Shown one piece after another: positions 1 through 64,000 of a DNA stretch of 64,000 nucleotides. This DNA comes from Antedon mediterranea (lineage: Eukaryota; Echinodermata; Crinoidea; Comatulida; Antedonidae). The notes under the pieces were generated by a model. It searched no databases, was not told where the DNA came from, and saw only the letters and a list, made by a program, of their open reading frames with translations. The stretch lies in assembly GCF_964355755.1 (NCBI RefSeq), contig NC_092678.1, positions 21,672,922 through 21,736,921 on the forward strand, in the 5' to 3' direction. How positions within the stretch are numbered: position 1 is the stretch's first letter; each line of letters starts with the position of its first letter. Made by a program: the position numbers and the translations under genes.

Positions 1-1017
1 GATGTTGTTTTTAATTATTCATTAGTAATGTATGTCCTCTCGGCCCAGGTGAACACAAAAAAAGATAGGAGATAAACAAACTATAACAAAATACGTGCTG
101 GTTTTTTTACATCTTATTTCATTGTCAAATGTTACAGCTGCTTACAATACGTTTCTGAATCATCGTTATGTAGGTTGTGATCTGTATATGTATTTAGATG
201 TCATTTTTTATTTGAAATTCGAGGACGCAAGTACCAGTCAAAAATATTGATTATTGGATTTCACTCCAAAGTTAACATAAGTGTTTACGTAACCCAATAT
301 ATTTAGTCAGATTTTTGAAGTTACAGCACAAGTCGTTATTGTTGGTAATCATCAGAATGAAGATCATAATAACGTTTACGTTTATGATTATTTTTACGTT
401 TGGCACTTTTCTTGTATCGAGCAGCAGCACAAACGGTGAGTAGCCTACGTTAAGACCATCCAAAAGATCAAGTGTTATTGCGAATCATTATTTCAAAACA
501 GTACCAGTAGGCCTATTTTACAAGACTCTTGTAAAAAAAAAAATGTTTTAATCAAACCACACAGGTGCTGTTTGTCCAGATCTGTGGCAACCTTTTGGTC
601 GCAGCTGCTACAGATTATTTGAGAACCATCTCAACTGGGTTGATTCTCTTGAAGTGTGTAAAGGCTATCAGGGAAGTTTAGCGACTGTGAATACAGTAGA
701 AAAACAGACGTTTATAGTTGAAATGTGCCGCGGTATCTCTGAAGTCTGGATCGGGTTTAACGACATAGACGTTGAAGGTGTTTGAAAGTGGGTATCTGGA
801 GCTGAAGATAACGATTTTAATAGTACGTACGGTATTTTTCTAAATAATAATATGTATTTTTTGTTTTTACACAACAAGTTCTAAAACAACCAGCCCAAAT
901 ACCATTCTATCAAATTATTAATTAAATTCATAATCATCTTTTATTTATATATATATTATGTTAATAATGTTGAGACTGCGTACTACACCAACATTCATGT
1001 GTTAAAGTAGGCCCAAT

Positions 1018-1333
1018 TAAAGATGTATTGTCTCCTTAAAACATTTTCCTTACAATTCACATAATAGTTATTCTATTTGACCAAAAGTTTGGATCGGAAA
1101 AAACATTATTTACCTGAAAAACTGTAATTTAAAGCAATAATTAAATTGGCTGCCAGTGGGTTTTTTTGGTTGAATGTAACCATTTATGTTGTCATTTTAT
1201 AAGTGAAAACAATATATTTTCTCGTTTTTTCTACGGAAATGATTAAATTTATTAAAGCTACAAAATAACTTACCTAAAGTCTGATTTAATTAATCTTCAT
1301 TTTCATGTTTTTTGGGGGACAATACATCTCTAA
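1018..1333. mobile_element. Palindromic MITE, family 3 (GATGTATTGTC ends)
   Basis: This lies in the second intron of lectin copy 1. The left end reads AAAGATGTATTGTC and the right end is its inverse, GGGGGACAATACATCT. It has no coding capacity. A second full copy lies at 33776-34110, and decayed relatives lie at 61741-61996. Confidence 0.65.
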
Positions 1334-1959
1334 CTAATATTTTTTCAAATTTGTAACCCTGTTTTTTTTACAGTGTGGTTTTCCACTGAGCCAAACGACC
1401 GTGATTGGGGCATGGTAAATATACAAGATCAGTATTCTGGAGATTGCGGCACCGTGTTTGATTCACTTGATTCATTATGGGTGGATCGTAACTGCGTTCG
1501 ATTCAACCAATTTATTTGTGAGAAAGGTACAGAAATAATAATTTTTTTTGTTAAACTTATTGCCTACTCTTCATTTAGTGCGTTACTATTAAAGTAGAGG
1601 GGATCCCCCCCCCCCCAATCCCCATTTTCCCACAAGGGCCCACCGGAGGTGCTGACCGGTCGTTGGGGACCCAGAATTTTTGTTCGTACATAATTTTTGG
1701 TTTGTTTGTTTTTGTTTATTGCATGTATGTACTGTACATTATATGGTTACCAAACTGACAAGACGCTTCTTTTGGAATACTATTGAATATTGTAAATGTA
1801 ATTGTGAATAAATCTAGTATAACGCTAATGATTTAGACCTATTGTTAGACCTGAAAGATCTTAAATTTCGAAAAACATGATAGGTCACCTACGATACTGG
1901 AAACATGGTTATAGGGAACATGTTTTATGCCGATACACAGCTAGGTAATCATTACCTTT

Positions 1960-2002
1960 TTAATTTACCTCCGCCGAGGAGGTATGTGTAATCGATCGCG
2001 TG

Positions 2003-2037
<35 letters not shown>

Positions 2038-2075
2038 TTGTTTGTCTGTTTGTTTGTTAGCAGGATTACTCAAAA
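1960..2075. repeat. TCTG/TTTG simple repeat within a dispersed element
   Basis: CCGCCGAGGAGG is followed by a TGTC tetranucleotide run, then TGTT runs, then TTAGCAGGATTACTCAAAA. The last block recurs at about 40945-40970 in a RAB29 intron, so this is part of a dispersed repeat and not only slippage. Confidence 0.5.
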
Positions 2076-2934
2076 AGTAATAACAAGATCTTTACCAAAA
2101 TGAATATACAGATAAATATGTGGTTATTGATTACTTTTTAATTTATTCAGAGAGACACATACATACATCGAAACAAGTCTATAGAAACAATGGTAGCCCA
2201 GGCTGCTTGGAGGAAAGTGAATTAGCTGACCTAACACTGAGAAGTTCGACGACTGTTCGTAGTCGGGTTGATTGCTTTCGTCTTTGCATTTCAATTGAAC
2301 ATTGCACTGTGTTTCAGGTTCTTAGTACTTCAAAAAACGCACTGACATGCGACGTCCTCCGGAGTGAAGGAGAGCATGCGCAGTATGAATCTGGACACGA
2401 TGCTTGTCATATGTTTATCATAATAGATTAAATTTTAAATGTAAAAAACTTTACATTGATGACTTAAAGGACTATTAGAGAACAGGTGTATAAGTAAAAC
2501 GTATCCGCTAATTACTGTACGTGTTATAAACTCAACTTTTAAAGTTTTTTAAGCATCGCAGTAGATTCGCGTGTAACACGAATATTGTACGAGTTTCCTT
2601 AGAAAAATAATAAGTTTTTCTTTCACTTAAAAGTACAATGTTATTCTTTTGAATAATAGTTATTACCCTATCCCACCTTTGCACAGACTTCGATGTATGT
2701 GTTGTAGGAAAAAATAAAAGGTAATTGTTTAAATGTATATGTGAAATCGCCTGTCACTTTTATTTTTAAACAAAATATTTATCTACGTCGTATTGTACAC
2801 TTCGTATGAATCAAAAGGTAAGTCTGCATTATTTAATATTATAATATTTGACCGTTTTGTTTCATTACGTCTAATTATTTTATATTAAAGTGTATGTGTA
2901 TGTATTTTAACGATATGCTTTGACAAGCTCTGTC

Positions 2935-3046
2935 TACACTATCAAACTAAGTTTGACAAAAACAAGTGTGATGTGCCCAAATATGGTAATAATATGACAT
3001 CATTATCACATGTCGCATAAAGTTTGAGAGTGTAGATAGAGCTTTA
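2935..3046. mobile_element. Palindromic MITE, family 1 (AGCTCTGTCTACACTATCAAA ends)
   Basis: The terminal inverted repeats start AAGCTCTGTCTACACTATC and end in the inverse GTGTAGATAGAGCTT. The core contains GTGATGTGCCCAAATATGG. Further copies or fragments are at 13972-14061, 24541-24660, 25474-25600, 36780-36938, 52020-52058, 52850-52943 and 63515-63577. Confidence 0.75.
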
Positions 3047-3440
3047 GAAGAAATTCTAAACGATTCAGTCAGAACAATTTAGATATTGACTTAGTCCTAT
3101 AAAGTACGGTAAGTAATTTAGGTTGAGGAGTTTTTGATGCCGATTTGATTTGTGAAACTATAATATTGATAGAATTAATTTCTCTATTGTATCTCGGCAG
3201 TTATTATATTGATATTTTAATTTACTAAATTATAAGTAGATTCACGTATTTTATTGTAGTGTGTTTTTCCACTTATTCCTATCAAAGTAAGCAAGAAATA
3301 TTGATTATATTTTGATTTTGCTCGTAAAATAAATGTACTCAAAATACATTTATGTGACTGAATTTCTTTATTTCAGATTTCGTTGTGGAAGTAACAACTA
3401 CGCTGTCATTATTGTTGGTAACAATTGTTTACGAAACAAA

Positions 3441-5877
3441 ATGAAGATCATGATAATAACGTTTACGTTTACTTCTATGATTATTTTTACGTTTGTTACT
3501 TCTCTTGTATCGAGCAGCACAAACGGTGAGTACGTTTATCAGATTCTGCTGCTGTCCCTAGATAAATTGTGACCGACTATTGACAGTCATTTAAAAACGA
3601 GAGTATGTGTATTAGCTTAACTAAACCCGTTTCTAGACTACTGTCAATAGTCGGTCAATCTATCTAGGGACAGACGCAAAACCGATAAAACCATTAGTTA
3701 TGAGTTCGGAACTGTGCGCGCAGTGTCTTTCGAGACACGAGTACGGTGTTTGAAGTCTGCAGTACCGTAATGTGGGGAAAGGTTTTATAGGCGAAATGGA
3801 TGATGCAACGGGGTTGCAGAACTGCGTTCAGACACCAAGCGATGTCGCAATTGGTGTTTGCTACATTGTCCGGTACCATAGACAAATGTCGTTAGTATAG
3901 ACACATCTAACTACCAAAAACAATAATTTGTGAGACAACATTGATTTATTGGAAAAAAAACATGGGGGTCATCTCTCGCATTTATTTGTTAAAAATAATG
4001 TTTTTGGCAAATATCAAACAAATATTTATTTTTAAATCATATCACAGGTGCTGTTTGTCCGGATCTGTGGCAACCTTTTGGTCGCAAATGCTACAGATTA
4101 TTTGAGAACCGTCTCAACTGGTTTAATTCTCTTGAAGTATGTAAAGGCTATCTTGGAAGTTTAGCGACTTTGAATACAAAAGAAAAACACAAGTTCATAG
4201 TTGAAATGTGCGACGGTAGCTGCAATCAGTGGATCGGATTTAACGACATAGACGTTGAGGGTGTTTGGAAGTGGGTATCTGGAGCTGAGGATAACGATTT
4301 TAATAGTACGTAGGTATATTATACAGCGATATAATATTGCCTGTTTAGAGCTGAAATATTAAAATCTGATATCCCCGAGGGAATGATATTTTTCTGAAAG
4401 CGAAGCTGAGCGAAAAATATCATTCCCAAGAGTTGCTACACAAAATTACGTGGTCCTCCAGATTTCACTGGATTGTATACGAAAATTATATAACAGTCCT
4501 CGAGAATTTATAACGTTTACGATCTTTAAAACAGTATGATGCTATTTCGACCAATCACGGTTACATACAATCACTCCCTCAACATAGGGAGAGGACGGGT
4601 AACAGTTAAATAGTCTATAATCAATGTTTAGGATCAATGTTATATTGTTTATTATAGACGTTTAACAATAATTTTATCTACAGTGTTTCTATTTAAATTA
4701 TCACTTGTGTTGTGACATACAAATGTTACACTTACTGTATCACACCACCATTCTCTATAAATACGTTAACACATTGATGGCGGTTTGTTTAGTTTTAACT
4801 TATTTATTCACAGTGTGGCACCCAGTTGAACCAAATAACAATGATGGGTGGGTGAGTGAACCATATAAGAGCAACGGAGATTGTGCCAAGCTGGATAAAA
4901 CTCAATCATTGTGGGGGGATCGTAATTGTGTATACGGATCTTACGGCTTTATTTGTGAGAAAGGTATAAAATAATTGAAATTATAATTATCTTGTATGTA
5001 ACTTACTTTAATTCTGTAACTCAAAAGTTTGAAATTAGTTTATATTATTGTTTAGAACTCTTAAAATGAATGCTGTTGAATTGTAGGCCTACACTTAATA
5101 CGGAAGTTCCTTACCATTTGTTGGAATAGATATAGATGTAGTACGGAGAGTTATGGTGCTGTTTGAGGAAGTTTACGTATGCCTATTATGTACTATTTAG
5201 TTAGGTGGGTGGGTTGACGGTAAGACAGTTGGCGATTAAAGAATCTTTTTGAATTGTAGGCCTACACTTAATACGGAAGTTCCTAACCATTTGTTGAAAT
5301 AGATATAGATGTAGTACGGACAGTTATAGTGCCGTTGAGGAAGTTTACGCATGCCTTATGTACTATTTAGTTAGGATGGGGAGGAGTGGTAAGACAGCAG
5401 CATAACAGGTTGGCGATAAAAGAATCTTTGCGAATCGTTTTTCACTCGGCCTTTGTTTTTGTAGAGAAGCATACCCTTTCTTGGTTGTGAAAACCGTGTT
5501 TCATCCTGCCTTTGTTTTTGTAGAGGAAGCATGTCTTTTGTTACACATTTTATTTTAATAGGCCTGTATACTTTTTTTGTTTCCTATTATTTAAATTATA
5601 TTCAGAGAAGCATATGCGTACATCGAAACAAATCTATGGACGCAACGGTAGCCCAGCCTGCTTGAAGGAAAGTGAATTAGCTGACCTGACACTGAGAAGT
5701 TCGACGACTGTTCGTAGTCGGGTTGATTGCTTTCGTCTTTGCATTTCAATCGAACATTGCACTGTGTTTCAAGTTCGGAGTGCATCGGAAAACGCACTGA
5801 CATGTGACGTCCTACGTAGTGAAGGAGGACATTATGAATCTGGACACGTTGGTTGTCATATGTTTATCATAATATAG
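3441..5877 (+). CDS. Secreted C-type lectin with PAN/apple-like domain, copy 2 (intact)
   Basis: Exons lie at 3441-3525, 4048-4305, 4814-4963 and 5606-5877. They join in phase 1 to 765 bases, or 254 residues. Residues 1 to about 27 form a signal peptide with a hydrophobic run ending VSSSTNG. The C-type lectin domain covers about 30-163, with [13 protein letters not shown] at its start, WIGFND, an EPNN motif (the calcium/mannose-type signature of the family), WGDRNC in place of the usual WND, and a closing FICEK. The PAN/apple-like domain follows, with six or more cysteines (including [15 protein letters not shown] and TCDVL) and the ending CHMFIII. There is no internal stop. A secreted, calcium-dependent sugar-binding protein is likely; an innate defence role is inference only. 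An extra copy of the last exon lies downstream at 6850-7127 and could be an alternative 3' exon. Confidence 0.8.
3545..3676. repeat. Inverted repeat in intron 1 of lectin copy 2
   Basis: CTGTCCCTAGATAAATTGTG followed by ACCGACTATTGACAGT is mirrored downstream by ACTGTCAATAGTCGGT and ATCTAGGGACAG, separated by about 50 bases. It is a fold-back element with no coding potential. Confidence 0.65.
4371..4434. repeat. Short inverted repeat in intron 2, shared with copy 3
   Basis: GGAATGATATTTTTC pairs with GAAAAATATCATTCC across a loop rich in GAAGC. The same structure is at 11517-11578 in copy 3, so it predates that duplication. Confidence 0.6.
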
Positions 5878-6849
5878 TAACATTTAAATTTAAACCATTT
5901 TACATTGTTGACTTAATATACTATAGGAATACAAGCCTATGCGTTCGAAGTGGTATTAGAATACATCAGTTTTCTTAATGTGTTTACGTAGAGTTAGACA
6001 TTTAGGCCTTCGCTAAGCTACAAGCACACTCGCTGTGACGTCACTTTTGGTAATTGTACATTTTAAGACATGCGCACACGAGAGCCGTTGGTAATTTTGG
6101 AAAAATAGTTAATCTATGGTTTTAATAAACACCAATATTGTATATTTAATTAGAATCGCTGCTTGAACGTAACATATGCACCGCAGTAGAATCGCTAATG
6201 TTATCTGTTGTATTACGTAAAAGTAACAAACATTCTGTTATTTATACTTGTAAGCAATAGGCCTACAATTTGTTTCTTTGCTTGCCTGATCTTCACCTTT
6301 TATTCCCTGACATCTCCCAGAAAATCTGCTTTGTGTCTGAAATATTTCCAATCAGACTGATTCCGATTTGGTAGGCGTAGACATATTCTGCGAGTTCTAC
6401 GACCTCACCTCCCTTGTGAATAAACCCACTAAAAAAAAAAAAAAAATTAGAAAGGTAGAAAATAATTGAAATAATAATTGTAATGTATGTAACTTACTTT
6501 AATTCTGTAACTCAAAAGTTTGAAATTAGTTTATATTATTGTTTAGAACTCTTAAAATGAATGCTTTTGAATTGTACACTTTATATGGAAGTCCCTTACC
6601 ATTTGTTGGAATAGTTAGATGTAGTACGGACAGTTAAAAGTGCCGTTTGAGGAAGTTTACGCATCCCTATTATGTACTATTTAGTTAGGATGGGGTAGGA
6701 GTGGTAAGACAGCAGCATAACAGGTTGGCGATAAAAGAATCGTTTTTCACTCGGCCTTTGTTTTTGTAGAGAAGCATGTCTTTTGTTACACATTTTATTT
6801 TAATATTCCTGTATACTTTTTTGTTTCCTATTATTTAAATTATATTCAG

Positions 6850-7127
6850 AGAAGCATATGCGTACGTCGAAACAAATCTATGGACGCAACGGTAGCCCAG
6901 CATGCTTGAAAGAAAGTGAATTAGCTGATCTGACACTAAGAAGTTCGACGACTGTTCTTAGTCGGGTTGATTGCTTTCGTCTTTGCATTTCAATCGAACA
7001 TTGCACTGTTTTTCAGGTTTGGAGTGCATCTGAAAACACACTGACGTGTGACGTCCTACGTAGTGAAGGAGGGCATTCACAGTATGAATCTGGACACGAT
7101 GGTTGTCATATGTTTATCATCATTTAG
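6850..7127 (+). CDS. Extra intact PAN/apple exon (duplicate exon 4)
   Basis: An acceptor TATATTCAG at 6841-6849 precedes an open exon very like exon 4 of copies 2 and 3, ending in a TAG at 7125-7127. The duplicated segment starts near 6445, where the sequence AGAAAG-GTAGAAAATAATTG matches the last bases of exon 3 and the start of intron 3. So only the end of exon 3, intron 3 and exon 4 were copied, just after an A-rich run at 6432-6446. No signal or lectin exon lies between it and copy 2. It could be spliced to copy 2 as an alternative last exon because acceptor and phase are kept, or it could be unused. Reading frame and cysteines are intact. Confidence 0.6.
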
Positions 7128-7258
7128 TGACATTTAAATTGAAACCATTTTTACATTGTTGACCTAATAAATATACTATAGGAATACAAGCCTATACGTT
7201 CGAAGTGGTGTTAGAATACACCAGTTTTCTTAATGTGTTTACGTAGAGTAGACATTAA

Positions 7259-7440
7259 AGCTTGGTTCCCACTAGAACGTAACGCAAAGACGTCAACGCA
7301 ACGCAAGCGTTTTAATCAATGACAAGCGAAGTTATAGACAGTTAGCAATCACAAGCGAATAAGCCATCGCTTGTGATTGGTCAATTCACTTGCGTTGCGT
7401 TACGTCCTTGTGTTGCGTCGCTAGTGGGAACCACGCTTTA
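7259..7440. mobile_element. Palindromic MITE, family 2 (CTTGGTTCCCACTAG ends)
   Basis: The element starts AAGCTTGGTTCCCACTAG and ends with the inverse CTAGTGGGAACCACGCTT. The arms carry repeated AACGCAACGCAAG and the core reads AATCACAAGCGA. Other copies or parts are at 13236-13373, 13376-13515, 15108-15262, 15262-15340, 16010-16186 and 46757-46948. Most lie in the lectin array. Confidence 0.75.
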
Positions 7441-8214
7441 GGCCTACTTACTTTTCGCTAAGCTACAAGCACACTCGCTGTGACGTCACTTAATGCACGT
7501 AATTTATGCAAAAATAGTTGATCTATGGTTTTAATAAACACCAATATTGTATATTTTAATTGGAGTCGCTGCTTGAACGTAACATATGCACCGCAGCAGA
7601 ATCGTAAGAAAAACAAACAAGCACACTCGCTGTGACTTTGTCACTTTTGGTAATTGTAATTTGTAAGACATGCGCACACGAGAGCCGTTGGTAATTTATG
7701 CAAAAATAGTTGATCTATGGTTGTAATGACACTGTATTTAAAACCAATATATTGTATATTTAATAAGAGTCGCTACTTGAAAGTAACATACTGTACACCG
7801 CAGTAGAATCGCTAATGTTATCTGCTGTATTACGTAAGAATAACAAACATTCTATCTTTTATACTTGTAAGCAATTAGGCCTACAATTTGTTTCTGATTT
7901 TCACCTTTTATTCCCTGACATCTCTCTCAGAAAATTGAGTTGAGTCTGAAATATTTCCAATGAGACTGATTACGATTTGGTAGGCGTAGGCCTATACTGT
8001 GAATAGACCCCCTCCCCCACTCCAAACGTGGAGAATTACCTCAATTCAACAACCCCTTTTTTCTTTCAATTGGTATATTGAACGAAATAATTAATAAAAT
8101 AACCATTGGTACTAATTCAATATTTTTTTGTCTGAATGGGTTTTTTTTTCTCAATTGAACGCGTCACAAAAACTATGTTGACGCACGGTTTGCGTCATCC
8201 TTCGTTTCGGTCGT

Positions 8215-8368
8215 TTATTAGCAGAAAAGCGTTTTCTGTGTACATCGTGACGGTGAATTAAGGATGGAGAGAAAATTAGAATTCGTCGCAGTCACTTTCA
8301 CTTTGAAGTATCCGACGTCTATTCAATTTACCATATTATTACGTTCTTGGATGAAACCAGTTTCCCAG
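8215..8368 (+). other. Possible 5' noncoding exon of lectin copy 3
   Basis: A GC-richer stretch ends in CCCAG-GTATGTCT, a good splice donor, about 320 bases before the coding exon of copy 3, which has its own acceptor TTTTCAG near 8648. Copy 4 has a similar CCAG-GTATGTCTG at 14093. This suggests an untranslated leader exon, but no start site is proven. Confidence 0.3.
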
Positions 8369-8690
8369 GTATGTCTAATAAACAAGTTGTTTAGGCCTAA
8401 GTACACTTTAATTAAAATATTCTAACAAATATTGATCAATTTCTTTTTATATGTTCTAACTTACATTCGAGTCACGTATATTACCCAGTTATGGGTATAC
8501 ACAATGTGTTTTAATTTATTCAAAGCTAGTAACAAGATAATAACATTTTTATGATTATTAAAACATATATTATGCGAATTGAAGCGTAAACTCTCCATTA
8601 AAAATACGCTTAGTAACCGAAGTTATTTATTCACATTTTGTTTTCAGAGAGGTACACTTTGGTAAAACTGTTCCTGAATCATCTATCGAA

Positions 8691-11600
8691 ATGAAGATCA
8701 GAATAACGTTTACGTTTTTGATTATTTTTATGCTTGTTACTTCTCTCGTATCGAGCAGCACAAACGGTGAGTACGTTACGTACGGCGATTTCGTTCTATT
8801 AAGGCCAATAAGGCACGATTTACAAATAGTTTCTTTCCAGGAGCTATTAGAGCTTAAACATAATGTAGACACTTTTTTGTAATGTTTTTGTATTTGAGTT
8901 CGTGTTGTGTCCGTTGGATATTGTGCTCCGCCATCAGAGCAAACAGAATTTCTATGTTTTTTCGTAAAACAAATGATAATAAATGATACTTGACTTGACT
9001 ATAAAGAAATGCAATTTATTTGGTGTTGAATGTCTGAGTCATATCTTATAGATACGCCCCATGTCGTTACGAACAAAGTTTTTCTTTCTCGGAATCTAAT
9101 TTTGTTTATATTAATTACATCTCAGATATGTATAGGCCCAATTCCTCCATTTAGCATTTGAATACTAGGCACGTGACTTTAAATCTCGTAAGTTATGATT
9201 TGGTGTACCGTAACTGAACCGGAACATGAACAAGTGGAATTATAGAAACAAAATCTAGATAAGGTCTACGAACGTTTATTTTGCAACTAGTATTTTATTA
9301 AATAAAAAAACAATAAATAAACTTATTTCATCAAATCACAGGTGCTGTTTGTCCGGATTTGTGGCAACCTTTTGGTCGCAAATGCTACAGATTATTTGAG
9401 AACCCTCTCAACTGGTTTGATTCTCTTGAAGTATGTAAAGGCTATCAGGGAAGTTTAGCGACTTTGAATACAGAAGCAAAACACAATTTCATAGTTGAAA
9501 TGTGCCGCGGTAGCTGCACACAGTGGATCGGATTTAACGACATAGACGTTGAGGGTGTTTGGAAGTGGGCATCTGGAGCTGAGGATAACGATTTTAATAG
9601 TACGTAGGTATTATTATTATTTGTTAGTTACCTTGATTTCAGGCAACAATGCGTTATGTTTCAAGGTCAAGCTTCTGATTGGCTCACTGTTTTGTCTGGG
9701 GTCCCCCAGGGCTCGATCCTTGGTCCCCTCTTATTTAATATCTTTATCAATGATCTTTTGTAATTTTTCTTCTTCTTGCTTACGTTTTGCGGATGATATT
9801 AAACTCTTTAATACTATCAATGGCCCTAATGATACTGTTTTCCTTCAAAATGACCTTGGTACTCTCTTCAGATGGACCACCACCTGGAAGCTGAGTTTAA
9901 ACTTACCAAAATGCAAAATTATGACGATTACTAAGAAAAGACAATATTTCCAATATGATTACAGTATTAATAATCATGTTTTGGAAAGAATTGACCGTCA
10001 TAAAGATCTTGGAATTATTATCGACTGTAACTTAAATTTTATTCCTCAAGTTGATGCTGCTGTTAGTAAAGCAAATAGAATGTTAGGCATGATACGTCGT
10101 AATTGCTGGTGTTTTAAAAATTCTAATACTTTAATTCATTTATATGTTTCTCTTGTCCGTCCCCATCTTGAATACTGTAGTGTTGTGTTTAATTCGTTTT
10201 CGTCTGTTCATAGTACCCGTCTTCAAAGAGTCCAAGATCGTTTTGTACGTTTTGTGTATTCTACTTGTCACACTGTCCTCCTTTGTCTGTCTCTCTTCCT
10301 TCTCTTGTCTCTCTTCCTTCTCTTGTCTCTCTTCCTTCTCTTGTCTCTCTTCCTTCTCTTGTCTCTCTTCCTTCTCTTGTCTCTCTTCCTTCTCTTGTCT
10401 CTCTTCCTTCTCTTGTCTCTCTTCCTTCTCTTGTCTCTCTTCCTTCTCTTGTCTCTCTTCCTTCTCTTGTCTCTCTTCCTTCTCTTGTCTCTCTTCCTTC
10501 TCTTGTCTCTCTTCCTTCTCTTGTCTCTCTTCCTTCTCTTGTCTCTCTTCCTTCTCTTGTCTCTCTTCCTTCTCTTGTCTCTCTTCCTTCTCTTGTCTCT
10601 CTTCCTTCTCTTGTCTCTCTTCCTTCTCTTGTCTCTCTTCCTTCTCTTGTCTCTCTTCCTTCTCTTGTCTCTCTTCCTTCTCTTGTCTCTCTTCCTTCTC
10701 TTGTCTCTCTTCCTTCTCTTGTCTCTCTTCCTTCTCTTGTCTCTCTTCCTTCTCTTGTCTCTCTTCCTTCTCTTGTCTCTCTTCCTTCTCTTGTCTCTCT
10801 TCCTTCTCTTGTCTCTCTTCCTTCTCTTGTCTCTCTTCCTTCTCTTGTCTCTCTTCCTTCTCTTGTCTCTCTTCCTTCTCTTGTCTCTCTTCCTTCTCTT
10901 GTCTCTCTTCCTTCTCTTGTCTCTCTTCCTTCTCTTGTCTCTCTTCCTTCTCTTGTCTCTCTTCCTTCTCTTGTCTCTCTTCCTTCTCTTGTCTCTCTTC
11001 CTTCTCTTGTCTCTCTTCCTTCTCTTGTCTCTCTTCCTTCTCTTGTCTCTCTTCCTTCTCTTGTCTCTCTTCCTTCTCTTGTCTCTCTTCCTTCTCTTGT
11101 CTCTCTTCCTTCTCTTGTCTCTCGTCGTTCCAAGTTTGATCTTCAGTTTTTGTATAAATGTATGAATTCCCGTTTCTATTGTAATTTTATCTCAATTCCA
11201 AATGTAATCTTCTTTATTGTCGTGTCAATGTTACCAAGAATGGTTTTATCTCACGTATTTGTCTTCTTTCTAATAATTGTGTTTTAAAGATAATTCTATT
11301 GATCTCTTTTTTGACCGTTATAATTGTTTTTGTAATAAAATTAGTAAAATTGTATAATTTTGTATTTTTAGGTTTTAAGATTTATATATATTTATATGGT
11401 ATAGTTTATTCCATTCTGTAAGGGGCGGGTTTGAATGAGTTTGAATAAAATAAAATAAAATAAAATTATACAGCGATATAATATTGCCTGTTTAGAGCTG
11501 AAATATTAACATCTGATATCCCCGAGGGAATGATATTTTTCTCGAAGCGAAGCTGAGCGAAAAATATCATTCCCAAGAGTTGCTACACAAAATTACGTGG

Positions 11601-12855
11601 TCCTCCAGATTTCACTGGATTGTATACGAAAATTATATAAGAGTCCTCGAGAATTTATAACGTTTACGATCTTTAAAACAGTGTGATGCTAATTCGACCA
11701 ATCACGGTTACATATTACGATCACTCCCTCAACATAGGGAGAGGACGGGTAACAGTTAAATAGTCTATAATCAATGTTTAGGATCAATGTTATATTGTTT
11801 ATTATAAACGTTTAACAATAATTTTATCTACAGTTTTCATATTTAAATCACTTGTGTTGTGACATACAAATGTTACACTTACTGTATCACACCACCATTC
11901 TCTATAAATGCGTTAACGCATTGATGGCGGTTTGTTTAGTTTTAACTTATTTATTCACAGTGTGGCACCCAATTGAACCAAATAACGGGGATGGGATGTG
12001 GAGTGAACCATATCATAGCAACGCAGATTGCGCCAGGCTGGATATCACTCAAGCATTGTGGGGGGATCGTAATTGTGTACACGGATCTTACGGCTTTATT
12101 TGTGAGAAAGGTAGAAAATAATTGAAATAATAATTGTAATGTATGTAACTTAATTCTGTAACTCAAAAGTTTGAAATTAGTTTATATTATTGTTTAGAAC
12201 TCTTAAAAGGAATGCTGTTGAATTGTAGGCCTACACTTAATACGGAAGTCCCTAACCATTTGTTGGAATAGATATAGATGTAGTACGGACAGTTATAGTG
12301 TCGTTTGAGGAAGTTTACGCCTGCATATTATGTACTATTTAGTTAGGATGGGGAAGAGTGGTAAGACAGCAGCATAACAGGTTGGCGATAAAAGAATCTT
12401 TGCGAATCGTTTTTCACTCGGCCTTTGTTTTTGTAGAGAAGCATACCCTTTCTTGGTTGTGAAAACCGTGTTTCATCCTGCCTTTGTTTTTGTAGAGGAA
12501 GCATGTCTTTTGTTACACATTTTATTTTAATAGGCCTGTATACTTTTTTTGTTTCCTATTATTTAAATTATATTCAGAGAAGCATATGCGTACATCGAAA
12601 CAAATCTATGGACGCAACGGTAGCCCAGCCTGCTTGAAAGAAAGTGAATTAGCTGACCTGACACTGAGAAGTTCGACGACTGTTCGTAGTCGGGTTGATT
12701 GCTTTCGTCTTTGCATTTCAATCGAACATTGCACTGTGTTTCAAGTTCGGAGTGCATCGGAAAACGCACTGACATGTGACGTCCTCTTGAGCGAAGGAGG
12801 ACATGCGCAGTATGAATCTGGACACGTTGGTTGTCATATGTTTATCATAATATAG
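8691..12855 (+). CDS. Secreted C-type lectin with PAN/apple-like domain, copy 3 (intact)
   Basis: Exons lie at 8691-8766, 9342-9599, 11961-12110 and 12578-12855. They join in phase 1 to 762 bases, or 253 residues. The layout matches copy 2: a signal peptide (MKIRITFTF to VSSSTNG), a C-type lectin domain with WIGFND, EPNN and WGDRNC, then a PAN/apple-like domain ending CHMFIII. Exon 4 and its upstream intron are almost the same as in copy 2, which points to recent duplication or gene conversion. The second intron is enlarged by a LINE fragment at about 9610-11466 that is absent from copy 2. All exons are open and the borders are conserved, so the gene should still be functional if the intron splices out. 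Role as for copy 2. Confidence 0.8.
9610..11466 (+). mobile_element. 5'-truncated non-LTR retrotransposon (LINE) in intron 2 of lectin copy 3
   Basis: Translation shows reverse transcriptase motifs: [19 protein letters not shown] near 9690-9765, then in another frame FADDIKLF near 9785 (the catalytic ADD), followed by the thumb region with [16 protein letters not shown] and [12 protein letters not shown]. The C-terminal part continues after the minisatellite as [16 protein letters not shown]. The 3' end is an AATAAAATAAAATAAAA tail. Flanking intron sequence GTACGTAGGTAT and TATACAGCGATATAA is continuous in copy 2, which marks the insertion borders. At least two frame shifts and the missing 5' part (no endonuclease) make it dead. 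The motifs fit the CR1/Jockey/L2-like group; finer placement was not possible. Confidence 0.82.
10289..11116. repeat. 18-bp minisatellite, 46 copies, inside the LINE
   Basis: The unit GTCTCTCTTCCTTCTCTT repeats exactly 46 times (828 bases), with no variant seen by eye, followed by a partial unit. It arose within the LINE coding sequence, whose reading resumes as [10 protein letters not shown]. Because 18 is a multiple of three, the array is open in several frames on both strands (LSLFLL, SFSCLS and REGRET repeats). These long open frames are artefacts of the repeat and not genes. Confidence 0.95.
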
Positions 12856-13235
12856 TAACATTTAAATTTAAACCATTTTACATTGATGACTTAATATACT
12901 ATAGGAATACAAGCCTATACGTTCGAAGTGGTGTTAGAATACACCAGTTTTCTTAATGTGTTTACGTAGAATTAGACATGACCGAATTTAGGCCTACTTA
13001 TTTTTTGCTAAGCTACAAGCACACGCACGTGACGTCACTTTTGGTAATTGTACATTTTAAGACATGCGCACACGAGAGCCGTTGGTAATGTATGTAAAAA
13101 TAGTTGATCTATGGTTTTAATAAACACCAATATTAGGCTATAATTAGAGTCGCTGCTTGAACGTAACATATGCACCGCAGAAGAATCGCGAATGTTATCT
13201 GTTGTATTTCGTAAGAAAAACAAACAAGCACACTC

Positions 13236-13515
13236 GCAAGCATTTTAACCAATGACAAGCGAAGTTATAGACAGTTAGCAATCACAAGCGAATAAGCCAT
13301 CGCTTGTGATTGGTCAATTCACTTGCGTTGCGTTACGTCCTTGTGTTGCGTCGCTAGTGGGAACCACGCTTTAGGCCTACATCATTGCGTTGCGGCTTAC
13401 ATCATTGCGTTGGGGCCTACGTCCATGCGTTGCCGATTACGTCACTGCGTTGCGGCTTACGTCATTGCTTTGTGACTTATGTCATTGCGTTCGTTCCAAG
13501 TGGGACCAAGCTTTC
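13236..13515. mobile_element. MITE family 2: one copy plus a partial tandem copy
   Basis: The first part (13236-13373) matches the right two thirds of the element at 7259-7440, including AATCACAAGCGAATAAGCC and CTAGTGGGAACCACGCTT. The second (13376-13515) is built of repeated TTACGTCATTGCGTTGCGG-like units and ends in CAAGTGGGACCAAGCTT. Confidence 0.6.
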
Positions 13516-13600
13516 TTGTTCAAACAATAAATCCGTCCTTTTTTAATTACGTAGGCCTATAGAGAAACAAATTAGAAACTTATTTCAAAACAGCATTTTG

Positions 13601-13711
13601 GTTCGGAGTGCATCGAAAACCGCGCTGGCATGTGACGTCCTCCTGAGTGAAGGAGAGCATGCGCAGTATACATTTGGACACAATAGTTGTGATATGTTTA
13701 TCATAATATAG
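13601..13711 (+). pseudogene. PAN/apple exon fragment
   Basis: From GTTCGGAGTGCATCG to the TAG at 13709-13711 this matches the second half of lectin exon 4 (TCDVL-like region to the CHMFIII-like end). The first half and the acceptor are missing. It is a remnant of another array member lying between copies 3 and 4. Confidence 0.7.
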
Positions 13712-13971
13712 TAAATTTTAAGTGTATGCTATTTTACATTGGTGGCTTAATAGACTTAGTTTGAACATGGATTATTCATTAATCCATGGTTTAAAGTAGG
13801 ATTAGTTTAATATCAGAAATTATCAAATACGCGGCGGCTACTTAAATTGGTTTTTTTACACTGTTAAAAAACTATATACGTAAACCAGTAGTATTAAACA
13901 AAAACTATATAAATTGTACATTAGAACAGATTCATTCGTGAGTTGCGAGTTTTGGAGCAAATGACGTTGTT

Positions 13972-14061
13972 TAAAGCTCTTTTTTACACTATCAAACTTT
14001 ATGTGACAAAAAATATGCACATCACAATTTGTTGTCACATAAAGTTTGATAGTCTACTCTA
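13972..14061. mobile_element. MITE family 1, short internal-deletion copy
   Basis: ACACTATCAAACTTTATGTG and the inverse CACATAAAGTTTGATAGT flank a reduced core. Confidence 0.65.
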
Positions 14062-14760
14062 GACTTGCACGCTTCTGACACATTCATATCCAGGTATGTC
14101 TGTTTTGTACTTATGTAAATCACTATTTAAAAATTATTACTATATCGAACAGCTATATTATTTTTCTAGAGTACATTTATCGCTCGTATTTAAATGTTTT
14201 TTTATAAATTATTCATTGTGGATATATTTTCTTTCAGCCCAAGATGGATAACAACAAACATATTGATTAATGGATTTTGAAATATAAAAATATCTCAAAA
14301 TAGGTTTATTAATCTAGTTTATTTAAAATGTTATTTTTATTATAAGCATTTAATTTTGCTCATTTTAGGCCTATCTTTCTTTTGGTCCAACGAGTGAATA
14401 AATGAATTGATTGATTTTGCCCGTAAAATAATTTCCATTTAAAATACGCTGCCAAATAAAAAATGTATTCATTTTATATTTTGTTTTTGATGTTACAGCT
14501 ATACTGTTTGTAGTAGGCTACTCGTCCTGATGATGAAAATGAAGATCACGATTATGATTACCTATATTCTCTTGGTTAATTCTCTCGTATCGATCAGCAC
14601 AAACGGTGAGTATTTAAAGGCCTACTGCTAGTAATGTGTATAAAAGCAAGGTGTCGAAATGCACGTGTTTGGCCAGGTTATTCATAGAACACCATATGTA
14701 GAACAAGTCTTTCCTGATTAAGATTATTGTCACATTACCATATTGTTTCTAGTAAACACA

Positions 14761-14850
14761 CATAGCTCTTGAGTCAGAGTACATCTGAACTTAGAGCATG
14801 ACGGTTGCGTCATGCTCTAGGTTCAGATGTACTCTGACTCAAGAGCTATG
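14761..14850. repeat. Near-perfect 42-bp-stem hairpin in intron 1 of lectin copy 4
   Basis: CATAGCTCTTGAGTCAGAG opens one arm and CTCTGACTCAAGAGCTATG closes the other. The arms are 42 bases with one mismatch that would be a G-U pair in RNA, and the loop is GGTTGC. It has no coding potential. Candidates are a miniature fold-back element or a long RNA hairpin. Confidence 0.75.
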
Positions 14851-15107
14851 AAGAAAGTGGAACGTTCTACCATTATAAAAACTAAAGTTGCTACTGCAGC
14901 TACAGAATTATGAATAAAAGCTTTAGCGAATGCTGTGTCATGACATTGCATTATGAGTTTACCAACGGTAGGCCTACACCACATTTTGGGCGTGTGTTTA
15001 TGTCATCCCAGGGAATGATTCTTTTCCTCTAAAGTTTGGTTCTTTAGGAAGACGCAACGGAGAGACATAAGCCGCAACGCAAGGGAATTGACCAATCAGA
15101 AGTAATG

Positions 15108-15340
15108 CTTGGTTCCCACTTAGAGACGCACACAACGACGTAACGCAGCGTAAGGGATTTGACCAATCACAAGCGATGGATTTATTTGACTGTCGCTTGT
15201 CATTGGTCAACTCGTTTGCGTTGCGTCTACGTCATTGCGTTGCGTCCTAGTTGCAACCAAGTGTCGATTAATCCATCGCTTTCGATTAGTTAAATTATTG
15301 CGTTTACGGCTTACGTCCTAAAAGTGGTAACCAAGCTTCG
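15108..15340. mobile_element. MITE family 2 copy with partial second copy
   Basis: TGCTTGGTTCCCACTTAG at the left, GATTTGACCAATCACAAGCG in the arm and GTTGCGTCCTAGTTGCAACC at the right, followed by a decayed half copy ending GTGGTAACCAAGCTT. Confidence 0.6.
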
Positions 15341-16009
15341 GTTGCAATTTATTTCTTTCAAGCTACATTTATTATAACCTTTGACATGTTTGAAACCAAC
15401 AGGCTCTGGTTGCCAGGATCTGTGGCATCCTTTTGGTCGAAGCTGCTAAAGATTATTTGAGAACACTCTCAACTGGTTTGATTCTCTAGAAGCTTGCGTC
15501 GCCAATCAGGCAAGTTTAGTGACAATCGATACCGAACAAAAGAATACGTTTATAGTTGAAATGTGTAACGGCAGTTGCAACGTTTGGATTGGGTTTAACG
15601 ACATAGACATTGAAGGTCGTTGTCAGTGGACCGCCGAAGCCGAGGATAATACTTTTACTAGTACGGTATATTATTTTAGTTGTAGAGGCTTCGAAATATA
15701 TGTATTAATAACAATAGTTTTGTAACAAATAGTTTTAATATTTTAATTTATTATTAGTTCTGTAGCAATTTAACTGACTTATAAAGAAATGAATTGATGT
15801 TACTTTTAGACGTTTTTATTCCACAGAATGGCAATCCGATGAGCCAGACAATTATGATCCTGGTTATAGTGATGCTAATACTGGAGATTGCGGCATGATG
15901 ATTGGAACAACATGGAGGGATTTCAGCTGTTATTTTCGGCTTGTCATCTCCATCTGTGAAAGAGGTACAGCCTAGAAACGTCAATATTATCGAGATATGG
16001 TCACAATTC

Positions 16010-16186
16010 TAACGCTTAGATTCAAACTAGGGACGATACGCAAGGACGTTAACGTAACGCAAGCGAGCAAGTGACCAGTATAGCAATCGATAGTTCGAAT
16101 AATCCATCACTTCTGATTGGTCAAATTACTTGCGTAGCGCCTACGTTCTTGCGTTGGGTCCTGTCCTGTGGGAACGAAGCTTTGAT
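16010..16186. mobile_element. MITE family 2 copy in intron 3 of lectin copy 4
   Basis: ACTAGGGACGATACGCAAGG at the left and CCTGTGGGAACGAAGCTT at the right, with a CTTCTGATTGGTCAAATTAC arm. It is diverged from the other copies. Confidence 0.55.
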
Positions 16187-17137
16187 GTTGAATATTTGAT
16201 ATTTGTACCGTAATATCTATTAATAAAGATATTCTATTCCTCGTCTACACCCAACGCCACATCTAATTTAACTCTTCCATTCCCTCTCTTCTCTCTAAAG
16301 AAGAATGAGATTAGTGAACCCATGTCTTCAAACACTATTAGAGCTTTATTGATTGAATCTATTTAGGTATGGATATCTACACATCGAAGCGAGTTTACAG
16401 TGAAAGTGGTAGCCCAGTCTGCTTGAAGGAAAGTGAATTGGCGGACCTGACACTGAGAAGTACGACGTCTGTTCGTAGTCGCATTGATTGCTTTAATCTT
16501 TGCATTTCTGTCAATTGCACTGGGTTCCAGGTTCAGATCATATCGAAAAGCACCCTGACATGTGACCTCCTTCGAAATGAAGGAGAGCATGCGCAGTATA
16601 AATTTGGACATACTGATTGTCACATGTACCGTGTTACTTAAGTATGTTATTCAATGGATTTGATACTGAAGTAATTGAGTTAATTTGTTTTAAGGGCTTA
16701 AATTTCCCCAAAAAACGTTGCTAAAGACTTTATCTCAAATAACGAATACAAAACATTTATCTGTTTTATAACACTGTCTGACTGTCCAATTCTAATACGA
16801 TAAACTTGTGAATCCACTGCTTCGTTAAAACGAATATTTTAGGTCCGTCTGTCGGACAGAGAGACGCCGTCAAGAAGCAGAACAGTTATATAGACGAGGT
16901 GGCACTGAATGTACATTTTCGGTCACAAAAACAAAGTATACATTTTACAAACAAATTGATACCCGCCAATCGACTAGTCAACCGCAGAAAACTGTAGAAA
17001 ATTAACTTAATTCAAATAGAAAAAAACACTTTGGGCCACAAACCAAAGCGGTTACTTACTACATATATATGTTTCTGACTTAATAGATAGCCTATTTAAT
17101 ATTTGTAATTTGTAAAATTATTTTCTACAATTAATCC

Positions 17138-18091
17138 TTATTTTCTTTGATTTTTCCTGATGGCGCATGAGCAAAATAATTCATTTATCGACCTTTTATA
17201 TTCCTTCCGCAAGTTAGAATTTAGCAAGCTGTAAATAAGCGGATTCATGATTGAATTTGAAAATAAAAACACGTCTGAAATGTTGGTAAACCACAATGGC
17301 CACGTATGGTTGATAAGCAATCCGATTAGATGTATAGATTTTGGTGTAATACATAAAAGGAACACGATAAGAATCGTCGCAGTCATCCGAGAAGCCTTCA
17401 GGTCCGATATGTTGATCTTCTGTCCAATACGTGATGCTCTCTCCTTCATGTGTCTTCTCGCTATTCGAAAAATGTACCAATATGCGACTAACATTATGGG
17501 TATATTCAGTAACAGTGTTGGTATGTTAAAGTAAAAGAAAATCGTATGTCCGTATCTGAGATAAAACGTTTCAAATTGTTTGCAGTTTATCGATGTATAG
17601 TTGGTGATGATACCGGCGACAAACGGTACACTGTATGAAATACTACCTGTGATAACACCAAAGAAATTACCAACAATACTGATCCGAACTGCTCTCCCTG
17701 TCGTCATCCACACCCGATATCGGATCGGAAACCGGACGGCATAAAAGCGATCTCCTGTCATGATCATTAAATTCGCAAATGACATGGCTAGCGTCGTGAT
17801 TCCTGCCGCAAAATACAGGTGGAAACAAGGCAGCCCTGGTTTCACGAATGCAACAACTGCAAACGGAACGCCAATCAATCCGGTTAGAAAATCAACAGCA
17901 GCTAAAGATCCAGCAAAAATATTAACAGGTTTCTTTGCTATAGCCGAACTTCGGTAAAGCGTGAAAAGAACGATAAAGTTGCTGAATAAAATTAGGACAA
18001 TAATAGGAGCGTAGATGTATACATTATAGAAAGAAATTAGGGAAACTTCTTTGCCATCATCAGTCACAGTGTCGTTTATGTACTCGTTCAT
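17138..18091 (-). CDS. Rhodopsin-class (class A) G protein-coupled receptor, orphan
   Basis: A single-exon gene of 317 residues starting MNEYINDTV. Seven hydrophobic segments can be seen, starting at about residues 25, 60, 95, 137, 185, 232 and 270. The N-terminus has an NDT glycosylation site. Family marks are DRFYAVRFPIRY at the end of TM3 (DRF in place of DRY), a conserved cysteine before TM3 (LPCFHLY), FLLCITPKS in TM6 (the CWxP tryptophan is replaced) and NPLIYSLLN in TM7, then helix 8 LRKEYKRSI. The cysteine pair CSC near the C-terminus could be lipid-modified. It is a plasma membrane receptor; ligand and G protein cannot be told. A closely related gene lies about 2 kb away, so this is a lineage-specific pair, as is common for intronless receptor families. 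Confidence 0.88.
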   Translation of the reverse strand: MNEYINDTVTDDGKEVSLISFYNVYIYAPIIVLILFSNFIVLFTLYRSSAIAKKPVNIFAGSLAAVDFLTGLIGVPFAVVAFVKPGLPCFHLYFAAGITTLAMSFANLMIMTGDRFYAVRFPIRYRVWMTTGRAVRISIVGNFFGVITGSISYSVPFVAGIITNYTSINCKQFETFYLRYGHTIFFYFNIPTLLLNIPIMLVAYWYIFRIARRHMKERASRIGQKINISDLKASRMTATILIVFLLCITPKSIHLIGLLINHTWPLWFTNISDVFLFSNSIMNPLIYSLLNSNLRKEYKRSINELFCSCAIRKNQRK

Positions 18092-19752
18092 TTTCCTTGA
18101 TCCCTTGTCTCCTGAAAATGACTAATTGTAATGTATTGGCATAAACTAATAACGTGTATAACTGTATATCGATTGGGCATTTTCCTGTCAGGGACGTGTG
18201 TTATTTGTTTAGACATTACATATTGATATTTGATATATAACATTTGATTTGATATTACCGTGCCATCATACAAGTCCACATCGATCTTTTAATAATGAAT
18301 ATATAATTGACTTCAGGTTGCTTGCAAAAGTTGAGACGTACCACAAACGTCTGAAACCTATAGTCCGTATACGTTTTATGCAAGGCTGTCTCTTCATTGT
18401 GACATTAGCACATTTAATTAGGCCAGAAACTAGAGGCCTAAAACTACATAGGCAATCTCCCTTAATGCTATGAGTTTTACATTTAATAATTGGGTGTCCA
18501 AAATGTCTCTTATCTACGGTATCCATTAATTATTATACTATGTTAAAAATATTTCCATTTATATTCGCGCTTTGCCAGACTTGTTTATTGACCCGAGAGT
18601 AGCTAGAAAAAACATGATGCTTTGGAATCGTTCAACCATATCGCACTAAAAACTTTTTTAATACGATCGCGGTGATTTTTGGTGAATGAAGACGATGGTG
18701 AGTTAATTATAAAAGTTAATGAATAGAATTTAGGCATTTGTAAAAACGGCGGCCAAAATAATCAGACCGACTCGATACCTAGCTAGTATAGTGTATGAGC
18801 TAGCCTAGGCCTAGGGAGGATAAGCATAGAAGGCGCCATAGAGTAGGCATATCCATAGGCTGCAGAAGAATCACCACCACACACACCGACACGACCCGTC
18901 GCTTATCAGACCAACATGCACAGAGGGTGGCGTTTTGAATGGGATATATTACATCGCGTCATCACATACGTCATACTTCTAGCTAAATAAAGTCTCGCAA
19001 AGCGCGAACATTTCTAGTAAACACACTTTTTAAATAAATCGTAAACAATAAATGTTGAATTGTTTTATTGTTTCCTTTATCTAGCTATCTGGATATTAAA
19101 GTGTTTCTTTAAAATACCAGACTAACCATTTTGGCAAATTTAAGCCTAATACAGGTCAAATTACCAATTGAAGTGACGGTATCTATCTCTTGTATGTTGA
19201 CAATAGTGAAAACTCATGATTTGGTAGATTTTCCGTGCACTTGTGACGTCACAGCAATTTACGTCGACGGCTGCACAGCGAGCGCGCGCGGCGATATCGT
19301 AAATCTCGTAATTGTTCTGAAAGCATATGTACATCCCTAATACGTTGTTAAAATATGGTTCTCGGCCAAGTTTTCCTTTAATTTTCGTTTTTCAAGTGAT
19401 TCTACGATAACCAATTATGTAGTTATACAGACTTTTTGATTTGCACCTCCACTATGTCGACTGATAACCTATGACCCCATTTTCAAGATTCTGCAACTGT
19501 CACAAGACAGATTCTAACTGACTATCGCAAGTCATTTAGAAACGAGCGATGTGATCAGTTCATGAAGTAATGCGACTCCTATGGTAGTTAATCAATTCTA
19601 TGTGCCGGTCGTCGCAACCAAACTTTGAACGATTTAAAAGTGGACGACTTAAAAATGACGTAATGCATAATTTAAATAAAGTCCTATAGGTCATAGGTCG
19701 TTGATGCAAATTGAAAGCACCCAAATAATCCAAATCCACAATAAATTTTCAA
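18092..19752. other. Intergenic region between the two GPCR genes
   Basis: No supported gene. It contains TAGGCCTA-rich sequence near 18780-18850 and a short GC-rich patch near 19260-19295 (CGAGCGCGCGCGG). Short open frames here have no recognisable domain. Confidence 0.5.
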
Positions 19753-20848
19753 TTGCTAATGTCTGCAAATAATTGTACTTATGGACTTTTTGTATTCTTT
19801 CCTTAAGTTTGAATTTCCCAAACTGTAAATAAACGGATTCATCATCGAATTGGAGAATAAAAGTACGTCTGAAATATTGCAAAACCAGACGGACCACGTT
19901 TGATCGCTGTACTGTATAGATCTTAGTACATGATATATAGCTTTTGGTGTAATGCATATAAGAAACACGCTAATAATAATGGCAGTCATCTTCGAAGCCT
20001 TCAGATCTAAAGTGCTGATCTTCTGTCCAATACGCAATGCTCTCTCCTTCATGTGTATTCTCGCTATTCGAAAAATATAAGAATATATGAGGCGCTCCAG
20101 CTCAAAATCAGCATCCAGATCAAATTTTTAAATTCCTATCTTTTTATAAATTCATATTCTTTGCATATTAAGCTTTACAATGATATATCATACATTAAAT
20201 TTAGTTGAACCTATCCAAAGTTATAAGCCAAAAACTAAACAGCACTTTCACTAAAAGGAAATCCAGGTTTTAGAGGAAAATGACTTTGAAATCAACAGAG
20301 CGTAAACTGTGCTGGTTTTGGAAAAGGACAGTCAAAACACCATAGCAACAGTAAAGTTCCCATTGTCTGATTCTAAAGAAATTTTGCACACACAATAACA
20401 ATACAATAAAGAACATTAGTTGTTAAAATCATTAATTTATTTCAACATTATCATTTTCAAAACCAGTATTTTCTCAACTGAATGCCAACAAAATGAAAGT
20501 CGACAAAGCATGACACTGAGAAAATTTATATACACATTTTTGAATTACTGTATTAAGTGAAAGTATAAAATAAAAGTATAAATAAAAGTATATTAATAAA
20601 TTGCTATTAAAGTTATTGCCATGTTAAAAAAGTTAAACCAGTATGAGATGATCATCAAAAAATTTCATTTAATAGAAAAGTGAATAGATTGCACATTAAA
20701 ATATAAATACAAAACAAATAAAAATTAAAATATTTGACCAGTTAAAATTGCCGCAACTGTCACTTAAAATCTATATTAATTTTATTGCAAATAAATAAAT
20801 TGCTAAACAATATTTTTAACTCTACAACAATATATTGCGACAGGACCT

Positions 20849-21744
20849 CTACTCGCTTGGAGCGGGACACACAATATCCCTTGCCTCAAATTTACAAAAC
20901 TCTCGTACCGAGTCATAGAGGTATGATTGCCTTTTAAATGATAAACCAGGGTATGGAATGGGTTCAGGTAAAATAAGTGGAGGTATGTTTTCATTCTTGA
21001 GCAACTGTAGGCTTCGTTCTGGCGTATCAATATACTCCTTGTAATACACCATACATAAATTCTTCCTCAAATTGTTTTAGGCAAACGTTTTTGTCGGGTC
21101 CGTTACCACATCTGCAGCGTTTGAATGATCGGATTTTCTGCAGTTCTTCATCATTTTGAATGTTACACCAATCTGCAGTTTTGTCACAACTAAAGAAAAA
21201 CAAATACAGTCAGTTTAATTTAACAAACAAGCATGAATGTATTTGTAAAAATCAAATTTGCTTATTGACATTTTTAATTAGCCTAAGCCTAGGCCTAAGT
21301 TGACTTTATTTTACCTCAACTAATTTATTGAATTTAGTATAGTAGACCATAGGCCTAGCCTAGTAATATTAATAATATAAAGTTAAAGTTATATCATTTC
21401 TTCATAGTGATATTTAACATTTAATGTGACAAGACGGATTTTAGTTTACATACAAGAAAAAATAAAATGTACTTACAGAGGCATTTCATTACATCTAAGG
21501 ACGTCTACCCTCTGGATAACGGGCCTAGGATGGCCATTCTCCACTTCGTCATCGTCAGCAAAAAGTAGTAGACCTAGGCTAGGAAGGAGGTAGGAGGCCT
21601 ATCTAGAGACTCTAGGGCCCTACTACTAGCTAGTTGGTCATCATGAGTTGGTTGAGATACTTCAGCATCCTCATTATTAAAACCAAAATCATTGGCACCA
21701 TTTAACGCATCTAGAATTTCCTTAGGCGGGTCCTTCCGAGACAT
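20849..21744 (-). pseudogene. Transposon-borne open frames with a cysteine cluster, unknown function
   Basis: On the minus strand an ATG at 21744 opens a short frame starting MSRKDPPKEILDALNGAND, which ends near 21575. A frame shift away, LRCNEMP runs to a good donor GTAAGT near 21478. The acceptor TTTAG near 21190 then joins in frame to CDKTADWCNIQ and RCRCGNGPDKNVC, a cysteine cluster that could bind zinc. After another shift the frame continues as MRKNLCMVYY down to a stop at 20849, ending IVCPAPSE. The gene looks decayed. I do not recognise the family; it may be what is left of the transposon's own protein or a captured host gene. Confidence 0.4.
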
Positions 21745-22089
21745 TACGAACGTATTGCGAAAAATCAGTAATATAAATAATAGTTATTGCTCGCTAATGA
21801 ATAAAGTATGTTTTCGTCGTGAGAATTTTCCTGGAACATGTGTTGTTCGATCTACTTCGCGCAGGCGCGGTAGCCAGATCGAAGCGTAAACATAGCAAAT
21901 GCGCATGCTCAGTAATGATGTAATGAAAATTGACCAATCAGCAACGTAGTTTTTACAGATTTGTTTGGGCAAGATAGCAACAACAAGACGGCAATAAGAC
22001 GATGTTTCATTGGTTAGAATAATATTTATCCAACGAATCCAGGGCAGGGTTAGATAGAATAAAATCTAAGCTTTCTGCCGATACCAAAC

Positions 22090-22224
22090 ATGGCGGAGTT
22101 TGTGAAGGAGAAAGCCTATGATACTTCTAGCGAAAAATGGAGTATTTTATTGTCGTTCGGGCACTGTACATTTTTGTTTTCAGATATTTTAAAAGAAACA
22201 CACTTCAAAGATTACGGAATTTAA
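22090..22224 (+). CDS. Short ORF (44 aa) near the transposon's right end
   Basis: The frame opens MAEFVKEKAYDTSSEKWS and ends FKDYGI. It is divergent from the minus-strand frames, with a GC-richer stretch between them that could hold a shared promoter. Its length and lack of any known domain make it doubtful. It may be the first exon of a longer gene that is otherwise missing. Confidence 0.25.
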   Translation: MAEFVKEKAYDTSSEKWSILLSFGHCTFLFSDILKETHFKDYGI

Positions 22225-23049
22225 CACATTTATATTTATTGGTTCATAATAAGACTTCGTGGGTAGGTAAAACACATATCAATAATTCATATTATGTAAA
22301 AAAAATAAAATTGAAAATTTTTTCAAATTCGCTGAAATTGAACTTTGTGATAGTTATTACATAGGTTGGTCTATTGCGACACAGCGCCGCTTTTGAGCTG
22401 GAGCGCCTCATATAATCAACATCATTGGTATGATAAATGCCATTGATAGTGTGTTAAAATAAAAGAATACGAATTCTCCATATATGGGATAGAGATTGTC
22501 AAATTGTTCGCAGTTGTATGTCGATGTCGAATGGTTGAAGTTCATTATTATTCCGGCTACAAAAGTTACACCAAATGAAAGAACACCGGTGATAAAACCA
22601 ATCAAATTACCAACAATACTGATCCGAACTGCTCTTCCTGCCGTCATCCACACCCGATATCGAATCGGAAACCGGACGGCATAGAACCGATCTCCTGTCA
22701 TGATCACTAAATTTACAAAAGACATGGCTATCAAAGTTATTTCTGGCGCAAAATACAAGTCGGAACAAGGTAGGTTTGAATCTTGTTTTATAAAACCGAC
22801 GACCGCGAATGGAACGCCAATCAATCCGGTTAGAAAATCAACAACAGCTAAAGATCCGACAAAAATATTAACAGGTTTCTTAGCTATAGCTGAACTTCGA
22901 TAAAGCGTGAAAAGAACGATAAAGTTGCTGAATAAAATTAATAACATAATAGGAGTGTAAATGTATATAAAATGCCAGTACATAGTTGAAACTTCGTTAA
23001 TGCCAGTCGCATTAGTGTCCGCCATGTTGTTGCCTAATGAGCAATACAA

Positions 23050-24030
23050 TCATCAGTTTAATATAATTGTATCATCCTGGTATTGATTATGCTACTATTG
23101 ATAGGTTAATTTGTATTTTTATAAAATCAAGAAATTTGATACATATTGTAATATAAATCTAGCGTGTTTGTTTTCATTGTAACTCGGGTAAACTTTATTG
23201 CATACTTCAGTGTCAAATTTTTGTCATTTGATTTCGAGGTGGAGGTGATTTCTTTCGGCGTGGTTTTGGATATGTTATTATATAAAATCTAAATAAATTC
23301 CTGTAATTTGATTGGACAGTTGTGGGTCACATGGCGTGCAATAGTATGCACTATTTAACATCGTGTTAAATAGTAATTTTTTTCGTGTTTTTTATTTTTA
23401 TCTTTTTTTGTGCACGCGATAGACCGATGAATATTGCAACTGAAAAATAATAGATGAAATAAAAGTATACAATACTAAATGTTGTTCTTAAGAGTGAGAT
23501 GTGTTTAATAACATTAGCTGCAAGCAACATTGCACAATATTACAGTAAAAGAGGCAATAACTTGAGTCCCATTTGGTACCTTCCTCTCACCCCATACATA
23601 ATTCCACTGTTATTAATCAATATTAATTGTAATATATTTTGACAAACTCAACAATTATTATTAGGCCTGTGTCTTATTTTCACATTTATCTGCTTTCAAT
23701 AATATTTACATATATTATTAGTAAACAGTTGCATAATTATAAAATTATTTACTATGCGCAAATAATTAAAGGCAAAATTGAGGTAAACTTAGATAAAAAA
23801 TAAAAACAAATTATAAAGCGAAATATTTACATATGTTTCTTATCATGATTATAATAAAATTTACAAATAAATAAATATATATCTTGAAAACTGTTTTTTA
23901 AAATGATTTACAATAACTTCATTTAATACCTTTAAAAAATGAAATGTTGTATTAACTTTTAATACTACAAATTAATTTCATAAAAAAAAAAAGAAAAAAA
24001 AGCACACCAGCAATAATATTTAAATAATAA
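23050..24030. other. Intergenic region, AT-rich
   Basis: No gene is seen. A segment at 23278-23400 (CTGTAATTTGATTGGAC, GGGTCACATGGCGTGCAATAG) is a diverged inverted copy of sequence at 49735-49872, so it is part of a dispersed repeat. Confidence 0.5.
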
Positions 24031-27000
24031 TTAAACATCGTAAAGGAGTTTTTTATGCTTCACCCAATCGGAAACTTTTTGTACAGGAGTTTTTTTATTT
24101 GTTAGCGCTTTTACAGAATCTGCGATTTTCTGTTCGTTTTCTTCTAAATACAAGCGAATGTCTTCCTCCATCATGTTCAATTTTTCGGGTCGATTCTCGT
24201 CAAGGTCAAAGTCCTCCGATAAAAACGGGTTGAACCGGTAGTAGGTTTTTGGAGGTAAGAGATCATTCATAATTGTGTGGACAGCTGTTAAAACAAAAAC
24301 AAAACTTTTATTAATTTTTCTTCTCATCACCAAAAACAGTTTATATTATATTGTTTGAAAGGTTTGCATGGCGAAATCAAATGTTGATATCAAGTTTGTG
24401 GTACACCATGTATATATAGTTCTGAAAAGAATTTCTTAATTTAATATTTAAAAAAAGCACACTAATTATAACATGAAACTCAACACTTCTTTTCAGAACT
24501 ATATAATGTGTAACGCAAACTATATATCAATAGTTTATATTAGTTTGAAGATATGCTAGTGATATTCCCAAATATGGTAAGTAGTGATATGACATCATCA
24601 TCATATTTGGGCAGATCACATTTTGTTGTCACATATAGTTTGATACTGTAGACATCGCTTACACTGAGTGTCAGTAGCACTGAGCATGATCTTAACCAAT
24701 TTTTCTTTCAGTGTGCTGAAACCCTGGTTGACATTTGACCCTTGCGGATCCCATCTTCCCGTGCCAAGAGAGATGACGCATTGTATTGGCGTGTTAGGCC
24801 AAAGAAGCTTGCATTCGTGTATTGCTAACGCAGATGGGTTGTTTGTCAATACACCGCCATCCTGTACAAGAGAACGAAAAGAAGTTTGCATTGCTAGTTT
24901 ACGGCAGATGGGGGTGAGTTTATATAGACACAGCTAAATGCAATGTGTGACAAGTGTGAATAGACAAATCCTGTACAGTATAGTATTACTATAATCATAG
25001 AGATATTATAATATCTCTATGCTACAATTATTGAATTTGCGTTAGATACACATACACATACTTACATATGAATGAAATAAGTATGTATTTTTTTCATACA
25101 AATTTTATTCCCCATGAGTTAAATTAGGAATTTCCTTTGATAAAATGCATAGTTTGACTAAAAAATAACCTTATTTTATTATATGATCATGGTTTTTTTT
25201 TCGTCTTTACCTGGAAAATATAATCATCAAGTTTGTGCTCCTCGAAGTAGCCCGGTGCAGCAGAAGATGCCCTGAGGGCTTGCCAGGATGGGTACGATGA
25301 GCTGCCTAGGTATCTGGACGACACGCCAGCTGGTAAGTTGTAATTTCGAAAGAGGTAGTCCTTCAAAGCACCTTGGTTGATTAGTGTTGCTACAGTTGCA
25401 ACCTTGGTGGACAAGAAGAAAAATAATGTAAAGCAGGCACAAACAAAATTTTAGGCATGAAAAAATACATTCTTAAAGCTCTGTCTACACTATCAAGAAT
25501 GTGTCCAAATACGGTAGTGGTATGACATCATTGTGTTCATATATGGACATATATCATATTTCTTTGTCCCATAAAGTTTGATAGTGTAGACAGAGCTTTA
25601 GATAAATTATATAACAAATAAAGTACAAGCAAGGATTTATGTCGATTTAGTGTTGATTAAAAAGGTTTTACCTTTGGACAAGTAGGGTCCTTGGCAAACT
25701 CTATCATTCTCTCCTTTGCCATTGGATAAGTCCTGAAAAAATATTGACATTCAAAATATACATGTTTGCTTTTTTTTTTTGTGAATGGAAATAAAGAAAC
25801 AAACAGAACATACATGCAACAGATAAAGGCCAGTAACAGGATGCCGTAAAATATTGATTTTGATAAACATAAACAAATTACTAGTGATCAATAGAACATT
25901 TTAATTTTCTGTATTTAGTAAGGATCTATAGAATATTTTATTATATTGTATATATTAAGGATCTATAGAATATTGTATTGTAATGTGTATATTAGGATCT
26001 ATAGAATATTTAAAGGATCTATAGAATATTATATTGTATGTATTAAGGATCTATAGAGTAATATTTTATTATTGTACAGTATATATTAAGTATCTATAGA
26101 AAACTTTCATTTATATGTTTTATATAAAATATCTATTCCATTCATTTTAATTTATTTTGTATACTAAGTATATTTATAATTTGTATTTACTTCAAAATGT
26201 TAGCCCAGCCTTCCGTATCATAAAAAGCGTGGTTGAGAAATAGTTTTCCGGTTCCAACCAAAGAGTTCCTTTTAAAAACCTCCAGGGATTGTCTCCTATA
26301 TATCGCACTGCACTCATCCAGCGTTGAATGACCGAAGGATAGCAAGAAAGCAAGCACGCCACCCGAGCTGACGCCCATGATGTAGTCAAACATGTCCCGA
26401 ATTCTACAATTTGTGCGCCGCTCCAGCTCACGTAAAACTTGGATAGGAATTACCCCTCTAAGAAAAAAGAATACATCTTGGTAATTTTGTTAAATAAAAA
26501 TTAATGTTTTTTGGGTTTTTTTTTTAATCAGTTTATACCTTGCTCCTCCTCCATCAATACTCAGTACTCGAAGACCTCGTCCTCTCACATTCGGCACGTA
26601 ACCGAGCAATGCCAAACACATGTGCACGTGTTCTACCAGTGCTCTGTCCCAAGTTTTTTGCATCTTTAACAACGACGGTATAGCGCCGACCTATAAAACA
26701 ATTAAAATGATTAGGAATATAAAGTTGGTGGCCGAAAAATGAAAAATTGGTGCTAAACAAGATTTTCTTTGCCGTACCTTTACCGCAACCTGTCGTGATT
26801 CTGGATATTGTAGGAGATGTTCAGCAAGCCGTTCTACTCGCAATAGCTTCATAGCTGTTGTTTCGGCAGTTCGGACACCAATTGAAAGAGCCTTCGTGCG
26901 ATTATCTATGCTTGCTTTGCATATCTACAAATGAGAAACAAATGTTAATTTTTATTTAGAGTTTAAAGGAACTAACTTTATTGATTTAAAATTTTTATCT

Positions 27001-28234
27001 ATCTCTTTTTTCAACGTACTTTTGATTTTCCTTCGTTTTGGTTGTTTGATGTGTGTTCTTGTTGCTTCACTGCTTTCACCGTTTGCTCCAGGTACTTCTT
27101 CATCTTTGTCGTGGTCGTCTCACCTTCTGATTTAGATGCGTTACTTGCCGGGGAAGAAGCAACAATATTCACGGTAGAGCCCGCCATTTCTCCCATTTTA
27201 AGCAACGTGTCTTCAAGCGTGTAAACCTTGCCTTGTGGAGAAGGAAGATCTCTATTTCGTTCTGCAGCAGATTTCACCTTGCTTCCTTTGAATCTTGTTG
27301 TGAACTGGTCGATCTTCGGAATACTAGATATCTTGTCTTTTAAACTGGTAAGGGTTCCCTGCAGATCCTGGGTCATATCGTCAGTCTTTTGAGCTGCTCT
27401 TTTCAAAGTTGTTTCGGTAAATGAGGTAGCGTTTTTAAATGATGATGTTGACTTTATATCTTCTAGTGATGGTAATGACATTTTCATCTTATTTAGGTTC
27501 AACTTGCTGTCTTTCTTGCTTTCAACTTTATCAGATATTTTGACCAAACCAGAAGACTCTTCACTACAACTGGGAGGTTCATCATGATTTTCAGATGATT
27601 CATTATTTCCAAACGATGTTAGTTCATCGGTCACAGCACGTGAATTTAAAGAATCTGTCGTTAAATCCGTTTCCTTATTACTACTTGATTTTTTATCAGT
27701 TTCATTTACATGGTTACTATTGTGCTGAACCAATTTGTGAGGATTTTCATTCGATTTAAGTTGAAATAATGTCGTCGGACCAAAACTAGACGTAGAGTTA
27801 TTAACCTTATCTTTTAAGGAGTTCACCATCACGTTTGCTTTTTCTTTCACTTCTGAATATCGTTCCTCAATCCTAGCGTTTAATTTGTTTAAAACGTCGG
27901 TAGTTTCATTTTGTGACAATCTAAAAATGTCATTTTTGATGGACTCATCATGCTTTTCCTGATTTGAGGAACTGTATTTTCTCGGGAATGATGTTAATAA
28001 CTGTGATTGTAAATACACAGCGCGTACATTAACGCCATGAAAGGTGTACTCCCGTAAAGCACTAGTAGCTCGAAGTATTCTACCCCTTTTAAAATGAGTT
28101 GTGTTTGTAAAGTTTCTTGTTTTATTGATTTTCGTCGGTCTTGAGATATTGTTTTCAACACTTTTGTAGATGGCTCTTGACTTCAGTGACATCAGCATGC
28201 CTTGATGGTTTACAGTACTGGTGAGTGCCATCAT
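24031..28234 (-). CDS. PNPLA8: Calcium-independent phospholipase A2 gamma (patatin-like, PNPLA8)
   Basis: Eight coding exons on the minus strand: 28234-27020, 26924-26778, 26690-26539, 26457-26191, 25732-25672, 25402-25211, 24861-24663 and 24284-24031. They sum to 2487 bases, or 828 residues. ATG 28234 is chosen because the open frame above it begins only with GTG after an acceptor at 28256. Residues 1-405 are a low-complexity region whose first about 90 residues are basic and poor in acids, fitting mitochondrial import. The patatin domain follows: SIDNRTKAL, the anion-hole loop SIDGGGAR-G (split by an intron), the nucleophile serine in GVSSG, and the catalytic aspartate in DGGVLTNNPSALA. The C-terminal LPPKTYYRFNP and VQKVSDWVKHKK match the family. 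It hydrolyses membrane phospholipids in mitochondria and peroxisomes. It is head to head with SHQ1. Confidence 0.93.
24541..24660. mobile_element. MITE family 1 copy abutting a PNPLA8 splice donor
   Basis: The core GATATTCCCAAATATGG and the right arm CACATATAGTTTGATACTG, then GTAGACATCGCTTA, match the family. The right end reaches the donor of the PNPLA8 exon 24861-24663. The left end is decayed. Confidence 0.65.
25474..25600. mobile_element. MITE family 1 copy in a PNPLA8 intron
   Basis: TAAAGCTCTGTCTACACTAT at the left and TTTGATAGTGTAGACAGAGC at the right form near-perfect terminal inverted repeats. Confidence 0.75.
25919..26100. repeat. Degenerate tandem repeat in a PNPLA8 intron
   Basis: Five to six irregular copies of AAGGATCTATAGAATATT separated by AT-rich TATTGTATATATT. 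Confidence 0.7.
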
Positions 28235-28255
28235 TAACCGACCGAGTATCACACA

Positions 28256-29657
28256 CTAAAAATCAAAAGTAAATACAGGTATTAAATGAACATACCTGAG
28301 CTGTCGATTACATAATAATAAATGTTGATTGTTTGTTTGAGATTTGTGTGTATGTTCAAAAGAGTGTTGTGTACTACAGTACTACTACTACTACAAATAC
28401 AAATGATGTGAAGATTTACCTTGATCTTGGACATCTAAAGCAATGCTTGTGTGTCCCTCCGGTATATATTCTATTACAGTAGTATTACATGTTCTATCAT
28501 AATTCCTACATACTAACAAGCTAGGCTTGGTTTCTAAATATTTTACTAAAATAGGAACAATTAATTAGACTCTCTAGGCTCGCCTCGAGGCCTAAATATA
28601 TACTAAAGAGTCTAGGCTAGGCCTAGTCAGAGAGAGGCCTATTTATTTTAAATTCCTCTAGGCCTAGGCTAGACTATAAGTCTAAAAAAATACGAAAGTG
28701 TGTATCTACTATTTATATATAACATCTCTTACAATTAATTAATCTGTTATATCACTAGTTAAGCATCGCTAGTTACATTTATTTCTTCTCCTTATCATCA
28801 AAACAATAACACTGTCAACAACACGTACGTAATCAGAGAGAATCGTACGATCATGTTTGGGTTTTTAATTTTGTTTATCATTTTGAAGGTGTGACTCATT
28901 CCAGTCATGTGATTGGTCCATTCTGTCGCCCATTTCAAATAATTTTTAATTTCAAAAGTTAATTATGTACAAATTTCCAAATAGTGTTAAATAATAATAC
29001 ACTGACTTAAATTTAGTTGATCATTTTTACTTATTTGAAAATTTACCATTTGTACATAAAGTTCAAAATGTATTTAATTCTAATAATAAATCTAAAAGTT
29101 TAAATTCGAATCACTCTTGCGTGGCAAGAAGTAAACATTGCATTTTGAGAGAGTCATCGATGCACGTGTGTTTTTCTGTTATTTTGCTGAAAACAAAAAC
29201 CAATGTACAACACATACTAAAACATTTTTATTTGTTATTAAGACATTTTTTGTATAGGTTAATAGCGTTGGTTAATTCAGGTCTGAACTAGGCCCTAGCT
29301 AGGCTAGTTTAGTAGGCATATATGATTAGTTTAAATATTACATTAGTTTAGGCTGCAATCAGACGCCACACAGCACAGGCTCAGTTATTATTGTTAGACG
29401 GCAATAGATGGCTGAAAGATAGGACGAAACGACCTGATTATATTATTATATGCCTATGATGCATAAACCGGAAAAACACAAAATAAACAAATGGGAATTT
29501 ACTACTTTGTTAAAATATTAAACTGAATGAATATAATTTTTAATCTTATATGTCAAACATTATTAAAGAGCATAAATTGAATAAAATTCAACCAATACTT
29601 TTGTATACCCTTCTGATCTGTTCCAGGTTGTGTATTACATAATTTACATCAAGAACC
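28256..29657. promoter_or_regulatory. Head-to-head intergenic region of PNPLA8 and SHQ1
   Basis: A noncoding leader exon for PNPLA8 probably ends at about 28430 (AAG-GTAAAT on the minus strand), since the coding exon has its own acceptor at 28256. The region 28560-28680 is rich in TAGGCCTAGG. GTGATTGGTCCA near 28910 contains a CCAAT-like box (ATTGG), and there are CACGTG-like words near 29163. No coding sequence is seen. Shared promoter use is inferred from gene orientation only. Confidence 0.4.
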
Positions 29658-32600
29658 ATGCTGACGCCAGCCTTTGACATCACGCAGACTCATAACACTA
29701 TTACCATATTGATCAAGGCAAGGTTTGCCAAGGTATCGGATGTTGAAATCGAGGTGGATGGAAAAGTTTTTAAATTCTATTCAAAACCATACTTTTTGAG
29801 GTATAATTAATTTATAATTGTGGTTAAGCTATACAATTTCAGGGGTTGGATCCAAGGGGGTACGGCCTGTCTCCCCTCCACCTAGATTTCGCAAATTGTA
29901 ATGCAAAAGATAAGATATCAAATTATGCTCAGCCATTTTTAGGCCCTGGGCTATTTCAATATCTTGATGGATCCACCACTTAAAATATTATCTTTCACCT
30001 TTCAGATTAAATCTACCTGGAAGACTAGTTGAGGATGGTAGTGAGACTGCAAGTTATGATGTTGATGAAGGTACAATTAATATTATTAATTTAATAAATA
30101 ATTCATAATAATAGTAACTGAAGTTCTATTATTAATGCATGGCTACCACACTTATTCAACTTGTTAGTGGCGGTTTCATCGCTGTTGGTTGACAACTGAA
30201 TAAAATAAAATAAAAAAAATTTCAAATTATACTGTAATATTCCAGGAGCGTTCACAGTTGTAATTCCAAAGGCAACCAATGGTGAATATTTTGAAAGTCT
30301 AGGCATGCTGACCAAGCTCCTGGCACCAAGTGGTCAGACACACATTCAGGGAGCGTCTATTGAAGTTACAGGTTTGTTGATCATCTCTCCCAATACTGTA
30401 CTAAACACACTAGCCTGGCCAAAAATGTGTACTTTTTCTTGTATTCTGATTGCATTTTGGACCTCAAGAACATTCTGGTCTGGTCTGATTTTCAGAGAGT
30501 TATGGAGACTTTAGTAATAATGTTCTGGAATGAAGAAAGTTGATTTGAATATTGAGTTGATATTCAAATAGTACTGTATTTTTAACCTCTGCACCATTTT
30601 ATTTATAGATTCCTCTGGGTCTTGTGAGCCTAGTCGGACACTTGAAGATGATGAGGAGGAGGAGATTGATTGGCAGGTGATTCAAGCACCATATTTGGAT
30701 GACGAGACCGTAACTGTTGGCAACGCTTGTTACGGCTTTGCCAATAAAAAGAGCGGTGTGTTTAATAGGCTGCAGGTTAGTGCAATTGTTATTACATATT
30801 ACAGTACATTAAAAAAAAGTTGGGAGAAAATGTTCCAGCTAAGTGTTTCCAATTACTGTATATGGCCTGAATATAATCCCATACTCAAGTATAATCCCAC
30901 CCCTAATTTTCATCAAATTCTGAACACAAAGCCCTCTGAAATTATACCACGCTATATATGGTAATATTTGATCTGGTGATAATATAATACCTTTTTTTTT
31001 TCAGGATGAACTTTGCGGGATTGTTGACGTTAAAGATCCAGATAATACAATGCCAATGAACAGAAAGAAATACAGAATGGAAGATGAAAAAGAACACTTT
31101 GACGAAGATCATTATCTGTGAGTCATAATATACATTAAAAATTATTCTGCTACCGAACCCATTCTAAAGTTCTACACTCACTCCCCAATTTGGAGAAAAT
31201 GTTTTATATTTATACCAACTCCTCTTACTTGAGTCAATTTGTTGGACATTTGATAGCAGTATCGTTAACTATTTAATAAATTTGTGATTGTATCGTATCA
31301 AGATAGCTATTGTCATCAGAAATCTTATTTTTCAGAGCTGATCTATACGAAGATGAATGCATTCAGTGTTTACTAGCCTACAAGGCACCATGGGAAAGTG
31401 AATATACTGAAATGCAGAACAAACAAGGTCAAGAAGTTGATCAGACCAAGGACTCTGGCCAAGATAACCTGAGATCATCTGATAAAGAGCAAATCGGTAG
31501 GTTAGAGTTACTAATAATAATGTGTTTCAAATTTAAAATTTCCCAGTTTTTGCAGCAGCTTAACCTTTAGCCTAGGAAAGCTGGAATTTGCCTCTATACA
31601 TGTTCATTGTGATCTATCTTGCCTGGCTAGCTCAAGTCTGGATAACCCCTTCCCCACTCTCAAAACTAATGAAAGGTGCCTTGGAAACAATAATCTTCTA
31701 TGTTTGAATGTCTAAACAAATTCTTTGTATGACCACGGAGCCAAAAGAAAATATGTACAGTACACCAAGTTAAAAATAAACTCTGTTTTTTGTTTTCAGT
31801 TATTTTTTCCGATGACGAGAAGGAACAGATGAGAAAACTACCACGTCGAGAGATCTTACATGACAAAGAAAGTGATAGCGTTGCTCTGCTGTCATTAGTT
31901 GATATTTTATTTGCGTATGCATATAATTATAGGACAACAGAAGGTGATAACAATGTATGTATTACGTCACAGATTTAACAATATACGGTTTATCCGGTTT
32001 TTCCGCAAAAACCGACTTGAATTTAACATTGAATATTTTTGTCATTTATATTCAGGTGGAGTCGGCTTGGACCATCTGCAAGCTAAGCTCAACACTTAGT
32101 TGGATGAATTCATTTGCTTCTTTGCAAGACGTCGTTGAAGCCAGTTTTCGTAGGAGCATTTGCTACCCCCTCTACCGACACTGGAAACTATCCAGTAAAG
32201 TCCTAAATGATGTGAAAAAAGTATTTGTTTTAGGTAAAAAACATTTTATATCGAAGTGGATTATTTGTTTATTTTCCCCTGTATGGTTACATTGGATGAG
32301 TCAATTTCTATATTTGGAAGTAGACCCAAATATGGAAATCAATTTTAATTCAATTCAAAGCAACATTTATTTACTCCTTTCGTATAACTTTTTCCATTCC
32401 AATGATTGATTGTATATTTTAACACAGTTATATTATTTCGACATGTAAAATTTCAAGATAAATTTTTAAATATTTTGAGTATTTGTTTATGAATACAGTC
32501 AACTCTCCCAATACCGGACTCTCTAAAACCATACTTTTCTTGAGGTTCAAACGGTCCCAAATTCATTTTTACCATTAAAAACGCATTCTAGAATGCTCTC

Positions 32601-33765
32601 CAGAAAACGAGATATTATAGGCCAGCCCAAAGGTGGGAGAGTTGACTGTATAAAGGTCAACTCAGACAACATCTCTCTGAATACAATCCCGTCTTGTGAT
32701 AGTTTTTAGGTCGTCGCAAGAACTTTAAACATGTTTATAGTTTCTCCCTACGAGACAACTTGACGTACGATACTGTCTGAGTTGGCCTTAAGAATTTGGT
32801 TTGTGTTGTAATAGGTCGAAGAAGGTTGTTGAAATGCTTGCTAGAGATACATCAATTGTTGTCTCATGATGATCCACGCTACATTCTAAATGAGTTGTAT
32901 ATCACAGACTACTGCCTGTGGATTCAGACGGTAAGCCAACGGAGGTTGGAATCGGTTGCCAAAGCTCTGAGGAAGGTGAGATTTAGATGTAAGGTAGAGA
33001 GTGTTCAAGTACCAAAAGGGGGTCCAGCAATGTTTTAAATTATTATTAAACTGTAATAGTAAAATAGGTTCTTATAAATCGCATACAAAAATCAAAATGG
33101 CCACTGGTAGTGCTTGTAAAAGTATGCTAAACAGCTTAAAAGTACAAAAACTGAGTATTATAATAGTAATGCCATTAATGTTTGATTTTAAGGTTAAAGT
33201 TCACAAGGATGACATTGGTTTTGACCTGGTGGAATTAGAACAAGCAGCTGAGTTGGTTTTGGAAGAAGAAGAAAACGAAGAAACGACCATTGAAGCCGAC
33301 ATACAGCAATATGGCTACCCAGAAATTCTTTATACTAATGCTAACTCTTCTGCCGTGGAGGAATCTGTGATTAAAACTGCTGAAGAAGAGATGAAACAAT
33401 CCGAAAGTTTTGTTACTGAAAAATGTGGAGAGTCAGCAGAGGAAAGTGTAATTAATGGAATTGAAGAATTTGAACATTTATCTTTAAAAGATGAACATGA
33501 AGTTCTAAAAAATATTTCAATACATGACTCAAATGGTGTAGGAAAATTGCAAAAAAATGAAAGTAACATTGATAATGAGATAAAAAAGGAAGGTGGTAGA
33601 ATGATTGATGTAACAGCCCAAGTTGTAGAACCATTGTCTGAATTATCTATAGCCTATGATGATACAGTAACTAAGCTAGACTCCAAAGATACAGACTCTT
33701 CAGATCCTGCTTTCATTGAGTGGATACACAAACCACCAGTTAAAAAGATTGAGATGTTTGAATAA
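29658..33765 (+). CDS. SHQ1: H/ACA ribonucleoprotein assembly factor SHQ1
   Basis: Ten coding exons: 29658-29800, 30006-30070, 30246-30371, 30609-30775, 31005-31117, 31336-31496, 31800-31954, 32056-32233, 32815-32975 and 33193-33765. They sum to 1842 bases, or 613 residues. The N-terminal CS-like domain (MLTPAFDITQTHN, DVEIEVDGKVFKFYSKPYFLRLNLPG) is followed by the alpha-helical SHQ1 domain with YGFANKKSGVF, LADLYEDEC, TTEGDNNVESAWTICKLS and DPRYILNELYITDYCLWIQ. The C-terminal exon is acidic and ends after KKIEMFE. The donor of the seventh exon is taken at 31954 (GTATGT) and not 31943, because only that joins NN to VESAW in frame. The family binds dyskerin before H/ACA RNP assembly, in cytosol and nucleoplasm, and so supports snoRNP and telomerase biogenesis. 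BCAP31 follows on the same strand. Confidence 0.94.
32494..32650. mobile_element. Palindromic element in SHQ1 intron 8 (GTCAACTCTCCCA ends)
   Basis: TACAGTCAACTCTCCCA at the left and TGGGAGAGTTGACTGTA at the right are inverse copies. There is no coding content. It directly abuts the next palindromic element. Confidence 0.75.
32651..32790. mobile_element. Second palindromic element in SHQ1 intron 8 (GGTCAACTCAGACA ends)
   Basis: TAAAGGTCAACTCAGACA at the left and TGTCTGAGTTGGCCTTA at the right are near-inverse copies. It starts at the base after the previous element ends. Confidence 0.7.
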
Positions 33766-33775
33766 AATAATTGCC

Positions 33776-34110
33776 TTAAAGATGTATTGTCCCCCAAAAA
33801 CATGAAGATTAATTAAATCAGACTTTGAATAGGTTATTTTGTAGTTTACTGAATCACTTCAGTAGAAAAAAACGGGGAAAAAACATCGTTTTCACTTATA
33901 AAATGAGAAAATAAATGGTTAAATTCGACCAAAAAACCTATTGGCTGGCAGCCAATTTGACTATTTTTCCTTTAAATTATGTTTTTTTCAAATAAATAAA
34001 TTTCTTTTCGATCCAATTTTTGGTCAAAACTATTATGTGATATTAAAATGGCATATTCAACAAAAAAATTAGAAAAAAACATATTTTTCAGGGGGACAAT
34101 ACATCTTTAA
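33776..34110. mobile_element. MITE family 3 copy 3' of SHQ1
   Basis: AAAGATGTATTGTCCCCC at the left and CAGGGGGACAATACATCTTT at the right, with an AT-rich interior like that at 1018-1333. It starts about 10 bases after the SHQ1 stop, so the SHQ1 3' UTR and poly(A) site may lie in or beyond it. Confidence 0.75.
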
Positions 34111-35003
34111 ATGATACGATTTATATTATAACTTTGTACTGTATATTATGTATATATTGTATTATATACTGTATTAATATTTTGTCTATATCAACTAATA
34201 TCTAAATTCTTCATTCGAATCATTCTACAAAATGATTTGCTGTCTTTTGGGCACAAAGTTTAGAAAACTGTGCAGTATTGTATGAATTGTCAAGCAAATA
34301 AAATACAATTATTAGTTAAACAGTCGGTTTAATAATTTGTTGTTTGCATGATGTAATCTCAACACGCCTATTTGAACTACAATTACTGTAAGATCAAATA
34401 CCGTTGTTATGCATGATTTGCACAATTTGAATTCAAACTATTCAATGTTGTGTGCCTTTGTTTTGGCGGACTTGGCTTGCCATAAAGTTTCCTACGTGCA
34501 AATAGCCAATCGGAATCCGTATCCGTATGGTTTTTGAACTTGATCTTGATAAATCTACGTGGAGAAATAAGATTGTCTGGGTTATTTTTAGTCGTGAGGT
34601 ATTTCTCATTTTGCGTTATTATAAAAAGGTAGGTCTATATATATGTTTAATTTATACTAGATACGTGTGTTAGAATTCAGGTAAATAACCGTGTGATAAA
34701 TAGCCTGCTTGCTTGAGCTAGCTTAGCCAGGCTAGGCCTAAAATAGGCTAGTGGTAGTGGTATTCGCTCTCTAGCCTAGGTAGGCCTACCCTAGTTAGTA
34801 GTCGTAGTGTAGCACTAGGGCCTAGCCTAGGCCTACTACACACTACACAGGATCCCTACACAGTATGTGTCTCTTGCTAGGCCTAGTCTGTTCTAGTGTA
34901 GCCTATCTACAGGCCTAGGACCTACTAGATATTACAATTTGACATATTTATTGATTAAATGATTACTTTACAGATTCAATTCAGGCAATCAATCGAAACC
35001 AAA
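34111..35003. promoter_or_regulatory. SHQ1 to BCAP31 intergenic region and BCAP31 leader
   Basis: A likely noncoding BCAP31 exon ends at about 34628 (AAAAAG-GTAGGT), and the coding exon begins after TTTACAG at 34974. Between them lies TAGGCCTA-rich filler (34720-34930). Other than these splice sites I see no feature. Confidence 0.4.
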
Positions 35004-38000
35004 ATGTCGTTGCAGTGGAATTTTGTTGCCGCTATTCTTTATTTTGAGATTTTTGTCGTGATACTATTCATGTTGCCATTTATTAAATCATACATGTAAG
35101 TAGTCTATATTATTAAATTACTTGACAAGAACCTTATAAAACTTTTTTTAATTGGTAATTTGTTTTAATTGTATAATTTATAAATGATTCTTTTCTTTTA
35201 GGTGGCAGAAAGTGTTCAGATCACGCTGGTTAAAAATATTGACGGATTATGCGCATATTTATTTCAAATTTCTTATGGTTATTCTTATTCTCCTCTTTCT
35301 TGGTAAGTTTAAGATTCTATTATAATGCACAGTGCTCAAGTTTTGTGCCCGAAAGCCTTCAAAATCAGAAATAAATGAACATTTATAAATTGTTGTATTG
35401 AATGTTTTTAGATGCAGTTCGTGAAGTCAGAAAATACTCCAATACCAAGGTGGACATCAACCTACCAGAGGCAGAAATCTCAATGAACATGAAGATGTTT
35501 AGGGCTCAGCGAAACCTCTACATATCTGGCTTTGCCTTTCTGCTTTTATTGTGAGTCTTTACTTGGTAAAATAGAATTGTTTGATAGCACCAACAAACGT
35601 TATCATTCATATATGTATGTACTTACAGAACATGCCTATTGAAATGCAAGACAATTGGTTCATTAATAACTTCACAAACAAAAAAAAGAATAATTTGTAT
35701 TCTTAAACATGGGCCAAAATAATAATATTTTGCCAATTATGTTACTGATACCTGAGTGCTTCCATTTTGTTATTTGTTATTATAAATATTTAATGACTGT
35801 CTTGTAATGTAATAAATTTAGTTTGTTTATCAATTATTCATTATTATATATATTACCTCTATTCATGTTCATTTATTATTCATTAGTTAATATAATATTC
35901 ATTAGGAATTAAGAATACAGAATTTATTTGATGAAATATTGGCTGCTCTATTTAACTCGGCTTGAGCAGTCAATATTTAAACTCATGAAATAGTCTCACT
36001 ATCCAACTCATAAACATTCATTATTTGTATAATATTCATTCATTACATTATTTGAATGTTTATTAAATTTGAATATTCATTAACTCTAATGTTTATTATT
36101 GAATATTCATTAACTCTAATGTTGAATATTGATTGGGTCACATTAATTCTTAATGTCAGCTAGCAAGAATGAAATGGAATGTATTATGGTATCATCATTT
36201 GAATCATCCAGGCTCCACAACAAAATGATTGAGATCCTGAGATGATCTGATACCAGTGTTTTTTTTTGTGTGTGTGTGTTTGCCTTTTTTCTTTTTTTTT
36301 GCCTTTTTTATTTATTTTCTTATGTGATGCAATTGCTTTTGTAACTATGGAGATACGTTTCCGAAAAATAAAAGTAAAATGAAATGAATATTCATATTTA
36401 TTATTAATTGTATAATTATTATATATATTATATATATATTTATCACTAATTTATCTCTATTCAATGTTGATAATTGCTGTTTCTTGTTTTCCAATAGTGT
36501 GCTGAATAGAATGAGCAAGTTGATTTCAAAAGAAGCCAGTCTAACAGCATCGAATGAAGCCTCATTGAAGCAGGCTCGAGGAGCATCTGAACAAGCTAAA
36601 AAGCTTATGGCCGAGATTGAAGAATTACAAAAGGTATAATCATTTTAAATAGCCTGAAAGTTTTGAGGGATTTCCCCGAATGGTTGTAAAATCAAAACGG
36701 TACTGGGTTTGGTCTTCTAGCGTTCCCGCTCCCAACTAGTCATCCATTCATAGAAGTTATAGTTGATTGAAAAGTTTTGTAAAGCTCTGTCTACATTATC
36801 AAACTTAATGTGACAAAAAATGTGATGTGCCCATATGGACATGATATCATATCACTACCATATTAAGGCATATCACTACCATATTTGGGCACATCAAACT
36901 TTTTTGTCAAACTAGTTTGATAGTATAGAGAGAGCTTTTGAAATAGAGTATAATATTTAAATCACATTGTCAATACACCCGTTTATGGCCTAAGATACAC
37001 TTCTGCATGGTAAAAACATTGTACACAAAAAAATTTTTTTTTTTGTAGGAGGGCAAACGCAAACTGTCTCGATCAAACTCAATGGCTGATGTTGCCATGG
37101 CGGCGGTTGCTGACAGTGAGGTTACTAAAGAACTAAAAGCCACAAAAGAAGAAGTTACAAACTTAACAAATGGTATTTACCTAAAACATTTTTCAATTAT
37201 ATTCACAAGAATTGTAATGTTTTTTGTGGAACTACTGTGTATAACAAGGATTTCTTTTTTGTAAAAACCAAAAAATTATAAGCGAACTTACAGAACGTTT
37301 CGAAACCTGGAGTAACTTTGCGTCCGATGTGAGTAATTGGCCAGATGTTTGCCCTACTCTGGGCAAATAATTTGTACTTTGTTGAGGTATGAATGCCAGG
37401 CTAGTGATCTGGAGGTCGTGGGTTCGAGTCCCACCTTTGAGTAGCTTGCGAAAAAAAAGTTATTCTGAATGTACTTAGTATATATTTACAAGGCCAATAA
37501 TATTTGGTTTTCGCAATCCAATTTCTTTTTTTTTAAGTGTTCAGTGGTTTTATTAACCAATCACACTTAGTATGGTTGTATAATTTGATATTTTATCAAG
37601 TTATTCATTATTGACAAAATTGATTATATTTTACAGAGTTGGAAATTGCTAAGCTAGATTTAAAAACATTCAAGAAACAGGCAGAAGGTGTTTCGACAGA
37701 GTATGACAGGCTGCTGGTTGAACATGCCAAGTTACAAGTAGGCCTAAATATTTTTATGTCCTCATTTATAGTTATAATAATATTTTTTTATTTATTAAGT
37801 TAATATAAATAAAAACAGTCAGTTTTTTGTTTTAAAAAGACATGGCTATTAAATATTTTAGGGTAGTTGGGGTGGGTGGGGGGAGGAAAAGCTCTAAAGC
37901 CTGTTTAGCCAAGCCTAGAAACAAGTTACATTATGTTAATTTATTGTGCGCATGCCGGGACATGATTCCTCACTCTATTCTTCAACATAGTTTGCTTGTT

Positions 38001-38136
38001 TCTGGGTCGCGGCAATGACCAATCATAAAGCAATACGAATGTCCTATGTTCTTCTAAAAAATGTTCCAAACCAATTTTCTTATTTCTTTAGAAACAATTG
38101 GAGACTCAAGATGGAGAATCAAAGAAGGAAAACTAA
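35004..38136 (+). CDS. BCAP31: B-cell receptor-associated protein 31 (BAP31) family ER membrane protein
   Basis: Seven coding exons: 35004-35095, 35202-35302, 35412-35550, 36498-36633, 37049-37172, 37637-37737 and 38092-38136. They sum to 738 bases, or 245 residues, close to the about 246 usual for the family. Three hydrophobic segments lie at about 5-25 (MSLQWNFVAAILYFEIF), 44-64 (YFKFLMVILILLFL) and 100-122 (LYISGFAFLLLFVLNRM). The cytosolic tail is a long coiled coil (ASLKQARGASEQAKKLMAEIEELQ onward, given here only in part). The protein ends KKEN, a KKxx dilysine ER-retrieval signal as in the family. BAP31 proteins act in ER export and quality control of membrane proteins and, in vertebrates, are caspase targets. 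No caspase site was identified here. RAB29 follows about 2 kb downstream on the same strand. Confidence 0.94.
36780..36938. mobile_element. MITE family 1 copy in a BCAP31 intron
   Basis: AAAGCTCTGTCTACATTATC at the left and GTTTGATAGTATAGAGAGAG at the right. The core holds repeated CATATCACTACCATATT. Confidence 0.7.
37375..37455 (+). repeat. tRNA-derived SINE fragment in a BCAP31 intron
   Basis: GGTCGTGGGTTCGAGTCCCACC resembles a tRNA T-arm and B-box, preceded by GCTAGTGATCTGGAGG. No full cloverleaf can be formed, so it is called a SINE piece and not a tRNA gene. Confidence 0.45.
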
Positions 38137-39195
38137 CTGCTCATCAATATTCATAAGATTGATGCATATTCATAGGGTTGATGCATATTCATAAGGTTGA
38201 TGCATATTCATATGCCTGTTTATCCCCTGCCTAAATCCACGCCTGGCCAGTGCGCGAGACATTAAATTAAAATTGTATATAGCGGCATCTATGTTATAAT
38301 AACTCCAAATTTCAAAATAATGTTTTCTGAATATTTTTTATGGATGTGCCCTCATGTGCGAGACTCGCGCATTATGTGTGAGAGTTGGCAGGTGTATATA
38401 TCATGGCAGAATAATTTACAATGTTATGCACGTTAGGTATTTAAATCTACACACTAAATAAACTTACATGATTAAATTTAACCCAATATAAATTAATTGC
38501 AATCATGTTTTGGTTTAGTAGTTTAATACTGTATACTATGGTATTTTCTTTACATTTAAATTATTTCTAACTTAATGGTTATTTTATAATTAGTACAGAT
38601 TTTAGCTATTTAAATGATATGTTAATCCTCTATGTGATCTAGATGGCAATATAAAAAAAACAATATATTTAAATACCCACTCATGGCGCTATTTAAAAGA
38701 ACAGAAACAGCAACTAGATACGAAATTTGTTGTGCACATACATTGATAAAATTGAGTAATATATTATTTTTAATAATATTTAATCATGTTCAAATAATCA
38801 GTAACAAATAATTATTGTTAATTAACATAGCTTAATGTATAATAATGGTATTTTTTAATTTAATATAAAGATTGATACATTTTCTTAATACATATTATTA
38901 GTATTTTCGGAATCATGTGTAGTGTTTTGGAAAAAATGAAAACAAGTTGTTTATGTACAATATAATTTTACCAAATACAAGTAATTTTTTTCAAAAGGTA
39001 AAACAAAAATACATGCTGAAATAAATAAAACAAATAGGTTTTTGTTTCTTTTTTCTGTTTATATCAACATTTTGTTTGTATTGAGCATAGATTAAATTAA
39101 AACATATTAAAACATTCCTCAATTAACTTCTTCGGTTAAAAAGTTATAAATGGTTTTAGAAAAATGTACAAAATAAAACGTTGATACAACTTGGT
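38137..39195. other. BCAP31 3' region and intergenic DNA
   Basis: TTGATGCATATTCATA-like units repeat three to four times at 38157-38215, just after the BCAP31 stop. The rest is AT-rich, with no gene seen. Confidence 0.5.
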
Positions 39196-39253
39196 CACGT
39201 GATAATAATATTTTGATTAATCACGTGACGCACAGGGTCCCTTCGCGCACGTG
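39196..39253. promoter_or_regulatory. Three CACGTG boxes with 26-bp spacing upstream of RAB29
   Basis: CACGTG occurs at 39196-39201, 39222-39227 and 39248-39253, so the spacing is 26 bases twice. The first two sit in GGTCACGTGAT and ATCACGTGACG, near matches to the CLEAR element (GTCACGTGAC) recognised by TFEB/MITF-type bHLH-zip factors. A likely noncoding exon follows, ending AAGG-GTAAGT at 39339, so the boxes lie about 80 bases or more upstream of that donor. Confidence 0.6.
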
Positions 39254-40093
39254 ATCTGTGACAACAGATGTGTCACGATGTTCAGGGAGATAGTGATGAA
39301 AGACAAAGCGGAAAAGAAGCGTTTATGAAAGAAAGAAGGGTAAGTTGATATCAAATGTGAATTTAAAGACAGTAATAAAGGATCTTATTATGTAGGGATT
39401 TATGCCTAGTAACTAGGCTAGCTAGTAAGATCACAGCCAGGCCAGCCAGAAAAAAGAGGCCGAGCCCAGCTGGCAGCCCCCACAACACACAGCCAGCACT
39501 CACTCAGCCCATGGAGTAAATGCTCAGCCTGACCAGCAGAGCAGAGAGTGTGTGGCACTTCATTCAGCAGAGGAGCAGCAGTGTGAAATATAGGCTAGGC
39601 TATATAATATAGTATTGGTTGCAAGGCATAAAGGCCTAAGGCTAATTAATGCTACTGTAAGAGCTTGCACAGCCTACATTATCAAGGTATAGAAATAATA
39701 TGGCCTAGACCTAGGCCTACTACTAGTACTAAATGTTTCATAAATTTTAATTGATATCGATACAGATTAAATGCTACACAAATTGCTGAATGAATTACAA
39801 TAAAATTGAATAAATAAAACGTCTTTCACACCTGCTCCAGCATGGTTCAGGTCCAGCAATTCAAATGTCAATGTTTCGTTTTCACATGGCTATGCGCATA
39901 TCGATTGGTGCATAGCGTGGTGGAGCATTGTGAAAACGAGACATTGAACGTTCGATATGATTTTCCGGAACAGGTGTGAAAACTGTTGCTGCTGGCCCTT
40001 CATACATGTAATAATTTTTATTTATACAGTAGCGGAGTAGACGATAATTCAATACTGTATTCAAAACATTATTCTGAAAGCTGTCAGTGGAGG

Positions 40094-42692
40094 ATGATCG
40101 AACGATTATTTAAAGTATTGATTATTGGCGATGGAACGGTTGGAAAAACTTCGTTTGTTGAACGCTATGTATCCAACCGATTTAGAGACGATTACAAAAC
40201 AACAATTGGAGGTATTTATGACTTATTTAAATCTATATTTATCTACTATATGAGGAGAGGTGCGTCATTTGTCCGATATTGTCATCCATTATGAATACCA
40301 TGACGCACCCATTTTGATGCATTGTGACCATATTGTTCAATTTGTTCATGATATGGTGTGATGTAAAGTGACGGAACATTGACACACCATTGTTCATTGA
40401 TGTTACGTAGCATCTAGGTTTTTTGACGCACGCCTGCATCATATGTAAATGACGTATCCATGACGCACCTCACCTGGGGGTCGTATAGTTAGAGGGTCAT
40501 ACAATTGACATGTGCATACATTTTAAATATATACAGGTTATTTACTTCTGTTGGTAAATTACAAAATTAAGAGATATCAATGAAGGCATTTAACCATCCA
40601 ATGATCTATTTGAATACCTTTTTTTTGTCACCCACCTTGTATTTTCTGTCAACGACCCTGAATCTAGTCACTGACCCTTGATATGCCCATTTTATTGTAT
40701 CTAATAGCGTTTTCTGATTTCATTGAATTAAAGTTTACACTCTATTAACTATACAAAAAGGAAAACAAAAATCACTACTGCTAACTGCTACTAAAGCTAG
40801 TGATGATATTAAATATATAATGAGAAAATTAAATAAAAAAAAGACATATACAAATATTTTCCAGGATAGCCCAAATTACTATATATTACTGATAAGAGGT
40901 TATGAGGTCAATCGTTTGTGTTTGTTTCTATCTGTATTTGTTAGTTAGCAGGATTACTCAAAAAAGTTATTGCCTGATTTCCATAACATTTTAAAGCATG
41001 GTTTCATAGCTGTGTGGGAACATGTGATCCATTTATCATATGCCTAGGTGGATGTTTACGTTCTCTGAGTACCCTTTTAGTTTCCATTGTTTAATCAACA
41101 AATCATTTTGTAAAAACTTACTAATATTATCTATTTTATTTTATTGGCTTTTTAACCTTTATATTAATTTGAAAATAAAAATCTGTCAATAATAGAGATT
41201 TTTCAGAGTTGATATGTACTGGTACCTATGTTTAGAAAATATACCTCTTACCTTATGGTAGCCACCAATTCCTTCCATGATAAGAATTGATTAATGGCCT
41301 ATAAACATACCTCTTACCTTATGGTAACCACCGATTCCTTCCTGATAAGAATTGATTAATGGCCTATAAACATACCTCTTACCTTATGGTAACCACCAAT
41401 TCCTTCCATGATAAGAATGGATTGAAGGCCTATAAAGTTTCATTATGAGAAGTTAATTAGCTGGTATCCTTAAAATTCCATCATTTGTGGTACAAGCCAA
41501 GAAATATAGGGGTATGAGGTTTCAAACTATAATCCTATCCAATTTAATTTTATCAAATTTATTTATTTTTTTTCAGTAGACTTCGCTTTAAAAGTTCTTT
41601 CCTTAAATGACGATGAAACAATTCGGTTACAATTATGGGATATCGGTGGTGAGTATAATAAATTTATGTTTGTAACTATGTCACATTTATTAATCATGAT
41701 GTGTAACTTAATTTAAAAGTATTTTTATATTCTTGTATGTAGTATGGTTTAAAACAAATGAAATATTTATTGATTAAAAAGTCTGAAAAATAAATATGAA
41801 TTCTGAAACATTTTTTTGTGTGTAATATATTATTTTATGTATTGTATAAAAAAATTATAGGGTTTTTTTTTCAGGTCAGGAGCGTTACACCTCACTGACT
41901 CGTGTTTACTACAAGGACGCATCAGCATGCGTCATTATGTTTGATGTAACGATGCATAAAACGTTTAGCAGCGTCATGAAATGGAAGAACGATCTAGACT
42001 CAAAAGTATCGTTGAAGGACGGCTCGCCCCTTCCTTGTTTGCTTCTTGCCAATAAAGTATGTATCATTTTACTACCATATCTCCTCATATGACAATATCT
42101 GTCCTGTATCATAGGCTAATTCCATAATACACCATCCCATGTGTTTCACATGTGATGGCTTTATCATGGAAGGTTAGGTTAAGTTAGGGTCTATGATACA
42201 TGGATACATCTCATGTGATGCTGTATTACAGAATTTGCCTTAGTATTTAACAAATTTAGATGCTGTCACCGACGATTGTTATTATTGATATCGGCACTTA
42301 TATTTTTCTACTTTGTTTATGGTTCCATAGTGTGACCTTTCTCAAAACCGTGCGGTTTCGTCCAGCGATATTCAAGAACTTTCACAAAACAATGGGTTCA
42401 TTGGCTGGAGTGAGATATCCGTCAAAGAGAGCTCTAACATAAGTGAATCGATGATGTAAGTATTGTTTACATTTGTATCAACAAAACCCACAATTATGTA
42501 TTTATTAATTTTTTCGTCTTATGAAAATGTTTTCCTTTTGTTTTTAGGTTTCTAGTAGAAGAAATTTTAGCAAGAAACACACTGTCAGGCCAGCCAGGCT
42601 CAGTAGCAGACGAACTCACTGATAGCACCGGCAGGATTACCTTAACGCCAAATACATCCAAATCATCTGGTTTTTGTTGTCAACAATCTTGA
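40094..42692 (+). CDS. RAB29: Rab29 (Rab7L1) small GTPase
   Basis: Five coding exons: 40094-40211, 41577-41648, 41875-42056, 42331-42455 and 42548-42692. They sum to 642 bases, or 213 residues. The frame is open upstream of ATG 40094, but MIERLFKVLIIGD aligns with the family start. Motifs are the P-loop GDGTVGKTS, switch I with TTIGVDFALKVL (the Rab32/38/29 signature), switch II WDIGGQERY, NKCD, and SVKE in place of SAK. YYKDASACVIMFDVT, PCLLLANKCDLS and NGFIGW point to Rab29 over Rab32/38. Two oddities: DIAGQ is DIGGQ, and the C-terminus is GFCCQQS, so the cysteine pair is not terminal. The family acts at the trans-Golgi network and stressed lysosomes and recruits LRRK-type kinases in vertebrates. 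Confidence 0.92.
40249..40527. mobile_element. Element related to MITE family 4, in a RAB29 intron
   Basis: It has AGGTGCGTCATTTGTCCGA at the left and GAGGGTCATACAATTGACAT at the right, with an internal TAGGTTTTTTGACGCAC. The same blocks occur at 45000-45347 in inverted or shifted order. The left terminus is missing. Confidence 0.6.
41236..41435. repeat. Tandem repeat of about 65 bp (three copies) in a RAB29 intron
   Basis: The unit contains ATACCTCTTACCTTATGGTA, then CCACCAATTCCTTCC and GATAAGAATTGATTAATGGC. Three copies differ by a few bases. Confidence 0.85.
42105..42242. mobile_element. Small inverted-repeat element in a RAB29 intron
   Basis: AGGCTAATTCCATAATACAC at the left and GCTGTATTACAGAATTTGCC at the right are near-inverse. 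Sequence at 43818-43885 (GGCATCACATGTGAAAT, GAGATGCTGTATCCCAGA) is a related fragment. Confidence 0.5.
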
Positions 42693-44840
42693 TAAATTTA
42701 TGGCTAGTAAAACTCATTTTAAGTGTTGAGAAAATCTTGAATCTTTTATATTTAAACTTAGCAATCTGTCGACTTATTCAAAATATCACTACTTAATTTA
42801 ATAGCTTATTCTTTCCATGTTCAGCTGTTACATCAAGGTTACTTACACTTTTCACTCTTACATCAAGTTTACTTGCAAGATTGGCTGTTACTTTATGTTT
42901 ACTTACAAGCATAGCTGTTGCATCAACTTTACTTACATAATTATTATTAATTCTTAATGTTTAAAAAAAATTATAATGCTTTTGTAATTTAAATTTTCTA
43001 TAAAATATTTGCTTGCTTGTTAGTTTCTTTTTTTAGATGGATTTCTATGCAAGATTTAAAAATTCTTGTCATCAATTCAGAGTCATAGAGTAGGCTTGTC
43101 TTTTTGCAAAATGAACACTACTGTTTATAATTCTAATTTACCAAATGTTACAAAGGTCAAAATTTAAAGGTCAGTAACATTGTAAGGTCATAATTTGAAT
43201 ACAGTATTTACACAGCATTTTGCATTATATTTTTACATATATTTTATTCTAAAAATATTTTTCAATTGTGTTTTGATGTGTCGGCATACTTCTTGTAAAT
43301 TATAATTTTTTAAAAATAATTAGGATTTGATTTAATTTGTTTAAATATATATTTTAATTAATATTGCAGTATCTCAGTGTAACAATATTTGCCCAGTATC
43401 ATAGTCAAATTCCAAAAAGAGATTGTGATTTTGAATAAAAATAATAATAATAATGCAGATTTCTAGAGCGCACTTCGCCACCGAAGGCGGTTTTGAATGC
43501 TTTTAGTATGCAATCCAATCCAACTCTCACCACATTGCTTGTATCCTTAGGCAAGATACTTTACTTACGTTTGCCTCTCTCCACCCAGGTGCATAAATTG
43601 GTACCATGGTAGATAGACAACTTTGCGCTCATTACAAGCTGCATTATGGTTGTATGTTTCCATACGTGTTTTGATAAAAAAAATGGCCTGGGTAATAATG
43701 TGAAGCTTTTAGCAATACGGGCTATATAAAAACAAATATTATTATTATCTCTAGACGACCACCATTCTTGTAAAATATTGTTGAAATAACTAAAATTATA
43801 AGTGTATAAAGTTGATATGATACAGGCATCACATGTGAAATACATGAGATGCTGTATCCCAGATTTTGCCTATGATACTGGCTAAATTTAGATACTCAGA
43901 ATGTTTTTTTTATTTATAAAACAAAATTGAAATATTTTGTTTTATCAAGTTTTATAAATGTTTATAAAGAATTAAAATAGCACAGAGCGTAATATTATAT
44001 GATATCAAAACAGTATATAAATAGTATTTGAAAATATATAAAATAAGGATCACTTGTATATTTATAAATAAAATAAATTGTTTAATAAATGGTGGTGCGT
44101 TATAGATTATAATATTTTGAATAAATCGTGGTACAACTAAATTCATTATGCGTTAGTATTTTTATTTACTAGATCTCAGTGTTCTAACATTCCTTAGCAT
44201 GTTCATATAATGTAAACTAACGTAATAAAATAGAAATTTCAGATAATCTCCATAAGTCCATTTTGGCGTTCCATATGTCTACATGCATTGTTTTTGTTTT
44301 TCCTCATGTGAAAAAAAGTGCGGTTTCTCGTAATTGGTGCTAAGGTTATTCTCCGAAAAAATGGGTATATTTCTTTTTTGTTGTTATAATAAACCATTAT
44401 CTTATGTTTATAAGTACATTAGGTAACCTTTCAATGCATTTTAAGATATTACGTAGTTTTTGTTTTAAAATAATTCGGGTTGAAAACTAGGCCTATGCTT
44501 TCCGCCAGCCTATTTATGCTAGCTGGGCTTACCGTACCGTAGTAGGTGTAGCCTATGGACCATAGTATCTGGCTGGGCCTAGAATAGAAGCAGTAAGTTA
44601 CTATAATGTGTACAGGCGCGGCTGGCTGGCCCAGCAGGCCTAGCCTGTTTTGTGTTTAAACTGGTAGCGTCAACTGAGATGTGAAACGCGTTACTGTGTC
44701 ACAACTATAACTTAAAACAAAACGGATTATACTTCTAGATTGTAGAAAAAATAAATATAACATTTTACATCTAAATACAATACAGGTTTTATCTGAAATT
44801 ATTTGTCACCGTGGTTTCACTACTGACGCTGCGATGTAAC
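42693..44840. other. RAB29 to death-domain-gene intergenic region
   Basis: It includes a SINE-like element at 43440-43745: AGAGCGCACTTCGCCACCG, a GGCAAGATACTTTACTTACG block, CACCCAGGTGCATAAATTGG and a tail with GGGCTATATAAA. TACATCAAGTTTACTTACA-like units repeat at 42830-42945. TAGGCCTA-rich DNA at 44490-44650 precedes the next gene. No gene is seen. Confidence 0.5.
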
Positions 44841-47800
44841 ATGATGGAAGGTGTGTCCTCAAGCCACGACCAACCTGTCAATCATTGCATTGTTAAGGGT
44901 TCGTCAAACAATGTTGTCATGACTGGAGATGGAAGTAGTGTCTCTGGTAATTTGTTTTTTTATATATTTCTTTCATTTTTTGCTTGGTTTATTTATACTA
45001 ATGCACTTGTCAATTGTATGACCCATTATGCGACCCCCGGGAAAAGTGCATCATACTGTAGATGCGTCATCATTTACACAAAATTATTGATGCAGGGGTG
45101 CGTCAAAAAACCTAGATGGTACGTCACATCAACAAATAACAATGTGCCAATGTTCGTCACTTTACCACCCACCATATCATAAACAACATGATCACAGTGC
45201 GTCAAAGTAGGTGCATCATGATCACCTAAAGACAAATCACGTTTTGATGGTGCATCATGATATTCATAAGGTATGAAAAACATCGGACAAATGACGCAAA
45301 CTATCCCAGGGGTTGTATAGAGGGTCATACAATTGACGAGTGCATTATAGAGCTACGTTTTATTTGTTTTATAATTAAGCCCTTGAATTACAAAAAAAAA
45401 TAAATAACATTTAACTATGCCGAGAGTCAAATACGGAAAGGGGTAAGACTTTTGTTGTGAAACTGATTTGGTTGTTGATGACTGTGTTCCCTTTCACCCA
45501 TTTACTTTCAATAACTGCATGCTTTGTTTTTCCAGTGAATCTATATAAACCAAAACAACGACAATCAAACAGTGATAGCGGTTATGAAGATGATGCTTCA
45601 CAAAGGGACTCCACGACGGAGGACATGACTGAGGAGGATGCCAAAAGTAACGAGGATGACCTTCCAATGGAGATGGACAATCCTGTGACATCATCATGCA
45701 TCGTCAAAGGTGATGAAAATGTGGTGGTAATGAGCGGTGACGGGAGCAATGTCAAAGGTCAGTAGTTGTGTATTTTTATTAAGATCATCAACTTAACTTT
45801 AATAACCACTATTTAAATTCTTTCCTTTATATAAACTAATAGGAAAATATTTAATATATTGGTTCCAAGAGATTAAGGTTTTATTTTTAACCTTTAAGTT
45901 ATGCAATTACATCATAATAGGGAGGTTTCGCAACCTTACGAATATGATAACGAAAACAGATACGTCATACATTTGTGAAACTTTTGAGCTGATCCCCATT
46001 TCATTCGTAAAGCGTATTCGTGTTGAGGAATATCACCAGTCATATTCGTAACTACAAAACGAGTATAGTTTTTGATCTATTTTGCACATTTTGCATTTGA
46101 ATCAGGAATGATTCATGATTATAATATAATTATAGATTTATTGAAAGTAATTTACTAAAGTAATTTACTAAAATGCCATGTCAATTTTGATAAATAGCAA
46201 TTTTTAAAGTCCTCACTCGCTTTGATGTTACGCTAGGCCTAGGCATCCAAGCACCAAGCATCACATACCTGTCATATTTTGGACGAGCCTCAATATTTCG
46301 TTGCCATGCGAAACAGATTGTTTTATGGCTTACGAATACGTATGCGTGACATATCCGTATTCGTGATCGTATTCGTAAGATTGCGAAACCTCTCTACTAT
46401 TGGGTAAATTAAAGGTTCAACAAGAAAGTAAAAAATAACATGATTATTATTTGTCTAGCGTTTATATATAGTAAAAATAATACATAGAAAATAAGGTTTA
46501 TATTGTATACTGTACAATAGAACCAGGAGACACACCCATAATCAGGGAGAGACACACCCATAATCAGGGAGAGACACACCCATAATCAGGGAGAGACACA
46601 CCCATAATCAGGGAGAGACACACCCATAATCAGGGAGAGACACACCCATAATCAGGGAGAGACACACCCATAATCAGGGAGAGACACACCCATAATCAGG
46701 GAGAGACACTTCCATAATCAGGGAGTTGAAATCTGTTTCAGAACTACACCCCTATTAAAGCGTGTTTCCCACTAGCGACGCAACTCAAGGACGTAACAAA
46801 ATGCAAGTGAATTGACCAATCACAAGCGATGGCTTATTCGCTTGTGATTGCTGTCTGTAACTTCGCTTGTCATTGATTAAAACGCTTGCGTTGCGTTTAC
46901 GTCCTTGCGTTACGTTCTTGCGTTACGTTCTTGTGGGAACCAAGCTTAAGGGGACATGTTGTTTGATCCCTTTATAGGGGTTCCTTCCATTGTATAATAT
47001 TATCTCTTTTTATTTTAGTCAATGTAAATGATAATAAAGCCGCTGATGAAGATATTACAGAAGATGATGATGATAAGCAGAGTGATGTCAATTCCAATAA
47101 CAACAACATGAAGAGTAACCAGTGTCCACCTAAAGAACAGACAGACGCATTCCCTAACTTAGACACCAAAGATAGCATGTTGCATGATGGGACTGATGTC
47201 GGGGAACGACCCGTGGCTCATGTTCAACCAATGCCACAAAAAAAAAAAAACGAAGACGAGATTCCAACCAGATCAAACTCAAACAACGCAATAGTATCTA
47301 ATGAATATTCATTAGGAAATAGTAACCCTTCTTCTTTACGTCCTAAGCGAAGGCTGGTTGAGGAAGTAGAAGAAAGTAATGAATTTTGCAAGAAACAAAA
47401 AACAAATGATGCTGCAGCACAAGGCGAGTACTGTACCACCTGGTAGTGCAAATATGTAAATGTTATGCAAATTAGCTCATGGCATAATATTATTTTGTAG
47501 TTCTAACTCGGCTTTTTTTATTTCAATACCAAATTTAATCTTTTTTAAGCATTAACATTTTAAAATTATTTTGTATTTTTTCAGAATGTGGACCAAGTTC
47601 TTGCCAAACATTTCATCGAGTAAATATAGAGGGCGCCGATAACACTGTAATCACTGCGGGCTCTGGAAGCACAATTCATTGCAAGTTGATGTTTTGTTTA
47701 TTTTGTTTAGAAACCTTTCTGAATTATTTTATTAAATAATTTCATTTTCATCTTTATTTCTTTCCTCAGATTTCCAATGTAAACATTCACAAAAAGAATC

Positions 47801-49020
47801 AACGAAGAACGATTATAATATTGACCATATTGACGGCGAAACCTTGAAAAGTAAGTTCTTGAAAATACTTTTTAATTTCTTCTTTCTCAAAGGTGTCTTC
47901 TTTCACGTGAAAATCATATCAATGTATTTTGTGTTTTATAATATATAGTTATTTTTCTATGCTGTTTGTAATTGTGCCTCTTTTACTTTTAATTATATAT
48001 GTATATTGATTGTAAACAAACGTTATCAGCCAATGGCTGCTGTTTTGTATGTGTTTTTAAACCTAAATAAATAAATAAATAAATAAATAAAAAATACAAT
48101 GCTATGGTTTCAGTGTTAGTCACTAAACCTACACATTTTGACATTTTGTAAAAATAGTGCATAAATATACTAATTTAAAAACATTAAACCAGGTCATTCC
48201 TTTTCTTAAATGTACGTTTTATGGTTAGTTATGGGAAAAGGAGAGAAACCATGCACTACCTGTGTAGCTTGCGTCGGTTTAGCTAGGCTTAGTTGTGTAG
48301 GCCTAGCTGGTTAAAGAGCGGTAATGTAAGAACATCGTACGCTAGCTATAGGCCTAGCCCGGTGTTGTCTTGTTGCTGAATTGTCTTTCCATTTTTGGCA
48401 GAATCTGTTAATAATTTCGCTGAAAAGTTACGGTTCTTTTATTTGTTTACCCCTTCAAGATCGATCGAAAGTGGGTGCATCACACCACAATATGAGAATA
48501 TCAATCCGTGTGCGATGCATTCTGGTATTTATAGTGGGCCGCTTAGAGACAAACAAAATTGTCGCAATAGGTCCATTTTATTTTTACATAAAATGTAGTT
48601 TGTGACCTTAAATTAAGTCTATAAAACGAAGGTCTAGTGGCTTTAAATTATATTTTAATTGAAAGTATGGATTTCCAAGTGATATACTAAGCACCTGTGA
48701 AATGAATCTTCTTCCTAGAAACCGGAATGATGTCCTTTTTCCAGCGGATCTCGAAACATATCGGAAGCACATCCAACAAATGGAAGCAACTTGCCAGGGA
48801 ACTTCCGATGGTTAGTTACGACATTCTGGAAAAAGAGATCAAATTTCTGGAACAGACGCCAGAAACGACTGAGCAAAAAGCCTTTGCTGTACTGGTAAAA
48901 TGGTGGAGGAGGAACAGTGGGGATACTGGCATGAAAAAGAATCTGGTAGCGGCCTTAAGATATATTAAACTGCCATGGTTAGCTGCAACGCTTGAAAAGG
49001 AGATAGAGGGGCTGTCATGA
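44841..49020 (+). CDS. Death-domain protein with three RHIM-like amyloid-type motifs
   Basis: Proposed exons are 44841-44946, 45536-45757, 47019-47423, 47585-47680, 47770-47850 and 48719-49020, all in phase 1. They sum to 1212 bases, or 403 residues. Three similar motifs lie at residues about 16-35 (CIVKGSSNNVVMTGDGSSV), 90-109 (CIVKGDENVVVMSGDGSNV) and 256-276 (NIEGADNTVITAGSGSTI). Each ends at an exon border. The shared G-x-x-N-x-V-x-(M/T) core resembles the RHIM of RIP kinases (hydrophobic-Q-hydrophobic-G-x-x-N), but K or E precedes the glycine. Acidic, low-complexity linkers and a basic PKRRLVEE/CKKQK stretch separate the motifs. The last about 95 residues form a death domain (WKQLARELPM, ILEKEIKFLEQ, VKWWRRNSGD, LVAALRYIKLPWLAATLE). 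A signalling adaptor in cell death or innate immunity is inferred. Introns 3 and 4 appear to have GC donors. ATG 44844 is an equal start candidate. Confidence 0.75.
45000..45347. mobile_element. Palindromic MITE family 4 in intron 1 of the death-domain gene
   Basis: TAATGCACTTGTCAATTGTA at the left and TACAATTGACGAGTGCATTA at the right form the ends, followed inward by TGACCC and its inverse. The interior has repeated GTGCATCATGAT and GTGCGTCA words. A relative lies at 40249-40527. Confidence 0.75.
45917..46400. mobile_element. Palindromic MITE (GAGGTTTCGCAA ends) in intron 2 of the death-domain gene
   Basis: ATAGGGAGGTTTCGCAACCT at the left and GATTGCGAAACCTCTCTACT at the right are inverse copies with small differences. 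CGAATACG-like words recur inside both arms. Length is about 484 bases. Confidence 0.75.
46524..46726. repeat. 22-bp minisatellite, about 9 copies
   Basis: The unit AGGGAGAGACACACCCATAA plus TC repeats almost without change. The last copy has ACTTCC for ACACCC. It lies in intron 2 of the death-domain gene. Confidence 0.92.
46757..46948. mobile_element. MITE family 2 copy in intron 2 of the death-domain gene
   Basis: AAGCGTGTTTCCCACTAGCG at the left and TTGTGGGAACCAAGCTTAAG at the right, with a CAATCACAAGCGATGGC core. It is inverted relative to 7259-7440. Confidence 0.7.
48405..48598 (+). other. Possible alternative last exon of the death-domain gene
   Basis: After the acceptor TTTTTGGCAG a frame opens in the same phase 1 as the other exons (SVNNFAEKLRFFYLF onward) and ends at TAG 48596-48598. 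If used in place of the 48719 exon, the product would keep the three motifs but lose the death domain. No conserved domain is seen, so this may be chance. Confidence 0.25.
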
Positions 49021-49327
49021 CATATTTGATTGCGGGGGTGTTTTTTCTTTATGTGTGTTAATTAAGTTTCTTTATTGGGCAGTAAAACTAATTTGGTAAT
49101 TATACCCAATTGCTAAAAAAGCAATCATATTTTTTAGCAATTCAGTTACCATACAGTGAAATTAATTAGAAAAAAAATATTATGTGTGTAAATTGTAATG
49201 ATTTAGGGAGTTACTATCATTCGATAACCTCACAGCTCTACAAATATGCTTCGTAGCCAGCAATCCTCCTAAAATTGTTTTTGATGTTTAATCACAATTG
49301 TTTTAGTTAATAAAAACACAATTGAGA

Positions 49328-49567
49328 CTTAATATATATACTTATATATACTTAATATATATACTTATATATACTTAATATATATACTTATATATACTTA
49401 ATATATATATTTATATATACTTAATATATATATTTATATATACTTAATATGTATACTTATATATACTTAATATGTATACTTATATATACTTAATATATAT
49501 ACTTATATATACTTAATATATATACTTATATATACTTAATATATATACTTATATATACTTAATATAT
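49328..49567. repeat. AT-rich minisatellite, 23-bp unit
   Basis: The unit CTTAATATATATACTTATAT plus ATA repeats about ten times, with G or T variants in some copies (AATATGTATACTT). A similar array is at 50205-50330. Confidence 0.9.
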
Positions 49568-49573
49568 TATACA

Positions 49574-49730
49574 AATAATGAATGTTTATGAGTGCAATGG
49601 TATAAATAATGGCACGAGGTGAATGATGAAAGGTTATATCAACGAGGCAAAGCCGAGTTGATATAACCTTTCATCATTCACCAAGTGCCATTATTTGTAC
49701 CATTACACGAATACAAAACATTCATTATTT
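49574..49730. repeat. Large imperfect palindrome
   Basis: The nested inverse words are AATAATGAATGTTT with AACATTCATTATTT, GGTATAAATAATGGCAC with GTGCCATTATTTGTACC, and GGTGAATGATGAAAGGTTAT with ATAACCTTTCATCATTCACC. The centre is GAGGCAAAGCCGAG. DNA to its right (49735-49872) matches an inverted copy at 23278-23400. Confidence 0.8.
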
Positions 49731-50063
49731 TTTTTATATAAAATCTAAATAAATTCTAGTTATGTTTCAAAAAGTACTATTTAACGATCGTTGAATAGTG
49801 CGTACTATTGCACGCCATGTGACCCACATTCGTCCAATCAAATGACAGGAATTTATATAGGTGTTATATAAATATTTATATATACTTAATATATATACTT
49901 ATATACTAATGTTAATGTATACTTATGTGTATATAAAAGTATCTCTCTGGAGATCCCGGTATAAAAAGTGTTCTATGCCTAATGTCTTAATATATATACA
50001 GTACTTTATATGTATACTAAATCCATATATATATACTTAATATATATATTTATATATACTTAG

Positions 50064-50200
50064 ACGGTCCGAGTTCGAGTCTCGGTTGGGGCGACTTTTT
50101 CTCATTCTCACAGATTTCCTCATCTTTATCGTTTCAAAAATTAATTAAATAATTTTCAGTGTATCGCCGGGCGGTTTGGAATTTATTTCTATGCCTGTTG
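50064..50200 (+). repeat. tRNA-derived SINE-like sequence
   Basis: GGTCCGAGTTCGAGTCTCGG resembles a tRNA B-box arm. It is followed by GGGGCGACTTTTTCTCATTC and a downstream GGGCGGTTTGGAATTTATTT block that recurs in altered form at 52710-52735. Confidence 0.5.
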
Positions 50201-51769
50201 TGTTTATATATACTTAATATATATACTTGTATATACTTAATATATATATTTATATATACTTAATATGTATACTTATATATACTTAATATATATATTTATA
50301 TATACTTAATATGTATATTTATATATACATATCAACAAGCGCTTTGGGACAATCAGCTGATTGTTAAAAGCGCTATATAAATACGTATGTTGTATTACAT
50401 TGTATTCAGTAACGCCACTGCCACTGTTATAGTATCATTTAGTATTTTAGGTTGCTTATCACAAAAAAATAATTCCAAAGATTTTAAACTTCTTTTTTGC
50501 TAGATTTTACAAGTAGAAAAAACATTTTTGGTATTCGATAGTTTGTCTGGAAAAGAACTGATTAGCTGTACAATGATCTCTGTAATGCCATTCTGTTCAG
50601 AACGTAGCGTTTATCGATTACGACTTATGATAGTACATTTAGTCAGTGTAGTGTTACCAAATTATACACAAAACTGCCTTACTGCTACTTATGTATAACA
50701 TGTATAGCAAAAAACACAATATTCTCGGTGTGCTGATCGGGTAGGGACTGTGCTGCTGCCTTCCCTGGGTCGCGGATCCGAATCCAAATTTCCTCAGTTT
50801 CCCGTTAAGCTTGAGGACCAGAATAAATACCATTACAAAACTGTTATCTACTCAAAATTCAGATGGATACAGTTATTAATACAATTATTTAATGAAAATG
50901 TTTCCAGAATTCGTCATTGCACTTATAAAATTGGTTGATATCTGCTGCATACACACCATGTGACCTCGAGGTGCTATCTGAATGTGCTGCTTGTAAATAG
51001 CATATACTGTAGCAATATAGCAGTTCACTGTTTAGCAATGCTATATTTTTTTGTTTGTACATGCTGCAATTTTATCTATAAAATGTTTTTTTTTTTTGCA
51101 TTAGTTTGTATGTTGTAAAAATATAATTATGTAATTCCAACCATAGTTCAAAATATGATTCCAGTGAAATTTAATTGTCCAAAATTGTAAAAAATATTGC
51201 GTCCTACTCATTTTTGAAACCTTATCAGGCAAATGGAACATTCCATAGAGAATATAAAATTATTCCATTTGTAGTATTCGATTGAGATTTGTTGAGTACT
51301 TATTTGTATTAGAATGGTAAATTGTAAACGGATTGTACTGAACAGAAAATCATTTGAAAAGGTTAACAACTCAATTGTCGTATTCGATTGGGAACTTTCG
51401 TTGTCAACGTAAAGATTCGTTGAGTACTTTTTGTATTCGAATTGTAAATTTGTGCTCAACAGAAAGTCATTCGAATAGAAAACGTTGACAACGAAAGCTT
51501 TTTCGTTAAGAACAATCTCAACGCTCAAAATACTCCGTTAAAGAAGTACTCAATGGAAAAACTGTACTCAACGGTGAAAGTCTAAATCGAATAGAACAAT
51601 GTTTTTTAAAAATGTCAAACTCTGACCCACATGTATCAGACATTCTTCAACTGCACAAATCCTACACTACAGGGTCGTGGAAATATCAGGGTTGGGTTGG
51701 TAAATGTTGTATTTTCTGGATTTTGTTAGTGCAATGAGTAACATCTTTTGCCAGAATCTGGATTTACTA

Positions 51770-51942
51770 GGACCAAGGTAATCTAAAAGCAGGATGCTGA
51801 GCTCCATAGATCAAATGGTTTATATGTGGCTGAGACACGATCAGTGGTTAACAGATACTGCTCCGTGGAAAATATTACAATACTATTAGTATTTGTCGTA
51901 GCTCAGCGTCCTGTTGTTAGATTGCCTTGCTAGAACTCGGGT
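51770..51942. mobile_element. Palindromic element, diverged copy
   Basis: ACCAAGGTAATCTAAAAGCA at the left and AGATTGCCTTGCTAG at the right. Interior GCTGAGCTCCATAGATCAAA matches the copy at 52353-52599. Confidence 0.6.
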
Positions 51943-52352
51943 CCCATGCATTTAAAATAATTGCTTTTGAGCTCCTAAGCTGGACTTAGGATTGTCTTGA
52001 AAGGCATTGACATACTAGTTTCACAAAAAAAGTGTGATGTGCCTAAATATGGTAGTGATATGTTTTGTAATAGAACAATTTTTAAATTGTTCAATGCTAA
52101 CAAAAATTACCAGTCTTATTACATTTAGGGATATTATTGAATTTTACTGTTCTTTACTTATAATTTGTAATTATTAATTTAAATTGTATTATTAATGATA
52201 TGATATGAATGATAGCATTTTATTATTATCATTTTTACCAAGTGTTTGTAGGTATATATTTTATGTAAATTTATTAATTTGTGTGTGTAATAATAATAAT
52301 AATGTACTAAATGACATAGACACAGTCTGAGAATTTTTTTTGTTATATAAAA

Positions 52353-52599
52353 ATCCACCTTGGTGAACCAAGGCGATCTAACAGGATGCTAAGCTCCAGA
52401 GATCAAAGGGTTTATCTGTGGCTGCGACACGATCAGTTGCACGCCCCTGAACTGACCATGTTCGCCGCGGAGAATATGTACATAGTACAGTACTGTTGGT
52501 ATATTTGTTGCAGCCAGACATAGGATCAAAGGACTGTTACGAGTTCCTATCTTGGAAAAGCGAGCTCAGCGTACTGTTGTGAGATTGCCTTGGGTGGAC
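52353..52599. mobile_element. Palindromic element (CCAAGGCGATCTAACAGGA ends)
   Basis: AACCAAGGCGATCTAACAGG then ATGCTAAGCTC at the left, with GAGCTCAGCGTACTGTTGTG then AGATTGCCTTGGGTGGA at the right, are imperfect inverse copies. Confidence 0.7.
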
Positions 52600-54863
52600 A
52601 CTTTTGTTTTGTTCTGAACCTAACATTTTATCTGTGATTATTCCCGACTGCCTATTGTAAGAAATATGTACTGTATGTGTAATATATGTGTTTATATATA
52701 TAATGTAACTGGGCGGTTTACAGTTTATCTATGAGCCCGTTATCTATAGATTAGTTATTTATCTAGAGAAGTTTGATTTCATATGGACCAATTATCTCTG
52801 AATTTAGTGGGTTGATCACCAACTTGTAGATGGGTAAATAACTATGTCTGTAAAAAAGTGTGATGTACCCAAATATGGTAGTGATATGCCCAAATGTGGC
52901 AGTGATATGACATCATGTGTCCATATATGGGCACATCACAGCGCTTGGGTCGCATACTTCCCATTTGTAAGCTAAAATGACATTATGAACTCTATTTCGA
53001 TATCTATTTTTGACATTCATATTTTTAAGTTAGAGCTACCCATTAAAGAAAATCCTGGATCCGCCAATGAATATATATGTTTTATTTTTATTATAACATT
53101 TAACAATCACAGAACAGTATAACACAATTTTATTAACATAGAAGCATTCTTTTATTTGGAAGACAAGATATTACAAAAATAAAATATACAAAACAGTGAA
53201 TGACTTTGTTCTTAACACTCGTACAATTTGCCCTGTGTGCTATGTACAATATTTCATAGCATTTAAAAAATAACGTAAATAATTATTTTTTTTCATTTAA
53301 ATAGGATGATGTGACCATTGGAGAAGCAATGATGCCGTACTCTACTTGCAGTGATATAGAAACTCCAAATACAACTTTTATGTATTTTACAAGGTGTGCA
53401 ATCTTTATGGGGGGGGGGGGGAGGAAGGTGGGTGGTTGGTGGTGGTGTCAAAATAATTCTACCCTACGGTACATGGTTGTCTAGTAAACCAGGGATTGTG
53501 GGTAACATGCACACTGACTGAGGTGAGACATTTCAAATATAACCACTGTAATCATTTTTTTTAAAATTTGTATGTACTGTATTTGTATGTACTGTATTTG
53601 TATGTCGACCTTTAAAATGCAATTACAGCACTTTATACTGTATAATTTATATTTTACTTTAATATTGGTATTTCTCAGCAACAATATAAATCTTATATTA
53701 TACTATATGAAAATGACATTTCCACTGATTATATTAAATTATATAATAATTTGAGAAAGATAAATATTTATTCAATGAATGCATTTACAATACATATCCT
53801 GAACAAGGTATATAAGTTTACGAGGCAGTCATGAATACCTTTTTTTTTTATAAATAATAATTAATATGATTTGAATATGCTAATGAGCTTTGCAATGACA
53901 TAGGCCTTGCCCGTCTGTTACCACCAAAAGTACCGCAAATCTTCTAATTGTAACCCAGGGTTATTATTCTTTGATTGTTTTTTAGGATGGGTTACTACTA
54001 GAAGAGGGGTTACTATTAGAGTAGTGGGTTACTATTACTAATCCTGAAAATAGTAACCCACCCCCAACTTTTCTGGTCAGCAACTCCTAGCAAAATAATA
54101 AAACAGTACGAATAAACAAATTTGGTTGAACTCTAACTATATTTTATAAACTCAAAAACAATCAATCCTCCTCCACTCCCGAGATCAACATGCATTATCT
54201 CCTTATCAAAAATGTTGATTTTAGTGTCAATAGTTTTTGTGACTAACAGTAACCCCCATGGGTTACTATTAGAGTAGTGAGTTATTATTGTAGATTGACT
54301 TATAAGGTGGGTTACTATTAGAAGGCGGGTTACTATTAGAAGACTTACGGTATGTCAAGGAATAGAGTATGGATGCAACTTATGCGCATTATTAATTAAC
54401 ATGACTTAAACTTTTTCCTAATTCAAAAGCATCCCTACTACCAACAAAATGCCACATCCATAACAGTGTGCAAACTCCCCCCTACGTCAAAGAGATTCGT
54501 TGAGATTAGAATGAGTACGGTATTTTGACTGCTAAAGAAAGATGAATTTCAAAATTTAATAACCAAACTTGTGCAAATACTCATGCACATCTCCAAACAA
54601 TATATACACTATTACTTATAATTTAATTATTAAAGAATTAATTGTTTTATATAAAAAGGCTTTTGATTGTCAATATTTCATTTTTTCATGCTACATCTAA
54701 TTTGTATTGCATAGTAATTTAATTGTAAAGGCACTTCTGGTAATTTCATCGTATCATATTATGAATAATTGAATATTAACTGGTGAACATAACCTGTAAA
54801 ATGTTTATAGCGCTTATAACTGTTTTGGTTTATTGCTTGCATTAAATATTTTTCTATTCTACT

Positions 54864-57800
54864 TTAAATGATCATACTCTTATCGTCCCCACTTTCCTCA
54901 AATGATATATCATCGTCATCTTGCGGGATATCTTCAATCATCATCTCACCTATTGATCCGCCATCCTCTGGGATCTCTTCCGTCATCTCACCTATTGATC
55001 CATCATCCTGCGGGATCTCTTCCATGTGCGTTGACCTCTCACTTATACTTGATCTATCATTATCTACTAATGTTTCTTCGAAAAGTAATCTTGATTCTCC
55101 GTGATTCAAGGTGATAAAATCATCTGGGTTAAGCTCCTTATTTGCCATCTCCTCTTTAACGAGTTTTGGCGGCTCTAGGTAGAACTGGGAAGAAAAATAA
55201 TAAATAATAAAAAGATAATCACTTGTTTGTGTATCAGAAAAGTAAAAATGTTAATTCAATGAAGATTCAGTATCAATGTATAGTTAGTTTTACTTCAGCA
55301 TTTCAGTGGTTTTGCCAGTGGCATAATGCAGAGATAAGGCCCCTGGTTTAGCACTCCTAAGGGGCCCTCCAACGCTGGACATTTGGTTGCTTAAGCTCTG
55401 GGGCCTCTGGGTTTAGCCAGTGAGCGTTCATAGCCAGTGAGCGTTCATAGCCAGTGAGCGTTCATAGCCAGTGAGCGTTCATAGCCAGTGAGCGTTCATA
55501 GCCAGTGAGCGTTCATAGCCAGTGAGCGTTCATAGCCAGTGAGCGTTCATAGCCAGTGAGCGTTCATAGCCAGTGAGCGTTCATAGCCAGTGAGCGTTCA
55601 TAGCCAGTGAGCGTTCATAGCCATTATACCTTAGAATTGTTTTTCTGTGTATGTCTATAATGATTTTTGAACTCGAGTATGGCGGGTGGAGCCAAGCAGT
55701 CTGTATTTTTAACGGACTATAATATTACTGTATATGTTAGAGATAGCCCGTTAGAGTTTCCGATTTGGTCATACAGTACTGTAGTATGTACAATAGTAAT
55801 TGTTTATTGATGAGGAAACAAATTATGCAAATATTGTGCCTGTTAATTAACATACCTCGTTACCAAATGGGAAGGTTCCCCAGTGGATACCAATTGACAC
55901 AGTGCTTTGCAGGTCAACATGGACTTGTACTGCTTCTTGTGGGTTGATGTGCTGGGGCTTCTTAAACCATCTATAAGAGAAGATAAATAGTAGTAACGCT
56001 ATTATTGTAAATGTCAACTTAGACAGCATCGAGGCCCAACAAATCAGTATTATTTTTATTAAGTTTCATTCAGTTCTAATAAATGACAGTGACCACAAGA
56101 AATGAAGTTGTGCGGTTGTCAAAGGCCTGTGAAAAAGTTGAGTTGAGTTGAGGGTGAAACCTCAACAACCGCACTGGTGGCTACAGCCCATTGTATGATT
56201 TTCCATTATTTAAACAAATGTTTGTCAAACTGCATGGACGTACCTTGGTTCGTAGGCACCAATAGGAATAGCTGCTAGATCAAACGGTCCGTATCGCCGA
56301 CCAATCTGAGTGAATGCATCACAATAACCGGTATCGCCAGCAAAAAAGAAACTATGATTTGGTCCAAATACGCACCAACTACCCCATAAATACCAGCCGT
56401 TATCATGCAAAGCACGGTTACTCCAGTGTTGTCCTGGTGTGAACGCAATCGTTATTTTTGTATGATCAGGATGTCCATTCTCTTGCCACCAATCCATCTC
56501 GATGACATTTTCGCATCCCGCCCTCATCATCCAATTCATAAGTCCGAGCGGTACAAACCATCGCAATTTTGACCCAAAACGGGCATTTAAACATTTTACA
56601 GTCGGTAAATCAAGATGATCATAATGTGCATGACTGATTAGGACGGCGTCAATGTTCGGAAGGTCGTGAATGTCGCACGGGGGTTTACGATATCGTTTTG
56701 GACCTATGTGCGCTGAGGGGCTACATCGCATACTAAAGATAGGGTCTGTTAAAATTGTTATACCATCAAATTGTACAAGAACACAAGCGTGGCCAAGCCA
56801 CGAAACACGGATTCCGCTATGCGGCGGTAACTTCCATTCTTCCAAATTTGGAGATATGATGGGTAAAGTTTTGTCCAATACCTGCAATTCAAATATAACA
56901 AAATAATCATATATTATAATATAATTATACTATAAAGCACTTCCTATTTGTTTAATACCAAAAGGCTTTGGAACTTTTTTATGGATTTAAATTTTTTTTA
57001 TAAAGCATGCAGCTTTGATGTACCGTAATGCCTTATCACCAGATACACAATCGTATTACTGTATGTCTAGCGACTATACACATTACACATATTGTAACTT
57101 CTGACCACAACCTTACTCCCATGTGAAACTGTCACTATACAGTAGCATTTACTCTTCAAAATACCAACTACCAACTAGCTGATCGGTTGATTTCGCTTTC
57201 TAATCGGTAGACCTTTGTTCGAACCATAGTGTGGTCATTTTTTTGTTCATATAGTAGTAGTGAGAGATTATTTAAAGGGTTAGGTCAAGTTTATTGTCTG
57301 GGGGGGGGGGGGGACATTATACTGAGAAGGCTGTTATACTATCTTATTGACATTCAGAAAGATAACAGCCAAATGTATACATTAGATAAAAGAACAGGAT
57401 TTAACTATACTACAATCAATATTATTATATAAAGAATGTTGAGGTAGTTTTGTACACAGTAGACCACTGTTTTCAAAGTCAATGTTCAATGCTACTTTAA
57501 AGGTGGGCAATACCATGGAGGTATATTTTATACAATACTATGTCCATAGAATTCATATTTACTCTTTACAGTTTTGTGATCAATTGAAGAAGTTCCAAAA
57601 AGTTGATCAACTTATTATTGTGTTCCAGTCTGTTTGCCATGTACTGTAGGCCTTTAATTCCTATCATGTGACCAACAACATCATGTGACCAACATACAAA
57701 CAAAAATCTCAGAAATCAAAGTTATAATACTTACATTTTTATTAGGAATTGCACGATTATTTTTTGAAAATAATTTCCATTTTAAAACTCCACTTAAACT

Positions 57801-58217
57801 TGGCATTGTCCATGAATTCCAGGGATTTATAAAGTTACCCCATTTAGTTCGCAACGATGTAGTGACGGGTTCAAGTTTCCGAAAATCTAACGGTCCTAGT
57901 TTAATACCTGATTCGCCCATAACTCTCCTCCGACCTGTTAAAACTGTTCTCAACTTAGGTCTGTGTTCTACAACGTTATTGTTGAGTAAAGGCTCATCTG
58001 GCAGACTAGGTTTAATAAACATGTAAGGATCCTCTTTCTCTAATTCCTGTTCATCGGCTTCTGTGATTGGTTGAATCTCAGACAGCAGTGAACATCCTGG
58101 TAATATCTCATAGCCTGGGTCAACGTCCTCACTCCATGCGGATTCATCCTGGTGGGATTTTACCTCAGGAGGCTGTTCGTCTTCGTCAGCAGGAATTTTC
58201 TCGTAGATACGTGACAT
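54864..58217 (-). CDS. NAPEPLD: N-acyl phosphatidylethanolamine phospholipase D (NAPE-PLD)
   Basis: Four coding exons on the minus strand: 58217-57735, 56881-56244, 55970-55856 and 55184-54864. They sum to 1557 bases, or 518 residues, against about 393 in vertebrates. ATG 58217 (MSRIYEK) is the first ATG after an acceptor at 58286. Residues 1 to about 130 are acidic and unmatched. The conserved part starts near [11 protein letters not shown]. The metallo-beta-lactamase fold carries RVSWLGHA, the zinc motif SHAHYDHLD (H-x-H-x-D-H, about residues 245-250), the histidine in TPGQHW, the aspartate in FAGDTGYC and the last histidine in IHWGTF. The enzyme releases N-acylethanolamines and phosphatidic acid from NAPE at membranes. 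After the family end (LNHGESR) there is an acidic tail with three copies of an [13 protein letters not shown]-like unit. Confidence 0.94.
55415..55618. repeat. 17-bp minisatellite, 12 copies, in a NAPEPLD intron
   Basis: AGCCAGTGAGCGTTCAT is repeated exactly 12 times without a visible change. The preceding 90 bases (GCCCCTGGTTTAGCACTCC onward) match a dispersed element at 58690-58850, whose end holds a single AGCCAGTGAGTGCTTAT. Confidence 0.95.
57195..57245 (+). repeat. Weak tRNA-like fragment
   Basis: AATCGGTAGACCTTTGTTCGAACCAT has a B-box-like GTTCGAACC, but no cloverleaf can be drawn. It lies in a NAPEPLD intron. Confidence 0.25.
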
Positions 58218-61200
58218 CACTGTCTTAATTAATTCAACTTTGATCCCAAGATGGTCTGAGGCCTTCAGGCTATGTGATTGACAACCTAATAGGGAGAAAT
58301 AGTTTTTAATTTTTAATTGCAACAGGTGAATGATTGTTGTTACAGTGACAGTTAATATCCAATCCCTGTCTACCTGTCGATGTTGTTAAAAACTCCCTTC
58401 AGGGGCAGATCCAAGGAAGCGCTAAGGCCACACCCCTTTAAACAGATAAAACTAACTCTTTTTTTTTCAGAATATTAATATTACTGTATGTTAGCACTCA
58501 ACTGGATCCTAAAATAAACTAATTTTTACAAAATATTTTTGACAGAATATTAATATTACTGTATGTTGTTGGCACTCCACTGGATCCACTACACCTGACC
58601 TTCAACAACACTTGAGTAGGCTTATTATATTTAAACTAAACTTTTAATTTATAGGCTCCTACTTGCAGTCTGCATAATACATGTAACTCAATATGCACAC
58701 AGTGGCGTAACACACAGGGCAAGGGCCCCTGGTTTAGCACTCCCACGGGGTCCTCCAACGCTGGGTTGTTGCATTGGACGGTTCATGCTCTGGGGCCCAT
58801 TGAGCTCTGGGCCCCTGAGTTTAGCCAGTGAGTGCTTATAGCCGTTACACCACATAGTATCCACTGTTTGAATCAGTTAAAAAAAAAGTTATTAAAATAC
58901 AACACCCACAGTTTCATGTCATGTTATATCTGAGACACCATCAGTCACATTGAATTTGACTCGTGGAACGGAAAGATTTGTTAATCATTGAAAGTCATTC
59001 TGTCATGCAATCAGTCACCTTCATGCATGTCTAAAGTTCTTATCCTTTTAGAAGGAAATGAAGATCGTGTACAAAATCTTACGGATTACTTCAAACAACT
59101 GGACAGAATTATTATTTAATATTTTTATTATTTTCATATTTTTATTATACACATTTTATATGTCTTTATTTTAAATCTTTTTAATGTTTTTATTTTTAAA
59201 ATATATTAGATGTTGTATATTTATAATCATTTTGTATTTTTTATTCCAGAGAACTTCTGAATACAATATTTTAAAATATGTTTTGTATTTTTTTTTAGAG
59301 TATTTTAAATGTTGTTTCTTATCTTGCCAAAAAAGATTTTCAAAAATGATGTAAATATTTATAAATAATAATTTATATTTAATAATTTTTATGAATACCA
59401 CTAACAAACATTTCTATATTATTATAGTAATTCTTCATTATTATATACTGTATGCAATTTTGGTAGCATCTGACTGACTGTAGAAAAATGCTGTGTATCC
59501 TTTTTATATAATTTTTCTGAATTAAAAAACTTACAAGATGATGATTGTAACATATTTTGCTTTGTGAATGTTAATTTAATCTTATAGCCTGCAGACAGTA
59601 CTGAATAGTAAATAAGTTGTTTTTTAATTTACAAAATACATGTTGTTTGTAAAATGTTTCAAGGCTTTGTTGTTACTTATTTGGTCATAGGCCAAGTAGA
59701 CGTGATCACAATAATAACAATCAGGATATGCCGTGTATACAGAGATTGTTTGTTGCGCAATATTTTATAGGTAATTGCACTCTCTTGAAAACTCGGCCAA
59801 AAATTATTATAAAATTCAATTAAAAGCATTTGATGTTACTTTAAAGAATTACTTCATATTCATTTTTTTTTTTTATAATCTACGGTATAATAGATTAATA
59901 ATCTGTTTTTCTAATATCATCAACTGGTATACTGTAGTATTGAATCCAAACTTAATTTATTTGTGAACTGTAGACAAACTTCAAACTTATTGTGTGTTTT
60001 ATAAGTTGTTTTGTGACTGTGCAATTTGTTAGTAGTCACTCTCATACTGTACATTTAAAAGTAACACATCCAAATGCCAACTTTAAGTCAATGGCTACCA
60101 GATGTCTCTGTGAGACGGTTATTTGAACCAGTACCAGTACCAGTAAATTACATAATTTGTGCATATAGTATTTAATGGGTGACAGTATCAGAATAGAAAA
60201 GCTATTTATATAGACTGTTTATATACAGTAGTAGTATTAGAAAGGCATTCAAATAACATACTGTAGATGGCAAGATATACTACAATATATGTATTGAGGA
60301 CTTCAAGAGAAAATGTATGAAAACTAACCCAAACCTTGAACGTATTTAAAATTCGAGTACAATAGCCCATCAGAATGTAATTTGTATACCTATACTTTTA
60401 CTTTACCTATTACTTTTCAGACTTCAAAATGAATTATCCTTAAAAAAAACAAGTATAACGTTCCCATATCTTATAAGCTGTCTGCTATTGACACTTCTAA
60501 AATATTCTTAACATTAACAACATATTGAACAATTTATGCACTGTGTTCTCTGACTGACAGAGCTGTTCCAAGTTATAGACTACATGGACAATACATTTGA
60601 CTAATCACTAAAGCCTGACGTTGATATTAAATCCAACCATGGAGTTTCACGGCTGAGTGATGGCAGTACAATTAACGCAGATCCGATGTCGCCTGACAGA
60701 GGATTGTTTAACTTTGTTGCATTCAAAGTCTTTTCAAAGAAATGCTTTTGAGAATGTAAATAATACAGAACTGTATTATTGTGGTACAGTAATATGTAAA
60801 TCCAGTAGTATTGTGTAGACGTACTGTAATTATAGAATCTTCTGTACGCCCGGAAATTGGCATTGTTCACAATGGGTTGATTTGCATTTTATAAATGCCA
60901 TACAATAGTCTATTACCCATTTTTTATTGAAGGACTTTTCTAAAAAGACATGCTTTTATTGTTTAATTCTATAAATATTTCCACCTTTTGCCTTATATAA
61001 ACTTTTATTTCGCAAAAGCAATGCATAAACATGTTTAGTACTCCATGGAAATAATGCTATTAATGGATAAATAAAAACAATTGGATTCTAAAACAGCTAG
61101 AGTATGTGGTTGTTAGCGACTTAAGCACTTTTCAGTGGATATGCACTACCGTACATAAATTATTATTATAATTATATATAATTTTAATGGAAATAGTAGA

Positions 61201-61740
61201 AAACTCGTGTCAAAATACCAGACAAGCTAGCATACAATTTGAAATTAAAAAGTAAAAAAATTAACTCTAATATATTATAATTGATGTAATTAAAAAATCA
61301 TGAAATAACATGCAAATGTTAAAAGTTCAGTAGTGTCACATTCATGTTGGCTAGACAATTATATCAATTCATGTACTGTGTTACGTGACCGAGTCATGTG
61401 CAGTGTACCGTGGAGAATGTTAATAACATGGCTAGCTAGGTGACTCAATTTAAACTTTTTGAACTCTTTGACAAAGATCATTTTGATATTTTTCATTGTA
61501 TACTGTACAATACATCATACCTTATTACTATATTATGGAACCTTGCCTACTGTCAAAGAAAAGGGGGATTACCTAACTATATGGCTAATTGCCTAACCCA
61601 CATATACTTTTTTATGAATGTCACTCCAAATTTGGGCAAGTTTACACCCCAACAGAATGCTTATTGTATCCTTATTTGTTCTACTGTAGACGACTGTGCA
61701 ATTTATCATAGATTGACACACTTTTGTACCTAGAAGGTAA

Positions 61741-61996
61741 GGGTGTATTATCCTCCCAAACTTCACACAAGTTTTAAATTAGGAACTAGCGACCATGTCA
61801 AAAATGTGTCCTTTTAAAAAAAAATTTTTTATGGGGACAATATATCTTCAATTTTTCTATACAAAATGTATTATCCTCCCAAACTTAACACCAATTTTGG
61901 AATTTGGAAAGCAACCATGTCAAAAGTTTGTCTTAATTACTTAATTATTTTTCAGGGGGACAATTATAGGCTACAGTATATCTTTAATTTTTCTAA
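61741..61996. repeat. Decayed MITE family 3 relatives in tandem
   Basis: GTGTATTATCCTCCCAAACTT occurs twice (61744 and 61867), each followed by an inverse-like GGGGACAATATATCTTCAA or GGGGGACAATTATAGG. These are diverged forms of the GATGTATTGTCCCCC ends. Confidence 0.45.
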
Positions 61997-63514
61997 AAAA
62001 ATATATACTTATACTGTTAAATGAACACTTTTAGAGATAAAGTAGATGTTTTTTTTTCATCCTGAGATTGTTTTAAAAGGTCAAATATATACCAACTAGG
62101 AAGTGTAGTTTGTCAAAAGCAAAATTATTAAAGAAAAACATGCTGTGTGTATAAGTATATGCAAATTTCACTGAAAAGCAAAATAGCCGTTAAGAAGTGC
62201 AAAGCTTTCGGGAAAAAAACCATTACCCATCCTGCAGACAATGGACCTTAATAAAAACATAAATAAATATTAATTCAATTCAATTCAATTGTATTTGTCT
62301 TTGTTTTTCCACAAGTGATGTATTGTTGGTGTTGGTGGTGTCCTCTGAAAGACGTCTAAAAGACTGCTTAGTGCTAGAGTTACAAAACATACATTCTGGA
62401 TGTTGCATGTTTGAAAATTACACAAACTGATTCCATCCTGAGGTGTTTGTTGAGGGTTGAATAAACTTTTAGTTGATTTAGTTAAACCCTGAAATTATCT
62501 TTTGTTCACAAATGACCACTGATCATTAAGCCCTACAGCCAATTGTATCCCAGAAATTGGAAATGTTTGCCATACTATTTAAGTAAGATCAGGAAGAAAA
62601 CAAAATCTGTATCCATGACAACACTGGACATTTCTATGAGGTATTAGGCTCACCCTAGAGCTATGAAATAGTCAATGATTATGGGTATTATAGATGTGTT
62701 GGTCATCAATTCAATTCCATTCAATAAACTTTATTGTCAAACTCATGGATGGTTTGAAACTTTGGCTGAAAGTACACACATTAAAATTGTCTAAAAACAT
62801 TGTCGCACAAACAGTAAAAAAGAATAAAATCACATAAAACTGAGAACAAGATGTTATATAAAAAGTTAAAAGAGGGCACAAAAAATACAAATTGAGTAAA
62901 CAATACAGCTAAGATACTTATTGCGTTTATCTTTCCCCATTACATTAAAATGCCTTATAGCAGATGGGAGAAAGGATCTACGTAGGCGTTCAGTGTTCCA
63001 GCGAGAATATGTAATGTGCCCAGACCGGCTTAACGTAATGTACTGGTTAAGGGGTAATACACCTGACTAGTTCTATGCAAATTACCCTTTGCGTTTAACT
63101 TTAAATACCCGTCACTTTTGACTGTGACAGGGTGGCTAACATCTGACATAATAATAATAATAATAATAGGGTGTAAGCTGACCCTCAAAACCCTCAATTT
63201 AAAAACAATATTTTAAGTAAATAAAACATAATAGTTCAAAGAAAACATCAACACAGCGTTGTCTATTATAATATCAATATTATTGATATTACATTACATA
63301 ATGTTTATCAATATGTGTATTTATTATTAATATACAGTAGGAACCATATAAAACTAATAATCTACTGAATTTGGTTTTCTCGTTAATCTGTTTATGTCAT
63401 TATTTAGCAAACTTTTTTTTTCTGATAATCACACACACAGTTTAATATTGCAGTACACTGCATCATAAACTTTTACATTGAAACACATTATACAGTAAAC
63501 TTACTGCAGTAAAA

Positions 63515-63577
63515 TATATGGGCACATCATCACTTATTTTTTTGTCACATAAAGTTTGATAGTGTAGACAGAGCTTT
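63515..63577. mobile_element. MITE family 1, right half
   Basis: ATATATGGGCACATCATCAC then CACATAAAGTTTGATAGTGT and AGACAGAGCTTTT. The left half is absent. Confidence 0.7.
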
Positions 63578-64000
63578 TTATATTATATAATTTAAATACT
63601 TGTCTTAACAGAATGAAATAGAAAACAAAAGCAATGGTATCATCATTACTAAACAAATTATCCATATGTTAACAATTTTTATGAAATATGTTTTTAATAA
63701 ACTCATCAAACTGGGATCATCCCAATGGCATACGTTGGGTATATTTAGATCCGCGAGTGCTTCCTTCAGGAAAAACGCAATTTCATTTTAATCATATCGT
63801 AATTAAAGATAATTTAGAAACTGGATTCTTTTGTAATCCATAGTGGGCATATTTCTTTTTCTGACTTTGCTTTATAATTCACAATTGATAATTATTATAA
63901 AGTGTAGGATGTCATTTTAATATTTTTAATCTCTTGGGCCAAATAAAAAAAAGAATTAGTTTCACATATGTTTCCTCATAACACTTGGAGTAGACTTGCC

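Follow-up and report, generated by a model that had tools for sequence, protein, structure and literature searches.

A gene of the crinoid Antedon mediterranea encodes a 403-residue protein in which three spaced copies of a conserved short motif, built around two glycine turns, precede a C-terminal death domain, and a similar motif stands at the C-terminus of the products of two CARD genes that lie in tandem elsewhere in this genome. The gene lies in a stretch of 64,000 nucleotides, the whole of which is called the window below, and homologues were searched for within this one genome (354 Mb, 11 large contigs). On our analysis, the motif most likely acts in homotypic assembly of the signalling-amyloid type. 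Somewhat short of an even chance, we take the protein to be a kinase-less adaptor resembling IMD, in which a short and probably amyloid-forming β-arch motif would assemble death-domain and CARD proteins.

Gene and protein architecture

The protein is obtained by joining six exons in frame over 44841-49020 on the forward strand, a structure that was read from the sequence (Table 1). Introns 1, 2 and 5 have GT donors, while introns 3 and 4 (47424-47769) are two successive GC-AG introns around exon 4. All introns are in phase 1, so that any motif exon could be skipped without a frameshift, and the number of motifs may therefore vary by splicing.

Table 1. Exons, motif copies and 3′ signal of the gene, in window positions; a slash marks the exon boundary at a donor.
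Feature	Positions	Strand	Remarks
Exon 1	44841-44946	+	start Met at 44841; motif copy 1 at end; donor CTG/GTAATT, phase 1
Exon 2	45536-45757	+	acidic, S/T-rich linker; motif copy 2 at end; donor AAAG/GTCAGT, phase 1
Exon 3	47019-47423	+	long acidic disordered linker with NLS-like basic stretch RPKRR...KKQK; GC donor AAG/GCGAGT
Exon 4	47585-47680	+	motif copy 3 at end; weak GC donor T/GCAAGT
Exon 5	47770-47850	+	short linker; donor AAAA/GTAAGT
Exon 6	48719-49020	+	death domain (Pfam PF00531), stop
Motif copy 1	44886-44942	+	CIVKGSSNNVVMTGDGSSV
Motif copy 2	45697-45753	+	CIVKGDENVVVMSGDGSNV
Motif copy 3	47620-47676	+	VNIEGADNTVITAGSGSTI
Polyadenylation signal	49304-49314 (approximate)	+	AATAAA type, in putative 3′ UTR; read from sequence

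Residues 312-395 match the Pfam Death family (PF00531) with an E-value of 1.9e-5 and 25.1 bits, against a cut-off of 22.6. Together with the in-frame joining of the six exons, this bears out the sequence-only reading of the region, which had placed three spaced RHIM-like motifs and a C-terminal death domain in one protein. No other Pfam domain rises above its cut-off in the 403 residues, and in particular no kinase. The model of the death domain has six helices, and its nearest solved folds according to Foldseek are mostly death domains, with FADD first; the best of the weak E-values is 0.016, and the model has a pLDDT of 63. The VIA-align rows, all with Z below 8, indicate just a helical bundle of the death-fold type. 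A search of this genome with the death domain as query found no close paralogue.

Several further elements of the region can be mentioned here. The basic clusters RPKRR and KKQK of the exon 3 linker (47340-47400) are about 15 residues apart and resemble a bipartite nuclear localisation signal. In intron 2, at 46520-46730, a 22-base unit (agagacacacccataatcaggg) is repeated about nine times as a minisatellite. Just 3′ of the gene, at 49587-49713, there is a long, nearly perfect inverted repeat with 62-nt arms that are 87% complementary, a 3-nt loop and a TATATCAACGAGGC/GCCGAGTTGATATA core, which looks like the remnant of a hairpin-forming mobile element. The upstream neighbour on the same strand is a gene for a Rab32-like GTPase, and at 10200-11150 of the window a simple repeat array of about 0.9 kb, open in several frames, lies between C-type-lectin-like exons.

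Nature of the motif

The three copies conform to the consensus [CIV]-x-[VI]-x-G-x-x-N-x-V-[VI]-x-x-G-x-G-S-x-[VI], and a six-frame scan of the 64,000-nt window found no others. In 200,000 shuffles of residues 1-303, the full pattern did not occur once, and the bare core G..N.V...G did not occur three times in any shuffled sequence. Copies 1 and 2 are identical at 14 of 19 residues, 10 of which are encoded by different synonymous codons (dS saturated, dN 0.24), and the protein sequence of the motif is thus under constraint; the pattern looks like that of an old duplication. No stretches within residues 1-290 are more hydrophobic or more β-prone than the three motifs, which are set in linkers with 23% D+E and 33% S/N/T/Q. 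The copies do lie at exon ends, as had been noticed from the sequence, but they do not quite end the exons, since the last strand spans the splice junction in each case (SSVS/VNLY, SNVK/VNVN and STIH/YFQC for copies 1, 2 and 3, respectively).

When exon 2 alone is modelled with AlphaFold, the strands CIVK and VVVM flank a GDEN turn, with N71 as single bridge residue, and the rest is unstructured. The confidence is modest, with a mean pLDDT of 64 and values of 70-73 in the blocks that contain the motif. Strands found in the motif only argue against a globular β domain (what the sequence-only reading had named as speaking against it were homologues with the motif in a globular β-fold of no amyloid tendency); the model supports a strand-turn-strand element in disordered sequence, outside any predicted globular fold. 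A match of the motifs to DUF3060, a β-helix type repeat (E 0.03, under the cut-off), was rejected, given that each copy stands singly and at a distance from the next.

It should be pointed out that a charged residue (K or E) precedes the glycine and that the second turn contains an acidic D, both of which are atypical of a dry amyloid core and count against the amyloid reading. An unlikely but serious option is that the motif instead docks onto a folded partner, as a peptide or β-hairpin of the β-addition or SUMO-interacting type, and does not polymerise at all, with oligomerisation left to the death domain. Docking peptides, too, are typically short, conserved and hydrophobic and set in disordered acidic linkers, and several copies would provide avidity. 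Copies 1 and 2 also have VVVM beside acidic residues, a stretch that we take to be SUMO-binding-like. However, the conserved stretch, of about 22 residues and with two glycine turns, is longer than most docking peptides, and the acidic flank is not kept in copy 3 and in the CARD copies. Moreover, the motif occurs with different death-fold domains, as expected of a homotypic assembly motif.

We now consider whether such an assembly motif could belong to a known class. The RHIM is defined by the core tetrad (V/I)-Q-(V/I/L/C)-G (PMC9444067), which is found in none of the five copies and nowhere in the window protein or in the two CARD proteins. Pfam RHIM (PF12721) matches neither the protein nor, even at E 10, the motifs, with the caveat that HMMER filters may drop very weak RHIM matches, and it has no match over cut-off in the genome, in a search that weak matches can escape. 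Because the tetrad is absent and the Pfam family unmatched, we do not class the motif as a RHIM, and membership in that family is not supported. If the assembly reading is right, however, the motif would function in the manner of a RHIM. The fungal PP core GxQxG is likewise absent from the window protein. The motif profile matches no solved amyloid in the PDB, and the sole match of a single motif there, to Lsm7, is by chance. No amyloid family of Pfam or NCBIfam matches the motif; the NCBIfam matches obtained are all chance ones, among them an intein C-terminal hit that falls in the tail of one of the CARD proteins.

A true RHIM or cRHIM by descent, in which one residue was inserted before the glycine and the Gln was lost, is nevertheless conceivable, and we judge it improbable. 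It would account for the common G-x-x-N-x-hydrophobic core, the length of about 20 residues and the death domain as companion, and absence of the Gln is a known trait of cRHIMs (PMC9496462). In addition, the more RHIM-like CARD copy (NIQVSGSHNVVV) reads N-I-Q-V-S-G-S-H-N-V, in which the I-Q-V is RHIM-like and is separated from the G by one additional residue. Apart from the missing tetrad and the negative Pfam searches, what stands against such a descent is the second conserved G-x-G/N turn and the V-x-V-N ending, which are consistent across the copies and fall outside the RHIM definition used here.

CARD genes with a similar C-terminal motif

The two CARD genes lie in tandem on another chromosome (contig C4), at 35943919-35945066 and 35950185-35951622, and the last exon of each encodes a C-terminal GxxN/GxG motif laid out as in the window copies (IQVSGSHNVVVTGGNGNIININR and VKIVGSKNSVIVGGSNISININN). 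The one found first, by a genome-wide pattern search that also recovered the three window copies, has its CARD in the first two exons (E 3.2e-9) and the protein end GYNIQVSGSHNVVVTGGNGNIININR; in its paralogue, whose motif match is 6.5 kb upstream, the CARD has an E-value of 4e-6 and the protein ends in SNVKIVGSKNSVIVGGSNISININN. The Pfam CARD scores of the two proteins are 37.1 and 27.2 bits, against a cut-off of 23.9. Both genes have a phase-0 intron within the CARD and a phase-1 intron ahead of the motif exon. All five copies align without gaps over about 22 columns as [CIV]-x-[VI]-x-G-x-x-N-x-V-[VI]-x-x-G-x-[GN]-x-x-[VI]-x-[VIY], with N as the next residue in four of the five.

By score alone the link between the death-domain and CARD motifs is weak, as the profile of the window copies gives the CARD copies 23 and 16 bits and unrelated interspersed-repeat sequences up to 18. 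The two sets are nonetheless probably, although not provably, related, because the CARD matches are in frame and C-terminal, belong to tandem paralogues, share the splice phase and fall in the death-fold superfamily. We regard this as independent support for the earlier view that a motif reminiscent of the RHIM, both conserved and repeated, is joined to a death fold, and two CARD genes ending in it may point to a signalling-amyloid family distinct from the RHIM.

That the CARD likeness is mere chance, and that only the internal repetition of the death-domain gene is real, seems rather unlikely to us. The core DNA pattern is indeed not enriched in the genome (101 matches, against 173 for the reversed control), and 12 further matches inspected in context have no gene-like setting. 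Of the remaining matches, about 85, several have stops or lie in repeats. Against chance, the CARD matches belong to tandem paralogues and are separated by 6.5 kb; both are in frame and C-terminal, the exon phases of the two genes are identical, and the motif is better conserved between the two genes than the CARD itself (44% and 22% identity, respectively).

An interspersed repeat with the open frame TATEGLWVGSDNNIICTGTGFNTSPSVS, present in many copies on most chromosomes, imitates the motif core, and matches of the pattern 'GLWVGSDNNII' were discarded as belonging to an interspersed repeat. An array on contig C8 with GHNNTILHIGNG was also set aside as a repeat, with no domain context seen.

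An erroneous gene model, with the motif exons and the death-domain exon in different transcripts or the gene in decay, is quite unlikely: two donors are GC and one of these is weak, the six-exon structure comes from sequence reading, and the death-domain exon has its own ATGs close to its start, which makes a separate short gene conceivable in principle, but phase 1 and an open frame are kept at every junction, splicing restores the V-x-V-N ending that the CARD genes carry unspliced (NIININR and NISININN), and the motif copies have diverged synonymously.

The death-fold repertoire of the genome is very large, with at least 149 Death matches, at least 90 DED matches at E 0.001 (of which many score below the cut-off) and 17 CARD matches; clusters of near-identical copies occur on contigs C3 and C5. 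On contig C6, DED and Death matches separated by 0.6 kb (9655460 and 9654647) look like a FADD-like gene. At 30 Death loci taken from elsewhere in the genome the motif is absent within 1.5 kb, and it is therefore not a general feature of the death domains of this animal. No receptor bearing the motif was found in this genome.

Relation to known systems and possible mechanism

The parallel with RIPK1 drawn in the sequence-only reading holds for the death domain and for the G-x-x-N-x-hydrophobic core that the RHIMs of RIPK1 and RIPK3 (PF12721) share with the motif. The window protein differs in having neither the (V/I)-Q-(V/I/L/C)-G tetrad nor a kinase, and since a kinase is missing, insect IMD is the better parallel. 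Drosophila IMD has a cRHIM without the tetrad Gln and a C-terminal death domain, and signals through amyloid (PMC9496462). The window protein resembles it as a kinase-less adaptor with a short RHIM-like motif that lacks this Gln, and its Pfam matches show the same C-terminal death domain without a kinase. Unlike IMD, it has three motif copies with a different signature, including the second G-x-G turn, and the partners found for it carry CARD domains. Adaptors of the IMD/cRHIM kind recruit FADD and are cut by a caspase-8 relative; of these components, the adjacent DED and Death matches on C6 provide a FADD-like gene in this genome.

RIPK1 homologues with both RHIM and death domain are reported from vertebrates, lancelets and some spiralians, but not from echinoderms, tunicates, cnidarians or arthropods (PMC12119088). 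In Ambulacraria and in one lancelet, RIPK1 is reported to have no RHIM (PMC11507063), and the nemerteans surveyed have no RHIM, though an Imd-like death-domain protein exists (PMC9835746).

Among fungal systems, HET-s/HRAM is similar in its motif of about 21 residues, in its distribution, with more than one copy in one protein and a single one in each partner (two HET-s motifs in effectors and one in their receptor, PMC4518210), and in a glycine at the β-arch. The signature is different, however, and the motif is carried by a HeLo pore-former whose partner is an NLR (PMC4518210), in contrast to the death-fold adaptors here. The fungal PP motif, centred on GxQxG (PMC5485727), and bacterial BASS3 are alike in that a motif of about 20 residues feeds regulated death; as to PP, its core is in no copy of the window protein.

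For the assembly reading, the following sequence of events can be proposed. The protein would be an adaptor of innate immunity or cell death, whose disordered N-terminal part carries short self-assembling β motifs and whose C-terminus is formed by the death domain. Each motif would constitute a strand-turn-strand-turn-strand unit, with the G-x-x-N turn followed by the G-x-G-S/N turn, and would be disordered in the resting protein. Upon a trigger, motifs of different molecules would stack in register as a cross-β fibril, in which the invariant Asn could form a polar ladder and the V/I positions the core. The fibril would cluster the death domains, and FADD-type DD-DED proteins and caspases, or alternatively NF-κB kinases, might then be recruited. 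Three copies per molecule may lower the nucleation threshold or cross-link fibrils. The single-motif CARD proteins are likely partners that could seed or join the fibril, in this way bridging CARD input to death-domain output.

Conclusion

Whether the RHIM is the only metazoan signalling amyloid has been raised as a question in the literature (PMC7889193). It is possible, though we would not wager on it, that the G-x-x-N/G-x-G double-turn motif of these death-domain and CARD adaptors represents a second, non-RHIM family of signalling amyloids in animals, with one fibril joining both pathways. The window gene and its two CARD relatives provide named sequences with which the question can be tested. 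If the proposal is true, animals would, like fungi and bacteria, have several amyloid signalling codes, and one of these would link CARD signalling to death-domain signalling in an animal whose death-fold repertoire is very large and in which no RHIM was detected.
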